This document shows, piece after piece, positions 1-64,000 of a stretch of DNA of 64,000 bases. The stretch comes from Candidatus Pseudothioglobus singularis PS1 (GTDB taxonomy: Bacteria > Pseudomonadota > Gammaproteobacteria > PS1 > Pseudothioglobaceae). A program made the position numbers and the translations under genes. Location of the stretch: contig NZ_CP006911.1 in the NCBI RefSeq assembly GCF_001281385.1, positions 1,488,001 through 1,552,000 on the forward strand. Reading direction: 5' to 3'. A model generated the notes under the pieces. It made no database searches and had not been told where the DNA came from. It saw only the letters and a list, made by a program, of their open reading frames with translations. Within the stretch, counting starts at the first letter, position 1. The number at the start of each line of letters is the position of its first letter.

Positions 1-62
1 TAACTTCTAACTGGTGATTTACCATTCCAATCAAGCGGCTATATGATAGAAACTATCTTACC

Positions 63-818
63 CTAAATGTACTCAATATGGATAGAGCTATAAACCTCTT
101 TTACGCCTTCTGTTGTTGAAATCCTAAGCGCCCCATGCTCAGTAATTCCATCCACTTCACCTTCAAAAATTTCTTTTGAATCTTTTGATCTAATTTTGAC
201 CCCTTTGAGCATATCATAATCGTTCCACTCTGATAGCAGAGTAGAGAGCCCCTTGCTTTCAAAATCTTTGGTCATGGCTAATATATTTTTAATGAATGCA
301 GCAGTTAATGTGTCAAAACTAGGTAATTTTTTTAAAATTTGTGCCAAATCAGTCCATGGGATATCAATATTAATTTTTTGATCCAACTGATAATTAACTC
401 CAACTCCAATAACTACATACTGTGCCTCTTTATGAATATTATTTTCCATCAAAATGCCTGCTAACTTGTTAATTCCATAATAAACATCATTAGGCCACTT
501 AATTTTTAAACCTTCAAGTTGGCATTCCTCCTCTATGGATTTAATAATGGCCATTCCAATCACTAAACTGAGTCCATTTAGATTTGTATCAATATTAAAA
601 CATTTGCGAAGTGAGAAGAGAATACTGCCATCTTTTTGGGATGCCCAGCCTCTTCCATGTTGACCTTTCCCCATAGTTTGTTCTCTAGTTACACAAAGCT
701 GTGTTCTTTTTGAATAGGGAACCTTTGTCAGGTAAGAACTTGTGCTCTCTATTGAATCAAAAAAATGACAATCAATATCATCTTCTATTAACTTCCTTAA
801 AGAAGAATAATGATCCAT
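63..818 (-). CDS. birA: biotin--[acetyl-CoA-carboxylase] ligase, without DNA-binding domain
   Basis: Activates biotin with ATP and attaches it to the biotin carboxyl carrier protein of acetyl-CoA carboxylase in the cytoplasm. The ligase core is clear: a GKGQHGRGW biotinyl-AMP loop near residues 50-58, KWPND near 107-111, KLAGIL near 118-123 and GVGVN near 138. At 251 residues it lacks the N-terminal helix-turn-helix of the roughly 320-residue E. coli BirA, so it should be a ligase only and not the biotin-operon repressor. The start codon lies inside the 3' end of dgkA, a 22-base overlap suggesting translational coupling. accD in the same window encodes another part of the target enzyme. Confidence 0.93.
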   Translation of the reverse strand: MDHYSSLRKLIEDDIDCHFFDSIESTSSYLTKVPYSKRTQLCVTREQTMGKGQHGRGWASQKDGSILFSLRKCFNIDTNLNGLSLVIGMAIIKSIEEECQLEGLKIKWPNDVYYGINKLAGILMENNIHKEAQYVVIGVGVNYQLDQKINIDIPWTDLAQILKKLPSFDTLTAAFIKNILAMTKDFESKGLSTLLSEWNDYDMLKGVKIRSKDSKEIFEGEVDGITEHGALRISTTEGVKEVYSSIHIEYI

Positions 819-1159
819 GTGAACAAGAAAATAATTAGTGAGATTAGAACTGCTGCTGACGCTACATCTTTAGCAAAACCTGACAGCTCATGGTGTTCAA
901 GGCTAACTCTATCAACAACTGCTTCAATAGCAGAGTTTAACATTTCAACAATTAAAACTAAAAATATAGGAAAAATAAGAAGTACTTTTTCGATTGAGGA
1001 TTCACCAAGCCAGTAACCAATTGGAACCAAAAAAACGGCTAACCATACTTCAAGCCTAAACGCGTATTCTGATTGATAACATGCCTTTAAACCCTGAGCT
1101 GAATAGATAGAAGCAGACCAAAGTTTTTTTATACCAGTCGGTTTTTGATTTTCTGTCAT
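797..1159 (-). CDS. dgkA: diacylglycerol kinase
   Basis: Small inner-membrane kinase that recycles diacylglycerol to phosphatidic acid. Three hydrophobic segments and the family signature ExxNSAIEAVVDR followed by HELSGFAKDVASAAV are present. I chose the ATG at 1159 (120 residues, the usual family length). A TTG five codons upstream at 1174 is also in frame but less likely. It is the first gene of a two-gene unit with birA, which it overlaps at its 3' end. It is divergent from truA, with about 95 bases between the two starts. Confidence 0.93.
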   Translation of the reverse strand: MTENQKPTGIKKLWSASIYSAQGLKACYQSEYAFRLEVWLAVFLVPIGYWLGESSIEKVLLIFPIFLVLIVEMLNSAIEAVVDRVSLEHHELSGFAKDVASAAVLISLIIFLFTWIIILL

Positions 1160-1254
1160 ATAATTAGCATCCAAATTAGACTCGACAGGCGAGTCACAAT
1201 AATTTGTTAAAATATTAAGATTGATTTTACAATAAAAAAATTTAGTGGTTGATT

Positions 1255-1998
1255 ATGAAAATTGCATTAGGCGTTGAATATTTTGGTAAGAATTTTCATG
1301 GCTGGCAAGTTCAAAAATCTGGCCTTCGAACTGTACAGAGCTCTGTTGAAGCATCTTTATCAAAAGTAGCAAACCACCCTGTGCGTGTATTTTGTAGTGG
1401 AAGAACAGACGCAGGAGTTCATGCCATGGAACAAGTCATTCATTTTGAAACGTCAGTAATTAGAACAGAACGCGCGTGGCTTTTTGGTGGGAATGTTAAC
1501 CTTCCAAGTGATGTCAACTTTAAATGGGTTAAGGAGGTGAGTGATGACTTTCATGCAAGGTTTAGTGCTTTTGCAAGATCCTATGAATACAAGATCCATC
1601 ATAATCCTGTTAGATCATCACTTAAAGGGGATTATTATTTGTGGGAGCCAAGATCTCTAGATATAACTAAGATGCAAACAGCTGCAGATTTACTGGTTGG
1701 AGAGCATGACTTTTCTTGTTTTAGAGGAAGCCTGTGTCAGGCAAAATCACCAATTAAAACGATTGAATATATTCAAATTGAATCATCTACAGACGAGATG
1801 ATCATCAGCATTAAGGCGAATGCCTTCCTTCATCATATGGTTCGAAATATTGTTGGAACCCTTTTAAAAATTGGAAGGGGTGAGAAGAATATTGAGTGGA
1901 TGACATCTGTATTGGCAAGTAAAGATCGAAGAGAGGCGGGGCCAACTGCAGAGCCACAAGGCCTTTATTTTATCAAAGCATTCTATGAAGAGATTTAA
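1255..1998 (+). CDS. truA: tRNA pseudouridine(38-40) synthase
   Basis: Isomerises uridines 38-40 in the anticodon arm of tRNAs. The catalytic aspartate sits in GRTDAGVHA (residues 49-57, Asp52), and the C-terminal FLHHMVRNIVGTLLKIGRG motif is intact. The ATG at 1255 gives 247 residues and the standard MKIALGVEYFG beginning. A TTG two codons upstream is in frame but has no advantage. The stop codon directly abuts the stop of the convergent SulP gene, with no room for a terminator. Confidence 0.95.
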   Translation: MKIALGVEYFGKNFHGWQVQKSGLRTVQSSVEASLSKVANHPVRVFCSGRTDAGVHAMEQVIHFETSVIRTERAWLFGGNVNLPSDVNFKWVKEVSDDFHARFSAFARSYEYKIHHNPVRSSLKGDYYLWEPRSLDITKMQTAADLLVGEHDFSCFRGSLCQAKSPIKTIEYIQIESSTDEMIISIKANAFLHHMVRNIVGTLLKIGRGEKNIEWMTSVLASKDRREAGPTAEPQGLYFIKAFYEEI

Positions 1999-3846
1999 TT
2001 AATTTGATTCGCTGGTCTCGTCAATATCTTCTACCTGCGCTTCATCTTTTTCTTTTTCAATGTTTTCTAACTCCTGCCAAACATATTTAAGGGCATCCGC
2101 TCTTAAATCAAAAAAACGATTTTCACCATAACGTTTTTTAAACCCTGATCGGAATAATTCTGCTTCTAATCTTTCTGTTCTTGCAAAAAGTATCTCAACT
2201 CCAGAGCTTGAACAACTCTCTACCAGGTTTGATAATACTTGTTCACCACTTGCATCCACTTGAACAATCGATGCCACATCAACAATGACATACTGGAGTT
2301 CGTCATTATTTTTAGCAATTAACTCAAGTAACTTTGTTTCAAAATAAGCAGCATTTGCAAAGTAAAGTGAGCCGCTCCACTTAGCAACCTTAACGGATTG
2401 ACTTGCTTCAACAGATTCATCAGCGAATCTTGACGCAATAATTGACCCATGTTCGACTGATAACTCGGTAAAGTTTGGCTCCATCGTTCTGTAAAGAAAC
2501 AAACCTAATGACAGAATGATTCCAAATGCGATTCCGTTCTCAAGATGAGGCGCAAAAGTTAGCGTCATCACAAAAGTCAACAAACCAACCAAACCGTCAT
2601 GCTTCTCTACTTTCCATGCGTGCCTGAGTGGTGAGAAGTGAACCAGGTTGACAACAGCCATTAAAATAATTGCAGCAAGAGTGGCCTGAGGAAGATGGTA
2701 TAGCAAAGGGGTTAGCCAAACGATGGTTAAACCTACGATAACAGCAGTCACGACAGATGAAAATCCAGTCACTGCTCCTGCTGTCAAATTGACTGCTGAT
2801 CGCGAAAAAGATCCTGAAACCGAGTAACCTTGAAAAAAACTTGAGGTCACGTTTGATAAACCCTGACCAATTAATTCCTGGTTAACGTCTAATCGCTGTT
2901 TCGTGGTTGCAGCCATTGATTTAGCAACAGAAATCGCCTCCATAAATCCAATTAATGAAATTGTAATTGCATAGATAAACAAAGTTCCAACCGCGTTGAA
3001 ATCAAATCTTGGCACCTTAAAGCTAAACAGTCCATCAATATTGATTGAGCTAACGATTGCTCCGCCCATAGCCTGGAAGTCCATCAAGAATGACGCTACT
3101 GTTGAAAGAACAGCTACTAACAAAATAGCTGGCAATCTTGGGAAAAAACGCTGAAAAAGTATAATACCTAATACGCCAGAAATAGCCATTGCCAAGGTAG
3201 GTAGATGGGTATGAAAAACTGCCGCTTCTAGAAGTCTTGCTATCGTCTGGTAGCTCTGATCTGCATTACAAATTGCGTGCAATCCATTAACATCTATTGA
3301 CTCAATTCTTTCAATGATCGTCAATGGTTGGCAGGCACTTACCCAGTCAGTATCATTTGAACTAATGACCCTAATACCAAAAACCTTTGGAAGTTGAGAA
3401 GCACCAATAATGATTGCTGCAGCATTCGTAAAGCCTGTAACCACAGGATGCGAGAGGAAGTTAATTACAAAACCTAACCTGAGAATTCCCAGTGAAAACT
3501 GAAATACGCCAACAATTAATGCTAGAAGTGCTGCGTACACTGCGTAACTCGAAGGATCAGTCACGATTTCACCAAGTGCTGCAGCAGTTAACAAGGAAAC
3601 AACGGCAACAGGTCCAGTAGAAAGTTGTCTTGATGAGCCCATCAATGCACCAATTAAAACTGGCAAGAATGAGGCATAAAGACCATATTGCGGACCCAAA
3701 CCTGCAAGCTGTGCATAGGCCATTGACTGAGGAATTATAACGAATGCAACTGTTGTGCCCGCCAAAATATCCGCTTTTAAGTTCTTAGGGTTACTTAAAT
3801 CTTTAATCCATAACAAAAACGGAAATAGTCTTGTTATCCAATTCAT
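1999..3846 (-). CDS. SulP-family anion permease with STAS domain
   Basis: Inner-membrane transporter of the SulP (SLC26) family. It has about a dozen hydrophobic segments, the signature PQSMAYAQLAGLGPQYGLYA early in the protein, and a cytoplasmic STAS domain at about residues 480-590 (VIVDVASIVQVDASG). Members carry sulfate, bicarbonate or dicarboxylates, and the substrate cannot be read from the sequence. At 615 residues it is slightly long, with an acidic tail rich in Glu and Asp. No carbonic anhydrase or sulfate-assimilation gene is beside it. It sits where trmD would be expected after rimM, separated from rimM by 86 bases. Confidence 0.9.
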   Translation of the reverse strand: MNWITRLFPFLLWIKDLSNPKNLKADILAGTTVAFVIIPQSMAYAQLAGLGPQYGLYASFLPVLIGALMGSSRQLSTGPVAVVSLLTAAALGEIVTDPSSYAVYAALLALIVGVFQFSLGILRLGFVINFLSHPVVTGFTNAAAIIIGASQLPKVFGIRVISSNDTDWVSACQPLTIIERIESIDVNGLHAICNADQSYQTIARLLEAAVFHTHLPTLAMAISGVLGIILFQRFFPRLPAILLVAVLSTVASFLMDFQAMGGAIVSSINIDGLFSFKVPRFDFNAVGTLFIYAITISLIGFMEAISVAKSMAATTKQRLDVNQELIGQGLSNVTSSFFQGYSVSGSFSRSAVNLTAGAVTGFSSVVTAVIVGLTIVWLTPLLYHLPQATLAAIILMAVVNLVHFSPLRHAWKVEKHDGLVGLLTFVMTLTFAPHLENGIAFGIILSLGLFLYRTMEPNFTELSVEHGSIIASRFADESVEASQSVKVAKWSGSLYFANAAYFETKLLELIAKNNDELQYVIVDVASIVQVDASGEQVLSNLVESCSSSGVEILFARTERLEAELFRSGFKKRYGENRFFDLRADALKYVWQELENIEKEKDEAQVEDIDETSESN

Positions 3847-3932
3847 GAAATATGTTTCTGAAATTTTGTATTTAATTCAGCAATAAGTCTACCTCACTAG
3901 CGAAGGCAAACACAGAATTTTTTTACTAGTAA

Positions 3933-4454
3933 TTAAAAATCTTTATCCCAGTCAACAAAAATCTCTTTCTTTTTTGAATCGACTGAAACAAGGTACGGCT
4001 CAATGTATGGGATCCAATGTTCTTTTATACCTTTTACAACTATGACATTATTTGCGCCAGTTTCAACAAAATAATCAACTAATCCAAGGTTTTCTTTATT
4101 ATGATTTAAAACCGTAAACCCTATCAGCTCATGCCAATAGTATTGATCCTCATTCAATTCTGGAAGCTGTTCTTTGTCGATATATATATCTTTACCAATC
4201 AGTTTTTGAGAATCTTCACGGGTATCAATTCCACTTATATGTGCGACAATTGTTTTTGACTGTTCTCGTCCATTCTTTATTTCGATTTTTTGAAGCTCCC
4301 CATCAACATCAATTGACCAAGGTGAGTAGTTTAGGATATTAACTCTGGGCTTGGTGTATGAAAAAACTTTTACCCAGCCCTGTAAACCAAAAAAGCCATT
4401 AATCTTTCCGACTAATAGCTTTTTTTCGTTTGAGTGAGGTGCAGATGACACCAA
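3933..4454 (-). CDS. rimM: 16S rRNA processing protein RimM
   Basis: Ribosome-maturation factor that binds S19 and helps assemble the 30S head. The N-terminal RimM barrel begins with LLVGKINGFFGLQGWVKV, and the C-terminal PRC barrel includes WHELIGFTVLN and HWIPYIEPYLVSVD. The only usable in-frame starts are TTG at 4454 or GTG at 4451; no ATG precedes the conserved core. The start lies one base after the rpsP stop, so translation is probably coupled to rpsP. The usual next genes, trmD and rplS, do not follow. Confidence 0.93.
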   Translation of the reverse strand: MVSSAPHSNEKKLLVGKINGFFGLQGWVKVFSYTKPRVNILNYSPWSIDVDGELQKIEIKNGREQSKTIVAHISGIDTREDSQKLIGKDIYIDKEQLPELNEDQYYWHELIGFTVLNHNKENLGLVDYFVETGANNVIVVKGIKEHWIPYIEPYLVSVDSKKKEIFVDWDKDF

Positions 4455-4455
4455 A

Positions 4456-5004
4456 TTATTTTACTTCAGATTCTTCAGCTGGCTTTTCTTCTGCTGCGGC
4501 TTCTTCTGCTGGAGCTTCTGCTGCTGGAGCTTCTGCTGCTGGAGCTTCTTCTGCGGCTTCTTCTACTGGAGCTTCTGCTGCTGCTTCTTCTACTGGAGCT
4601 TCTGCTGCGGCTTCTGCTGCTGCGGCTTCTTCTGCTGCTGCGGCTTCTGCTGCTGCCTCTTTAGCCTCTAGATCAGCTTTTGCTTTTTCTTCTGCTGCAA
4701 TCTTTTTAGCTTTATCATCTGCCTTTGCTGATTGTTTAGCTAATTGCTTTTCACGAATAGAGGGATCTCTGTACTCTTTTACAAGCTGCTTAACGCGATC
4801 CGAAATCTGCGCGCCTTGAGAAATCCAATGTGACAGTCTGTCTTCTTCGAGTTGAAGCCTGACTTCTTGTCCGCGAGCGACAGGATTAAAATATCCAATA
4901 CGCTCAATGTAACCACTATCTCTTCTCTTTCTAGAGTCTGTCGCTACAATCGAATAAAAAGGGTTTTTCTTGGCTCCACCTCGGGCTAGTCTTATCTTAA
5001 CCAT
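4456..5004 (-). CDS. rpsP: 30S ribosomal protein S16 with long Ala/Glu-rich C-terminal tail
   Basis: Residues 1 to about 80 are a standard S16 ([20 protein letters not shown], then [11 protein letters not shown]). The family is normally about 80-90 residues, but here the frame continues to 182. After a Lys-rich stretch (about 85-115) comes a tail of alanine, glutamate and proline with recurring EEAAAEAPV-like units. The tail is strongly acidic and low in complexity, in contrast with the basic core. The frame is open from a normal start to a stop one base before rimM, and the downstream gene is intact, so the tail is probably translated. It is the first gene of the rpsP-rimM unit. Confidence 0.93.
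4489..4665. repeat. imperfect short tandem repeats inside rpsP
   Basis: On the plus strand the units read as variants of GGAGCTTCTGCTGCT, repeated with small changes. On the minus strand they encode the [10 protein letters not shown]-type units of the S16 tail. All length changes are in multiples of three, as expected of an expanding coding repeat. Confidence 0.8.
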
Positions 5005-5060
5005 GGGTTTTTTGCTCCTTTTAGATTGTTAAATTATTAAGGCGAGAAATTATATCAGTT

Positions 5061-6458
<1,398 letters not shown>

Positions 6459-6518
6459 TCATATTAAAAAGGATAAAATTATACTCTTTTATTTAATCAC
6501 CTAATAACCAGTATTACT

Positions 6519-9077
6519 ATGATAAAAGCTTACTTAAAGCACTGTGAAGAGAGAAAGTCGGACAATCTTCCACCACTAGCACTCGATGCTAAACAAACTA
6601 AGTCTGTCGTAGAGAGCCTAATATCAGGGCTTGATGATGACTTCTATTTGAATTTACTCACTCATAGAGTCCCACCGGGTGTTGATGAAGCTGCTTATGT
6701 AAAAGCTGGTTTTTTAACTAGTATTGCTAAAGGAGAACAGTCTTGCAATGCGATCTCAAGAAAACATGCTACTTTTTTGCTAGGAACAATGCTTGGTGGA
6801 TATAGCATCGAATCCTTAATTAATCTTCTGGATGATGATGAAACTGCTGAGGAAGCCTGTAAAGCACTATCTCTTACAATACTTATCTATGAGGCCCACC
6901 AAAGCATAATGGAAAAGTCAGCAAACAACGCACATGCGAAGAAGATAGTTGATTCTTGGGCTTCAGCTGACTGGTTTACCTCCAAAGAGACTCTTCCTGA
7001 GAGCATTAAAGTGACAGTATTTCGTGTCGATGGTGAAACCAATACTGATGACCTTTCACCGGCAACTGAAGCCTGGTCTCGTCCTGATATCCCTCTTCAT
7101 GCAAAAGCAATGCTTGTCAAAAAAATGGATAAGCCCCTTGAAAAAATTGAAGAATTAAAGCAAAAGGGCAATCCTCTTGCCTATGTTGGAGATGTAGTGG
7201 GTACTGGCTCTTCAAGAAAATCAGCAATTAACTCGGTTTTATGGCATATGGGTGAACCTATTGACTACATTCCTAATAAAAATAGTGGTGGCATAGTCCT
7301 TGGTGGCAAAATTGCTCCAATATTTTTTAATACAGCTGAGGATTCAGGGGCACTTCCAATTCAATGCGACGTTTCAGAACTCAAAATGGGTGATGAGATT
7401 ACAATCTATCCATATGAAGGCACTATTAAAGATGCATCTGGAGAAGTTATTTCAAAATTTAATCTTGCGCCTAGTACGATGCCAGATGAGGTTCGTGCTG
7501 GTGGCAGAATTCCACTTATTATTGGAAGAGGTTTAACAGATAAAACAAGAGCTGAACTTGGCTTAGCGGTGAGTGATGTGTTTCTTCGTCCAGTGGACCC
7601 AAAGAATAGTTCATTAGGCTTTACCTTAGCTCAAAAAATTGTTGGTAAAGCTTGTGGTGTTAAAGGTATAAGGCCCGGAACCTATTGTGAGCCTCGCATG
7701 AGTACAGTTGGATCTCAAGACACAACAGGAGCAATGACTCGAGATGAGCTCAAAGAATTAGCTTGTTTAGGATTTTCTGCTGATCTAGTTATGCAGAGTT
7801 TTTGTCACACAGCTGCTTATCCTAAGCCCATTGATCTTGAGTTGCAGCACACACTCCCAGACTTCATGCATTCACGAGGTGGCGTGTCACTCAAACCAGG
7901 CGATGGCATTATTCATTCTTGGTTAAATCGCATGCTTTTGCCAGACTCTGTTGGAACTGGTGGCGACTCTCATACGCGTTTCCCAATAGGAATTAGTTTT
8001 CCAGCTGGCTCTGGCCTTGTTGCCTTTGGTGCCTCAATTGGAGTGCTACCATTAGACATGCCTGAATCAGTTTTAGTCAGGTTTAAGGGTGAGATGCAAC
8101 CTGGAATCACTCTAAGGGACCTTGTCAATGCAATCCCATATGTTGCCATTCAAAAGGGATTACTCACTGTTGATAAATCTAACAAGAAGAATATTTTTTC
8201 TGGACGCGTTCTTGAAATTGAGGGTCTTGGGGATCTAAAGGTTGAGCAAGCATTTGAGCTTGCAGATGCAACAGCAGAGAGGTCGGCAAATGGATGTACT
8301 GTAAAGCTTAATAAAGAACCCATTGCAGAATATTTAAATTCAAATATTACACTTCTCGGCTCGATGATTGATTCTGGCTATGATGATAAAAAAACAATAG
8401 CAAAAAGAATACAGGATATGAAAAAGTGGCTTGATAATCCAGAGCTTCTTGAGGCTGATAAAGATTGCGAGTATTCAGAGGTCATTGAAATAAATCTTAA
8501 TGACATTAAGGAGCCAATCGTAGCCTGTCCAAATGATCCAGATGATGTAAGACTTCTATCATCAGTTGCCAAAACATCAATAGATGAAGTTTTCATTGGC
8601 TCTTGTATGACCAATATTGGACATTTCAGGGCTGCGGCACAGCTACTCAAAGATAAGTCAGAGCTTAATACAGTTTTATGGGTGGTGCCTCCAACAAGAA
8701 TGGATGAAAAACAGTTAAGGGCTGAGGGAATATATGAAACCTTTGAACGACTTACAGACAGGACTGAGGTCCCAGGCTGCTCACTTTGTATGGGAAACCA
8801 AGCAAGGGTTGAAGAAGGAGCATCTGTCGTTTCAACCTCGACCAGAAACTTTCCAAATCGATTAGGAGATAACAGCAATGTATTTTTAGCATCAGCAGAG
8901 GTTGCTGCAATCTCTGCTAAGCTGGGATATATTCCTACTTCTGAAGAGTACTTATCCTTAATGAAAGACATTGAGCCTTTATCAGGTGAAATATATCAGT
9001 ATCTCAATTTTGACCAAATCGCGGATTATCAAGAATCTTCTTCCAATGTTCCACTTGAGATGATCCTGCAAAGTTAA
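6519..9077 (+). CDS. acnB: aconitate hydratase B
   Basis: Bifunctional citrate/isocitrate and 2-methylisocitrate dehydratase of the TCA cycle. It has the AcnB architecture with an N-terminal HEAT-like domain and the swivel domain ahead of the catalytic core, the reverse of AcnA. Iron-sulfur cysteines are visible in [11 protein letters not shown] and in [13 protein letters not shown] near the C terminus. Length is 852 residues against 865 in E. coli. A strong bidirectional terminator follows. The gene stands alone, divergent from purB. Confidence 0.98.
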
Positions 9078-9090
9078 ACTTTAGGTAATA

Positions 9091-9119
9091 AAAAAGCCGC
9101 TCTAAAGCGGCTTTTTTTA
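9091..9119. terminator. bidirectional rho-independent terminator
   Basis: The hairpin GCCGC-TCTAAA-GCGGC (9096-9111) is flanked by A-runs on the left and T-runs on the right, so it can end both acnB on the plus strand and rpmG on the minus strand. Confidence 0.92.
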
Positions 9120-9135
9120 TGAATATTATTAAGGA

Positions 9136-9291
9136 TTACTTAATCTTTGCTTCCTTATACATTACGTGTTTTCTTACAACAGGATCAAATTTTTTAACTT
9201 CAACCTTTTCTGGGTGAATTCTTTTATTTTTAGTTGTAGTGTAATAGTGACCTGTTTCAGCTGAAGAAACCAGTTTAATTTTTTCTCTCAT
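9136..9291 (-). CDS. rpmG: 50S ribosomal protein L33
   Basis: A 51-residue protein beginning [19 protein letters not shown] and containing the [15 protein letters not shown] end typical of L33. It is the zinc-free form: there are no CxxC pairs. It lies 10 bases downstream of rpmB in the classical rpmB-rpmG order, and the bidirectional terminator closes the unit. Confidence 0.96.
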
Positions 9292-9301
9292 AACTTACTC
9301 C

Positions 9302-9538
9302 TTATACCTTTTCGCCGCGTCCGCGGATTTCTGCTAAAACAACATCAATGCCCTTTTTATCAATAACGCGAAGACCTCTTGCAGATAACTTCAACTTAAC
9401 AAAACGGTTTTCAGCCTCAACCCAAAAACGGTGAGTATGAAGGTTAGGGTAAAAACGACGACGCGTTCTGTTATTCGCGTGAGAAACGTTATTTCCGCTT
9501 ATAGGTCTCTTACCAGTTACTTGGCATACTTTAGACAT
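9302..9538 (-). CDS. rpmB: 50S ribosomal protein L28
   Basis: L28 of the large subunit, 78 residues. It begins [21 protein letters not shown] and carries the conserved [10 protein letters not shown] segment. The ATG at 9538 is chosen because an AGGTGG ribosome-binding site sits just upstream; the in-frame GTG at 9547 lies within that site. First gene of the rpmB-rpmG unit. Confidence 0.96.
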
Positions 9539-9612
9539 AACGACCACCTAATCAAATTTCTAAAAAGGGAGAATTATACGCAAAAAATTGCAGTTTTTTT
9601 AAATAAATTTTA

Positions 9613-9640
9613 TTTACTTTATTCATAAAAACGGTATCAT
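9613..9640 (+). promoter_or_regulatory. probable promoter of tRNA-Ser
   Basis: A TTTACT -35 element (9613-9618), a 16-base spacer and a TATCAT -10 element (9635-9640) lie about 12 bases before the tRNA gene, a spacing that suits a tRNA start site. Assigned by consensus similarity only. Confidence 0.55.
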
Positions 9641-9651
9641 ACCAATCTTTC

Positions 9652-9741
9652 GGAGGGATGGCAGAGCGGTTGAATGCACTGGTCTTGAAAACCAGCAAGG
9701 GCTAATACCCTTCCAGGGTTCGAATCCCTGTCCCTCCACCA
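9652..9741 (+). tRNA. tRNA-Ser (anticodon TGA)
   Basis: The acceptor strands GGAGGGA and TCCCTCC pair, and the CCA end is encoded. The anticodon stem CTGGT/ACCAG encloses CTTGAAA with anticodon TGA. A long variable arm (AAGGG/CCCTT) marks it as a class II serine tRNA. The T arm is AGGGTTCGAATCCCT. All helices are intact. Confidence 0.97.
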
Positions 9742-9795
9742 TTGATACATGCTTTTCAAGCAGTTTCTAAAAAATCAATTTAAAATTGTAATCCA

Positions 9796-9824
9796 TTGCT
9801 ACTTAAATACAATTTAAGTATATT
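9796..9824 (+). promoter_or_regulatory. glnB promoter with a perfect inverted repeat filling the spacer
   Basis: A TTGCTA -35 element (9796-9801) and a TATATT -10 element (9819-9824) are separated by exactly 17 bases. Half-sites TACTTAAAT (9800-9808) and ATTTAAGTA (9812-9820) form a perfect 9-base inverted repeat around ACA. It spans the whole spacer and touches both elements, as an operator would. No regulator can be named from the sequence. Confidence 0.6.
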
Positions 9825-9873
9825 ATTTCTCCTATAACTCAATAAGTTAAAAACAAAATAATAAGGATTATAT

Positions 9874-10212
9874 TTGAAACTAGTTACTGCAATATTAAGG
9901 CCTGAAATTTTAGACAAAGTTAGAGAAGCGCTTTGTAATGTTGATATACCAGGCATGACTGTTACCGAAGTCAAAGGTTTTGGCAAACAAAAAGGTCACA
10001 CCGAACAATATCGAGGCACAGAGTTTACTGTTGAATTTGTCCACAAGGTCAAACTTGAAATTGCCATTTCTACTAAAAATTTAGATTTAGTCATTAATGT
10101 TATAAGTGATATCGCTCGATCTGGGCAAAAAGGTGATGGAAAAATCTTTATCTCTGATATCGAAAAAGTAGTTCGTATTCGAACTGGTGAAACCAATCAA
10201 GATGCTCTTTAA
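9874..10212 (+). CDS. glnB: nitrogen regulatory protein P-II, with Phe at the uridylylation site
   Basis: Trimeric P-II sensor of 2-oxoglutarate and ATP/ADP that controls nitrogen assimilation. Length (112) and the motifs TEVKGFGKQKGHTEQYRG and DGKIFISDIEKVVRIRTGE are diagnostic. The T-loop residue that GlnD uridylylates in enterobacteria, Tyr51, is Phe51 here (RGTEF instead of RGAEY), while Tyr46 remains. Covalent uridylylation at position 51 is therefore impossible, and signalling should rest on ligand binding. The start is TTG, supported by an AAGGA site seven bases upstream. No amtB follows, so this is a solitary glnB-like copy. Confidence 0.95.
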   Translation: MKLVTAILRPEILDKVREALCNVDIPGMTVTEVKGFGKQKGHTEQYRGTEFTVEFVHKVKLEIAISTKNLDLVINVISDIARSGQKGDGKIFISDIEKVVRIRTGETNQDAL

Positions 10213-10290
10213 CTGAGCCAAAATAAAATAATTTAAGTGTTTATAAAATAAACATATAATAAGCTTTTTATTAATAAAAAATTCGCTTTT

Positions 10291-10887
10291 ATGCCCTTAT
10301 ATTCATACTTTCAATCCAAATTAAAACATCTTCTAGTACTAATGTCATTTTCAATCTTATCAATTAGTTCAAATGTAATTGCAAATGATGAAGTACTTGC
10401 TTATCCATTCAACGCAGATAGTGGCCGGTACTGGCAGTACGTTAGTGATAGGGTCATGGGTGGTGTCTCTGATGGCAAGGTAAATCTTGAACAAGACGGT
10501 GAAATGTATTACGCAAGACTTACTGGTAATGTAAGTACAGCAAACAACGGTGGCTTTATTCAATTGCGTGCGAGTGTTTCATTTGCAAATTCTGAAAAGG
10601 AAGGGGAGAATCTTAAAGGCGTTCGACTGAACGTAAGAGGAAATGGTGAAACTTACTACATCCATATCCGAACAAATGAGAGTTGGTCGCCTTCAGACTA
10701 TTATGCTACAACTTTCATAGCTAGTGAGGAGTGGCAAATGATTGACCTTCCTTTTAATAAATTTGAACGAAGATGGTCAAAGGACTCGACCTTGGATCCA
10801 AAAAAAATTAGGAGTTTTGGTATTGTTGCTTATGGTAAAGACTATGTTTCTGATATTTCAGTCTCAACACTAGAGTTTTACTATTAG
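10291..10887 (+). CDS. exported CIA30-domain protein (NADH:ubiquinone oxidoreductase intermediate-associated family)
   Basis: A 198-residue protein with an N-terminal hydrophobic signal segment (about residues 12-31) and a probable cleavage after Ala31. The remainder matches the CIA30 galactose-binding-like fold: SDRVMGGVSDG near 52-62, then GVRLNVRGNGETYYIHIR and a closing strand with SFGIVAYGKD. Bacterial CIA30 proteins are mostly uncharacterised. In mitochondria the family assists complex I assembly, but no complex I genes are near. The signal suggests a periplasmic place, which argues against a direct complex I role. It converges with aroQ, one base apart. Confidence 0.75.
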   Translation: MPLYSYFQSKLKHLLVLMSFSILSISSNVIANDEVLAYPFNADSGRYWQYVSDRVMGGVSDGKVNLEQDGEMYYARLTGNVSTANNGGFIQLRASVSFANSEKEGENLKGVRLNVRGNGETYYIHIRTNESWSPSDYYATTFIASEEWQMIDLPFNKFERRWSKDSTLDPKKIRSFGIVAYGKDYVSDISVSTLEFYY

Positions 10888-10888
10888 G

Positions 10889-11326
10889 CTAGGATCTTTG
10901 TAAATCTGCCAACAACTCAATGACATGGCTATACCCATCTGCACCAAGACCAGCAACTACTGCATCCACAGCTGGAGAGACAAAAGAAATATGACGAAAT
11001 GACTCACGTAAATGTGGATTCGAAATATGTAACTCTATCTTCAAGCCAGGAAAAGACTTTAAAGCATCATGAATTGCAATTGATGTATGAGTATAAGCAG
11101 CAGCATTAATGACAATTACATCAATTTTTTCTTTTATTGCGCTCTGAATCCACTCAACTATTTCACCTTCATAATTAGACTGCATAAATTTCACATTATT
11201 GCCATCTTTAAGACCTTGTTCTATGCACTCTTTTGAAATACTATCTAATGTATCATGCCCATAAATCTCGGGCTCGCGCGAGCCAAGTAGGTTTATATTT
11301 GGACCATTGATAACAAAAATATTCAT
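10889..11326 (-). CDS. aroQ: type II 3-dehydroquinate dehydratase
   Basis: Dodecameric flavodoxin-like enzyme that converts 3-dehydroquinate to 3-dehydroshikimate. The catalytic set is complete: NGPNINLLGSREPEIYG with Arg17 and Tyr22, Asn74, YTH His80, ELHISN His100, and Arg107/Arg111 in HLRESFRH. Length (145) is standard. It is not next to accB-accC, its usual place in gammaproteobacteria. Instead it overlaps by four bases a degenerate paralogue upstream and lies at the end of a run of oxygenase genes. It may be the cell's shikimate-pathway enzyme or one recruited to a catabolic route. Confidence 0.92.
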   Translation of the reverse strand: MNIFVINGPNINLLGSREPEIYGHDTLDSISKECIEQGLKDGNNVKFMQSNYEGEIVEWIQSAIKEKIDVIVINAAAYTHTSIAIHDALKSFPGLKIELHISNPHLRESFRHISFVSPAVDAVVAGLGADGYSHVIELLADLQRS

Positions 11327-11793
11327 GATTTTTGACTCAACTGCTTATTGACTGCTCTAATAGCAAGATCATAGCTATGGATACCAAATCCACTTACAAA
11401 ACCAACATTCCCTTCCGAAGCCTTTATTGGACTATTAATATTAACTCCCTTCTGGAAAATATTTGCAATATGCACCTCAATAACTGGCTTTTTTTGATTA
11501 GCCATGGCCTCTATATTAGATGCGTATAGATCGGGGTCTAAAGAGGCTGCATTGGAATAAGCAGCAGGATTAATTATTAAAGCATCAAACTCCTTAGAGG
11601 CCTTTAAAAGATAGTTTGATAACTCAGCCTGATCATCAGTTTGACAAAAATCCACACTAATCCCTAAACTATCGCAAGTTTCTAAACATTTTTTTTGGAC
11701 CTTTTCCAAAGTAAGGTTATCATGGCCGAATTCATTAAAGTTGCTCAAATCTGAAAGCCCAGGGCCATTGATTATTAATAATTTTTTTTTCAT
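11323..11793 (-). CDS. degenerate AroQ-like protein, probably not a dehydroquinate dehydratase
   Basis: A 156-residue paralogue of the following aroQ with the same fold signatures (INGPGLSDL, LIINPAAYSN, IEVHIAN, VGFVSGFGIHSYDLA). Compared with AroQ the lid arginine is lost, the catalytic tyrosine is Phe22, the histidine after AAY is Asn81, and both arginines after the HIAN motif are missing. Asn75 and His108 remain. Classical dehydratase chemistry is therefore unlikely. The open frame, clean start and four-base overlap with intact aroQ argue for a working protein, perhaps a partner subunit or an enzyme with another substrate. It lies 86 bases after the HD oxygenase gene. Confidence 0.8.
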   Translation of the reverse strand: MKKKLLIINGPGLSDLSNFNEFGHDNLTLEKVQKKCLETCDSLGISVDFCQTDDQAELSNYLLKASKEFDALIINPAAYSNAASLDPDLYASNIEAMANQKKPVIEVHIANIFQKGVNINSPIKASEGNVGFVSGFGIHSYDLAIRAVNKQLSQKS

Positions 11794-11879
11794 AAAGTGA
11801 TTAATTTCAATTTATTACCACAATATTATACTTTCCGAATGAAACTATATAGAAAGATTAAAAATCAAGTATTTATTTA

Positions 11880-12446
11880 CTAAATATTACTGATTAATTG
11901 AGCCTCAATTAAAGACCGATAGTATGAAAATGGTGGACATTGCTTGTTCGGGTCTTTAGCTTCTTCATCCCAGTGGCGCAGATTGACACACTGCTCTAAA
12001 TAGTCATTTTTTTCAAACTCTCTCACCTCATACTCACTCATTGGACCTCCTTGAAGATTCAAGGTGTGGATTGAGGCTGATGAGAGAAGTTCAAAATAAT
12101 CAGGTTGAACTGCGCAAAGATATCGCTTTGCAGAGACATGCTGACGAATTGGCTCAACGACTGATGCCGGAAAATACTCTTCAAGAAAATTAGCACCTGC
12201 CTCTTCATGAAAGTTATTAATACCTTTAACTAATGATGACTCAGGAATTTCATTTTTGTAATGCCCAATATCATGAAGAAGTGCCGCCACAATTTGACTA
12301 TTATCAGCACCCGCTTCTTCAGCACACTGAGCGGCCTGAAGCATGTGCTGTGCCATCGTAACTTCCTCGCCTAAGTAGGACTCAGCACCGCGCCTTTCAA
12401 AAATATCTTCAATAAGATCTAATATATATTCTGGGGTATTAGTCAT
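11880..12446 (-). CDS. HD-domain diiron oxygenase of the PhnZ/TmpB type (phosphonate C-P cleavage)
   Basis: Members of this family oxidise a 1-hydroxyalkylphosphonate with O2 at a mixed-valent Fe(II)/Fe(III) site, releasing phosphate and a carboxylic acid. The residues match PhnZ as I recall it, nearly number for number: Tyr24 and Glu27 of the gating loop, His34, His58-Asp59, His80, then His103, Lys107 (AKRYL) and Asp160, each one lower than in PhnZ. The LQGGPMSEYE segment near 131-140 is also family-like. The start overlaps the end of the 2-oxoglutarate oxygenase gene by eight bases. The family call is firm; the exact substrate, such as hydroxylated trimethylaminoethylphosphonate, is inferred from the neighbour. 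Confidence 0.85.
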   Translation of the reverse strand: MTNTPEYILDLIEDIFERRGAESYLGEEVTMAQHMLQAAQCAEEAGADNSQIVAALLHDIGHYKNEIPESSLVKGINNFHEEAGANFLEEYFPASVVEPIRQHVSAKRYLCAVQPDYFELLSSASIHTLNLQGGPMSEYEVREFEKNDYLEQCVNLRHWDEEAKDPNKQCPPFSYYRSLIEAQLISNI

Positions 12447-13539
12447 TATTATTTTTCATTTCTAGCCTGTTAAGAAGACTATAAAGGCCATCCAAATCAG
12501 AATATGCACCCTGCAGATGGCGTTTTCCAGATTTAGAGAATTCTGTTCTAGCATGCATCACTCGAGTATTATCAAAAAGCATTAAATCGCCCTCAGATAG
12601 CTTGAATTGAATCTTTAATTCATCCCTCTCAATGATCTCACTCCAGTGACGGTATGCCTTATAAAAAGACCTCATTTTATCTTGAGGCACATTGATCGTA
12701 TCGATTGAACGGTTGTTGTATCTAACCTTGATAACTTCTTTTTTATCATTTAAGTCAATCATCGGTACCCTTGAGCGAAGCTCAGTTTTACTATCTGAAA
12801 AGCGATAATTAATCCAGGTATTTGCTAAGGATAGAAAGTTCTCTTGACTCTCTTCTCGAAGAATAGATGCGGCTTTAAAACCATCAACCAAAATTGACTC
12901 TCCGCCCTCAGTAGAGCTCTCAAGGCAATGCAGTAATTGCACTGTTGGAACAGGATCCCTGTAAGGATTATCTGTGTGAGAGCCAAGCCCGAGATTGGTA
13001 AAGGCAAGGTTATTTGGGTTGACCTCTGTTCTTACCTCAAACAAAGCCCCATAGTTTGTCTCTCTAGTGAACCCCAACTCACTAATCACTTTCAACACTT
13101 GGCCGTCTTGGGTTGGAACGTCATTTAAAACAAAGAAACCATACTCTCTAAGCGACCTAAGCGCTAAGACCTTTGAAGTATCATCAGAATGCATCAAGTC
13201 ATAGCTGATAAAAGGAAGTCCATTATCAAAGCTATCTTTTTTCCATAATTTTTTGGACTTTTCGCTCCTATCCTCGAAATGACTGTTGAGTTCATAGCAG
13301 TTTTCCCTGAGCCACTTCTGACAAAAGACTGACAAGTGATTTTCAGGTTGAAACATCACGCAAACATTTCCCTCAGCATCCTTGTAAGCCTTTTCAATAG
13401 TAATATTAGAGGGCAGATCTTTAACGCTAAATAGTCTTTGCCCATTATCTAAGTTTCTTGATTCAGGCATCTGACAGTGGTCTCTTAGCCAAAGACTATA
13501 AAGAGAGCTTTTATTTCCATCACTCCAATCTATGACCAA
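12439..13539 (-). CDS. gamma-butyrobetaine-hydroxylase-like Fe(II)/2-oxoglutarate dioxygenase, TmpA-like
   Basis: It has the two-domain layout of the BBOX/TMLH group: an N-terminal DUF971-like domain (VIDWSDG, LWLRDHC) and a TauD-type core. Iron ligands are His188 and Asp190 (GSHTDN) and His329 (RVMHART), with Arg340 placed to bind 2-oxoglutarate. The cysteine cluster that binds zinc in many relatives is mostly gone (only WLRDHC remains). Known members hydroxylate gamma-butyrobetaine, trimethyllysine or 2-(trimethylammonio)ethylphosphonate (TmpA). The overlap with a PhnZ/TmpB-type gene favours the last, giving glycine betaine and phosphate overall. The start is uncertain: TTG at 13539, or a non-ATG codon near 13578 behind a strong ribosome-binding site. 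Confidence 0.85.
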   Translation of the reverse strand: MVIDWSDGNKSSLYSLWLRDHCQMPESRNLDNGQRLFSVKDLPSNITIEKAYKDAEGNVCVMFQPENHLSVFCQKWLRENCYELNSHFEDRSEKSKKLWKKDSFDNGLPFISYDLMHSDDTSKVLALRSLREYGFFVLNDVPTQDGQVLKVISELGFTRETNYGALFEVRTEVNPNNLAFTNLGLGSHTDNPYRDPVPTVQLLHCLESSTEGGESILVDGFKAASILREESQENFLSLANTWINYRFSDSKTELRSRVPMIDLNDKKEVIKVRYNNRSIDTINVPQDKMRSFYKAYRHWSEIIERDELKIQFKLSEGDLMLFDNTRVMHARTEFSKSGKRHLQGAYSDLDGLYSLLNRLEMKNNND

Positions 13540-13613
13540 CTCATCACCGACTATAGAAATTATTTTGATTAAATCGATTTGTGTCCCCTTTGATAATCTA
13601 GCTTTAAGTTTTT

Positions 13614-14504
13614 TTACATTGCAATATTTTTACTTTTGGATTGCTGTCCAAAAAAGGAAACCTCTTTTGGGTATTCTGGCAACTCGATACTATAGCTAGT
13701 ACACCTCACGGTACCAGTCTCTTTACCCCTGACAACCATACCAACTAGATCACTTGGGAGGTGGTTTGGAGAGAGTGCAACTGCATCCTCAGCTTTATAG
13801 GTAATGATGAATAATGATCTTGGCAGTGAAGATCGGTTTGGTGCTGAACCATGCAGCAATTTTGAATGCATAAGGCAAGCTGAACCTGCTTTACCAATAC
13901 AACTTAACGCATTTTTTTTATTTTCAGATACAACATTTTCAGCAACAGCTCCAGTAAAAATGCCCTTATGCCAATGAGAGTGTAGTGGCCCATTATGGGT
14001 TCCAGGAACAACCTCAAGCGGCCCGTTTTCAAGGGTCACATCATCTAAAAAATAAAGAACAGTCATAATATCTTCATTGGAATGAGGCTCAAAAGGAAAG
14101 TCCTGATGGAACTTCACCTCAGTGCCTGAGCCGGGCAACTTGAGATTTATTTTATTGCCAAGGTGTGTGATATTTGGTCCAAATATCTCAGTCACCAGAT
14201 CCAATGCATTGTTATCTTTTACCACGTCAAGGCATATCTCCGAAATTTCTGCTGGTGATGTGATCCTTCTCACTGCTGGTGTGCTTTCAGAATGAGTTTT
14301 AGGCTCAATATCAAATCGAGGCCTTCCATCCTTTATCTTTCCAAAAGGCTTTTTGTGGCTTTTACTTTCATCAACCCAGCTGGCAAGCTCAGCATTAAGT
14401 GATACTAATTGCTCACTGGTAATTGCATTTTCAAAGAAAATATAGCCATCTCGATGAAATTGATCAATCAGTTCTTTGTTGTCAGACTCATTTTTTACTT
14501 GCAT
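13614..14504 (-). CDS. phytanoyl-CoA dioxygenase (PhyH) family Fe(II)/2-oxoglutarate oxygenase
   Basis: Double-stranded beta-helix hydroxylase of 296 residues. Iron ligands are His133 and Asp135 (KFHQDFPF) and His218 (KLLHGSAPN), with Arg229 (LPRS) for 2-oxoglutarate. The ENGPLEVVPGTH motif is at about 159-170. Relatives include ectoine hydroxylase and the aminoethylphosphonate hydroxylase PhnY, but nothing here fixes the substrate. The ATG at 14504 is chosen for its AGGAGG site six bases upstream. It is the first gene of the minus-strand run leading to the TmpA-like and HD oxygenases, 74 bases before the former, so a related small methylated or phosphonate substrate is plausible. Confidence 0.88.
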   Translation of the reverse strand: MQVKNESDNKELIDQFHRDGYIFFENAITSEQLVSLNAELASWVDESKSHKKPFGKIKDGRPRFDIEPKTHSESTPAVRRITSPAEISEICLDVVKDNNALDLVTEIFGPNITHLGNKINLKLPGSGTEVKFHQDFPFEPHSNEDIMTVLYFLDDVTLENGPLEVVPGTHNGPLHSHWHKGIFTGAVAENVVSENKKNALSCIGKAGSACLMHSKLLHGSAPNRSSLPRSLFIITYKAEDAVALSPNHLPSDLVGMVVRGKETGTVRCTSYSIELPEYPKEVSFFGQQSKSKNIAM

Positions 14505-14594
14505 ACATAGCCTCCTAAGGGCATTATGAACCAAAATTAAGAAAAAATAAAGAAAAATTTAATGGCCTATTAGAAAGAATATAAAATTATCTAC

Positions 14595-15035
14595 ATGGAA
14601 ATATTATTTGATAATTTAAACTTCATGCATTGGTTAGTTTTGGGCCTTGCACTCATCATTCTAGAGCTGTTCTTATGGACAACATTTCTTCTCTGGGTTG
14701 GAGCCTCAGCAATCACCGTGAGTATTGTTTTTTATCTCATTCCAGATGTTGATGGGCTCACAAAAGTATTTACTTTCCTAGCCATTTCAGTTGCCGCAAC
14801 ATACCTTTCTAAAAAATATTATCCTATTAAAACAGTTGATGATGAATTAAACGAGAAGGCCAAGACTTATATCGGAAAAGAATGTAAAGTCAGCTCAATG
14901 GAGGATGGCGTCATTAAAGTTCAAATAGGAAAGTCACTTTGGTTCGCTGAGGGCACTGATCTCAGTGTGGGTCAGACCGTTAAAATTGTTGGCGTTGAGG
15001 CGTCTACTTTTATTGTCGAGCCTGTTAAGACCTAA
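14595..15035 (+). CDS. NfeD-family membrane protein (short form)
   Basis: A 146-residue protein with two to three transmembrane segments in the first 75 residues (LVLGLALIILELFLWTTFLLWVG) followed by a C-terminal OB-fold-like domain (YIGKECKV, VKIVGVEASTFIVEP). This is the short NfeD form without the ClpP-like protease part. Short NfeD proteins usually act with a neighbouring SPFH/stomatin-like protein, but none is present here. It ends eight bases from the convergent pyrE. Confidence 0.82.
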   Translation: MEILFDNLNFMHWLVLGLALIILELFLWTTFLLWVGASAITVSIVFYLIPDVDGLTKVFTFLAISVAATYLSKKYYPIKTVDDELNEKAKTYIGKECKVSSMEDGVIKVQIGKSLWFAEGTDLSVGQTVKIVGVEASTFIVEPVKT

Positions 15036-15043
15036 TCAGAAGT

Positions 15044-15685
15044 TTAACTGATCCCGTACTGCGATCTGTAGCTCTCAATTTTATCTAGGATTTTTGAATC
15101 ATCGCTTGTCTTCAAATAGTCAATGATATGAGACAGATTGATGATGCTTAAAACCGTAATACCAAATATCTGCTCTACTTCTTGTATGGCTGAAAGCTCA
15201 CCCTTCCCTTTCTCTTGTCTGTCAAGCGCCACAATAACACCTTTCGCATTTGCCCCACAATTTTGGATAATATCTTGAGCCTCTCTAATCGCAGTTCCTG
15301 CCGTTATAACGTCATCAATAATCAAAATATCTCCTTCCAGGGGGTGGCCAACTATGCTTCCACCCTCACCATGATCTTTTGCCTCTTTTCGATTAAAGCT
15401 GTAGGGAACATTATGATTAAAACTGTCATTAAGTGCAATAGACGCAGCAGCTGCAAGAGGTATACCCTTGTATGCAGGGCCAAACAACACATCAAACTTT
15501 AGCGCACTCGCTTCAATGGCTTGCGCGTAGAACTTTCCTAATTCAGATAAGTGACTGCCCTTGTTGAATAGACCTGCATTAAAGAAATAGGGACTAATCC
15601 TGCCTGATTTAAGTGTAAATTCTCCAAATTTAAGAACGCCAGTCTCTAACGTAAAATCAACAAAATCCTTTTGATACTGTTCCAT
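15044..15685 (-). CDS. pyrE: orotate phosphoribosyltransferase
   Basis: Makes orotidine 5'-monophosphate from orotate and PRPP. The PRPP-binding motif [17 protein letters not shown] is at about residues 119-135, and the active loop [13 protein letters not shown] at about 97-109. The 213 residues match the proteobacterial form. It is divergent from xthA with about 30 bases between, so promoters must be compact or overlap. Confidence 0.97.
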
Positions 15686-15716
15686 CCAATATTCCTAAAC
15701 AATTAAAATAAGCGAT

Positions 15717-16481
15717 ATGAGAATTATAACAATTAATGTTAATGGAATAAGGGCTGCTGAGAGAAAAGGTTTCTTTAATTGGCTTAAAAAACAGAATGCT
15801 GATCTTGTCTGTCTGCAAGAGATTAAAGCGCAGGAAGATCAGCTTGATGAGCGTTTTTATCCTGACGATATGCATACGTATTATCATCCTGCAGAGCGAA
15901 AAGGATATAGCGGGACTGGTCTCTATTGTAAGTCTAAGCCTGACAAGATATCTTATAGTCCATGGGAAGACATGAACTCTGAAGGAAGGATTATTCAAGC
16001 AGATTTCGCTGACTTGAGCGTTTTATCAATCTATCTCCCCTCTGGATCATCAAAGGAGGAGAGACAAGCACTGAAAATGGAATTTATTTATGACCGCTTT
16101 TTGCCACACTTACGTGAGCTCAAAAAAGATAATAGAAGATACGTAATTTGTGGTGATTGGAACATTGCACATAAAAAAATTGACCTAAAAAATTGGCGAT
16201 CTAATCAAAAAAACTCAGGCTTCCTTCCAGAAGAGAGGGCATGGCTTGATATACTTTATGATGATTTAGGCTATATCGACTCTTTCCGAGAAATCAACCA
16301 AGAAGAGTTCCAATATACTTGGTGGTCTAACCGTGGCCAAGCCTGGCTGAATAATACTGGCTGGCGCCTTGATTATCATGTCGTCAGTTCAAATATGGCT
16401 GGCACTGCAACCTCATGTGAAATATACAAAGAGGAGCGCTTTTCAGATCATTCTCCTTTAATCATTGATTATCAGTTATGA
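15717..16481 (+). CDS. xthA: exodeoxyribonuclease III
   Basis: Endonuclease/exonuclease/phosphatase-fold AP endonuclease of base-excision repair. Visible motifs are NVNGIRAAERKG, LQEIKAQ (metal-binding Glu), CGDWNIAHKKIDLKN and the C-terminal RFSDHSPLIIDY with the catalytic Asp-His pair. Length 254 is typical. Its stop overlaps the trmB start in ATGA, the head of a compact run xthA-trmB-fxsA. Confidence 0.96.
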   Translation: MRIITINVNGIRAAERKGFFNWLKKQNADLVCLQEIKAQEDQLDERFYPDDMHTYYHPAERKGYSGTGLYCKSKPDKISYSPWEDMNSEGRIIQADFADLSVLSIYLPSGSSKEERQALKMEFIYDRFLPHLRELKKDNRRYVICGDWNIAHKKIDLKNWRSNQKNSGFLPEERAWLDILYDDLGYIDSFREINQEEFQYTWWSNRGQAWLNNTGWRLDYHVVSSNMAGTATSCEIYKEERFSDHSPLIIDYQL

Positions 16482-17176
16482 GTGAAGTAAAAGGCCATCG
16501 CAAAATTCAGAGCTTTGTTAAAAGGTCGGGCAGACTTTCAAAAGCCCAATTCCTTGGACTGAATAATCTATGGAGTGATTTTGGGGTTGAGATTAATGAC
16601 AAGGAACTCATCAACTTTGATAGGATATTTGTAAAGCAAAATGATATTACGCTTGAAGTTGGCTTTGGGAATGGTGATAGCCTTCTTGAGATGGCCATAA
16701 AACAGCCTTTTCAAAATTTTATTGGTATTGAGGTCTATGAGGCTGGAGTTGGAAGAATTATTAATGAGGCGAGTAAACAAAACGTCAGCAATCTAAAGAT
16801 TATCAAAGATGATGCTGTAGAGGTAATCGCTAATAACATCCCTGATGAAAGTATTTCGCATTTCCAATTATTTTTTCCTGATCCTTGGCACAAAAAGAAG
16901 CACCATAAGCGTAGAATTGTCCAAACAAGCTTTTTAGATCTCCTTTCGAGAAAACTAAAAACCAATGGAACTGTCCATATAGCAACTGACTGGGAAAACT
17001 ATGCGGAACATATCATGGAAACTCTAGAAGCGCATCCTCACTTTAAAAACATTGCAGGAGGCCATATATATTCTGAAAGGCCCAAAAATAGGCCGCTTAC
17101 TAAATTCGAAAATCGTGGTCATAAATTAGGTCATGGTGTTTGGGACTTACTTTTTAAAAACACAAAGGGGGGTTAA
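16478..17176 (+). CDS. trmB: tRNA (guanine-N7-)-methyltransferase
   Basis: SAM-dependent methylation of G46 in the tRNA variable loop. The SAM-binding motif LEVGFGNGDSLLEMA, the acidic motif IKDDAVEV and the family block FFPDPWHKKKHHKRRIVQ are clear. It overlaps the xthA stop by four bases and abuts fxsA directly, which indicates co-translation. Confidence 0.96.
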   Translation: MSEVKGHRKIQSFVKRSGRLSKAQFLGLNNLWSDFGVEINDKELINFDRIFVKQNDITLEVGFGNGDSLLEMAIKQPFQNFIGIEVYEAGVGRIINEASKQNVSNLKIIKDDAVEVIANNIPDESISHFQLFFPDPWHKKKHHKRRIVQTSFLDLLSRKLKTNGTVHIATDWENYAEHIMETLEAHPHFKNIAGGHIYSERPKNRPLTKFENRGHKLGHGVWDLLFKNTKGG

Positions 17177-17629
17177 ATGTTATTTCCTATATTTGTTGTT
17201 GTAACGCTAGCTGAAATATACGTTCTTGTTTCTGTGGGACAGGCCATTGGTGGCCTCTCAACAGTTCTACTCGTTGTAATTACTGCATTTATTGGATCAA
17301 GCCTTCTTAGACAGCAGGGCTGGTCAACTATGGCCAAAGCTCAACAAAGCATGTCAGAGGGAAGAACACCAGCAATGGAGATGATGGAAGGTGTCGTTAT
17401 TTTAGTTTCTGGAATCCTTTTACTGACTCCTGGTTTTCTGACAGATGCACTTGGACTTCTAGGTCTAATGCCTTGGAGCAGAAGTTACTTTATTAATCAT
17501 TTTCTTGAGAAAAATGCTGAGCGCGTTTTTAAGCAAAGAAACTCAGTCTTTATTAACAGAACAAACAGCAGTGAAAAAAAATCAAATAAAGATGACACTA
17601 TCGAGGGTGAATTTTGGGAAGATAAATAA
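17177..17629 (+). CDS. fxsA: FxsA-family membrane protein
   Basis: Small inner-membrane protein that in E. coli lessens exclusion of phage T7 by F plasmids; its normal job is unknown. The family pattern is present: LFPIFVVVTLAEIYVLVSVG, IGSSLLRQQG, and EGVVILVSGILLLTPGFLTD leading to GLMPWSR. Three hydrophobic segments are followed by a charged cytoplasmic tail. It starts on the base after the trmB stop. Confidence 0.9.
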   Translation: MLFPIFVVVTLAEIYVLVSVGQAIGGLSTVLLVVITAFIGSSLLRQQGWSTMAKAQQSMSEGRTPAMEMMEGVVILVSGILLLTPGFLTDALGLLGLMPWSRSYFINHFLEKNAERVFKQRNSVFINRTNSSEKKSNKDDTIEGEFWEDK

Positions 17630-17668
17630 TCCTCTATTTCAAAAAAAATCAGCAATAAATATCTCATA

Positions 17669-18868
17669 ATGACAAGCAAAAAAACGCTAGATGACTGGTT
17701 GGCCTGGCAAGAAACCCTTATGGAAGAGACGATTGTATTAGGACTTGATAGAGTTCAATTAGTCTTTGAAAAACTTTTTCCAAATGGTGTTCCCTTCAAA
17801 GTTATAACAGTTGCAGGAACTAATGGAAAAGGCTCCACGGTTTCCTTTATTGATAGTATTTACCAGCTATCAAAATATAAAGTGGGGCGCTCTACTTCTC
17901 CCCACTTATTGAAATACAATGAGCGCTATGCAGTAGATGGTGAAGATGCATCTGATGACGTCATAATCGAAGCTTTTGAGATCATTGAAGGCAAAAGAGA
18001 AGATATCAAGTTAACCTATTTCGAATTTTCAACTCTCGCAGCCTTCATTATTTTTGAAAAGGCCGAGGTCGACATCGCAATACTTGAGGTTGGGTTGGGC
18101 GGCCGGCTTGACTCTGTCAATGTAGTTGATAGTGATGTGAGCATCATCACAAATATTGCAATCGATCATACCGATTACCTAGGAGACACTAGGGAGGCTA
18201 TAGGCAGAGAAAAAGCAGGCGTGATGAGAGGCTCTAGGCCTTGCATTTGTGGAGATCAGGACCCTCCTCAAAGCTTATTGGCATATGCTAAGGAAATTGG
18301 CACCGATATTACATTTGTGAGTAAGGCCTATGAAGATGAAATTGGACTCGAGGGAGATCATCAGAGACTCAATGCTGCTGTTGCAATCAAAGCAGTTGAA
18401 AGTCTTGCAGTACAAAACCCAATTTCTAAAAGTATGATTAGCGAAGGCATCAAAAATGCATCAATCAGAGCAAGATTTGAGAAGGTTGAGATTGGAGATA
18501 AAACAATTATTCTGGATGTTGCTCACAATCCAGCAGCTGTAAAAACGCTTGTAGAAACTCTATCTAAATCGTCGATGCAAACAGTCGCTATTTTTTCAGC
18601 GCTCGTAGATAAAGATATTATTGAGATGATTGAACTTGCCTCAAAAGCAATAAAGCATTGGTACCTGGTCCCCCTTTCCTCAGAGAGAGCAATTAAATCA
18701 GAAGTATTGAATAAAAAATTTTCAAGCTCTGACTCAACAACAATCTGCCAAGATATGGAAAGTGCAATTCATGGGTCATTAGCTCTTAGAGAGGTAGAAA
18801 GAATTGTTATTTTTGGCTCTTTTTATACAATTGCAGATGCTTCAATAATTATTAATAAACTCAGATAG
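17669..18868 (+). CDS. folC: dihydrofolate synthase / folylpolyglutamate synthase
   Basis: Mur-ligase-fold enzyme that adds glutamate to dihydropteroate and folates. The P-loop TVAGTNGKGSTVSFID lies at about residues 48-62, followed by the substrate segment RSTSPHLLKYNERY, the metal-binding EVGLGGRLDSVN and DVAHNPAAVK. It is slightly short (399 residues against about 420). It begins the folC-cvpA-purF-metZ order common in gammaproteobacteria; the dedD-like gene usually between folC and cvpA is absent. Confidence 0.94.
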   Translation: MTSKKTLDDWLAWQETLMEETIVLGLDRVQLVFEKLFPNGVPFKVITVAGTNGKGSTVSFIDSIYQLSKYKVGRSTSPHLLKYNERYAVDGEDASDDVIIEAFEIIEGKREDIKLTYFEFSTLAAFIIFEKAEVDIAILEVGLGGRLDSVNVVDSDVSIITNIAIDHTDYLGDTREAIGREKAGVMRGSRPCICGDQDPPQSLLAYAKEIGTDITFVSKAYEDEIGLEGDHQRLNAAVAIKAVESLAVQNPISKSMISEGIKNASIRARFEKVEIGDKTIILDVAHNPAAVKTLVETLSKSSMQTVAIFSALVDKDIIEMIELASKAIKHWYLVPLSSERAIKSEVLNKKFSSSDSTTICQDMESAIHGSLALREVERIVIFGSFYTIADASIIINKLR

Positions 18869-18873
18869 TATTA

Positions 18874-18891
18874 GTCGTTGGAGAGAACGAC
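18874..18891. other. small perfect stem-loop between folC and cvpA
   Basis: GTCGTT and AACGAC form a perfect six-base stem around GGAGAG. No T-run follows, so it is not a standard terminator. It could be an mRNA processing or stability element in the folC-cvpA transcript. Confidence 0.4.
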
Positions 18892-18939
18892 AAAGCATCA
18901 TAAACTATTGTAAAATCAATTCTATCTATCAAGGAGCTC

Positions 18940-19836
18940 ATGGGCAATTTTTTTGACAATGTTTGGAGTGCAATAAGCATATTGGCTTGGTCAGATTGGC
19001 TCACCCTCTTAATTCTTATCACATTTGTTGTTCGAGGTTTTATTCAAGGCCTTGCCAAAGAAGTCATAAGCTTTATATTTGTTATTATTGCAATCATATT
19101 AGCTTGGCTTTACTATGAGCCATTTGCTAAGACCTTTCTAAGTAGCTGGATTAACTCAGATAATCAATCTACCTATGCACTATCCTTTGGAGGACTATTT
19201 CTGAGCGCTTGGTTCATTAAAAAAGGCTTATACAGAATTGCAAGTGCATCGGCAAGTAACCAAAATTCTAATGATCTAAATAGACCCTTTGCCAATTCAG
19301 TGATCTTTGTGATAGTTGGAATATTTAGCTTTAACTTTTTAGGAACAGTTGCAGACCTTAAAACTATTGAAGCAATAATCACTAACGAGTCACTCAGAAG
19401 TTTTGTGTCTTTTGTCCTAATTTTCGTAATCTTAATGGTTGGATTATTTGCCCTATCAAAACTTCTTAATATTAAAGTTGATACAGAAAATCCTTCCATT
19501 ATGGCGCCAGTATATGAGGGTATATTAAGTGCATTAAGTTCCTTAGATACTCTTATTAATGCTAGAAATGTTGATGGTCTAAAGAATAAATTTTTTGGAG
19601 CCATTTTAGGTTTGTTTATAGGTGGTACTTTTGTTCTTATCGTTGTTCTTATTTTACAAAACATGAGTTGGGTCACACAAAATCATGCGTGGGTTGAAAC
19701 GAGTGGTGCATTAAGAACATTTCAGGACTGGTCTGTTGACGTTAAGCCCGTCTTATCCAAGTATCTTCTTTTTGTAGAGCTTGAACCGGGTGATGTTGTT
19801 GTTGAATTTATAGAAAGTGAAATTTTGAAGGATTAA
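18940..19836 (+). CDS. cvpA: CvpA-family membrane protein with large internal insertion
   Basis: Inner-membrane protein named for colicin V production; its biochemical role is unresolved. The N-terminal part (about 1-105) and the C-terminal part (about 213-285, FGAILGLFIGGTFVLIVVLIL then LRTFQDW) look like the two halves of a normal CvpA of about 160 residues. Between them lie about 100 extra residues with two more hydrophobic segments, giving 298 in total. The ATG has an AAGGAG site. Its place directly upstream of purF, three bases apart, supports the identity. Confidence 0.8.
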   Translation: MGNFFDNVWSAISILAWSDWLTLLILITFVVRGFIQGLAKEVISFIFVIIAIILAWLYYEPFAKTFLSSWINSDNQSTYALSFGGLFLSAWFIKKGLYRIASASASNQNSNDLNRPFANSVIFVIVGIFSFNFLGTVADLKTIEAIITNESLRSFVSFVLIFVILMVGLFALSKLLNIKVDTENPSIMAPVYEGILSALSSLDTLINARNVDGLKNKFFGAILGLFIGGTFVLIVVLILQNMSWVTQNHAWVETSGALRTFQDWSVDVKPVLSKYLLFVELEPGDVVVEFIESEILKD

Positions 19837-19839
19837 TAT

Positions 19840-21357
19840 ATGTGCGGAATTATTGGTATTCTCTCCACAACTAAAAAAGATGTTGGTCTATACATCTATG
19901 ATGCATTAACAATTATTCAACATCGCGGTCAAGATGCCGCAGGAATAACAACAGCCAATAAAGGTCGTTTTTATATGAGAAAGGGTAATGGCCTTGTTCG
20001 AAATGTATTTAGAACAAAGCATATGGAAAAACTGATAGGTGATATGGGTATTGGACACATACGCTATCCAACTGCAGGAAGCTCTTCAGAGGCTGAGGCG
20101 CAACCTTTTTATGTCAACTCACCCTATGGAATTGCATTTGCACACAATGGCAACCTTACCAATGCAGAAACTCTGGCTCAAGAAATTTTTGAGCAAGATC
20201 TTCGTCATATTAATACCAATTCAGATTCCGAAATTCTACTGAATATCTTGGCAAGTGAAATTGCTGAAGAGCAAAAACATAGAATCAATGAAAGAGATAT
20301 TTTTAAAGCAGTAACTAAGCTCCATCAAAGAGTAAAGGGGGCATATGCAGCTATTGGAATGATCCCAGGCTATGGAATTTTTGGATTTAGAGATCCTAAC
20401 GGAATCAGACCATTGATACTTGGTGAAAGAACTACTACAGAGGGTACTAAATATATGCTAACTTCAGAGAGCGTTGCTTTGACTGCTCTTGGATATAAGA
20501 TTACACGCGATGTTGACCCTGGCGAGACAGTAGTGATTGATCGCAAAGGCCAAGTCCACTCCCATCAGTGCTCAGATAACTCGAGGCTCTCTCCTTGTAT
20601 TTTTGAATTTGTCTATTTTGCAAGGCCTGACTCTATTATTGATAATATTTCAGTTTATAAATCACGCCTAAGAATGGGTGAAAAACTTGCAGAAAAAATT
20701 AAATCTCAATGGCCTAGGGATGAAATTGATGTTGTTATGCCTGTGCCTGACACTTCGAGGACGGCGGCGCTTCAGCTGGCTAATGAGTTAGATATTAAAT
20801 ATCGAGAGGGCTTTATAAAAAATCGATATATTGCCAGAACTTTTATTATGCCAGGGCAAAAACAAAGGAAAAAATCAGTACGTCAAAAACTCAGTGCAAT
20901 CGAACTAGAATTCAAGGATAAAAACGTTCTTCTCGTTGATGATTCAATTGTACGAGGCACCACCAGCAAAGAAATTGTTCAGATGGCAAGAGCAGCTGGC
21001 GCAAAAAAAGTTTTCTTCGCCTCAGCCGCTCCTCCAGTTCGCTACCCAAATGTATATGGCATTGATATGGCAAGTAAAAATGAGTTTATTGCTCATGAAA
21101 AAACAACTGATGAAGTATGCAAAGTCATTGGAGCAGATAAACTCATTTATCAAAACTTGGATGACCTGATATGGTCTGTTCAGCAAGGAAATCCTAATAT
21201 CAAATCTTTTGATTGTTCGTGTTTTGATGGAAATTATTTGACTAATGACATTGACAAACCCTACCTAGATAACCTTGAAGCCATTAGATCTGACAAAGCA
21301 AAAGAAACCAATATGACGAATGAAAGCTCAGAATTGATCTACAATGATGCTGACTAA
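19840..21357 (+). CDS. purF: amidophosphoribosyltransferase
   Basis: First committed enzyme of purine synthesis. The N-terminal nucleophile is exposed after Met removal (MCGIIGI, Cys2), and GSSSEAEAQPFY and AHNGNLTN belong to the glutaminase domain. The PRPP motif NVLLVDDSIVRGTTSKEI is in the C-terminal domain. At 505 residues it is full length. Translation probably follows from cvpA, three bases upstream. Confidence 0.97.
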   Translation: MCGIIGILSTTKKDVGLYIYDALTIIQHRGQDAAGITTANKGRFYMRKGNGLVRNVFRTKHMEKLIGDMGIGHIRYPTAGSSSEAEAQPFYVNSPYGIAFAHNGNLTNAETLAQEIFEQDLRHINTNSDSEILLNILASEIAEEQKHRINERDIFKAVTKLHQRVKGAYAAIGMIPGYGIFGFRDPNGIRPLILGERTTTEGTKYMLTSESVALTALGYKITRDVDPGETVVIDRKGQVHSHQCSDNSRLSPCIFEFVYFARPDSIIDNISVYKSRLRMGEKLAEKIKSQWPRDEIDVVMPVPDTSRTAALQLANELDIKYREGFIKNRYIARTFIMPGQKQRKKSVRQKLSAIELEFKDKNVLLVDDSIVRGTTSKEIVQMARAAGAKKVFFASAAPPVRYPNVYGIDMASKNEFIAHEKTTDEVCKVIGADKLIYQNLDDLIWSVQQGNPNIKSFDCSCFDGNYLTNDIDKPYLDNLEAIRSDKAKETNMTNESSELIYNDAD

Positions 21358-21369
21358 ACAGACAAAATC

Positions 21370-22527
21370 ATGACTGAAAAAAGCTTTCAAACCAAATCAA
21401 TTCGTGAAGGACACGAGCCTACGAATGAACAAGAGCACTCGGCTGCAATATTCTTAACCTCAAGCTACAAATTTAATAGTGCTGAAGAAGCTGCAAAACG
21501 ATTCGATAAAAAGGAAGAGGGTAACGTTTATTCTAGATTTACAAATCCAACAGTTGATGCTTTTCAAAACAAATTAGCAGCCTTAGAGGGCGCCGAGAAG
21601 TGCCAAGCTACAGCAAGCGGTATGTCAGCTATTTTTGCAACTATCATGACAATACTTAAGCCGGGTGAACATATGGTGGCCTCTCGTTGTATGTTTGGGA
21701 CGACCATTGTTCTCCTTAATGATATTATTGAAAAATTTGAAATCAAAGTCACATTTGTTGATCTACCAAATCTTGATGATTGGGCCTCAAATGTTCAAAC
21801 AAATACAAAATTGTTTCTGCTAGAAACTCCTTCAAACCCCTTAGGTGAAGTGGTAGACATCAAAAAACTCTCGTCTATTGCAAAAAGTAATAATATTGTT
21901 TTAGCAGTTGACAACTGTATTATGTCGCCAGCTCTTCAAAAACCTTTATCTTTGGGTGCAGATCTAGTGATTCATTCAGCAACCAAATATATTGATGGCC
22001 AAGGAAGATGCCTTGCTGGTGCGGTTGCAGGCAAAGCCTCAATTATTGATGATATTAGCTCATTTACGAGAAGTACTGGACCTACCTTAAGTGCCTTTAA
22101 TGCTTGGATTGTTCTAAAGGGCCTTGAAACACTTAATCTTAGAATGAGGGCACACTGTGAAAGTGCGATGACACTTGCAAGCTGGCTAGAGAGTCAAGCA
22201 TTTGTTGAACAAGTTCACTACGTCGGCCTAAATAACCATCCACATCATGAGATTGCTTCAAAACAGCAGTCAGGTTTTGGAGGAATTGTCTCGTTTCAGG
22301 TCAAGGGTGGCAGAAAAGAGGCTTTTAAACTCATTAATAATACTAAAATGATTTCAATCACTGCAAACCTGGGTGATACAAAAACGACTATTACTCATCC
22401 TTCATCCACGACTCATGTTAGGCTTAGTGATGATGAAAAAAAACAAACGCATATCACTGAAAACCTAATTCGTATTTCTGTTGGATTAGAAAATGTTGAA
22501 GATATTATTGCTGACCTTAAGCCTTAA
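21370..22527 (+). CDS. metZ: O-succinylhomoserine sulfhydrylase
   Basis: PLP enzyme of the Cys/Met metabolism family that makes homocysteine directly from O-succinylhomoserine and sulfide. The PLP lysine lies in VIHSATKYIDGQGRCLAG, and the ANLGDTKTTITHPSSTTH motif near the C terminus fits the family. The neighbourhood purF-metZ is characteristic and favours MetZ over cystathionine gamma-synthase. It starts 12 bases after purF. Confidence 0.93.
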   Translation: MTEKSFQTKSIREGHEPTNEQEHSAAIFLTSSYKFNSAEEAAKRFDKKEEGNVYSRFTNPTVDAFQNKLAALEGAEKCQATASGMSAIFATIMTILKPGEHMVASRCMFGTTIVLLNDIIEKFEIKVTFVDLPNLDDWASNVQTNTKLFLLETPSNPLGEVVDIKKLSSIAKSNNIVLAVDNCIMSPALQKPLSLGADLVIHSATKYIDGQGRCLAGAVAGKASIIDDISSFTRSTGPTLSAFNAWIVLKGLETLNLRMRAHCESAMTLASWLESQAFVEQVHYVGLNNHPHHEIASKQQSGFGGIVSFQVKGGRKEAFKLINNTKMISITANLGDTKTTITHPSSTTHVRLSDDEKKQTHITENLIRISVGLENVEDIIADLKP

Positions 22528-22590
22528 GTTGAATTTTAAGCGTAATTCAACTATGTTAAAATTCATTCAAAACAAGATATTTCAAATTCT

Positions 22591-23103
22591 ATGAAGCAAA
22601 ATAGCTACTCTTATGAAGATTTAATCCTTTGTGGCAAAGGAGAATTGTTTGGACCTGGAAATGCCCAACTACCACAACCACCCATGTTAATGTTTGATCG
22701 TATTACTGAGATTAATGAAAATGGTGGAGATTATGGCAAGGGAGGAATGACTGCTGAACTTGATATTCATAAAGATTTATGGTTTTTTGATTGCCACTTT
22801 AATGAAGATCCAGTCATGCCAGGTTGTCTTGGTGTTGATGCTATGTGGCAATTGGTTGGGTTTTATCTCGGATGGCTAGGGGGTCCAGGCAGAGGGCGTG
22901 CACTTGGCTCTGGACAAGTGAAATTCACAGGCCAAGTATTGCCTACAAGCAAAAAAGTCACCTATAACATTAGCCTTTCACGTGTTATCGCAAGAAAACT
23001 ATATATGGGTATAGCTGATGCTACGATGGAAGTTGATGGAAAAACCATTTACGAGGCAACCAATCTAAGAGTTGGATTGTTTACTGATACTTCAGCATTC
23101 TGA
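22591..23103 (+). CDS. fabA: beta-hydroxydecanoyl-ACP dehydratase/isomerase
   Basis: Introduces the cis double bond in anaerobic unsaturated fatty acid synthesis. The hot-dog-fold catalytic residues are His69 ([16 protein letters not shown]) and Asp83 ([10 protein letters not shown]). Length 170 is standard. The last base is also the first base of the fabB ATG, so the two are translationally coupled. Confidence 0.97.
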
Positions 23104-24329
23104 TGAATAGAGTTGTTGTCACTGGCATGGGTATTGTTAGTAGCTTAGGCATAAATAAGTCTGAAGTATTAGAGTCCCTTAAGTCTGCAAAAACCGGAAT
23201 TGAGTTTAGTGAAAAATATTCAGAAATGGGTTTAAGATCCCATGTTCATGGTTCTATTCCTGAAATTGATACAAGTGATGTAATAGATCGAAAAATGCTT
23301 CGCTTTATGGCCGATGCAGCTATATATAATGCCTTAGCGCTTGACGAAGCCATTAAAGAATCTGGACTTAGCCCAGAGATGGTATCGCACGAGAGAACTG
23401 GTTTAATTATGGGATCTGGTGGTGCTTCAAACCAAAATATTGTTGAGTCAGCTGATATTTTGAGAGACAGAGGTATTAAGAGAGTTGGGCCATATCGTGT
23501 TCCAAGGACAATGGGCTCTACAACATCTGCATGCCTATCAACGTTATTTAAGATTAAAGGTATTAATTACTCTATCAGCTCAGCTTGTTCAACTAGTGCC
23601 CACTGTATTGGTAATGCGATGGAACAAATTCAACTTGGGAAACAAGATGTTGTTTTTGCAGGTGGTGGTGAAGAGTTGGACTGGTCTCTTACTATGTTGT
23701 TTGATGCCATGGGAGCTCTTTCTTCAAAATATAATGACTCTCCTAATAAAGCCTCACGCGCATTTGACGCCGATCGTGATGGATTTGTTATTTCAGGCGG
23801 TGGGGGTGCTCTTGTACTTGAATCCTTGGATCATGCACAAGCAAGAGGAGCAAATATCATTGCTGAACTAGTTGGCTATGGCGCAACCTCTGATGGCTAT
23901 GATATGGTGGCGCCCTCTGGTGAAGGTGCAAAAAGATGTATGGAAATTGCAATTAACGGAATTAAAGGACCAATTGATTATATTAATGCTCACGGAACGT
24001 CGACTCCTGTAGGAGACCTTAAAGAGCTAGGGGCCATAAAGGAAGTATTTGGTGATAGCACAATACCACTTATTGGATCTACAAAATCCTTATCGGGTCA
24101 CGCATTAGGTGCTGCTGGTGTGAACGAATCAATCTACTCACTTTTAATGCTTCAAAATGACTTTGTTGCTGAGTCCGTGAATATTGAAAATCTTGACGAT
24201 GAGGCGAAAGGAATGCCCATTGTAACTGAGACCAAAAATATTAAACTGAATCGAATACTTTCAAACAGCTTCGGCTTTGGCGGTACAAATGCGTGTCTAG
24301 TTTTTGAAAAGTTTAGCGATTCAAAATAA
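23103..24329 (+). CDS. fabB: beta-ketoacyl-ACP synthase I
   Basis: Condensing enzyme that elongates the unsaturated intermediate made by FabA. The catalytic triad is Cys162 ([10 protein letters not shown]), a His in [12 protein letters not shown] and a His in [12 protein letters not shown]. The C-terminal [15 protein letters not shown] is intact. It forms the fabAB pair that marks the gammaproteobacterial type of unsaturated lipid synthesis. Its stop abuts that of the convergent secF. Confidence 0.97.
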
Positions 24330-25256
24330 TTAAGGTCTAGCGTCGATCTCTTTTTTCTCTTTTTCTGAAGGAAGCATATCTTCCTTCGAAATTCCGAGCG
24401 CAAGGATCATTGAACTTGCAACATATATTGATGAATAAGTACCAATAATAACTCCAATCAATAATGCACCTGCGAAACTATGAATCACTTCGCCACCTAA
24501 ATAAAATAATGCTAGAAGAACCAACAAGGTCGTCAGTGAGGTCATCAATGTTCGCGATAGCGTTTGATTAAGAGCCTCGTTGATGATAGGCTCAGCCTCA
24601 ACTTGGCGTGTAGAGAGAAAATTTTCTCTAATTCTATCGAACACAACAATGGTGTCATTAAGAGAGTAACCAATTACAGCAAGAATTGCTGCCAAAACAG
24701 TCAAGTCAAATTCAATTTGTAAAATTGAAAAAATACCTAACGTAATTATCACATCATGAACAAGGGCCGCTATAGAGCCTAAGGCAAATCTGTATTCAAA
24801 TCTAAATGCGACATAAATCAAAATACCTATGAGCGCATATAGCATTGCAAGGCCGCCGTCATTTGTTAATTCTTCGCCAACTTTGGGGCCTACAAACTCT
24901 ACCCTTCTTACATCAATGCCATCACCAAGCATTCTGATGATTGAAGAGCTAAGCTTTGCACTTGAGACCTCCTGAGGCTCAAGTTGAATCAGCACCTCTG
25001 TATCTGAACCAAAATATTGAACATTAGTTCCCTTAAAATCACCCTCTGAAAGTTTTAAACGGATATCTTCAAGGTCGGCTGTTTTTTCATAGCCTAACTC
25101 TATTAATGTTCCACCTGTAAAGTCAATTCCAAACTTTAGGCCTTGAAAGCTTATAGAAGCAATAGACAAAACTAATAAGACTGCAGAAAAAATCATGGCA
25201 TACTTCCGCTTGCCAACAAAGTCAATCACAGGAATATTTAATGATCTTAGACTCAT
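24330..25256 (-). CDS. secF: protein translocase subunit SecF
   Basis: RND-like membrane subunit that, with SecD, uses the proton-motive force to aid late export through SecYEG. Six transmembrane segments; DFTGGTLIELGY follows the first, and GYSLNDTIVVFDRIREN is the fourth-segment motif. 308 residues. It overlaps the secD end by four bases. Confidence 0.97.
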   Translation of the reverse strand: MSLRSLNIPVIDFVGKRKYAMIFSAVLLVLSIASISFQGLKFGIDFTGGTLIELGYEKTADLEDIRLKLSEGDFKGTNVQYFGSDTEVLIQLEPQEVSSAKLSSSIIRMLGDGIDVRRVEFVGPKVGEELTNDGGLAMLYALIGILIYVAFRFEYRFALGSIAALVHDVIITLGIFSILQIEFDLTVLAAILAVIGYSLNDTIVVFDRIRENFLSTRQVEAEPIINEALNQTLSRTLMTSLTTLLVLLALFYLGGEVIHSFAGALLIGVIIGTYSSIYVASSMILALGISKEDMLPSEKEKKEIDARP

Positions 25257-27100
25257 ATTGCCAACTCCTCAATTTTTTTACCGCCATAAATAATATTTAT
25301 CACTGCTCTGGAAACAATAATGGCAGTAAACATCGATGTAATAATTCCAATCGATAGCGTTACAGCAAAACCTTTAATTGCTCCAGTGCCAAAACTAAAT
25401 AATACTATGGACGCTATTAGCGTGGTGATGTTGGCATCTGCAATTGTTAGCAGTGCCTTTTCATAGCCTGCAGATATAGCCTTTTGTATATTTTTTGTAG
25501 CCTTCAGTTCTTCCTTTACTCGCTCAAAGATTAATACGTTCGCATCTACAGCCATACCCACAGTTAAAACGATTCCGGCTATACCTGGCAGAGTAAGGGT
25601 TGCCTGGATTAAGGATAAGATAGATACTATTGTAATTAAATTAATTGTTAATGCTAGATTTGCAACAAGGCCAAAAACGCGATAGCGCCATCCCATGAAA
25701 ACTAATACTAAAGCAAAACCAACAAGAACAGAAATAAGGCCTTTTTGAATGTTATCTGCACCCAAACTTGGGCCTATTGTTCTCTCTTCAATAATTTCAA
25801 CTGGCGCTGAAAGTGAACCAGCCCTCAAGAGAAGAGCAAGATTTGTAGCCTCTCTAGAGCTATCTAGGCCAGTAATTTGAAAACGGTTAGAAAATGTTCC
25901 TTGTATTGTTGCAGCATTAATAATATCCTGAGTTTTACTTCGCTTTTTGACAGCAATACCCTCCTCTAAAACTGTTTCAACTTTGTTCTCAATGAACACT
26001 ACCGCCATTCTGTAACCAATAAACTCCTTAGTAGTATCTAACATCGATCTTCCACCAGAGCTATCCAGGACTATACTGACGCTGGGCTGATTGTTTTCAT
26101 CCATACTTGATGAAGCGTCAACTATATTTTCACCAGTCGTTATGACGTTAGTTTTCAGAAGCAAAGGTCGGCCATCTTTAAATTTATATATTTTTGATCC
26201 AGCCGGTGTTTTTCCTGACTGAATAGCTGTTTGTACATCATTTTTCTCATCGACCATTCTAAACTCGATAGTCGCGACTGCACCTAAGATTTCTTTGGCT
26301 CTTGCTGTATCCTGAACGCCTGGCAATTGGACAACAATTCTCTCTGTACCTTGTTGTTGAATGATTGGTTCAGCGACACCTAACTCATTAACACGATTTC
26401 TTAGTGTTGTTATATTTTGTTTTAATGCACTTAGTTTTGCAGCTGCTTGTGCGCTTGAAGAAATTTCAAGACCAAGCTCTAATGCTTGCTCGCTTCCTTC
26501 CGCAATAATCAAATCAGGTAAATCGCTTTTTATAACCTTTTTTGCTTCATTCTTAAGTTCTTCAGTTTTAAAGCTAACTACAAGAATATCTTCATCTTTA
26601 CGAATTTTTTTATAAAGCTTATCCTCACGAAGAGTTGTTCTTAATTCGTTGTAATAACGATCCATAGCCATTGCAGTAACTGCATTCATATCGACCTCAA
26701 GTAGAAAATGAACACCACCTCTCAAGTCAAGCCCTAGAGACATTGCCCTGCCACCTAAACTTGAGAGCCATTGTGGAATTGAAGGCGCAAGATTAAGCGC
26801 AACAACATAATTCCTATTCAATGAATCCTTCAACAGAGCTTTAGAGGTTAATTGAGACTTTGAATCACTAAACCTAATTAGAACATTATTATTTTCAATT
26901 ATTGCAGATTTATAGTCAACACTATTCTCAGAAAGTGTCTCATTTATGCTTTTCAGATCTTTTTCTTGAACTACATAGTCACCAGTACCGGTAATTTGGA
27001 TCGCTAAATCCGACCCATAAAGATTAGGAATAGCGTAGAGAGTTGAGATGAAAAGGAAAAATACGATAAGTGCATTTTTCCATCCTGCGTAATGATTCAT
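25253..27100 (-). CDS. secD: protein translocase subunit SecD
   Basis: Partner of SecF with a large periplasmic P1 region. GLDLRGGVHFLLEVD is at about residues 123-137, and the membrane motif GMAVDANVLIFERVKEEL is near the C terminus. 615 residues. It lies 16 bases after yajC in a serS-yajC-secD-secF unit; the tgt-queA genes often found ahead of yajC are replaced by serS. Confidence 0.97.
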   Translation of the reverse strand: MNHYAGWKNALIVFFLFISTLYAIPNLYGSDLAIQITGTGDYVVQEKDLKSINETLSENSVDYKSAIIENNNVLIRFSDSKSQLTSKALLKDSLNRNYVVALNLAPSIPQWLSSLGGRAMSLGLDLRGGVHFLLEVDMNAVTAMAMDRYYNELRTTLREDKLYKKIRKDEDILVVSFKTEELKNEAKKVIKSDLPDLIIAEGSEQALELGLEISSSAQAAAKLSALKQNITTLRNRVNELGVAEPIIQQQGTERIVVQLPGVQDTARAKEILGAVATIEFRMVDEKNDVQTAIQSGKTPAGSKIYKFKDGRPLLLKTNVITTGENIVDASSSMDENNQPSVSIVLDSSGGRSMLDTTKEFIGYRMAVVFIENKVETVLEEGIAVKKRSKTQDIINAATIQGTFSNRFQITGLDSSREATNLALLLRAGSLSAPVEIIEERTIGPSLGADNIQKGLISVLVGFALVLVFMGWRYRVFGLVANLALTINLITIVSILSLIQATLTLPGIAGIVLTVGMAVDANVLIFERVKEELKATKNIQKAISAGYEKALLTIADANITTLIASIVLFSFGTGAIKGFAVTLSIGIITSMFTAIIVSRAVINIIYGGKKIEELAI

Positions 27101-27116
27101 AGAAACTTATTTATAG

Positions 27117-27455
27117 TTATTTTTCTTTTTTCTCGATTGATTTAGCTTTTGAGCTAGACTTAGCTTTTGAGCTAGACTTAGTCATTGACTTGACACTTCC
27201 TTTAGGCATTTTTTGGTTAATACCTTGCTTTTGAACTTTTACTGAGACACCCGAGGCAATTTCCAATTCAGCAAAAGACTCGTCGACAGCAGTAATTTTT
27301 CCAATAATTCCACCATTCGTTACAACTTCATCGCCTTTCTTCAAAGCTTTTAGAAGGTTTTTATGATCTTTAGCTCTTTTTTGTTGCGGTCTGATAAGTA
27401 AAAAATACATAAGCACAAACATTGCTATCAGAAAGAGTTCTGGTGGTAAATTCAT
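27117..27455 (-). CDS. yajC: preprotein translocase accessory subunit YajC, with a repeated tail
   Basis: Single-pass membrane protein of the SecDF-YajC complex. Helix FLIAMFVLMYFLLIRPQQKR is followed by GDEVVTNGGIIGKI. The ATG at 27455 is used because GGAG lies just upstream; an in-frame TTG at 27467 is part of that site. The tail ends in SSSKAK twice followed by basic and acidic residues, encoded by a perfect DNA duplication. Confidence 0.93.
   Translation of the reverse strand: MNLPPELFLIAMFVLMYFLLIRPQQKRAKDHKNLLKALKKGDEVVTNGGIIGKITAVDESFAELEIASGVSVKVQKQGINQKMPKGSVKSMTKSSSKAKSSSKAKSIEKKEK
27142..27177. repeat. two perfect 18-base tandem repeats in yajC
   Basis: The unit TTAGCTTTTGAGCTAGAC occurs at 27142-27159 and 27160-27177 without change and encodes the doubled SSSKAK motif of the YajC tail. 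Perfect identity suggests a recent duplication or ongoing slippage. Confidence 0.9.
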
Positions 27456-27481
27456 TTTTTGCTCCAAAAATTGTAAAGGGG

Positions 27482-28777
27482 TTATTTTATCTTAGTTAGG
27501 CCTTTCATGTAGCCCTGTAAGACTTTTGGTATGGTTATACTTCCATCAGCATTTTGATAATTTTCAATCACTGCAACCAATGTTCTGCCAACTGCAAGGC
27601 CAGATCCATTGAGTGTATGTAAAAACTCAGTCTCATTCGTTTCAGGGTTCTTCCATCTGAGCTGCATTCTTCTGGCCTGGAAAGCCTCAAAACAAGAACA
27701 AGAAGAAATTTCACGATAGGCATTTTGACCTGGTAGCCATACCTCTAAGTCATAAGTTTTTGCTGATGAGAAACCGAGGTCACCTGAACAAAGGACTACT
27801 TTGCGATATGGAAGACCTAATAACTGCAAAATGCCCTCAGCATCACTTGTCAACTCTTCAAGAATTTTGTATGATTCAGAGGGTTTTGAAATTTGCACTA
27901 GCTCAACTTTTTCGAACTGATGTTGGCGTATTAATCCTCTAGTATCTTTTCCATAGGAACCAGCCTCTGATCGAAAACAAGGTGTATGAGCAACAAATTT
28001 GACTGGCAAGTCAGATGCTTTCAAGATTGAATCTCTAACAAGATTTGTCACAGGAACCTCAGCTGTAGGTATCAAGTACAAAGCTCTTGCTTCTCCCTCC
28101 TCACCATGTAGATGAGTTTTGAATAAATCTGCCTCAAATTTAGGTAATTGGCCAGTACCCATTAGGGAGTCTGAATTAACTAGATAGGGGACATAAGTCT
28201 CTGTATATCCATTTTTTTCAGTATGATGATCCAGCATGAACTGAGTTAGAGCGCGTTGAAGTTTTGCAAGCTTACCAGTAATAACTACAAACCTTGAACC
28301 CGAAATCTTAGCTGCAGCAGCAAAGTCTATTCCATGCATTTCACCAATATCAACATGATCCTTAGGTTCAAAGTCTAATGTTGCTGGTCCCTTTTCTGGC
28401 CAGCTGAAAACCTCATCATTATCATCTTCAGAGATACCCTCTGGAACTGAAGTGTGAGGAATATTAGGTATCGATAAAACTATCTCGTTAATCTTTGACT
28501 GGATTTCCTGTAATTGATCTTTAGCACTATCAAGTTTATCACCAAGCTCTGAAACCTCTTCCAAAAGTGGCTCAATATTCTCCCCACTAGCCTTTGCTTG
28601 TCCGATAGACTTTGATTTGGTGTTTCGTAAATTTTGTAATTCTTGAGTTTGAACTTGGATGATTTTTCTTTGATTTTCAAGTTCATTGTATTCATCAACA
28701 TCAAAAGAAAAATTTCTTCTTTTGAGCTGCTCAACAACAAAATTAATATTCCCTCTTAAAAGCTTACTCTCTAACAT
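27482..28777 (-). CDS. serS: seryl-tRNA synthetase
   Basis: Class II synthetase with the N-terminal coiled-coil arm (about residues 30-100) that holds the long arm of tRNA-Ser. Motif 2 is [20 protein letters not shown] and motif 3 is [17 protein letters not shown]. 431 residues, full length. It leads the serS-yajC-secDF unit with 26 bases before yajC. Confidence 0.97.
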
Positions 28778-28882
28778 GATGTTAAGTTAAATTATTATGC
28801 GTAAATTATACTATGTACCACTCTGGATAAGGCCTTTATAGTGTTGCAACAGTCTTTCCTATTAACTTAAGGCCACTGTATC

Positions 28883-30154
28883 TTAATATTGATACTTAAT
28901 TTCTAAATTAACCCTCTGATAATCATCTAATGCAGCAAAAGCACGATTATCTTTAGCATCGATATAGGTCCCACTAAAAGAAGCTTGCCACTGATCATTA
29001 ATGTCCCAATCTAGAGATACTGAGCTGAGATTTAGGTCATTATTTGAAGATATGACATTTGATAATCCCCATTTCCAATCAGAATTTCCAAACTTATCAC
29101 TGACACTGGCCATGTAGCTCATATTATTTCGTTTTGCGCCAACACCAACACCTAAAATTGAAGGCGTTAAATAATCATTAGCATAATCCAAAAGATACTG
29201 AGAATTAATAGATATAAGCCACTGCCTATCATCGTTCTGAATATCAAATGCCAAGTCCCAATCAACCCGATCTACTTTAATAAATTGTCCTGTTCGATTG
29301 TGCTGAACATTATTCTTGAGGGCAATATCAAATTTAAGCAAGAAGTCATCAAAAGCCTTGTTCATTCCAAAACCTATTAATTGATAAGGAGTTGCATAAA
29401 CCAGTCCATCAGTAAGATTAGTCAGCGCATCATTGGGCACTAGTTGACCCAAATAAAATGCCATATCACTCCCCTCACTGCTAATGCCGTATCGCATTCC
29501 AAATTCATCATAGGTATCGTTTTTCAGAATAAGGAGACTACTCTTCGAAACTTTTGGATTCGTGTTGTAAAAAAAACTTAAATCACTATGATCAAAATAA
29601 CGTGTTGCACTCAAAAACCACTGAGGAATCATGGAAGGATCTGTTAATCCTCCAGAAGGATTAACAACATCAAGTGCTCCACCTTCGAGCTCACCCCACC
29701 CAATGGTATGTTTACCTATCTTAGTGCTCCAGTCATCAAAACTAAACTGTAAAAAAGCCTGCTCAACCTCTAAATCGCTTTTTTCAGTTGAATAATTGCT
29801 ATCACTTGGCCAGTATTTGGTTGCCTTTAATTCAACCTCTCCATAGCCTGAATCAGAGACACTCCCACTAGTTCCGAGCATAATCTCTGTTCTTTCTTCA
29901 GTGGTGCTGTAATCACTCGCAGGATTAAAGCCCCACTTCTGAGTCACTCCAAGATCTAGCCAGGATAATGGCTTCTCTTTAATAGCAGTTTCTTCTCCAA
30001 AGATATCACTATCATCAGACCACTCATCAAAATCTCCTTCAGACTCATCAAAAACAATATCGTCATCAAAAAATGAGTTGTCTGCATTTACATTCATTAG
30101 GAAGGTAAAGCCAAATATTACAAATATTAATTGTCTTAGAACACTATTTAACAT
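28883..30154 (-). CDS. DUF1302-like outer-membrane beta-barrel protein
   Basis: A 423-residue protein with an N-terminal signal (about 1-24, ending NVNA). The mature protein opens with a very acidic segment (about 25-55, including FDEWSDDSD). Alternating strands follow, with the GWGELEGGALDVVNPSGG motif typical of DUF1302-like barrels and a C-terminal aromatic residue (EIKYQY) fitting outer-membrane insertion. It is the last gene of a three-gene unit behind the LolA-like protein and RND permease, as in putative lipid or hydrophobic-compound export systems. Substrate unknown. The acidic segment echoes one in the permease. Confidence 0.75.
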   Translation of the reverse strand: MLNSVLRQLIFVIFGFTFLMNVNADNSFFDDDIVFDESEGDFDEWSDDSDIFGEETAIKEKPLSWLDLGVTQKWGFNPASDYSTTEERTEIMLGTSGSVSDSGYGEVELKATKYWPSDSNYSTEKSDLEVEQAFLQFSFDDWSTKIGKHTIGWGELEGGALDVVNPSGGLTDPSMIPQWFLSATRYFDHSDLSFFYNTNPKVSKSSLLILKNDTYDEFGMRYGISSEGSDMAFYLGQLVPNDALTNLTDGLVYATPYQLIGFGMNKAFDDFLLKFDIALKNNVQHNRTGQFIKVDRVDWDLAFDIQNDDRQWLISINSQYLLDYANDYLTPSILGVGVGAKRNNMSYMASVSDKFGNSDWKWGLSNVISSNNDLNLSSVSLDWDINDQWQASFSGTYIDAKDNRAFAALDDYQRVNLEIKYQY

Positions 30155-30162
30155 CTTACGAT

Positions 30163-31077
30163 TTATTTAGCCTGTTTGCGAAGATCTTTCAGATATTTCT
30201 CTCTGAAGGCCTGATCAGTAAGAGCTCTCTGAGTTAAAAAATCCTCTTTAATGTCCATATCAAAATTGATAGCCTCAAGCTTCATGTTGGTTAGCCTGTT
30301 ACTGACAGTATTAAAAAATGTCAAACTTCTACCCATCCAAACATCATTAATTTTTTCAACTTTACCTACCTCAAGCTTTTTAATAGGATTGGAGTTCTTA
30401 TCAAACATTTGAACCTTCAAGGTAATGAATCTTTCAGTATCTACCCAACTCTGAGTTTTTCCATAACTACTTTTACTGAGTCGATGAGGCTTTGGTATAG
30501 ACTCAACGACGGCAACGTCACGACCTCTAAACTTGCCTTGCTCTAGTAATTCATAGGTATAGTCATCGAGCTTTCCAGACTCCTGATCTTCTGTTGTCAT
30601 TTCAGTTCCGAAAATACTAGCCGACTCAGTCTCCTCATCATCACTATTTCTGACACTTATTCTCTTCACCTTTCCAAGCGCAGACAAATAGAGCCAAGTC
30701 TCATTATCTCTGTCACTGTCATCATAGCTGTAAGAGAGCATTCCAATTCCCCTCTCACTTGCTGGCTCAAGAATGATTGCGACACTCTTGGTGTCCTTGT
30801 CATCAATGCCAGTATTGATTTGTGCATTCTCGACTAATTTAACACGAGGCTTTTCAGCACACTTAATCTTGCCATCCTTTTTGCCATATTTACAAGTCGT
30901 TAACTTCATTCTAGTGAACGCAGAGTCTGTCGATTTTCTGGACTCTTCGTCAACCCTTTCCATGATTTCTCTAGCGCTCATATCACTATCAGCACTGACA
31001 TTTAGACTAAACATTGCCACACAAAAACTTAACATGAGCAGTTTTAAGTTCAAATCATTTCTAACTGTTTTATTCAT
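30163..31077 (-). CDS. LolA-like periplasmic protein (outer membrane lipoprotein-sorting family)
   Basis: A 304-residue exported protein with a signal peptide of about 29 residues ending NVSA. The fold signatures of the larger LolA-like family found beside MMPL permeases are visible: DNETWLYLSALGKVKRIS, SIFGTEMTTEDQE and SYGKTQSWVDTERFITLKV. Such proteins probably carry lipid-like molecules across the periplasm. The start overlaps the permease stop by four bases, and the barrel gene starts eight bases after it, so the three products are probably one machine. Confidence 0.8.
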   Translation of the reverse strand: MNKTVRNDLNLKLLMLSFCVAMFSLNVSADSDMSAREIMERVDEESRKSTDSAFTRMKLTTCKYGKKDGKIKCAEKPRVKLVENAQINTGIDDKDTKSVAIILEPASERGIGMLSYSYDDSDRDNETWLYLSALGKVKRISVRNSDDEETESASIFGTEMTTEDQESGKLDDYTYELLEQGKFRGRDVAVVESIPKPHRLSKSSYGKTQSWVDTERFITLKVQMFDKNSNPIKKLEVGKVEKINDVWMGRSLTFFNTVSNRLTNMKLEAINFDMDIKEDFLTQRALTDQAFREKYLKDLRKQAK

Positions 31078-33770
31078 TTTGAAACCTCTATAAAGTTTAA
31101 ATTATCATCGACATCTTTCTGGCCAAATTTGGGCTTAAATATCATTATCAGTGCAGGGAAAAACAACAAGTCACATAGCAGCGCTACAAAAATCGCTAAG
31201 GAGCCAAAGCCTCCTATTTTGGCTAATCCTAAGTAGTCACTAAAGGTTAGCATAAAAAACCCGCAACCCAATATGAGCGTTGTAAACGTAACTGCCTGTC
31301 CAACCTCTTTAATGGTTTCAACCAACGCAATTTTCATGTTGTGGTTTTGAGCGAGTGACATTCTGTAATGACTAATAAAGTGAATTGTATCATCGACCGC
31401 AATACCAATAATTAAAGGTGCAATCATGAGCGTATCTGTATCCAGCGAAATGCCAAGCAGACCCATCAATCCAAAGGCCAATGTCGCTGGAATTAGGTTT
31501 GGAACAATCGACATTACACCTGCCTGCAATGAACCAAGTGTCAACATCATGAGTAAACTGATGACAACTGCAGCTATCGCCAAACTCTTGAATTGATTCT
31601 TGCTGATATCATCTGCTAGCCTCATCATCAATGCAAATGAGCCAGTAATTTGAACCTTGAGTTCTGGGTAGGTTGCTGTCAGCTTATTAAACTCATTATT
31701 AATATCCGTCTGTATCTCATCAAAAAAATCTTTGTATTCTTCTGATCCTGCATTCCTTAGCTGCACACTAATATGACTTTTACTGAAATCATCACTGACT
31801 AAAGCTCTTCGCTCCTCTGGATTGGAGCTATTAAAGAGATAAAGGAGCTGGGAGACAGCAATCTGACTGTCGGGAATAGTTCTGAATTCCTCTGAACTTT
31901 GCATAATCGCGTGAGTATCTTTAACGAGGTCAGCTAGGGAATTTGTACGGATAATGTAATCACTATAACTATCTTCAATTTTAGTCTGAAGTCTATCCAT
32001 TGAACTTAAGACCGCAGGATCCATGATTCCATCAGATACAGCAGTATCAACAACTATGACCATGTTTCCAGTCCCCATCATATTGTCATCAACAATGTCG
32101 TATGCCTGACCAATTGGAACATCCTCAGAGTAAAGCTCAACTAGGTTAGAGTCTATTTTCACTTGCGTTGCGCCATACAAACACAAGATAAACCCACCAA
32201 AAAACATGATTGCAATCATGTATCGAAAACGCTCTACAAAAGCTGGGATTCTATCTAATAACGGCTGGAGCCACTCTGCGCTCACTAACCAGGTCAAGCC
32301 AACTTTTTTTGATGCGCTTAATAGAGGTTTTGCAAAGAAACATAAAAAACTTAATAGCTTTGATTTCAACAATAAAGCCAGAGCTCTAATTCCTTTTTTG
32401 TTATAAGTATCTTCATTACTTGATTTTTTAATCTGCATTGGATGCCAGTAATTTAACAAAACGGGTAGCAAATAAATTGTGTAAAGGAAGGCAAAAAAAA
32501 CGCCTGCTGCGGAAGAAAGACCAAACTGCACGAACATCGGCATGCCTGTTGCGGCGAGTGAAGACATGCCTGCCATCGTTGTTATAGTAGTCAGGAGTAT
32601 AGGAACACCAGTTTTGCCATAAGCCTTTGAAAGAGCCTCATCGTGCTCCTTCCCATCTCGCCTAAAAAATAAGTAGGAGCTCATAACATGTACACAGTCG
32701 GCAACACCTACTGCAATTACAAGCATTACTGTTAGAGCTATAAGCGTTGTTGATGCTAAATTCAACCAACTCAGCCCACCAATTACAAACAAAATACTTA
32801 GGCCTATTGCAAGTTGAGGCAGAACAACGGCGCTGGCAGAGCGAAACAAAGTCCAAAGCAAGAGGTTAATGATTACTACCATTCCTACCAGTAAGAATGC
32901 AGCCTGGATAAGCGTATCCATAGCTAACGAGATCATTGCAGAGTTGCCAATCGGATAAAATTTAAAGTGTTCAGTCATCTTTGGCTGCTCTGTGATTGCT
33001 GTTATAGCCTTCATAAAGGGGATATAAAGGGCAGGCTCGTCAGGCTGGTATTCGATTTTTTGAATCACAGCACTATCATCCATGCTGGCATCAAAATCAT
33101 CACTCCAGTCATCATCAGAAAAAAGAGAGGAGTCGTCATCAGACTCTTGGAAAACTGGAATAGCGCCAAAATCAGTTTTTATAGAGATTGCCCCAAAACG
33201 ATGGTCTTTAGAAAACATAAATAGCTCAAGAGAAGGCTGATCATCTGCCTCAGAACTAATTGCACTTAACTTACTTATATCACTTGGAATATTTTTAGGC
33301 ACTAAGCGAGGCGAACTTAAAACATCGTCATCATTTTTCTGAATTCTAATGTTTGATAAGGATTGAACGCGTTTAATGTGAGTAAGTGATTCAACAATAT
33401 CTAGGGTTAAACCATACTGATTAAGCCATTCATCATCACTGATTTGCTCATAATTATCTAGAGACTCTGTTATCTCTGCGATTAATGTGAGCGATTTATT
33501 TGAGAAAACATCGCCATCTTTTGCCTCGTAGACAATGAAAAGACCATCATCACTTCCAAATTGGTCCCGGAAATCATCCAAAGCTTCGATTGCAGGATCT
33601 GACTCACTAAACCAGACATCAAAAGAAGTGTCAAGTACAAAACGAGAGGCTCCAAAACCCATAAAAATAGTTGATAGCAGGGCTACTATAAGAACTATTT
33701 TACGATAGGGAATAAGTTGACCGGGCACTCTCGCAAAATACTCGTTAAGATAAAGTAATAGATTCTTCAT
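31074..33770 (-). CDS. MMPL/RND-family permease
   Basis: Inner-membrane RND-type transporter of 898 residues with two halves. Each half has one helix, a large periplasmic loop and five further helices; GVADCVHVMSSYLFFRRDG and GIAVDDTIHFISHYRMSL are the proton-relay segments of the two halves. The first periplasmic loop contains a striking acidic run (about 209-232, with SDDDWSDDFD). It resembles the HpnN/MMPL branch that handles lipids more than drug pumps, and no membrane-fusion protein is present. First gene of the operon with the LolA-like protein and barrel. Confidence 0.85.
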   Translation of the reverse strand: MKNLLLYLNEYFARVPGQLIPYRKIVLIVALLSTIFMGFGASRFVLDTSFDVWFSESDPAIEALDDFRDQFGSDDGLFIVYEAKDGDVFSNKSLTLIAEITESLDNYEQISDDEWLNQYGLTLDIVESLTHIKRVQSLSNIRIQKNDDDVLSSPRLVPKNIPSDISKLSAISSEADDQPSLELFMFSKDHRFGAISIKTDFGAIPVFQESDDDSSLFSDDDWSDDFDASMDDSAVIQKIEYQPDEPALYIPFMKAITAITEQPKMTEHFKFYPIGNSAMISLAMDTLIQAAFLLVGMVVIINLLLWTLFRSASAVVLPQLAIGLSILFVIGGLSWLNLASTTLIALTVMLVIAVGVADCVHVMSSYLFFRRDGKEHDEALSKAYGKTGVPILLTTITTMAGMSSLAATGMPMFVQFGLSSAAGVFFAFLYTIYLLPVLLNYWHPMQIKKSSNEDTYNKKGIRALALLLKSKLLSFLCFFAKPLLSASKKVGLTWLVSAEWLQPLLDRIPAFVERFRYMIAIMFFGGFILCLYGATQVKIDSNLVELYSEDVPIGQAYDIVDDNMMGTGNMVIVVDTAVSDGIMDPAVLSSMDRLQTKIEDSYSDYIIRTNSLADLVKDTHAIMQSSEEFRTIPDSQIAVSQLLYLFNSSNPEERRALVSDDFSKSHISVQLRNAGSEEYKDFFDEIQTDINNEFNKLTATYPELKVQITGSFALMMRLADDISKNQFKSLAIAAVVISLLMMLTLGSLQAGVMSIVPNLIPATLAFGLMGLLGISLDTDTLMIAPLIIGIAVDDTIHFISHYRMSLAQNHNMKIALVETIKEVGQAVTFTTLILGCGFFMLTFSDYLGLAKIGGFGSLAIFVALLCDLLFFPALIMIFKPKFGQKDVDDNLNFIEVSK

Positions 33771-33840
33771 ATTTAGTTTTCTAACGCATACTTATATTAT
33801 ATCTATATGTTCATTAAAGGATTAAATTCAAGAGTCGGCC

Positions 33841-34785
33841 TTAACTATTTTTCTGCCAGTAAATTAGACCTTGAGTATTAATTAGAACATCAAGACTTAA
33901 CCTATCCTTTGCATAATCATTGTTTTGAAAACCTATCTCATTAAGTCCTTCAAGAAAATAATCCATCATTTTTTTATAAATGATGGACTCTGAGTCATTT
34001 TTATCTGCGTACTTGATTGCTAAATTACTGACAAAGTGAATACTTTCTATTAATTTATTAGTAGCCTTTTTGGTTGGCTTAATAGCTGAAAAGTGGGTTA
34101 AGCAGACCCTTTCTGGTTTGAACTCCATAATTCGATTAATGCTTTGAATGAGTGCTTCTGGATCAAACTGGACAGGACTCGTGCTAGGCAAAATATATAA
34201 CTCATCTTGATGGTCAAGGTCACGATAGGAAATTCCAAATGTGTCGCCAGTAAACATCGACTTTGTTGTCTTATCCCAGATGCAAAAATGGTGCCTTGCA
34301 TGCCCTGGAGTATCAATAAATCTGAGCTCTCTTCCATCAAAATCTAAAATAAAGTTATCGTCTGCCTGAATTACTCTATTGGCATCTATTGGAAAAATTT
34401 CACCATAATATTCTTTGAATTTATTGTCACCATAGACCGCCTTTGCCCCTGCAACGAGCTTACTTGGATCAATTAGATGACGAGCCCCTCTTGGATGAAC
34501 AACTAAGGTTGCATTTTGACATTGCATCATAAGTAAGCCAGCACCTCCAGCATGATCCAGATGAACATGAGTTGGGATAACATATAACACATCTAAAAAA
34601 CTGAGACCAATCTGAGAAAGTGCTTCTTTAACGTGGGGAACACTATAATTAGTCCCCGTTTCAATAATAATAACTTTGTTTTTTTGCTTGAGGAGATATA
34701 TTGCTGCGAAATCTTTACTATAGTATTCAGAATCAATCACACTAATCCCATCTACAACATTCATTACATTTACTTTACTACTCAT
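33841..34785 (-). CDS. metallo-beta-lactamase-fold hydrolase
   Basis: A 314-residue cytoplasmic protein. It has the metal motif THVHLDHAGG (about 72-81), GHARHHFCIWD (third histidine), FTGDTFG (bridging Asp) and a later THF histidine. This places it in the glyoxalase-II-like branch with a two-metal site. The substrate is not evident. It stands between the RND operon and the rRNA operon, transcribed in the same direction as both, and lies downstream of the rRNA terminator. Confidence 0.8.
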   Translation of the reverse strand: MSSKVNVMNVVDGISVIDSEYYSKDFAAIYLLKQKNKVIIIETGTNYSVPHVKEALSQIGLSFLDVLYVIPTHVHLDHAGGAGLLMMQCQNATLVVHPRGARHLIDPSKLVAGAKAVYGDNKFKEYYGEIFPIDANRVIQADDNFILDFDGRELRFIDTPGHARHHFCIWDKTTKSMFTGDTFGISYRDLDHQDELYILPSTSPVQFDPEALIQSINRIMEFKPERVCLTHFSAIKPTKKATNKLIESIHFVSNLAIKYADKNDSESIIYKKMMDYFLEGLNEIGFQNNDYAKDRLSLDVLINTQGLIYWQKNS

Positions 34786-34842
34786 ATCGGCAGTTCTTAA
34801 TGATTAAAACTTGGTTTATTTTACTAGAAAATAGTCAGACAA

Positions 34843-34878
34843 AAAAATACCCCGCCTTTATAAAGGTCGGGGTATTTT
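34843..34878 (-). terminator. rho-independent terminator of the rRNA operon
   Basis: A long hairpin has arms AAAATACCCCG and CGGGGTATTTT around a second pairing ACCTTTATAAAGG. On the minus strand it is followed by a T-run (A-run at 34841-34847). It lies just past the 5S gene. Confidence 0.93.
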
Positions 34879-34886
34879 GAATAAAA

Positions 34887-35003
34887 GCCTAGCAATGTCC
34901 TACTCTCACATGGGGAGACCCCACACTACCATCGGCGCTAAGTGGTTTCACTTCTGAGTTCGGGATGGGATCAGGTGGGTCACACTTGCTATTATCACTA
35001 AGC
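34887..35003 (-). rRNA. rrf: 5S ribosomal RNA
   Basis: About 117 bases. The conserved block GTGGTTTCACTTCTGAGTT (plus-strand reading) and the ATGGGGAGACCCCACACTAC loop are present. The ends GCTTAGTG and CATTGCTAGGC pair to form helix I. Ends are placed from this pairing. Confidence 0.95.
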
Positions 35004-35153
35004 AAACTGCTTACCTGGACTAAATAAGGAACTTAGACCAAGTGAATTAAAAAGTTTTTATACCAAAAAAGGTATAACAAAATGGATAAAGTAAAGTCTA
35101 TAAGGCATATTGCCTGTTGACACAACAACATCTCCAAATATCTTGGGTGTTAT

Positions 35154-38044
<2,891 letters not shown>

Positions 38045-38347
38045 TATAACCCCAAAGTATCTGGGTTAATGGTTCTTTTTACACCGAGAAGTCACTAACT
38101 GTATCTCACGATACAATCGGTGAATTCTATTTTTTCAATGATAGATAAATCTATCAATGAGAATCCATATTTTTTGAAATTGTTGTGTCAATGCAATACA
38201 CCTTTTTACGTTGTATTGTATTTAACAAACTTTACTTCATATCCAAATTGTTAAAGAGCTCCGAACCAAGGAATAAACCAAGGCTTGGTATAAAAACTTA
38301 AGTAAGCATTATTAATAAAACTTACTTAAGTTTTCATTAGAGAAAAA
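38045..38347 (-). other. tRNA-Ala to 23S spacer
   Basis: About 300 bases without a gene. It contains one side of the 23S processing stem, a boxA at 38247-38260 and AT-rich sequence. I see no extra tRNA or open frame. Confidence 0.8.
38247..38260 (-). promoter_or_regulatory. boxA antitermination site ahead of 23S
   Basis: The minus strand reads AGCTCTTTAACAAT, almost the E. coli rRNA boxA. It should load NusB/S10 for antitermination before the 23S gene. Confidence 0.85.
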
Positions 38348-38423
38348 TGGTGGAGCTAAGCAGGATCGAACTGCTGACCTCCTGGATGCAAACCAGGCGC
38401 TCTCCCAGCTGAGCTATAGCCCC
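38348..38423 (-). tRNA. tRNA-Ala (anticodon TGC)
   Basis: The minus strand begins GGGGCTATAGCTCAGCTGGG, has anticodon loop TTTGCAT with TGC, and ends with an encoded CCA. It is in the usual place in the 16S-23S spacer. Confidence 0.97.
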
Positions 38424-38448
38424 ATTAGAAAACTAATAACCCAGAAAA

Positions 38449-38525
<77 letters not shown>

Positions 38526-38616
38526 TTAATGTCAATTAAATTGACTTTGGGTTATTGGTCTTTTTTCTCTTACTTTAATATTATCAAACAACTTGTGTGA
38601 ACACTCATGCTTTTCT

Positions 38617-40157
<1,541 letters not shown>

Positions 40158-40342
40158 AATCTTTGACTTTTAGAACACATGGCATTTATAACCAATAGTT
40201 CAATTTTTTTAAAAGCTTATCTGCTTTTGTTTTTTTATGTGCACTGCACAATTTCTTGCACGAGTGCCCACACAAGTTGCTTGATAAATTGTTAAAGAAC
40301 TACCACCCAAAAAAAGATCTATTTGTGCGGTGAAAGCGGGAA
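40158..40342 (-). other. rRNA operon leader
   Basis: Untranslated leader between promoter and 16S. It holds a boxA at 40289-40300 and sequences that can pair around 16S for processing. The stretch from 40371 to 40522, upstream of the promoter, is AT-rich, with nothing else recognised beyond a possible UP-like element. Confidence 0.75.
40289..40300 (-). promoter_or_regulatory. boxA antitermination site in the rRNA leader
   Basis: The minus strand reads GTTCTTTAACAA, the consensus boxA core, about 130 bases ahead of 16S. Confidence 0.87.
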
Positions 40343-40370
40343 ATTATACATGCTCAAATTGTTGCGTCAA
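40343..40370 (-). promoter_or_regulatory. rRNA operon promoter
   Basis: On the minus strand TTGACG (40365-40370), a 16-base spacer and TATAAT (40343-40348) form a near-consensus sigma-70 promoter, followed by TTCCCGC. A GC-rich discriminator with a 16-base spacer is typical of stringently controlled rRNA promoters. Only one strong promoter is seen. Confidence 0.85.
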
Positions 40371-40522
40371 GCTATATTGCTCTTTTTTATTAAATAAACT
40401 TTTGAGCGCTAAAATTAATAAAGTAGCAGTCTATAAAATAGTGTTTTAAATCAACAATATAGAGAGAATTACTAAGATCAAGAATTTCCTATTTTTTTCT
40501 CTCGAAAACCCTCAATTGTACT

Positions 40523-41866
40523 CTATTTGCCAATACAGAATGAAGAGAAGATTTGACCCAATAGATCGTCTGATGAAAACTCACCAGTTATTTGACCAAG
40601 ATGCATTCCTGCCTGACGAAGATCTTCAGCAACCAGTTCGCTTGCTCCTCCATCCAGTTGACTGATGGCACTATTAATAAACGAGAGGGTTTCATTAATG
40701 GCAATGATATGCCTTTTGCGAGCCAGAAAGACGCCCTCAGTATTTGAATTTAGTCCGGCAAAATCTGCAAGGGCTTTTCTAACTATATTAATTCCATCTC
40801 CATTTTTTGCTGAGATAGATATTTCTGGGTTGTTTTGAATATTTTGAATCCCAGTTTTAGAGCCTGTTAAATCAATCTTATTTTTGATTACGATTTTTGG
40901 TTTGTCTTTAACTGATTCTGGCAGTATAGATAGATCAACGGACTTATCACTTGCATCATAAACAAGCAAAACAACATCTGCATTATTAATTTCGGTATGT
41001 GCTCTCCTAATTCCCTCTTGCTCAATTATATTGTCACTATTGTGCAGGCCAGCAGTATCGATAATATGAATAGGCATTCCATCTATTTGGATTGTTTCCT
41101 TTAGAACATCTCTTGTGGTGCCAGCAACATCGGTGACAATAGCACTAGGCTGTTTTGTGAGGGAATTCAGTAAACTGGATTTACCCGCATTTGGTTTACC
41201 CGCAATTGCCACATGAATTCCATCTCTTAAAATTGCGCCTTGATTTGCACTTTCTAGGATATTTAAAAGCGTTACTTTTAGATCTTGAAGCTTGCTTGAA
41301 ACTTCATGAGACTCTAAAAAATCAATTTCTTCATCAGAAAAATCAATAGTAGCCTCCACAAAAACTCTTAATGAGATTAACTCTGAAAGTATTTGATTGA
41401 TTTTTTCTGAAAACTCTCCAGTTAATGACCTCACTGCACTTAATGCAGATTCTTCAGAGCTGGATTGAATCAAATCTTGAACTGCTTCAGCTTGCACTAG
41501 ATCCATTTTGCCATTTAAGAACGCCCTCTTAGTAAATTCACCTGGTTCAGCAACCCTAACATCCAGTGAAATGATGGTCGCTAAGAGCTTTCTAATAACG
41601 CTGACTCCTCCATGCCCCTGAAACTCAACCACATCTTCTCCAGTATAAGAATTGGGACCAGGAAAGGCAATCGCTACTCCTTTATCAATTAGGTTATTGT
41701 CGTTATCAAAGAATGAGCCATAATAGGCATACCTGGGCTGCAAATCTTGATGAAGTATTTTTTTTGAAATAGACTTTGAAAGAGGTCCAGTCACCCTAAT
41801 GACACCAATTCCACTTTGGCCATAAGCAGTTGCCAGTGCACATATGGTATCTGACTTATGTATCAC
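40523..41866 (-). CDS. mnmE: tRNA uridine-5-carboxymethylaminomethyl modification GTPase
   Basis: With MnmG it modifies the wobble uridine of several tRNAs. Its G domain has GKPNAGKSSLLNSL, VAGTTRDV, IDTAG and KNKID, and the protein ends in CIGK as required for activity. 447 residues. It starts at GTG, overlapping the end of gshA by 11 bases; no ATG is available before the conserved core. Confidence 0.97.
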   Translation of the reverse strand: MIHKSDTICALATAYGQSGIGVIRVTGPLSKSISKKILHQDLQPRYAYYGSFFDNDNNLIDKGVAIAFPGPNSYTGEDVVEFQGHGGVSVIRKLLATIISLDVRVAEPGEFTKRAFLNGKMDLVQAEAVQDLIQSSSEESALSAVRSLTGEFSEKINQILSELISLRVFVEATIDFSDEEIDFLESHEVSSKLQDLKVTLLNILESANQGAILRDGIHVAIAGKPNAGKSSLLNSLTKQPSAIVTDVAGTTRDVLKETIQIDGMPIHIIDTAGLHNSDNIIEQEGIRRAHTEINNADVVLLVYDASDKSVDLSILPESVKDKPKIVIKNKIDLTGSKTGIQNIQNNPEISISAKNGDGINIVRKALADFAGLNSNTEGVFLARKRHIIAINETLSFINSAISQLDGGASELVAEDLRQAGMHLGQITGEFSSDDLLGQIFSSFCIGK

Positions 41867-43418
41867 TTGAGAAATAATCTGCTAAAAAATCATCGAAACT
41901 TAATGTATCACTCGACTCAATTTCACGCTGTTTATTAATTGAGAGTATTTTTTGATTGTCAAGCTCTACAAAGTACTCTTCAGTTATAGGCATTTCATTA
42001 AATAGCTCTTTGTTCTTTAGACTGAATTGATTGGTATATTCAAAAAAACCTTTTTCTTCATCCTTCATCTGATTAAGCATTTCGGCTGAAGGAGTCAAAT
42101 CAGGCTCATTGATTCTTTTTGAAATATTCCGAACAGATTTTTGATGAGCCTCACTCAAAAGCACTGAACAGTCATTAATCCTAGCCAAAATAGACTGACC
42201 CCAATTTAATAAAGTTACATCTTCTCCATTATGACATAGAGATAATCCTGGCTCTCTACCTCTGTGAGCAACTAAATTTGCGTTAACATCAATTTCAGTC
42301 AACTCTGCAGAAGAAACGGCGGGAGAATCTTCTAAAAGGCAAAACAACATAAAGGCCTCAAGAAATTGAACTTGCTCCTCATCAATTCCTTCTTTCATCA
42401 TTGGGTTTACATCAAGCGACCTTAATTCTATGTAGCCCACTCCTTCATTTAAAAGAGCTCCCAATGGCCTATCACTCCCATGGGCAGATGGCTTCGGCCT
42501 AACAGAGGAATAATACTCATTAGCAATCTGAAGAATATTGGTATTCAGTTGTTGATACTCACCATGTTTTTTTACACCAATGTTTTCACAATCATCGCAG
42601 CTTGTTTGCATTGCAGCCCTCAGACTATAAACATAATGCCGCAAACTATTGTAGTTAGCCTTAACTCCTTTCTTATCCTCTTGAGAATTTTGATAGCCAA
42701 TATCACCCATTCTTAATGATGTTGCGTATGGAAGATATAATGTATTGTCGTCAAACTCCTCTAAATTATGCTCATGATAATCTTGCATAAATGATTTACA
42801 AACAGTTGCAGAAGCTCCGAATAGGTAGGTGACCAACCAGCCATACCTTAATACATTTCTAGTCAGGCACATATAATGGTGACTCATAAACTTTTGAGAA
42901 TCAACCTTGCTTGAGGGTGCGATAAGTTCACGGTAGGAATTCCAAAAATCCATTGAAAATGAATAATTGAAGTGGATACCAGCTATTGCCTGCATAACAC
43001 TTCCGTAACGATTGGATAGCCCACGGCGATAGACCGTTTTCATTTTTCCAATATTAGACTCACCATAATATGCAATAGGAATATTCGTCTTCCCTCTCAG
43101 AATACAGGGCATACTTGCAGGCCAGAAACGCTCACTTTCAGGCAAGTGATGTTGAACATAGTGATGTATTTTGGATAATTCATTAATGACATTATGAGAG
43201 CCCTGGATTGGCTTTGTAACTATTTCAACTAGTGCCTCACTAAAATCAGTCGTAATTTCTGGATGAGTCAATGCAGAGCCAAAGCTCTCTGGATGAGGGG
43301 TTTGCGCAATAGTTCCATCTTCAGCAACTCGCAGCCCTTCTTTCTCAATCCCTATAAGATTTCCATTAAGACTGTCTTTAAAAGAATGGATTGAATTAAT
43401 TTTATCTTGAAGACTCAC
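41856..43418 (-). CDS. gshA: glutamate--cysteine ligase
   Basis: First step of glutathione synthesis. This is the E. coli (class I) type: GIEKEGLRV near the start, LTHPEITTDFSEALVE, and GYIELRSLDVNP later. 520 residues, start GTG. It is upstream of and overlaps mnmE. glutaredoxin 3 lies close by at 44.4 kb but in another transcription unit. Confidence 0.95.
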   Translation of the reverse strand: MSLQDKINSIHSFKDSLNGNLIGIEKEGLRVAEDGTIAQTPHPESFGSALTHPEITTDFSEALVEIVTKPIQGSHNVINELSKIHHYVQHHLPESERFWPASMPCILRGKTNIPIAYYGESNIGKMKTVYRRGLSNRYGSVMQAIAGIHFNYSFSMDFWNSYRELIAPSSKVDSQKFMSHHYMCLTRNVLRYGWLVTYLFGASATVCKSFMQDYHEHNLEEFDDNTLYLPYATSLRMGDIGYQNSQEDKKGVKANYNSLRHYVYSLRAAMQTSCDDCENIGVKKHGEYQQLNTNILQIANEYYSSVRPKPSAHGSDRPLGALLNEGVGYIELRSLDVNPMMKEGIDEEQVQFLEAFMLFCLLEDSPAVSSAELTEIDVNANLVAHRGREPGLSLCHNGEDVTLLNWGQSILARINDCSVLLSEAHQKSVRNISKRINEPDLTPSAEMLNQMKDEEKGFFEYTNQFSLKNKELFNEMPITEEYFVELDNQKILSINKQREIESSDTLSFDDFLADYFSSDT

Positions 43419-43513
43419 TTTTTTATCTCAAATATTAAAATAGTTATTTTACCTCGGTCTCATGATAGCGGTGATAATAGAAAATAACTACAAAATGAAT
43501 ATATCTAATAGTG

Positions 43514-44443
43514 ATGAGTCATAAAAATAAGAGCATTGAAGTTGTTGTTGGTGTGATGCGCAACGACAACAATGAAATATTTATTACAAAGCGTCAAATT
43601 GATCAATTTATGTCTGGGTATTGGGAACTTCCTGGGGGTAAAGTTGAGAATAAGGAGAGTCATTCTATTGCCATTATGAGAGAGCTCTATGAGGAAACAG
43701 GAGTTACTGTAAAGAATCACCATCTAATTCAAACAATTGAGCATCAATATCCTCAAAAGACAATTAACCTTTCAGTATTTTCTATTGAAAAATATGACGG
43801 GGCCCCCCTGGGAAATGAAGGACAAGAATTCTGCTGGTGTGGCATTGATAAATTAAAGGACTATAAATTATTACCCACAATGTGGAAAATTATCCATCGA
43901 ATTTGTCTTCCAAAAAGCTATTGGATTACGCCAGATGAACACAAATCTGACTTAGTCATTAATCAGTGTAAACAGCGCCTTAGAGATGGAATCAAAATAA
44001 TTCAGCTAAGAAGCAAATCTACTCTCAACAATACTTATATTGAGAAAATTTTTACATTATGTCAACTGAATCAAGCAAAACTTATACTCAATACGCCTAA
44101 TAAAAGCTTTAAGGAAGCATGTGATGGTTGGCATCTCACTTCCAATGAACTGATGGAAATAAAAGAGAGGCCATTTGATGAAAAAAAATTATTTGGCGCT
44201 TCAGTACACAATTTAAATGAAGCAAAACATGCTGAGGATATATCTGCAGATTACATCAGCCTCTCACCGATTAATGAAACACTTTCTCATCCAAATACTG
44301 GAGTTTTAGGCTGGGAAAATGCCTCTGACATTATTAATCAATGCAAGACGCCTATATTTCTTTTAGGAGGAATGAATAAAAAATTGATGGATAGAGCATT
44401 AAGTATTGGTGCTCAGGGAATTGCTGGTATTAGAGGACTCTAG
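43514..44443 (+). CDS. Nudix hydrolase (MutT) fused to a ThiE-like domain
   Basis: The N-terminal domain (about 1-130) is MutT-like, with a perfect Nudix box from GGKVENKE to RELYEETGV (GX5EX7REUXEEXGU). It should cleanse 8-oxo-dGTP. The C-terminal domain (about 145-309) resembles thiamine-phosphate synthase: IIQLRSKS, DGWHLTSNEL, LFGASVHNLNEA, ADYISLSPI and FLLGGMNKK. The NDR and other phosphate-binding residues of ThiE are altered, so synthase activity is doubtful. This fusion is known in gammaproteobacteria, with unclear purpose for the second half. ATG at 43514 follows an in-frame GTG. Confidence 0.88.
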   Translation: MSHKNKSIEVVVGVMRNDNNEIFITKRQIDQFMSGYWELPGGKVENKESHSIAIMRELYEETGVTVKNHHLIQTIEHQYPQKTINLSVFSIEKYDGAPLGNEGQEFCWCGIDKLKDYKLLPTMWKIIHRICLPKSYWITPDEHKSDLVINQCKQRLRDGIKIIQLRSKSTLNNTYIEKIFTLCQLNQAKLILNTPNKSFKEACDGWHLTSNELMEIKERPFDEKKLFGASVHNLNEAKHAEDISADYISLSPINETLSHPNTGVLGWENASDIINQCKTPIFLLGGMNKKLMDRALSIGAQGIAGIRGL

Positions 44444-44706
44444 AGCTCGGAACCTGTAATCTCAAGAACTTTATTTTGGATATCCTCTTTGCTCATTTGC
44501 ACCAACCCATCAGAACCACCCTTAACCAAAAGCGTGTCATTAACAAATATTTGTGGGACTGTCCTAAAACCTGACTTCATAAAGAAGTTACGTGCATCAC
44601 TATCCTCTTGAATGTTGAGTGTCTCGTATTCTATATCTAGGTTGTCAAGATAGTTTTTGGCTCTTGTGCAGTAGAAGCAAGAGTGTGATGTATAAACTTT
44701 AATCAT
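44440..44706 (-). CDS. grxC: glutaredoxin 3
   Basis: Glutathione-dependent thiol reductase of 88 residues with the redox motif CFYC at residues 10-13, TVPQIFVND (cis-proline) and GGSDGL for glutathione binding. The ATG at 44706 gives MIKVYTSHSC; the frame runs further upstream but that part is not glutaredoxin-like. It ends overlapping the Nudix gene's stop in a shared CTAG. The CFYC motif differs from the common CPYC in lacking the proline. Confidence 0.92.
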   Translation of the reverse strand: MIKVYTSHSCFYCTRAKNYLDNLDIEYETLNIQEDSDARNFFMKSGFRTVPQIFVNDTLLVKGGSDGLVQMSKEDIQNKVLEITGSEL

Positions 44707-44799
44707 AAAATAAAAAAGATCAATACAGTTATTAAGAGCGCAAATGATACCAGTGTGAAGGCTAAAGAGGCCAAGCATCACAACATAAATATTGTGGCT

Positions 44800-45552
44800 T
44801 TATCCTCTCAAATAAACCCAAGTTGAATCGCTCGATAGATCTTTATCAAACCGATATCCCTCATCTGAAAAATCTTGAAGTGCTTCTGGGTTGTTTAACC
44901 TATTGCGGATAATAAAGTTAACCATTAATCCTCTGGCTCTTTTTGCGTATATTCCAATCACCTTGTATGAATCACCTTTTTTTTCTTTGAATACAATATC
45001 CAATATTTTGGCGTTAAGTGATTTTTTATCTATTGCCTTAAAGTACTCATTGGATGCAAGATTGACAATTAATTCATTCTCATCATCATTCAAAATATGA
45101 CTTATATCAGACCCCCAGTAATCATATAGATCCTTACCTTTAGCATTACTCAGCTTTGTGCCCATCTCTAGTCGATAAGGTTGAATCAAATCAAGCGGTC
45201 TAATCACGCCATATAATCCTGAGAGCATTCGAACCTTATCTTGAGCAAAATTCAAATCCTCTGTTGATAGTGACGGAGCATCAATACCATTATAAACATC
45301 TCCCTTAAAAGCAAGAATGGCCTGTTTTGCATTCTCAAGAGTAAAAGGTATTTTAAATTTTTGAAAACGCTCAAAATTTAGTGCTGACAATTTTTCACTG
45401 ATTGACATTAGTTTTGAAATTTGAGACTGGCTTTGATTCTTCAGAATGCTAACTAATTCATTGGAACTTTCTTGCTGTCTTGTTTGAGAAAACTTTTCGA
45501 TATTACATTCAGAAAAATCTTGAGTTTTTGATGGAGAAATAATTGCCAACAT
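44800..45552 (-). CDS. yaaA: peroxide-stress protein YaaA (DUF328)
   Basis: Limits free iron and oxidative damage in E. coli under peroxide. The family pattern is clear: MLAIISPSKTQDF, AILAFKGDVYNGIDA, RMLSGLYGVIRPLDLIQPYRLEMG, YAKRARGLMVNFIIRNRL and GYRF. 250 residues, full length. It is divergent from gltB. Confidence 0.93.
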   Translation of the reverse strand: MLAIISPSKTQDFSECNIEKFSQTRQQESSNELVSILKNQSQSQISKLMSISEKLSALNFERFQKFKIPFTLENAKQAILAFKGDVYNGIDAPSLSTEDLNFAQDKVRMLSGLYGVIRPLDLIQPYRLEMGTKLSNAKGKDLYDYWGSDISHILNDDENELIVNLASNEYFKAIDKKSLNAKILDIVFKEKKGDSYKVIGIYAKRARGLMVNFIIRNRLNNPEALQDFSDEGYRFDKDLSSDSTWVYLRG

Positions 45553-45590
45553 ATGCGGTACAAAAATGAAAAAGATTCTACCTTAAAATC

Positions 45591-45604
45591 GTTGTTATAA
45601 CAAC
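45591..45604. promoter_or_regulatory. perfect 14-base palindrome in the yaaA-gltB intergenic region
   Basis: GTTGTTATAACAAC is its own reverse complement. It lies 39 bases upstream of yaaA and 86 bases upstream of gltB, where an operator for either gene could sit. Confidence 0.4.
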
Positions 45605-45689
45605 ATAAGTAGGCAAATTTGGCCTTTAAAAGTAATAAAAAATAAGGTATGATGTGTGGTTTGATTGTATTCGTTTTAATCTCAATTTT

Positions 45690-48600
45690 ATGAAAAATAA
45701 GCAATTACATTTGCCAAAAGCGCGTGGGCTTTATCACCCAGCCAACGAGAAAGAGAATTGTGGTGTTGGTTTTATTGCCAATCTAAAAAGTGATTCGTCT
45801 CATAAAATTACTCAAGATGCTTTGGAAATGTTAACTCGTATGGATCATCGAGGTGCCTGTGGATGCGAGGCAAATACCGGTGATGGCGCTGGAATACTGA
45901 CAAACATTCCGCATGACTTTTTTATTGAGGAGATAAAAACCCTTTTTGGGTTAGATGTGACTGCGGGTAATTATGGTGTAGGTAATATATTTCTACCTCA
46001 AGATGAAAAAGAAAGAGATCTCTGCATGTCTATGGTTGAAAAAATGGTCAAAGATGAGGGGCAAACCTTGGTTGGATGGAGAGATGTTCCTGTTGACTCA
46101 AAAAAAGCAAATGTTGGTGATACAGCTCGTGACTCTCAACCAAATATCAAGCAGTTAATCATTCAAAGCACTGGTAACTTAAATCAAGAGAGTTTTGAGG
46201 GAGTTCTTTATGTTATCCGAAAAAATATTTCTCAGGTTATTAGAACTGATGAGTCTATCTCACAGGCATTACTTTTCTATATTTGCAGTCTATCGACCAG
46301 AGTAATCATATACAAGGGTATGTTAATGGGGTCTCAGTTACTAGAATTCTATTCTGATCTCAGTAATAAGAAATTTAGCACCTACTTAGCTATGGTGCAT
46401 TCTCGTTTTTCAACTAATACCTTTCCTTCTTGGGATAGAGCGCAGCCATGCAGATTCATGGCACATAATGGTGAAATTAATACTCGTCAAGGGAACTATA
46501 ACTGGATGAGAGCTCGAGAAGGTGATCTCAAAAGTGATATTTTTGGTGACAGTTTATCTAAAACCTTGCCTGTTATTGAAACTGAAGTTTCTGACTCAGG
46601 AAGCTTTGACAACGTTCTTGAATTTTTATTGATGAATGGACGCTCCCTTCAAGAAGCCATATTGATGATGGTCCCTGAAGCTTGGCAAAATGATAAAGAA
46701 ATGAGTGCAGAGAAAAAAGCCTTTTATGAGTATTTTTCAAATGTGATGGAGCCATGGGATGGCCCTGCATCGATAGCCTTTACTGATGGGCGCTATATTG
46801 GAGCTGTTCTTGATAGAAATGGTCTTAGACCATCAAGGTACTACCTAACTCATGATGATAGAGTCATTATGGCATCAGAAGTTGGTGTTGTTGATGTGGA
46901 GACTAATAACGTCAAAACTAAGGGCAGGCTTAGGCCTGGAAAAATGTTTCTGGTTGACTTCAAAAAAGGACAGTTGGTAGACGATGAGCAAATAAAAAAT
47001 AGTTTTGCATCAAAAAATCCATACAGTGACTGGCTCAAAAATCAACAAATAGTTTTATCAGATCTAAAAATTCATGGTGACTCAAAAGGTTTTTATCCTG
47101 AGACTCTCATTAGCCGACTTAAGGCTTTTGGTTATAGCACTGAAACACTTCAGTTCATGTTATTACCTCTAGTCAGTGAGCTTAGAGATCCTGTAGGATC
47201 TATGGGAAATGACTCTGCACTGGCTTGTCTATCCGATCAATCTCGAATCATTTACGACTACTTTAAACAACTCTTTGCCCAGGTTACAAATCCTGCTATT
47301 GACTCAATAAGAGAGGAAGTGGTTATGTCTTTGAGTTGCGCAATTGGGCCTGAGGGTAATTTACTTAGTAATATAGAGGAAAATGCTCATCGACTCGTGA
47401 TTGAGCATCCCATCTTAACCAATGAGGAAATGTCGGCTCTGAAACATTGTGACCATCGAGGCTGGACCAGTAAAAGGATAGATATTACCTATGATATCAA
47501 TAATGGTCATAATTTGAGTGACATGCTTGACTCAATTTGTAGACAAAGCACTCAAGCCATTGATGATGGTCATAGCCTTGTCATCTTGTCAGATAGAAAA
47601 ATAAATGCTAATCGAAATGCTGTCAGCGCTCTTCTGGCATCATCTGCAGTTCATCGTCATCTGGTTGCAAATCACAAACGCACACAGGTTGGTATCATAG
47701 TTGAAACAGGTGAGGCTAGAGAAGTTCATCACTTTTGCCTTTTGACTGGATTTGGTGCTGATGCTGTTAACCCATATCTCGCTTTTGAGGCATTATGGCA
47801 GGCAAGAAGAGACAAACTAATTGATCTTGAAGATGATCATGCTGTCGTTAACTCATATCGAAAAGCAATTGCCAAGGGCATGCTAAAAGTGATGGCAAAA
47901 ATGGGTATTTCAACGCTCGCTTCATATAAAGGAGCTCAAATTTTTGAGGCAGTCGGCTTATCGAATGAAATCATGCATAAATGCTTTTTTGAGACAGCGA
48001 GTCGAATTAGTGGAGTAGGTTTTGATGTGGTTCAAACAGAATCTGAAGAGCAGCATAAAAAAGCCTTTGTTACAAAGTCACTGGATAATCTTGGGCACTA
48101 TCACTGGAGAAGTGGTGGCGAGAAGCATATGTGGGAACCTCAAACTATCACGAGTTTACAGCAGGCTGCTCGAGGAAATGATCAAAATGCGTACTGGGAA
48201 TTTTCAAAAAAATCAGATGAAGAAGGCACAAGAAATTGTACACTCCGTGGCCTCATGTCTTTCAAAAATGGCAACTCAATTGATATTAATCAAGTCGAAC
48301 CCGCAAAAGAGATTGTTAAGAGGTTTGTTACAGGTGCAATGAGTTTTGGCTCAATATCAGCTGAATCTCATGAATCACTCGCCATTGCCATGAATCGTAT
48401 TGGTGGAAAGTCCAATACTGGTGAGGGTGGTGAAGACTCGAAGCGATGGACTCCAGATAAGAATGGTGATTCACGTCGCAGCGCTATCAAGCAAGTTGCC
48501 TCGGGTCGGTTTGGAGTCACTATTGATTATTTAAATAATGCGGATGAACTTCAAATCAAAGTATCTCAAGGTGCAAAGCCAGGGGAAGGTGGTGAGCTTC

Positions 48601-50207
48601 CTGGTGGAAAGGTTGATGAAGGTATTGCAAAAATTCGATGCTCAACTGCTGGTGTAGGCCTTATAAGTCCTCCACCACACCATGACATATATTCTATCGA
48701 AGACCTCTCACAGCTCATCTTTGATCTTAAGCGCTCAAATCCAGATGCCCGTATAAGTGTCAAATTGGTTTCGGAGGTTGGGGTAGGAACAGTTGCAGCT
48801 GGTGTCACTAAAGCCAAATCTGACCATATCGTTATTGCAGGTCATGATGGTGGAACAGGAGCTTCTCCGTTAACATCAATCAAGCACGCAGGCCTTCCTT
48901 GGGAGCTAGGAGTTGCTGAAACGCATCAAACTCTTGTCATGAATGATCTTCGTTCAAGGGTTGTCATTCAAACTGATGGTCAACTCAAAACTGGAAGAGA
49001 TGTTGCTATTGCCGCGCTATTAGGTGCAGAAGAGTTTGGCTTTTCAACGGCGCCATTAATAACGCTTGGCTGCATTATGATGCGAAAGTGTCACCTAAAT
49101 ACCTGTCCAGTTGGTATTGCGACGCAAGACAAAGTATTGCGTAAAAAATTCACTGGCAAGCCTGAGCATGTCGTTAATTACTTATTCATGGTTGCCGAAG
49201 AGTTAAGAACAATTATGGCTGAACTTGGCTTTTCTAAACTAACCGATATGGTTGGAAGAGTAGATATGCTTGAGATGAATAAAGCTATCAATCACTGGAA
49301 GCAAGACTCAATTGATTTGAGTGCAATACTGACACCAGCTGAAAATCTATATAGAGATGCCGGAACCTATCAAACTATGAAACAAGATCATCAGCTTGAA
49401 GAACAACTGGATATTGATTTAATTGTCAAATCAAAAGAGGCAATTGAGAAAGATGTTCCAGTTAAATTTGACTCTGTTATTTCAAACGTTGATAGGGCGG
49501 TTGGTGCAATGCTATCTTCCCATGTTGTTAAATATAGGAATGGCAACAACCTTAAAGAAGATTCAATTCATATCAATTTTAAAGGGTCAGCTGGCCAGTC
49601 TTTCGGAGCCTTTCTTGCGAATGGAATTACGCTTACTGTAGAGGGTGATGCTAATGACTATGTTGGAAAAGGACTCTCTGGTGGCCGTGTCATCGTTTAT
49701 CCTCCCAAAGATTCAACATTTTCATCCCAGAACGAAATTATTGCAGGCAATGTGTGCGGCTATGGCGCCACCGGTGGTGAATTATATCTCTCGGGTCAAG
49801 TGGCAGAACGATTCTGTGTTCGAAACTCTGGATTAGTTGCTGTTGTTGAAGGAATTGGTGATCATGGATGTGAATACATGACTGGAGGAAGAGCAGTTAT
49901 TCTAGGAGAGGTTGGTCGAAACTTTGGAGCAGGCATGAGTGGAGGTATTGCTTATGTTTATAATCCAAATAAAACACTTGAAGGCAGAGCTAATGCCTCA
50001 ATGATTGATTTTGATCCTATGGATAAAGCATCTGTTTCAGAGCTGTTTGAACTTACAAAGAAGCATTACAGATATACAGGCTCAAAAATCGCTGGCCAAA
50101 TATTAAATAACTGGGATGAAGAGATACTTTGCTTTGTGAAGGTTATGCCGAAAGCCTTAAAAGAAGTTCTGGCTGCCCAAGACAAACAACACCTAAAGGC
50201 AATTTAA
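45690..50207 (+). CDS. gltB: glutamate synthase large subunit
   Basis: Transfers the amide of glutamine to 2-oxoglutarate, giving two glutamates. With the ATG at 45690 the catalytic cysteine is Cys24 (ENCGVGFIANL) after a short propeptide. The central and FMN-binding domains (GGKSNTGEGGEDS, HDGGTGASP) carry the 3Fe-4S cysteines (CIMMRKCHLNTCPVGIATQ), and the C-terminal GXGXG-rich helix domain is complete. 1505 residues. The NADPH-binding small subunit gltD, normally adjacent, is not in the window: downstream are the convergent lipoprotein and folA. Confidence 0.96.
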   Translation: MKNKQLHLPKARGLYHPANEKENCGVGFIANLKSDSSHKITQDALEMLTRMDHRGACGCEANTGDGAGILTNIPHDFFIEEIKTLFGLDVTAGNYGVGNIFLPQDEKERDLCMSMVEKMVKDEGQTLVGWRDVPVDSKKANVGDTARDSQPNIKQLIIQSTGNLNQESFEGVLYVIRKNISQVIRTDESISQALLFYICSLSTRVIIYKGMLMGSQLLEFYSDLSNKKFSTYLAMVHSRFSTNTFPSWDRAQPCRFMAHNGEINTRQGNYNWMRAREGDLKSDIFGDSLSKTLPVIETEVSDSGSFDNVLEFLLMNGRSLQEAILMMVPEAWQNDKEMSAEKKAFYEYFSNVMEPWDGPASIAFTDGRYIGAVLDRNGLRPSRYYLTHDDRVIMASEVGVVDVETNNVKTKGRLRPGKMFLVDFKKGQLVDDEQIKNSFASKNPYSDWLKNQQIVLSDLKIHGDSKGFYPETLISRLKAFGYSTETLQFMLLPLVSELRDPVGSMGNDSALACLSDQSRIIYDYFKQLFAQVTNPAIDSIREEVVMSLSCAIGPEGNLLSNIEENAHRLVIEHPILTNEEMSALKHCDHRGWTSKRIDITYDINNGHNLSDMLDSICRQSTQAIDDGHSLVILSDRKINANRNAVSALLASSAVHRHLVANHKRTQVGIIVETGEAREVHHFCLLTGFGADAVNPYLAFEALWQARRDKLIDLEDDHAVVNSYRKAIAKGMLKVMAKMGISTLASYKGAQIFEAVGLSNEIMHKCFFETASRISGVGFDVVQTESEEQHKKAFVTKSLDNLGHYHWRSGGEKHMWEPQTITSLQQAARGNDQNAYWEFSKKSDEEGTRNCTLRGLMSFKNGNSIDINQVEPAKEIVKRFVTGAMSFGSISAESHESLAIAMNRIGGKSNTGEGGEDSKRWTPDKNGDSRRSAIKQVASGRFGVTIDYLNNADELQIKVSQGAKPGEGGELPGGKVDEGIAKIRCSTAGVGLISPPPHHDIYSIEDLSQLIFDLKRSNPDARISVKLVSEVGVGTVAAGVTKAKSDHIVIAGHDGGTGASPLTSIKHAGLPWELGVAETHQTLVMNDLRSRVVIQTDGQLKTGRDVAIAALLGAEEFGFSTAPLITLGCIMMRKCHLNTCPVGIATQDKVLRKKFTGKPEHVVNYLFMVAEELRTIMAELGFSKLTDMVGRVDMLEMNKAINHWKQDSIDLSAILTPAENLYRDAGTYQTMKQDHQLEEQLDIDLIVKSKEAIEKDVPVKFDSVISNVDRAVGAMLSSHVVKYRNGNNLKEDSIHINFKGSAGQSFGAFLANGITLTVEGDANDYVGKGLSGGRVIVYPPKDSTFSSQNEIIAGNVCGYGATGGELYLSGQVAERFCVRNSGLVAVVEGIGDHGCEYMTGGRAVILGEVGRNFGAGMSGGIAYVYNPNKTLEGRANASMIDFDPMDKASVSELFELTKKHYRYTGSKIAGQILNNWDEEILCFVKVMPKALKEVLAAQDKQHLKAI

Positions 50208-50386
50208 ATAGGTATTGCGTCGATTACATCGGCGCTAGTCCCTAAAATACTATCAACCCCATCACCCACAACTGGAATGACTGAAATAACAGCGCCTGTA
50301 ACTCTCATAGGCACCGTGACTACTTTGGTAAAAACGCAGCCCGATAAAAAAAGAATGGCTAAACTTAGAATAATTAGCTTGTTCAA
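50204..50386 (-). CDS. small lipoprotein, DUF6726-like
   Basis: A 60-residue protein with a lipobox (ILFLSGC, Cys17) and a glycine- and valine-rich mature part (VTVPMRVTGAVISVIPVVGD). The conserved FTKVVTVPMRVTGAV pattern recurs in small lipoproteins of many proteobacteria, of unknown function. Its start overlaps the folA stop by four bases, and its own stop shares TTAA with the gltB stop. Confidence 0.8.
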   Translation of the reverse strand: MNKLIILSLAILFLSGCVFTKVVTVPMRVTGAVISVIPVVGDGVDSILGTSADVIDAIPI

Positions 50387-50871
50387 GAATTTCTCTCTAA
50401 TACAATAAAATGATAGGAGTAGTTATTTGCAATATCCTTTGGGTGAGACTCAGCGCTAACTTGGTGCCAACTTGAAACGTCATAAGTTGGGAAATAGATA
50501 TCGCCCTCAAACTCAGAGTCAATCCTAGTGATGTAAAGACGGTTAACCTTTGGCAGTAATTGCTCGCATAAACTTGCTCCTCCAATCACCATAACTTCCT
50601 TTTCATTCTCAGTTAATAAAAGTGCATCGTCAATTGAAGAGACAACTTCACATTCAGGAATTATTATTTTTGTGTTGCGAGTAATGACAATATTTCGTCG
50701 ATTGGGTAATGGCCGTCCAATTGAATCGTAGGTCTTCCTTCCCATCAATATAGATTTACCCGTTGTGATTTTTTTGAAATAGGCTAAGTCGGCAGGCAAG
50801 TGCCATGGTAGTTGATTATCCTTACCAATCAGCCCATTGTTATCCATTGCAACTACTATTGATAAGCCCAT
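50383..50871 (-). CDS. folA: dihydrofolate reductase
   Basis: Reduces dihydrofolate with NADPH. MGLSIVVAMDNNGLIGKDNQLPWHLPADLAYFK is the usual N terminus (quoted in parts: IGKDNQLPWHLPADL binds substrate), with MGRKTYDSIGRPLP and VIGGASL for the cofactor. 162 residues. Translationally coupled to the small lipoprotein downstream. Confidence 0.96.
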   Translation of the reverse strand: MGLSIVVAMDNNGLIGKDNQLPWHLPADLAYFKKITTGKSILMGRKTYDSIGRPLPNRRNIVITRNTKIIIPECEVVSSIDDALLLTENEKEVMVIGGASLCEQLLPKVNRLYITRIDSEFEGDIYFPTYDVSSWHQVSAESHPKDIANNYSYHFIVLERNS

Positions 50872-50927
50872 TAATTCAGCCCGATTGAAGTAAAATATTA
50901 GATTATTTTACAATTTTTAAACGCGCA

Positions 50928-51518
50928 GTGTCACTCATTCTAGCCTCATCATCTCCATTCAGAAGAGCTATTCTAGATAAACTAGGTTTGCCTTTCGATG
51001 TCATTGCTCCAGAGATTGATGAAATGAGAAAAGACAACGAGTCTCCATTTGATTTAGTTGTTCGCCTTTCTAAAGAAAAAGCTCTAGAAGTAGCTAAAAC
51101 TCATTCAGGTCTAATTATTGCCTCAGATCAAGTCGCCACTTTTGATTCTGGCGAAAATGGAGCAGATGAAATTTTAACTAAGCCTGGTACTCATGAGAAT
51201 GCTTTCTTACAATTAAAAAAAAGCTCTGGAAGGAATGTAAACTTTCTCACAGGATTAGCGCTCCTGAATACAGACACCTCAGAAATGCAGCTTCATGTTG
51301 AATATTACAAAGTAAATTTTAAGATACTTTCAGATAGTCAAATCTTAAATTATTTATCTAAAGAGGATACTCTCAATTGTGCTGGCAGCTTTAAGTCCGA
51401 AGGTCTTGGTATAGCATTATTTAACAGTATGGCGGGTGATGACCCTAACAGTCTTATTGGTTTGCCAACAATTCAATTAATAAATATGCTCGCAAAGGAA
51501 AATGTTCACGTCTTATGA
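50928..51518 (+). CDS. Maf-family nucleoside triphosphate pyrophosphatase
   Basis: Hydrolyses modified or non-canonical nucleotides as a house-cleaning enzyme. SLILASSSPFRRAILDKLG is the Maf signature; IIASDQV and the GSFKSEGLGIALF region match the YceF-type (m7GTP) branch. 196 residues, GTG start. Its stop overlaps the mfd ATG in ATGA. Confidence 0.92.
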   Translation: MSLILASSSPFRRAILDKLGLPFDVIAPEIDEMRKDNESPFDLVVRLSKEKALEVAKTHSGLIIASDQVATFDSGENGADEILTKPGTHENAFLQLKKSSGRNVNFLTGLALLNTDTSEMQLHVEYYKVNFKILSDSQILNYLSKEDTLNCAGSFKSEGLGIALFNSMAGDDPNSLIGLPTIQLINMLAKENVHVL

Positions 51519-54500
51519 GTATTGTCTATCCGCAAGAATCTGGGTCATTTTCCTCTGACTTAAAAAAAAATTATTGGGGATCATTATTTGGGTCCTCAGA
51601 AGCTCTTGCACTTATAGAGCTTGCAGAATCAAATCAATGTGTTGTTCTCTATATTGCGAGAGACATTGCACATCATGATGAAATTAAAAAAGCGCTTTTA
51701 TTTTTTAGAACATCTATAGATATATTAGATTTTGATAGCTGGGAAGTGTTAGCTTTTGATCACTTCTCACCTCATCCTGACATTATTTCATCAAGGATTC
51801 ATACCTTATCCAAATTATTATCTATCGACAGTGCAATTGTTGTTACAACACTTGAAACGCTCTCCCAAAGATTGTGCCCAAAGGAATACATTAATCAGTA
51901 CAGCCTAAATTTAAAGACTCGACAGAGTCTTGAGATTGATTCATTTGTTGAAAGCTTAATTAAAATTGGATATAGAAGAGTAACAACTGTAATGGAGCCA
52001 GGAGAGTTTTCCATAAAAGGCGCACTGATAGATCTGTACCCTATGGGCGCAGCAAATCCATTCAGAATTGACCTTTTTGATAATGAGATTGATTCTATAA
52101 GGTCCTTCGATCCATCCACCCAAAGATCTATAGAGGTGATTGAGGAAATTCACCTTTTGCCAGCTAGAGAATTTGCTTCCGATAGTGCCAGCATTAATAT
52201 ATTCAAGGAAAACTATCTGTCTGAGTTTGGAAATACTGATGGCTTTATATATACAGAAGTCAGTGAAGGAAGATACCCTGGAGGAATTGAGTTCTATTTG
52301 CCATTATTCTTTAATGGAACAAATACTTTGTTTGATTACATTCCTAATAACTCAATGATTGTTTATCAAAAAGGGCTTGATGAGTTACTAGAAAATCAGA
52401 GTATTGAATTATTATCAAGGTTTAATTATTGTCAAAGTTCACTGGAAAGACTTCCCCTTCCAATCAATAAAGTTTTCGTGGATAGTAATGATTTTTTTAG
52501 TTCACTCAATGAAAAAAAACTAATACAAATACAGACTTCAAAAATACAGCAGAAGACAGGCCTTAATTTTACATCCTCAATACTCCCACCCCTCAAAATT
52601 GAAGCTCAAGCAAAAAACCCACTTAACAAATTAATCAAATTTATTGAGGGTTTTGAGGGAAGGGTCTTAATTGTATGCGAATCGGATGGAAGACAGAGCG
52701 TTTTAGTAGATTTGTTATCGTCATATAAACTGAATCCCACTCAATGTTCTGATTGGATTGATTTTATTAATCACAGCTCAAAACTCTGTATTACAAGTGC
52801 AAGTCTCAACGAAGGTGTTGTATTTAAAAAAATAGCAATCATTTCTGAGAATAATTTATTCGGTAAGGATGCTATTAAGCAAAGGCGTAGACGGCGAGCT
52901 AAACATAAAGATTTTGATGAAGCGATAAAAAGTTTAGTTGAAATTAAACTTGGAGATCCAGTTGTACATGAACACTATGGAGTGGGGCGATACCTAGGAC
53001 TTGAAAGCAGAAGTTTTGATGAAAATCAACAAGACTTTCTCTCTCTAGAGTATGCAAATGGATCAAAATTAATGGTTCCAATAACCAGCCTTAATTTGAT
53101 CTCAAGATATTCTGGTGTGAGCTCTGATCACGCACCTCTTCACAAACTTGGAAGCCAGCAATGGATAAAAGCAAAAAGAAAAGCAGCTGAAGCACTCTAT
53201 GATGTGGCAGCCGAGCTACTAGAAATCTATGCTAAGAGACAATCTCAAAAAGGATTTTCTTATCCAGCTCCCAATGACTCTTATAGTTCTTTTGTCTCAA
53301 GTTTTAAATTTGAAGAAACACCTGATCAGCTTAAAACAATGGATGATGTTCTACTTGATATGCAGTCTGATAGGCCAATGGATCGATTAGTTTGTGGTGA
53401 TGTCGGTTTTGGGAAAACTGAAATTGCAATGAGGGCAGCTTTTCTAGCAGTTGAATCTGGAAAGCAAGTAGCCATTCTAGTACCCACAACCCTATTAGCT
53501 AATCAGCATTTCCAAACTTTTAATGATCGTTTTTCAAAATTTCCCATTGTTATTAAATCTTTATCTAGATTCCAAGATGCGAGAGAACAAAAACAAATCA
53601 AGCTGAATCTAAAGGAAGGAAAAATTGATATTATTATAGGAACTCATAAACTGATCCAAGGTGACATTAAATATCAAAAATTAGGACTTATTATTATTGA
53701 TGAAGAGCATCGATTTGGCGTTAAACAAAAAGAATCATTAAAAAAAATCCGTGGTCAAAGTGACATATTAACAATGACTGCAACCCCTATACCACGCTCC
53801 TTAAATATGGCCCTAGGATCTTTAAAGGAACTTTCAATTATTGCCTCACCTCCTGCAAAAAGAACAGCAATTCAGACTTTTGTAGATCAGTGGAATGACA
53901 ATACAATAGTTGAAGCATGCTCTAGAGAGATTCATAGAGGCGGTCAAATCTTTGTTGTTCACAATGACATCGATTCTATAGACAATATGGCTGAGTCATT
54001 AAGAGTGCTTATGCCCAATTTAAAGATTCGAATTGCTCATGGTCAAATGCCAAGCAAAGAACTTGAACAAATAATGACTGATTTTTATCATCAGCGCTTT
54101 CAAGTCTTAGTATGCACAACAATAATAGAGACCGGAATAGATATCCCAAGTGCAAACACCATCATTATAAATAATGCGCAAAATTTTGGTCTTGCTCAGC
54201 TTCACCAATTAAGAGGAAGAGTTGGACGCTCACATCACAAAGCATATGCATATCTCGTCATAAAATCTCATCAATCTATTACTGAAAATGCCAAGAAACG
54301 TCTTGATGCAATTGCATCATTAGAGGAACTCGGCGCTGGCTTTATGTTGGCCAATCATGATTTAGAGATAAGGGGTGCAGGAGATTTATTAGGAGAAAAT
54401 CAAAGTGGGAAAATTTCAGAAATTGGCTTTAATCTTTATCATGACTTATTAAAACGAACGATTCATGCCATTAAGAATAATAAACAGCTAGATATTAAAG

Positions 54501-54946
54501 AAGCACTTACTGAAGAGGTTGAGATTAACCCTGGTATAGCTTGCATTATTCCAGATACCTACCTTCCAGATGTTCATGAACGATTAATCCTCTATAAGAG
54601 AATTGCTAGTGCGAATAATGAGGAAGAATTGAAAGATCTTAAGATTGAAATGATAGACCGTTTTGGTCTTCTTCCAGACTCAACAAGTAACTTGTTCGAA
54701 TCCTCCTCATTAAAAAACTACTCAAATGATATCGGTGTTTTGAAAATTAATATTTACGATGATAAAGCTGAAATTACTTTAAATGAAAAGAATAGTATCG
54801 ACGCATCCAAAATTATTGGCCTTATCCAAACGAAACCAACCCAGTATCAATTAAAAAATCAAAATACTATCGTTATTAATGAATCTATGGAGCCTGACAT
54901 GTCAAGAATTAGAAAGATAAGCAAGCTACTCAGTGCAATCGCTTAG
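51515..54946 (+). CDS. mfd: transcription-repair coupling factor
   Basis: Releases RNA polymerase stalled at DNA damage and recruits UvrA. In order it has a UvrB-like N-terminal region, the RNA-polymerase-interacting domain (GDPVVHEHYGVGRYLGLE, about residue 485), RecG-like helicase motifs (GDVGFGKTEIAMRAA; IIDEEHRFGVKQKE; TATPIPRSLNMALG; QLRGRVGRS) and a C-terminal TRCF domain. 1143 residues, full length. Co-translated with the Maf gene. Confidence 0.97.
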   Translation: MSIVYPQESGSFSSDLKKNYWGSLFGSSEALALIELAESNQCVVLYIARDIAHHDEIKKALLFFRTSIDILDFDSWEVLAFDHFSPHPDIISSRIHTLSKLLSIDSAIVVTTLETLSQRLCPKEYINQYSLNLKTRQSLEIDSFVESLIKIGYRRVTTVMEPGEFSIKGALIDLYPMGAANPFRIDLFDNEIDSIRSFDPSTQRSIEVIEEIHLLPAREFASDSASINIFKENYLSEFGNTDGFIYTEVSEGRYPGGIEFYLPLFFNGTNTLFDYIPNNSMIVYQKGLDELLENQSIELLSRFNYCQSSLERLPLPINKVFVDSNDFFSSLNEKKLIQIQTSKIQQKTGLNFTSSILPPLKIEAQAKNPLNKLIKFIEGFEGRVLIVCESDGRQSVLVDLLSSYKLNPTQCSDWIDFINHSSKLCITSASLNEGVVFKKIAIISENNLFGKDAIKQRRRRRAKHKDFDEAIKSLVEIKLGDPVVHEHYGVGRYLGLESRSFDENQQDFLSLEYANGSKLMVPITSLNLISRYSGVSSDHAPLHKLGSQQWIKAKRKAAEALYDVAAELLEIYAKRQSQKGFSYPAPNDSYSSFVSSFKFEETPDQLKTMDDVLLDMQSDRPMDRLVCGDVGFGKTEIAMRAAFLAVESGKQVAILVPTTLLANQHFQTFNDRFSKFPIVIKSLSRFQDAREQKQIKLNLKEGKIDIIIGTHKLIQGDIKYQKLGLIIIDEEHRFGVKQKESLKKIRGQSDILTMTATPIPRSLNMALGSLKELSIIASPPAKRTAIQTFVDQWNDNTIVEACSREIHRGGQIFVVHNDIDSIDNMAESLRVLMPNLKIRIAHGQMPSKELEQIMTDFYHQRFQVLVCTTIIETGIDIPSANTIIINNAQNFGLAQLHQLRGRVGRSHHKAYAYLVIKSHQSITENAKKRLDAIASLEELGAGFMLANHDLEIRGAGDLLGENQSGKISEIGFNLYHDLLKRTIHAIKNNKQLDIKEALTEEVEINPGIACIIPDTYLPDVHERLILYKRIASANNEEELKDLKIEMIDRFGLLPDSTSNLFESSSLKNYSNDIGVLKINIYDDKAEITLNEKNSIDASKIIGLIQTKPTQYQLKNQNTIVINESMEPDMSRIRKISKLLSAIA

Positions 54947-54992
54947 TGTGATTAAATCAAAGAAATGAGGAGATGAAAAAGAGTCAAATACG

Positions 54993-55604
54993 CTATACCA
55001 TTGGCACACTTTTGGGCGAAAAATACTTAATAGCTGGAACAATTACCAGTGCTGCAAAAAATAATACGACTAAGCAACCTAATAGGTCTCCGATTAGATA
55101 ATTTTTTATAAACACTGTCGCGTTGATTTGCTCCATGGCTGCGTCTTTGGATGCGATATATGAATTTATAAAGAAAGAGCTAATGGTATTAAATAAAGCA
55201 GTAAGAATTGCTAAGAAAAGTAGGTGCTGAAAAACTACCTTACCCCCATCAAAAAAATTTGATAATTTAAAGAATTTCATACTAGCAATGGCAATTATTG
55301 GCGCAATCACAGCTGCAATATTTTGAACTATTGTATCTTGCGTCATCATCATCGGCGCAGAGTGAAACCAAACATCTGCAAAATGTGTTGCCAATAATGC
55401 TGCTAGAACAACTTTATAGTCAAACAATAAGAAACACAATGACATAGCACCTAATGGAAGCCAAATTAGGTTTCCAATATAAGGATAAGACGGTCCATTA
55501 ATAAAGGTAGCAAATATAATAGCCAAAAAGGTAACAATTTGCGGCTGCAAAAATATTTTTAGATTATGGTATGTTGACTCACTTTTCTCAACATTTAAAG
55601 TCAT
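54993..55604 (-). CDS. MASE1-like integral membrane protein without output domain
   Basis: A 203-residue protein with about six hydrophobic segments. IWLPLGAMSLCFLLFDYKVVL and YLIGDLLGCLVVLFF resemble the WLPSGIAL and GDxLG motifs of MASE1-type sensor membrane domains. MASE1 is normally fused to kinases or diguanylate cyclases, but nothing follows the membrane part here. It has a clear AGGAG site (GTAGGAGAAGAC before ATG) and a structured leader. Function unknown; sensing or transport are both possible. Confidence 0.65.
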   Translation of the reverse strand: MTLNVEKSESTYHNLKIFLQPQIVTFLAIIFATFINGPSYPYIGNLIWLPLGAMSLCFLLFDYKVVLAALLATHFADVWFHSAPMMMTQDTIVQNIAAVIAPIIAIASMKFFKLSNFFDGGKVVFQHLLFLAILTALFNTISSFFINSYIASKDAAMEQINATVFIKNYLIGDLLGCLVVLFFAALVIVPAIKYFSPKSVPMV

Positions 55605-55623
55605 GTCTTCTCCTACGCTTTTT

Positions 55624-55651
55624 AAGGTGTCGTTTCGATGCCCCTCACCTT
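55624..55651 (-). promoter_or_regulatory. stem-loop in the leader of the MASE1-like gene
   Basis: The minus strand can pair AAGGTG with CACCTT, with an inner TCG-AAA-CGA hairpin and a bulged AGGGGCA. The element ends about 20 bases before the start codon, overlapping the region a ribosome would approach. I do not recognise a known riboswitch. It could be an RNA regulatory element or a protein-binding site. Confidence 0.4.
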
Positions 55652-55832
55652 TTTATATTCTCGCCTTTATATTGGCCTTGAACTTCTCCACTCTTATTAG
55701 TTCAAATTAAACAACTTACAAGCAAAACAAAAGCTTTTTTGCAAAAATGAAGTCGCATGATTTAACTTATTTCTAATGCAGAATAAAAAAAATACTAAAT
55801 TAAGTCTACTCTAAATTTTCTAAATTTTAATA

Positions 55833-56117
55833 TTATTTTTGAAAAGACAAAATCATCTCCCTCTTATCTTCAGAAGATTGATTTGCGCTAATAATACTAT
55901 TTGATGTTAGAAAAAGAACTGCCCTTTTAATAGTGGATAAAGAATATTTTGAGAAGTATGGATCATTTTTAATTGAAGTAATCGTAACATGAGTATTAGA
56001 GGTAATATAAGAGAACACTGCTCTTTCTACTTCCGAGTAACCACTCAAACCAAGCTCTTTTTCACACTCATCAAGGGCCTGTCTAAGTTGGAATAACCTG
56101 TTAACCGCTTTTTTCAT
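55833..56117 (-). CDS. small winged-helix DNA-binding protein
   Basis: A 94-residue protein that looks like a MarR-like winged helix: a helix (SEVERAVFSYI), THVTITSIKND, a recognition-helix-like KYSLSTIKRAVLFLTSNSII, then a short wing (SEDKREMILSF). No ligand domain. It lies 228 bases ahead of the MASE1-like gene on the same strand. An inverted repeat 63 bases upstream of its own start suggests autoregulation. Targets unknown. Confidence 0.6.
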   Translation of the reverse strand: MKKAVNRLFQLRQALDECEKELGLSGYSEVERAVFSYITSNTHVTITSIKNDPYFSKYSLSTIKRAVLFLTSNSIISANQSSEDKREMILSFQK

Positions 56118-56179
56118 TTACTACCTCAAGCAATATATAAAGAAATTATAAATTACGTCACTTAATTAATTTAGTGCAA

Positions 56180-56200
56180 GTATACAATAATTTTGTACAC
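56180..56200 (-). promoter_or_regulatory. operator-like inverted repeat upstream of the winged-helix gene
   Basis: Half-sites GTATACAA (56180-56187) and TTGTACAC (56193-56200) match at seven of eight positions around five bases. A TATACT on the minus strand overlaps one half-site and could be a -10 element. Confidence 0.45.
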
Positions 56201-56251
56201 CTGGAAAATCAATAAATTTCAATGAGTACTTACTTCTAATATATCAAGTAT

Positions 56252-57250
56252 TTAGAGATTAAATTGTTGTTTGAGACTAATATACTCAATTGCTTTAATT
56301 CTTGGACCAAATTGACTTACAACCCTTGAAGAAGCGGCATTAGCAAAATCAGCAGCCCAACCAAAGTCCTTGCCCTGACCTAAAGCAAACAAAAAAGAGC
56401 CTGCAAACATATCCCCTGCACCATTCGTATCGACTGCACTTGCCATTACCCCAGCAGTTTGTATTAGACGAGTTCCATCAAAAACTAAGGATCCACCAGG
56501 TCCCCTAGTAATTGCAAAAGTCTTTGCATATTTTTTTAACTCCTCTGCTGCAGCCTCAATTGTGTGTGTCCCAGTGAAACTTCTGGCCTCATCCCCATTA
56601 CAGAAGATGAGATCAAGACCATCATCGCCAATAATAGTTTTAATATTTTCAGAAAAAACTTCTACCACAAATGGATCAGAAAGGCTTAAAGAAGTTTTAA
56701 CTCCATTTTGTTTAGCAAATTTCATAGCATCTCTTGCAACTGCAGTTCTTTGATCATCAGTGACTACATAGCCTTCTATGTATAGCCAGTCTGAGCTTGC
56801 TAAAGCTTTTTCATCAACTTCTCGATAAGAAAGCTCAAGGCTTGCTCCTAAATTTGTATTCATAGTTCTTTCGGCGTCTGGCGTAACCATAACGAGGCAC
56901 TTGCCTGTTACCCCATTTGAAGGCTCTACCTGATGAAATTCAACGCCAGATTTGTTGAGGTCTTTAGCAAAGAAAACACCGACCTCATCATCTGCAACTT
57001 TACCCGAAAAGAATGTAGCAGAGCCAAACTGACTGGCAGCTACAACAGAATTACAGGCAGAGCCACCACAACTCATCTTCACAGGGATGCGCTGTGTTGT
57101 TAGAGAGTCAATCAGATATTTTTGTCGCTCTTCATCAACAAGTGTCATTAGGCCTTTACCAATTTCGTTATCACTTAGAAATGAGTCACTCACAATAACT
57201 TCTGTATCAACAATAGCTGCGCCAATGCCATAAATATCATATTTTTTCAT
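56252..57250 (-). CDS. PfkB-family sugar/nucleoside kinase (adenosine-kinase-like)
   Basis: A ribokinase-fold enzyme of 332 residues with MSCGGSACNSVVAASQFG near the N terminus and DTNGAGDMFAGSFLFALGQG near the C terminus carrying the catalytic Asp. The layout matches bacterial adenosine-kinase-like proteins; another nucleoside or sugar remains possible. It is the last gene of a minus-strand row from hemE through trpA-accD-ispH, 33 bases after ispH. Confidence 0.85.
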   Translation of the reverse strand: MKKYDIYGIGAAIVDTEVIVSDSFLSDNEIGKGLMTLVDEERQKYLIDSLTTQRIPVKMSCGGSACNSVVAASQFGSATFFSGKVADDEVGVFFAKDLNKSGVEFHQVEPSNGVTGKCLVMVTPDAERTMNTNLGASLELSYREVDEKALASSDWLYIEGYVVTDDQRTAVARDAMKFAKQNGVKTSLSLSDPFVVEVFSENIKTIIGDDGLDLIFCNGDEARSFTGTHTIEAAAEELKKYAKTFAITRGPGGSLVFDGTRLIQTAGVMASAVDTNGAGDMFAGSFLFALGQGKDFGWAADFANAASSRVVSQFGPRIKAIEYISLKQQFNL

Positions 57251-57283
57251 TAACTTAGAACTCCAAATTGATTAATAAATAAT

Positions 57284-58213
57284 TTATACTTTGAGTAGAG
57301 CTGGAATTGGAAAACTCACAGACTCTTCTGTACCACCGAGCTCGATAACTTCAGATCCACCATTAGACACTAGAAATGAAACAACCTCCTGAACCAATAT
57401 CTCAGGCGCTGATGCTCCTGCAGTTATGCCAATAGAACTAATACCATCAAGCCATTCAATATCAATATCCTCAGGACTATCAATTAAATAAGATGGTTTA
57501 CCTTTATTATCAGCAATTTCTTTAAGGCGATTTGAATTTGAAGAATTTTTTGACCCAATTACAATAAGGATTTGAGAATGCTTAATGACCTCTTTAACTG
57601 AGTCTTGACGGTTTTGAGTTGCGTAGCAAATATCACTCTTTTTAGGGGACTGAATATTAGGAAATTTTACTTTCAAGGCATCTACAATCTCATTTGTATC
57701 ATCGACTGATAGGGTAGTTTGAGTTGTGAAAGAAATATCTCTGTCTTTTTGCAGATCTATTTTCTCAACGTCACTTATTGATTCAACCAAGGTGATATTA
57801 TTATTTTCAGTTGCCTGCCCAAGAGTTCCTTCTACTTCGGGATGCCCAGCATGTCCAATAAGAATAACCTGATGATTATATTTTTGGCGACGTGTTACCT
57901 CTTTATGTACTTTTGTAACGAGTGGACAAGTAGCATCATAGATGATAGCGGAGATACCATTAGTCTCTTTTCTAACAGCTTGCGATACGCCATGTGCACT
58001 ATAAATGACCACACTCCCACTTGGAACCTCAGAAATTTCATCAACAAATATAGCCCCTTTATTTTTAAGGTTCTTTACAACATATTTATTATGGACTACT
58101 TCGTGACGAACGTAGATTGGAGGTCCATGTTTTTCAATGGCACGCTCAACAATCTCGATAGCGCGATCAACTCCTGCACAAAAACCCCTCGGATTTGCTA
58201 AATATATCTTCAA
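57284..58213 (-). CDS. ispH: 4-hydroxy-3-methylbut-2-enyl diphosphate reductase
   Basis: Last enzyme of the MEP isoprenoid pathway, with a 4Fe-4S cluster. LANPRGFCAGVDRAIEIVE (Cys12), DATCPLVTKVH and SDICYATQNRQ supply the three cluster cysteines, and VIGSKNSSNSNRL and TAGASAPE are also typical. 309 residues. The start is TTG at 58213 in the standard position (KIYLANPRG); no ATG is available. It follows accD by 27 bases. Confidence 0.96.
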   Translation of the reverse strand: MKIYLANPRGFCAGVDRAIEIVERAIEKHGPPIYVRHEVVHNKYVVKNLKNKGAIFVDEISEVPSGSVVIYSAHGVSQAVRKETNGISAIIYDATCPLVTKVHKEVTRRQKYNHQVILIGHAGHPEVEGTLGQATENNNITLVESISDVEKIDLQKDRDISFTTQTTLSVDDTNEIVDALKVKFPNIQSPKKSDICYATQNRQDSVKEVIKHSQILIVIGSKNSSNSNRLKEIADNKGKPSYLIDSPEDIDIEWLDGISSIGITAGASAPEILVQEVVSFLVSNGGSEVIELGGTEESVSFPIPALLKV

Positions 58214-58240
58214 AATTTAATACACAATAGTTAAAAAAAA

Positions 58241-59092
58241 TTAACTAGCTGATGCTGGATGAAGCGCAGAGAGTATTTGAAAAATTTTATTTCTAAGCTC
58301 TGATCGAGGAACAATCATATCAATAGCACCCTTCTCAAGCAAAAATTCACTTCTTTGAAAACCCTCTGGTAACTCCTCACGAACCGTCTGCTCAACCACT
58401 CTCGCTCCTGCAAAACCAATTCTTGCGTTTGGCTCTGCAATTTGTATGTCACCGAGCATCGCAAGACTAGCAGAAACACCTCCCATCGTTGGATCAGTTA
58501 AAACTGAAATGAATGGTATTTTATTATCAGATAGTAACTTCACCGCAAGAGATGTTTTAGACATCTGCATTAATGAGAAAAGTCCTTCTTGCATTCTAGC
58601 ACCACCACTTGCCGAAAAACAAACTAAAGGCTGATTATTCTTGATAGCTAGATGAGCCGCTCGAACAAACTTTTCACCCACTACGGAGCCCATTGACCCG
58701 CCCATAAAGCTAAAATCAAATGCAACTGTGACAATTGGCATGCCCTTTAAAAAACCAGATTTTGCAATGAGTGCATCTTTTTCTTTAGTCTTTTTTTGTG
58801 CATCTTGATAACGATCTTTATATTTCTTTTGATCTTTGAACTTAAGAGGGTCGACTGATTGAATATTTGGAGCTATCTCAACTTGATTCTCCATATCAAG
58901 AAAATCTTGAATGCGCCTTCTGGCAGAAATTCTTAAATGGTGATTACACTTTGGACAGACATATAGAAGGCGTTCAAGTTCCTCTTGATAAAGAACCCTA
59001 TTGCACTCAGGACATTTGCTCCAGAGTCCTTCTGGAATATTTTTTTTAGCATTCTTGCCAATCGATGGCATTATTTTTTCTAACCAACTCAT
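58241..59092 (-). CDS. accD: acetyl-CoA carboxylase carboxyltransferase subunit beta
   Basis: Beta subunit of the carboxyltransferase for malonyl-CoA synthesis. The zinc ribbon is CPECNRVL (two Cys near residue 28) and CPKCNHHL (near 47), followed by the crotonase-like core with [16 protein letters not shown] and [12 protein letters not shown]. 283 residues. It follows trpA in the conserved trpA-accD order; the target of BirA (accB) is not in this window. Confidence 0.96.
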
Positions 59093-59104
59093 ACTATGCC
59101 TTAG

Positions 59105-59905
59105 TTAAGTAATTGCACTCGAGATTTCTTTTGCTAAATTTCCAACTTTGGTAACCATTTTATCCTTATCAGATGCGAGCTCTTCGACAATAGAGACAAG
59201 GGCACTTCCAACTATCACTGCATCAGCATTTTCACCAACCTGTTTTGCAGTGTCAGCATCTTTTATACCAAAACCAACACCCACTGGAAGTTGAATATAA
59301 TTCCTCATTCGTTCAAGGTGATAATTGACCGAGTCAATATCAAGATTTGCAGCGCCAGTTACCCCCTTGAGGGAAACATAATAAATATATCCACTGGCTA
59401 TTTTCGAAATTTGCTCTAAGCGCTCATCTGTCGTTGTAGGGGCAACCAGAAAAATTAAATCAATCTTATATTTATCCAGCTCCTGTTTAAGATCTGCAGC
59501 TTCTTCAGGCGGCATATCAACAACCAAAATGCCATCAACTCCAGCCTCGTCTGCTCTAATAGCAAACTCTTTGTAGCCATAGACTTCAATAGGGTTGGTA
59601 TAGCCCATCAAAACGATACCTGTCGTCTGATTGTGCTCTCTAAACCTCTCCACTATTGCAAAAACAGAATCTAAGTTGATACCGTCTGCAACTGCTCTTT
59701 CATGTGACTTTGCAATGACAGGCCCATCTGCCATTGGATCAGAGAACGGCATTCCCAATTCGATAATGTCGGCGCCACTATCAGCCAAAGTGAAGACAAG
59801 AGCCTCACAGCCATCTAACCCACCATCACCAGCAGTAATAAATGGAATGAAGGCGGTCTGATCTTGATCATCAAGTTTTTTAAAGATATTAGAGATTCTT
59901 GACAT
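59105..59905 (-). CDS. trpA: tryptophan synthase alpha subunit
   Basis: Cleaves indole-3-glycerol phosphate; a TIM barrel. IIELGMPFSDPMADGPVI contains the catalytic Glu and Asp, and GVGFGIKDADTAKQV and AVIVGSALV bind phosphate. 266 residues. trpB, which normally precedes it, is not adjacent; the gene upstream is hemE. Confidence 0.96.
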   Translation of the reverse strand: MSRISNIFKKLDDQDQTAFIPFITAGDGGLDGCEALVFTLADSGADIIELGMPFSDPMADGPVIAKSHERAVADGINLDSVFAIVERFREHNQTTGIVLMGYTNPIEVYGYKEFAIRADEAGVDGILVVDMPPEEAADLKQELDKYKIDLIFLVAPTTTDERLEQISKIASGYIYYVSLKGVTGAANLDIDSVNYHLERMRNYIQLPVGVGFGIKDADTAKQVGENADAVIVGSALVSIVEELASDKDKMVTKVGNLAKEISSAIT

Positions 59906-59973
59906 ATTGTTATTATTATTATTTATTACGAAATTTTAACATAGAGAGACTCTCACTCTATTTAAGTGATTTT

Positions 59974-61014
59974 TTATTTTGAGTATGAATGGACCGCATC
60001 AACCAAGGCCTTCATACTTTCAGGATTAACATCTGGAGTGATGCCATGCCCCAGATTAAATACATGTCCCGTTGAGCCTTGAAACTGATCTAAAATTTTA
60101 TGTGCTTCACTTTTGATAACCTCAGCTGATGCATAAAGTACAGATGGGTCAAGGTTACCTTGAAGGGCAACTTTCGAGCCAATCCTTCTTTCTGCCTCTC
60201 CAATTTCAACTGTCCAGTCAATACCAACAGCATCGCAACCAGTTGCAGCAATTTGTTCAAGCCATGCGGATCCGCCTTTTGTAAAAAGCGTAACAGGTAT
60301 TGTTTTGCCTTCGGGGTTGCGGTTAATTCCAGCCACTATTTTTGACATATACATTAATGAAAAATTTTCATAACTGGCTTTATTTAAAAGACCACCCCAG
60401 GTATCAAAAATCATAACTGAGTCCACACCAGCCTCGATTTGAGAGTTAAGATAGTCAATAATTGTGTCAGCTAGAACATCTAAAAGTTGGTGCATATGCT
60501 TTGGATTTTCGTACATCAATCCTTTAACCTTTGAAAAGGTCTTACTGGAGCCGCCCTCAACCATATAAGTTGCAAGCGTCCATGGACTTCCGCTAAAGCC
60601 GATTAGTGGAACCCTTCCTTTAAGATTTTTTTTGATAACTGATACGGCCTCACTGACATAAGATAAATCTTTTGATACGTCAGGCTTAGTTAATTGATTA
60701 ATTTCTGAAAGTGAGCTCAGCGGGTGAGAAAATTTTGGACCCTCCCCTTCAACAAAGTGTAATCCAAGTCCCATTGCATCTGGAATAGTCAAAATATCAG
60801 AAAAGAGAATGGCTGCGTCTAAATCAAAACGCTCTAATGGTTGAAGTGTAACTTCACAGGCCAAATCACTTGATTTACATAGCGTTAAAAAATCACCCGC
60901 TTTTTTTCGAGTTGCTCGATATTCGGGCAAGTAACGACCTGCTTGTCTCATGACCCAAATAGGGGTTCTGGTGACCTCTTTTTTTAATAACGCATTAATG
61001 TAGTCAAAAGCCAT
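59974..61014 (-). CDS. hemE: uroporphyrinogen decarboxylase
   Basis: Decarboxylates uroporphyrinogen III to coproporphyrinogen III in haem synthesis. The signatures [16 protein letters not shown] (about 18-33) and [17 protein letters not shown] are present, and the catalytic Asp is in [14 protein letters not shown]. 346 residues. Confidence 0.97.
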
Positions 61015-61077
61015 TATGTTGTCTCAAAATAGTTGATTATATCAATTTTAAATTTTAATCTGAAGTTTCCTTTTGAC

Positions 61078-61103
61078 ACAAAAAAAGCCACATTTGTGGC
61101 TTT
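61078..61103 (-). terminator. rho-independent terminator of rpmE
   Basis: On the minus strand AAAGCCACAAATGTGGCT is followed by a T-run, just past the rpmE stop. The loop is very short. Confidence 0.88.
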
Positions 61104-61123
61104 AAGAGTCAATCAATTTGAAT

Positions 61124-61336
61124 TTAACGTTTGAAAGCGCCGTAGCGAGATTTGAACTTCTCTACTCGTCCAGCAGTATCCATAATCTTTTGCTTGCCTG
61201 TGTAAAAAGGGTGACAGCTTGAACAAACATCAAGATGAATTTCGTCTTTACCTGAAGTTGAGCGAGTCTCGAATGAGTTACCACAACTGCACACAACTTT
61301 TATTGTTTCATATGAAGGGTGAATATCTGTTTGCAT
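61124..61336 (-). CDS. rpmE: 50S ribosomal protein L31 (zinc form)
   Basis: A 70-residue protein with four cysteines in CSCG and [10 protein letters not shown], the zinc-binding (C+) L31 type, and the [14 protein letters not shown] end. Stands alone with its own terminator. No C- paralogue is visible here. Confidence 0.97.
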
Positions 61337-61378
61337 AGCCTTATATCTTCAAGTTTTTCAAAAAGTGGGAATTATATA

Positions 61379-61606
61379 CTATCTCTCTGCTGGGGTAAAT
61401 GTTTTAACAGTTAATGCATGGAGCTCGCCGCTTTTAATTTCTTCCTTGACAAGACCCAAAACCATACGCTGTCTTTGCAGCAAAGACAAACCCTCAAAGA
61501 CAGGGGATACTATAACAGCAGAGCAATTACAACCATCTCCCTCCATTGTTACATCTGAACTTTCAAGTCCTGATTCGAGCTTCAATTGAACTTCTTCTAG
61601 TGTCAT
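61379..61606 (-). CDS. BolA-family protein
   Basis: A 75-residue BolA/IbaG-like protein that likely binds monothiol glutaredoxin for iron-sulfur handling. GDGCNCSAVIVSPVFEGLSLLQRQRMV and ELHALTVKTFTP carry the conserved His. Closest in style to IbaG. The fork CNC is slightly unusual but near the normal cysteine position. Confidence 0.85.
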   Translation of the reverse strand: MTLEEVQLKLESGLESSDVTMEGDGCNCSAVIVSPVFEGLSLLQRQRMVLGLVKEEIKSGELHALTVKTFTPAER

Positions 61607-61642
61607 AATTTTTAATGTAATATTTTGAAATAATTATACGCT

Positions 61643-62923
61643 CTAAGCACTAAAAATACCTTTGAGTGTAAAGAAAAACAAGATCGACATTATTGCTCCA
61701 GCTGGCAATGTAATTAACCAAGATAGAAATATTCTATTAACAACTCTCAGGTTCAATGATGCTACGCCCCTTGCAATACCCACACCAAGAACAGCACCAA
61801 CAAGTACCTGAGTTGTTGAAACTGGAAGCCCCGTATAAGAGGCAAATACTACTGTTGTTGCAGCGGCAAGTTCAGCAGAAAAACCTCTACTTGGCGTTAG
61901 CTCAGTAATATTTTTACCGATCGTTTTCATTACTCTAAAACCAAAGGTTGCAAGACCAAAGACGATTCCACCACCACCTACTAACAATATCCATGAAGGG
62001 AGTGCGCTTTTTGAAACAATTTGCCCGCCCGACTCAACAATACTATAGACCGCAGCTAATGGGCCAATTGCATTTGCAACATCATTTGATCCATGAGCAA
62101 AAGCCATTGAGCAAGCTGTAATTACCATCAGTCCGCCAAATAGTTTCTCCATATTTGCATAGGAGAACTCATTATCATCTTCGGGGTTGGTTTTAATTCG
62201 CCTAATAATAATTGCGGCAATGATGGCTGCAAGAATTCCAACTAAAGTTGCAATCATCATGCTTGTTGGAAGGTCCTTACCGAGATGTTTTAAAGAGTCA
62301 ACATGCTTGAGTCCTTTTAATAGAGTGACCAATGAGAGGACAAATCCTACAAAAAAAACGTAGAAAGGGAGGTATTTTTTTGCATTTTCAAGTGGCTGCT
62401 CTGTATCTATTACTAGGCGCTGTAAGCTTTTAAATATCAAAATAGCCATTGTTCCTGCAATAAGTGGTGAGACCACCCAACTTGCAATAATGGCATACAC
62501 TTTATCCCATGATACAGCCTCTATACCAACTCCAACTGCTCCAAAACCAACGATTGCACCAACGATTGAGTGTGTTGTGGATACTGGCCAACCAAGAGAT
62601 GAGGCAATTAAAAGCCAAGTCGCTGCAGCCAATAGAGATGCAAGCATTCCATATACTAATAATTCTGGATTATTTGTAAATGCTCCTGCATCAAGAATAC
62701 CTTTACGGACAGTTGCAGTGACCTCTCCACCAGCCAAAACAGCTCCTGCAAATTCGAAAATGACTGCGATAATGACAGCCTGTTTGAAAGTTATAGCACC
62801 AGAGCCAACAGAAGTCCCCATTGCGTTTGCAACATCATTGGCACCAATGCCCCAGGCCATAAACAGGCCAAATCCAATAGCCAACATGATAAGAATATCT
62901 CTATTTTGAACGATAATTTCCAT
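61643..62923 (-). CDS. inorganic phosphate transporter, Pit family
   Basis: Inner-membrane low-affinity phosphate (and arsenate) symporter. The duplicated motif GANDVANAMGTSVGSGAITF and HGSNDVANAIGPLAAV is diagnostic, with about ten transmembrane segments in 426 residues. It follows its PhoU-like partner by 10 bases. The nearby arsC-like fragment fits with entry of arsenate through such transporters. Confidence 0.94.
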   Translation of the reverse strand: MEIIVQNRDILIMLAIGFGLFMAWGIGANDVANAMGTSVGSGAITFKQAVIIAVIFEFAGAVLAGGEVTATVRKGILDAGAFTNNPELLVYGMLASLLAAATWLLIASSLGWPVSTTHSIVGAIVGFGAVGVGIEAVSWDKVYAIIASWVVSPLIAGTMAILIFKSLQRLVIDTEQPLENAKKYLPFYVFFVGFVLSLVTLLKGLKHVDSLKHLGKDLPTSMMIATLVGILAAIIAAIIIRRIKTNPEDDNEFSYANMEKLFGGLMVITACSMAFAHGSNDVANAIGPLAAVYSIVESGGQIVSKSALPSWILLVGGGGIVFGLATFGFRVMKTIGKNITELTPSRGFSAELAAATTVVFASYTGLPVSTTQVLVGAVLGVGIARGVASLNLRVVNRIFLSWLITLPAGAIMSILFFFTLKGIFSA

Positions 62924-62933
62924 TGTTAGCCCC

Positions 62934-63614
62934 CTACTTTGTCAACATAACTTCAAAACGCGATCCAACCTTTTGGGCAGCATCAGCAGTCTCACCAAGC
63001 CACTCTATGGCTCGATAATAAAACATTACATCTATAGGTGGTAATTCGGCCTCAAGCAGATAAAGCTTTTTTCTAATAATTTCTTGAGCAACATCTGTCT
63101 CATGTTCCAATTCGTTGACTTTCTTAATCATCTTGTCAACAATTTTTCGCTCTCTAGAACTAAACGCAGTCTCTAAGAGCTCATCCAATTCATTAATTGC
63201 AACCAAGGCGGCCGCTGAAGTTTTAATGCATAGCTTAGATAATTCTAAAAAGTCTTCTGCAAACGCTTTTGGAAAGTGCATTTTTCTCGACATCATCAAG
63301 CCTGAAAGGTCTTTTGTAATGTTGGCAATAGAGTCCTGAATTAGCAAAACATCCAGTAAATCCCTTCTAGAGAAAGGCATCATAAATGTACTTGGCAAAT
63401 TCATTCTTAGTTTTTTCTTAAGAACATCTGCTTTCTGTTCTTTTTTGCCAATTGATAGATGAGCTGATTGAGCCTTTTCCCAATCTTCAGTATTAGCCGC
63501 TTTAGCAAAAACTCCAAACTCTTTTAAGCATGAATGAACCTGTTTCATGTGCTGCTGTAATGGGCTTATTGGTGACTTTCCAAATAGGCTAGTTATGTTG
63601 TCTTTTCCAGTCAT
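62934..63614 (-). CDS. DUF47/PhoU-like regulator of the Pit transporter
   Basis: A 226-residue all-helical protein of the TIGR00153 (DUF47) family, related to PhoU. DVLLIQDSIANITKDLSGLM and NELEHETDVAQEIIRKKLY are family-like. It almost always pairs with a pit gene, as here. Probably regulates or gates the transporter. Confidence 0.92.
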   Translation of the reverse strand: MTGKDNITSLFGKSPISPLQQHMKQVHSCLKEFGVFAKAANTEDWEKAQSAHLSIGKKEQKADVLKKKLRMNLPSTFMMPFSRRDLLDVLLIQDSIANITKDLSGLMMSRKMHFPKAFAEDFLELSKLCIKTSAAALVAINELDELLETAFSSRERKIVDKMIKKVNELEHETDVAQEIIRKKLYLLEAELPPIDVMFYYRAIEWLGETADAAQKVGSRFEVMLTK

Positions 63615-63869
63615 ATCTCTAATCTACTCCGTATATAGTTTAAAGGTAAAAAAATACTACAAAATAACTCAAAATTTCTTTGGCAGTTGAAGCCAAAATG
63701 CGCATTATAACGAATTGAATTCAAATTTAGGTTGCTTTTTATTACAACAAGAAGTGTATTTAGTATCATTCAACCTCTTCATTATAGCTGAGTTGTTAAG
63801 CCTTAGTATTAAGGTACTAGAGAGAGCCCTTAGTTTTTCTGTAGTTGAATATTATTCAAACCGGATAGA
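63615..63869. other. intergenic region upstream of the DUF47-pit unit
   Basis: About 255 bases, AT-rich. TATAAT on the minus strand at 63704-63709 may be a -10 element for the phosphate unit, but no good -35 is seen. A small hairpin CCTTA-GTAT-TAAGG lies at about 63801-63815. No Pho box is recognised. Confidence 0.4.
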
Positions 63870-64000
63870 TTATTTATCGAAAGAGTAATTATTTATAAAT
63901 GGCAATAATTTACTTTTAATCTCCTCAAAACAAAGCTCAAATGCCTCATATTCTTTCCCATCTGGATCATCAAAGCCGATATGAGTCACAGGAGTATTGC
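63870..64000 (-). CDS. arsenate reductase / low-molecular-weight phosphatase-like protein (3' end only)
   Basis: Only the last 43 codons are in the window, ending at the TAA at 63870. THIGFDDPDGKEYEAFELC followed by FEEIKSKLLPFI matches the C terminus of thioredoxin-type ArsC and related low-molecular-weight phosphatases (FDDP, then an AF..-DEI helix). The catalytic CxxxxxR lies outside, so the call rests on the tail and the adjacent pit genes. Confidence 0.6.
   Translation of the reverse strand, partial: NTPVTHIGFDDPDGKEYEAFELCFEEIKSKLLPFINNYSFDK

What the first reader, a model, noticed from the sequence alone, without database searches (positions are those of the whole stretch)
11880..13578. 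TmpA/TmpB-like phosphonate oxidation pair: an overlapping 2-oxoglutarate hydroxylase and PhnZ-type HD oxygenase
Seen: a BBOX-type oxygenase (His188, Asp190, His329, Arg340) overlaps by eight bases a 188-residue HD protein that keeps Tyr24, Glu27, His34, His58-Asp59, His80, His103, Lys107 and Asp160. Known: TmpA/TmpB convert 2-(trimethylammonio)ethylphosphonate to glycine betaine and phosphate; PhnY/PhnZ do the like for aminoethylphosphonate. Inference: this organism scavenges phosphate from a quaternary-amine phosphonate without C-P lyase. No phosphonate transporter is in the window.
Basis: partly seen in the sequence, partly recalled or inferred. Interest (0 to 1): 0.8.

Follow-up and report, generated by a model that had tools for sequence, protein, structure and literature searches.

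The report
Sister version of phosphonate-cutting enzyme pair
A widespread kind of ocean bacterium carries two neighbouring oxygen-using enzymes that most likely break a betaine-like phosphonate into phosphate and glycine betaine, and the first of the two genes appears to begin at an unusual AUC start codon that its closest relatives mostly share.

Summary
The pair is real: a GBBH/TmpA-type 2-oxoglutarate hydroxylase (12439-13578, - strand) overlaps by 8 bases a 188-aa HD protein (11880-12446). Genome length (1,714,148 bp) equals that of "Ca. Thioglobus singularis" PS1. Closest solved proteins are TmpA (44% identity) and TmpB (49%). Trees place both proteins beside, not inside, the TmpA and TmpB clades. 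TmpA pocket positions are kept at 8 of 9 sites compared. In three related genomes the two enzymes are fused. The HD protein misses the curated TmpB cut-off (250 vs 300 bits), so it is not filed as TmpB. No PhnJ, PhnD-type or PstS protein was found genome-wide; betaine binding proteins and a betaine methyltransferase were. Most likely the pair turns a trimethylammonio-type phosphonate into phosphate and glycine betaine; the substrate is inferred. Unexpected: the hydroxylase seems to start at an AUC codon behind a Shine-Dalgarno-like sequence; in 10 of 24 orthologues this site replaces ATG (9 ATC, 1 ATA), and coding-type conservation begins there. A PhyH oxygenase gene lies 35 bp upstream; its role is open.

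The parts
11880..12446 (-). TmpB-type HD-domain oxygenase (188 aa)
   Evidence: H..HD..H..H..D plus YxxE; NF049941 250 bits (cut-off 300 not met); in one clade with TmpB
12439..13578 (-). TmpA-type Fe(II)/2-oxoglutarate hydroxylase, 379 aa from the AUC start
   Evidence: NF049936 428.3 (cut-off 400 met), TIGR02409 471.3 (cut-off 414.75 met), 44% identical to TmpA, pocket kept at 8 of 9 sites
12439..12446 (-). 8-base overlap of the two genes (translational coupling inferred)
13576..13578 (-). proposed AUC start codon of the hydroxylase
   Evidence: ATC in 9 and ATA in 1 of the 10 orthologues without an in-frame ATG; frame conservation begins here
13585..13591 (-). Shine-Dalgarno-like AAAGGGG, 6 nt before the AUC
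13614..14534 (-). PhyH-family Fe(II)/2-oxoglutarate oxygenase, 35 nt upstream of the AUC; probable operon partner, substrate unknown

Best explanation
The two genes encode a two-step oxidative phosphonate pathway of the TmpA/TmpB type, in a sister subfamily of the characterised enzymes. The TmpA-type enzyme uses Fe(II), O2 and 2-oxoglutarate to hydroxylate C1 of a quaternary-amine phosphonate, most likely 2-(trimethylammonio)ethylphosphonate; the mixed-valent di-iron HD enzyme then cleaves the C-P bond with O2, giving phosphate and glycine betaine. Betaine is then demethylated through betaine-homocysteine methyltransferase and dimethylglycine/sarcosine-type dehydrogenases, so the pair feeds both phosphorus and methylated-amine carbon and nitrogen. 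Uptake may be through betaine-type ABC transporters. The hydroxylase is translated from an AUC start codon. Shown: families, motifs, phylogeny, fusion in relatives, context. Inferred: substrate, products, uptake, start codon use, physiological purpose.
For: Best PDB hits by sequence are TmpA 6npb (E=3.9e-94) and TmpB 6npa (E=2.7e-52; PhnZ 1.6e-33); 44% identity to TmpA vs 30% to human GBBH; the structure model is nearest 6npb, Z 36.1 vs 32.7 for human GBBH. HD tree: window-family clade (22 rows, 100/99) and TmpB lie within 85 rows (97/93), PhnZ outside; 77 of the 83 locus rows in those 85 have a TmpA-type gene in the fetched flank (in L086 on the other strand). Hydroxylase tree: window and TmpA in a 74-row clade (SH-aLRT 82), 18 other homologues plus human GBBH outside; 14 of those 18 show no HD match in the fetched stretch, 4 show weak ones (see evidence against). 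Pocket: Y176, F180, N190, N204, N288, N289, R290, Y359 equal TmpA; only F193 replaces Tyr, as in 19 of 45 TmpA-clade rows. HD: M31 (76 of 82) and M35 (82 of 82) shared by window and TmpB clades, Q31 and A/G35 in 11 of 11 distant relatives. Three genomes (G001, G019, G026) carry a 569-587 aa fusion (domains scanned for G019's). Of 20 relative loci 6 hold a DMGDH-like and 7 a PF02574 methyltransferase gene. Own genome: BHMT 458.9 bits (cut-off 338) and TMAO demethylase 1102.8 (cut-off 1100), four strong OpuAC betaine binding proteins plus one marginal, PhnJ none.
Against: The HD protein misses the curated TmpB cut-off (250 of 300 bits; no match passes it in 77 genomes, own included). The hydroxylase scores higher on the GBBH model (471) than on TmpA (428), the reverse of true TmpA (433 vs 600). 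Support for the HD-linked hydroxylase clade is modest (82), and for the nearest sister relation of the window HD clade weak (88/24). Of the 18 outside hydroxylases, L171, L172, L174 and L175 have weak HD-domain matches nearby (36-48 bits, 24-35% identity), in L174 directly beside the gene on the same strand, so pairing with some HD protein is not unique to the clade; L164 is cut by its contig end. The PF02574 neighbour of relatives misses the BHMT cut-off (87.5 of 338). No phosphonate binding protein of the PhnD family. In PS1 the DMGDH-like orthologue lies about 400 kb away. No biochemical data.
Confidence: 0.72

Rival explanations
1. Same two-step chemistry, but the main substrate is another phosphonate (mono- or dimethylated aminoethylphosphonate, or a longer betaine-like phosphonate), which would explain why the subfamily is separate from TmpA/TmpB.
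For: HD below the TmpB cut-off; separate clades in both trees; fixed differences from the TmpA clade, e.g. Gly186 where TmpA-clade rows have Gln, Asp249 where they have Gly (366-aa numbering).
Against: Eight of nine compared pocket positions equal TmpA; betaine-using neighbours in relatives.
Confidence: 0.17
2. The hydroxylase is a real gamma-butyrobetaine dioxygenase making carnitine, and the HD protein is an unrelated neighbour.
For: Passes the GBBH equivalog cut-off (471.3 vs 414.75) and scores higher there than on the TmpA model.
Against: Characterised TmpA also passes that cut-off (433.4). Conserved pairing across distant species (62 of 80 loci) and fusion with the HD protein. Human GBBH positions W181, Y205 and A294 are F, N and R as in TmpA. 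The genome has a separate trimethyllysine-dioxygenase-type paralogue.
Confidence: 0.05
3. Three-oxygenase module: the PhyH enzyme is a second hydroxylase (PhnY plays this part in AEP oxidation) that feeds the same HD enzyme with another hydroxyphosphonate.
For: PhyH sits 35 nt upstream in the window and in the same locus in 16 of 20 relatives (one other gene between them in L028 and L037); its HxD...H...R residues are kept; L087 has an HD protein in the TmpB-type clade beside a PhyH gene (26% over 167 aa) with no TmpA hit.
Against: PhyH is only distantly related to the methylphosphonate hydroxylase model (30.8 of 500 bits) and its model is nearest to amino-acid and ectoine hydroxylases. In G001 and G019, with fused TmpAB, PhyH lies elsewhere without them; G026, also fused, gave no PhyH match; in L022 a pirin gene takes its place.
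Confidence: 0.06

Closest known systems
TmpA/TmpB of Leisingera caerulea (PDB 6npa-6npd; Rajakovich 2019, seen here only through passages of PMC8177086 and PMC10574752)
   Same: Hydroxylase plus HD oxygenase encoded side by side; 44% and 49% identity; Fe/2OG ligands, pocket residues, YxxE loop, di-iron ligands.
   Different: Sister clades in both trees; HD below the TmpB cut-off; PhyH gene upstream; AUC start; fused into one protein in three related genomes. Two alphaproteobacterial plasmid copies looked at have a LysR gene beside the pair; the window has none.
PhnY/PhnZ (2-aminoethylphosphonate) and PhnY*/PhnZ1 (methylphosphonate)
   Same: Same two-step logic and same HD oxygenase site.
   Different: Their hydroxylase is PhyH-type (recalled), not GBBH-type; the window HD scores 204.4 (Phn-HD, cut-off 214.6) and 156.1 (PhnZ1, cut-off 300); M31/M35 instead of Q31/S35 of PhnZ.
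PhoF, fungal PhnY-PhnZ fusion (Fonsecaea multimorphosa; passage of PMC10574752)
   Same: Hydroxylase and HD lyase in one chain, as in relatives L024-L026.
   Different: Those are bacterial and join a GBBH/TmpA-type hydroxylase; the window pair is not fused.
Human gamma-butyrobetaine dioxygenase (BBOX1)
   Same: Fold, N-terminal domain, Fe/2OG ligands, part of the aromatic cage.
   Different: 30% identity; F, N, R at the W181, Y205, A294 positions; HD partner.

Membership tests
TmpA (2-trimethylaminoethylphosphonate dioxygenase, NF049936) | curated HMM cut-off 400 bits | tested here: met
   428.3 bits; TIGR02409 also met at 471.3, as a true TmpA fragment meets it at 433.4
TmpA (2-trimethylaminoethylphosphonate dioxygenase, NF049936) | substrate-pocket residues of TmpA | tested here: met
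   8 of 9 compared non-ligand positions identical, the ninth Y to F as in 19 of 45 TmpA-clade rows; roles of positions recalled from human GBBH papers, not from a TmpA complex
TmpA (2-trimethylaminoethylphosphonate dioxygenase, NF049936) | groups inside the TmpA clade | tested here: not met
   own 23-row clade (98) beside the 45-row TmpA clade (100), both in a 74-row clade with support 82
TmpA (2-trimethylaminoethylphosphonate dioxygenase, NF049936) | hydroxylates trimethylammonio-ethylphosphonate at C1 | not testable with these tools
   needs enzyme assay
TmpB (NF049941) | curated HMM cut-off 300 bits | tested here: not met
   250 bits; true TmpB fragment 346.5, PhnZ fragment 141.1
TmpB (NF049941) | di-iron HD ligands, YxxE loop, Lys | tested here: met
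   all nine kept, but in all 102 relatives tallied, so not discriminating
TmpB (NF049941) | tree position with TmpB rather than PhnZ | tested here: met
   85-row clade 97/93 with TmpB, PhnZ outside on a very long branch
PhnZ / phosphonate HD oxygenase (TIGR03276) | curated cut-off 214.6 bits | tested here: not met
   204.4; fragments of PhnZ and TmpB score 189.2 and 201.1, so the cut-off is strict
gamma-butyrobetaine dioxygenase (TIGR02409) | curated cut-off 414.75 bits | tested here: met
   471.3, but not exclusive
gamma-butyrobetaine dioxygenase (TIGR02409) | acts on gamma-butyrobetaine, carnitine pathway | not testable with these tools
   HD partner and fusion argue against it

The most novel reading that the evidence does not exclude
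The hydroxylase is a metabolic enzyme whose AUC start codon has been kept by selection across a clade of marine bacteria, probably to hold hydroxylase output low relative to the ATG-started HD lyase (or to make it depend on initiation-factor levels), while sister species use ATG or fuse the two enzymes in equal amounts. Start codon and fusion would then be alternative ways of setting hydroxylase:lyase stoichiometry in one pathway.
Probability: 0.3. Interest if true: 0.65.

Novelty: new variant of a known kind. Interest (0 to 1): 0.5.

Why it matters
The HD gene is in 23 of 29 searched genomes of the genus to which PS1 belongs, a cultured member of a clade described as ubiquitous in the ocean (PMC4616169), and no copy found there reaches the curated TmpB cut-off, so surveys using that cut-off would miss it. 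If the activity is right, these bacteria turn betaine-like phosphonates into phosphate and glycine betaine, linking the marine phosphorus redox cycle with methylated-amine use in an organism in which no Pst-type phosphate binding protein was found. The shared AUC start gives a natural test of non-AUG initiation in a streamlined marine bacterium.

Tried and rejected
GBBH/carnitine reading: kept only as a weak rival. Viral carriage: no relative found in viral contigs. PhyH role: sequence, fold and neighbourhood gave only generic PhyH relatives and no common theme among neighbours (model pLDDT 71.7, last 57 residues under 50). PstS: the one sub-threshold match is a LysR-type domain (matched piece only). 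Promoter and terminator scan: no clear excess over shuffles (10 vs mean 10.7; 4 vs mean 2.6). Insert in L028 between PhyH and hydroxylase: looks like a peptidase by eye (no family search). A short out-of-frame ATG before the AUC in L023, L027, L032, L035 and L189 was considered as a frameshift start; it is missing in the window, L031 and L036, so rejected. Literature searched for earlier reports: (held open-access library only; most listed papers were not opened). The original TmpA/TmpB and PhnZ papers are not held.

Rows dropped before the hydroxylase tree (107 rows reduced to 93, recounted): twelve near-duplicates (L041_5858, L059, L062, L064, L068, L069, L070, L073, L074, L092, L093, L096) and two short ones (the cut-off paralogue in L025; L161, a further hydroxylase-HD pair whose hydroxylase frame is broken early). 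The outside homologues come from a gammaproteobacterial sample plus paralogues in L024, L026 and L041. L041 and L024 are the same genome, so the same sequences count twice there. In the residue tables L086 and L116 were left out. One search was capped: 161 relatives confirmed, 80 kept. The hydroxylase tree used the quick method only.

Full report
What is there. On the minus strand lie a PhyH-family oxygenase (13614-14534), a GBBH/TmpA-type hydroxylase and an HD-domain protein (11880-12446), the last two overlapping by 8 bases. The genome holding the window is one contig of 1,714,148 bases, the exact length given for "Candidatus Thioglobus singularis" PS1 (PMC4616169, whole text read); I take it to be that organism.

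Family evidence. Pfam gives HD, TauD plus GBBH-like_N, and PhyH. Against curated NCBIfam models the hydroxylase passes TmpA (428.3 of 400) and also gamma-butyrobetaine dioxygenase (471.3 of 414.75); the HD protein has TmpB as best model but misses the cut-off (250 of 300), and also misses Phn-HD (204.4 of 214.6) and PhnZ1 (156.1 of 300). As a yardstick I scored fragments of the solved proteins: TmpA gives 600 and 433 on the same two hydroxylase models, TmpB 346 and PhnZ 141 on the TmpB model. So neither window protein is a typical TmpA or TmpB, yet the HD protein is much nearer to TmpB than PhnZ is. By sequence the nearest solved structures are TmpA and TmpB; identity is 44% to TmpA against 30% to human GBBH and 49% to TmpB. 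The predicted hydroxylase structure (mean pLDDT 84.0, pTM 0.72) matches TmpA at Z 36.1 (rmsd 7.7, 366 residues) and human GBBH at Z 32.7 (rmsd 7.4, 365 residues).

Phylogeny. The HD tree (103 rows) puts the window with 21 others of its family (100/99) inside an 85-row clade (97/93) that holds characterised TmpB; PhnZ is outside on a very long branch. The nearest sister relation is weak (88/24). In the hydroxylase tree (93 rows, quick method) the window clade with Marinomonas MED121 and L066 (23 rows, 98), the TmpA clade (45 rows, 100), a Streptomyces-type clade (4 rows, 100) and two single rows fall together (74 rows, support 82), while 18 other homologues and human GBBH lie outside. Of those 18, 14 show no HD match in the fetched stretch; L171, L172, L174 and L175 show weak ones (36-48 bits; L174's lies directly beside the gene on the same strand), and L164 is cut by its contig end. 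Of the 83 locus rows in the 85-row HD clade, 77 have a TmpA-type gene in the fetched flank (in L086 on the other strand); L048, L052, L087, L090, L094 and L105 do not. Over all 80 named loci the count is 62 of 80.

Residues. Near them M31 and M35 are shared by the TmpB and window clades (76 and 82 of 82) against Q31 and A/G35 in 11 of 11 distant relatives; the five Streptomyces-type rows have Q (3) or M (2) at 31. In the hydroxylase eight of nine compared non-ligand pocket positions equal TmpA, and the ninth (Tyr to Phe) varies within the TmpA clade itself; the roles of these positions are recalled from the human GBBH literature, and window numbers count from the AUC. 22 columns are at least 90% conserved in the 72 HD-linked proteins and at most 35% in the 18 others, though relatedness alone could give part of this.

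Fusion and context. In G001, G019 and G026 one frame of 569-587 codons joins both domains (domain scan of the G019 copy), good evidence that they act in sequence. PhyH lies in the same locus in 16 of 20 relatives, with one gene inserted before the hydroxylase in L028 and L037. Of the 20, 6 hold a dimethylglycine-dehydrogenase-like gene (DAO, FAO_M and GCV_T domains in the L035 copy) and 7 a homocysteine S-methyltransferase-family gene; the latter misses the BHMT cut-off (87.5 of 338). Sneathiella, Roseovarius and Hyphomicrobiales loci also carry the dehydrogenase type (L048, L050, L052, L053, L063: 5 of 80 with long matches, 32-60% identity). In PS1 the dehydrogenase orthologue (84% identical) is elsewhere in the genome, and a betaine-homocysteine methyltransferase (458.9 of 338 bits) and TMAO demethylase (1102.8 of 1100) are present. 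There are four strong betaine-type binding proteins and one marginal, no PhnJ and no PhnD-type protein over the cut-off (best 12.4 of 27 bits). PstS was not found. PhoB gave only a match below cut-off, but that cut-off is reached in just 2 of 14 controls. A Pit-type permease with a PhoU-like partner lies in the window at 61643-63614. This leans against a classical Pho-controlled scavenging system and for a mixed phosphorus and methylated-amine use.

Distribution. Strong or contig-edge TmpB-model matches occur in 23 of 29 genomes of the genus (own included; several are incomplete), in 1 of 20 genomes of other genera of the family, and in none of 28 others of the class (short weak matches not counted). 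PhyH was found in 25 of the same 77 genomes, 24 of them in the genus. Murphy et al. (PMC8316502, passages) report homologues of the methylphosphonate and trimethyl-aminoethylphosphonate PhnZ clades at abundances comparable to phnJ. Lockwood et al. (PMC9381506, passages) have no occurrence of Thioglobus or SUP05 in the main text. Searches for this pathway in SUP05 gave no paper and one that I did not open.

The start codon. Of 24 hydroxylase genes of the family viewed (window, 20 relatives, three), 14 have an in-frame ATG near the expected start and 10 do not: window, L023, L027, L189, L031, L032, L035, L036, L037, L038. At one aligned place these 10 have ATC (9) or ATA (L037). Eight of the 10 have no ATG, GTG or TTG between the preceding stop and this codon; L023 has a TTG 7 codons and L037 a GTG 3 codons upstream. 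The next downstream candidate is TTG 13539 in the window, but only at codon index 30 or 36 in L038, L031 and L036, in or past the first conserved motif. By eye a GGAG- or AAGGG/AAGGT-type sequence precedes the codon in 9 of 10 (not L037). In L038 the frame opens with a stop codon directly before the ATC. Among nine of them (without L038), variable sites by codon position are 5, 2 and 9 in the 13 codons from this codon, and 11, 12 and 12 in the 12 codons before it (the upstream part was compared without gaps, which can inflate its count): coding-type constraint starts there. Of 15 alignment columns with at least 9 of 10 Ile, this one is the most ATC-rich (9 ATC, 1 ATA), though the species are related. 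The structure model has its first strand at residues 4-10, which a TTG start (residue 14) would remove. I hold the AUC start in the window at about 0.85; that the codon is selected for low or regulated output is only a suggestion.

How it most likely works. Hydroxylation at C1, then O2-dependent C-P cleavage, giving phosphate and glycine betaine, as reviewed for TmpA/TmpB (PMC8177086 and PMC10574752, passages). The chemistry type is well supported by homology; the trimethyl substrate is the best guess, not shown.

Noticed in passing
window 13576-13578 and L023, L027, L031, L032, L035, L036, L038, L189: Shared AUC start codon of the hydroxylase (AUA, or a GTG upstream, in L037).
   Followed up: yes
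L024:6625-8376, L025:5929-7692, L026:6464-8173: TmpA-type and TmpB-type domains fused in one bacterial protein, followed by a 432-433-aa gene with only a faint MtaA-like match (scanned in L021); the same gene follows TmpB in L021, L022, L030 and (cut off) L033.
   Followed up: partly
window 61643-63614: Pit-type phosphate permease with PhoU-like (DUF47) partner; no PstS found in the genome.
   Followed up: partly
window 10889-11793: Two adjacent type II dehydroquinase genes; the second (11323-11793) is divergent (84 bits or less, under all curated cut-offs) and may have another function.
   Followed up: no
L157:9087-10205 (own genome): Second GBBH-family paralogue that passes the trimethyllysine dioxygenase cut-off (281.9 of 268.3), next to clp and lptF-type genes; why a bacterium would need it is unclear.
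   Followed up: partly
L037:8330-9118: A HalD-like (halogenase-type) 2OG oxygenase gene inserted between PhyH and the hydroxylase in one species.
   Followed up: no
L087:7001-8300: A TmpB-type HD gene beside a PhyH-type gene with no TmpA hit in the flank, hinting that PhyH enzymes may serve TmpB-type lyases.
   Followed up: no
L174:3399-5100: A weakly PhnZ-like HD gene (24% over 156 aa) directly beside a distant GBBH-family gene on the same strand, with a DMGDH-like gene nearby: possibly another hydroxylase-HD pair.
   Followed up: no
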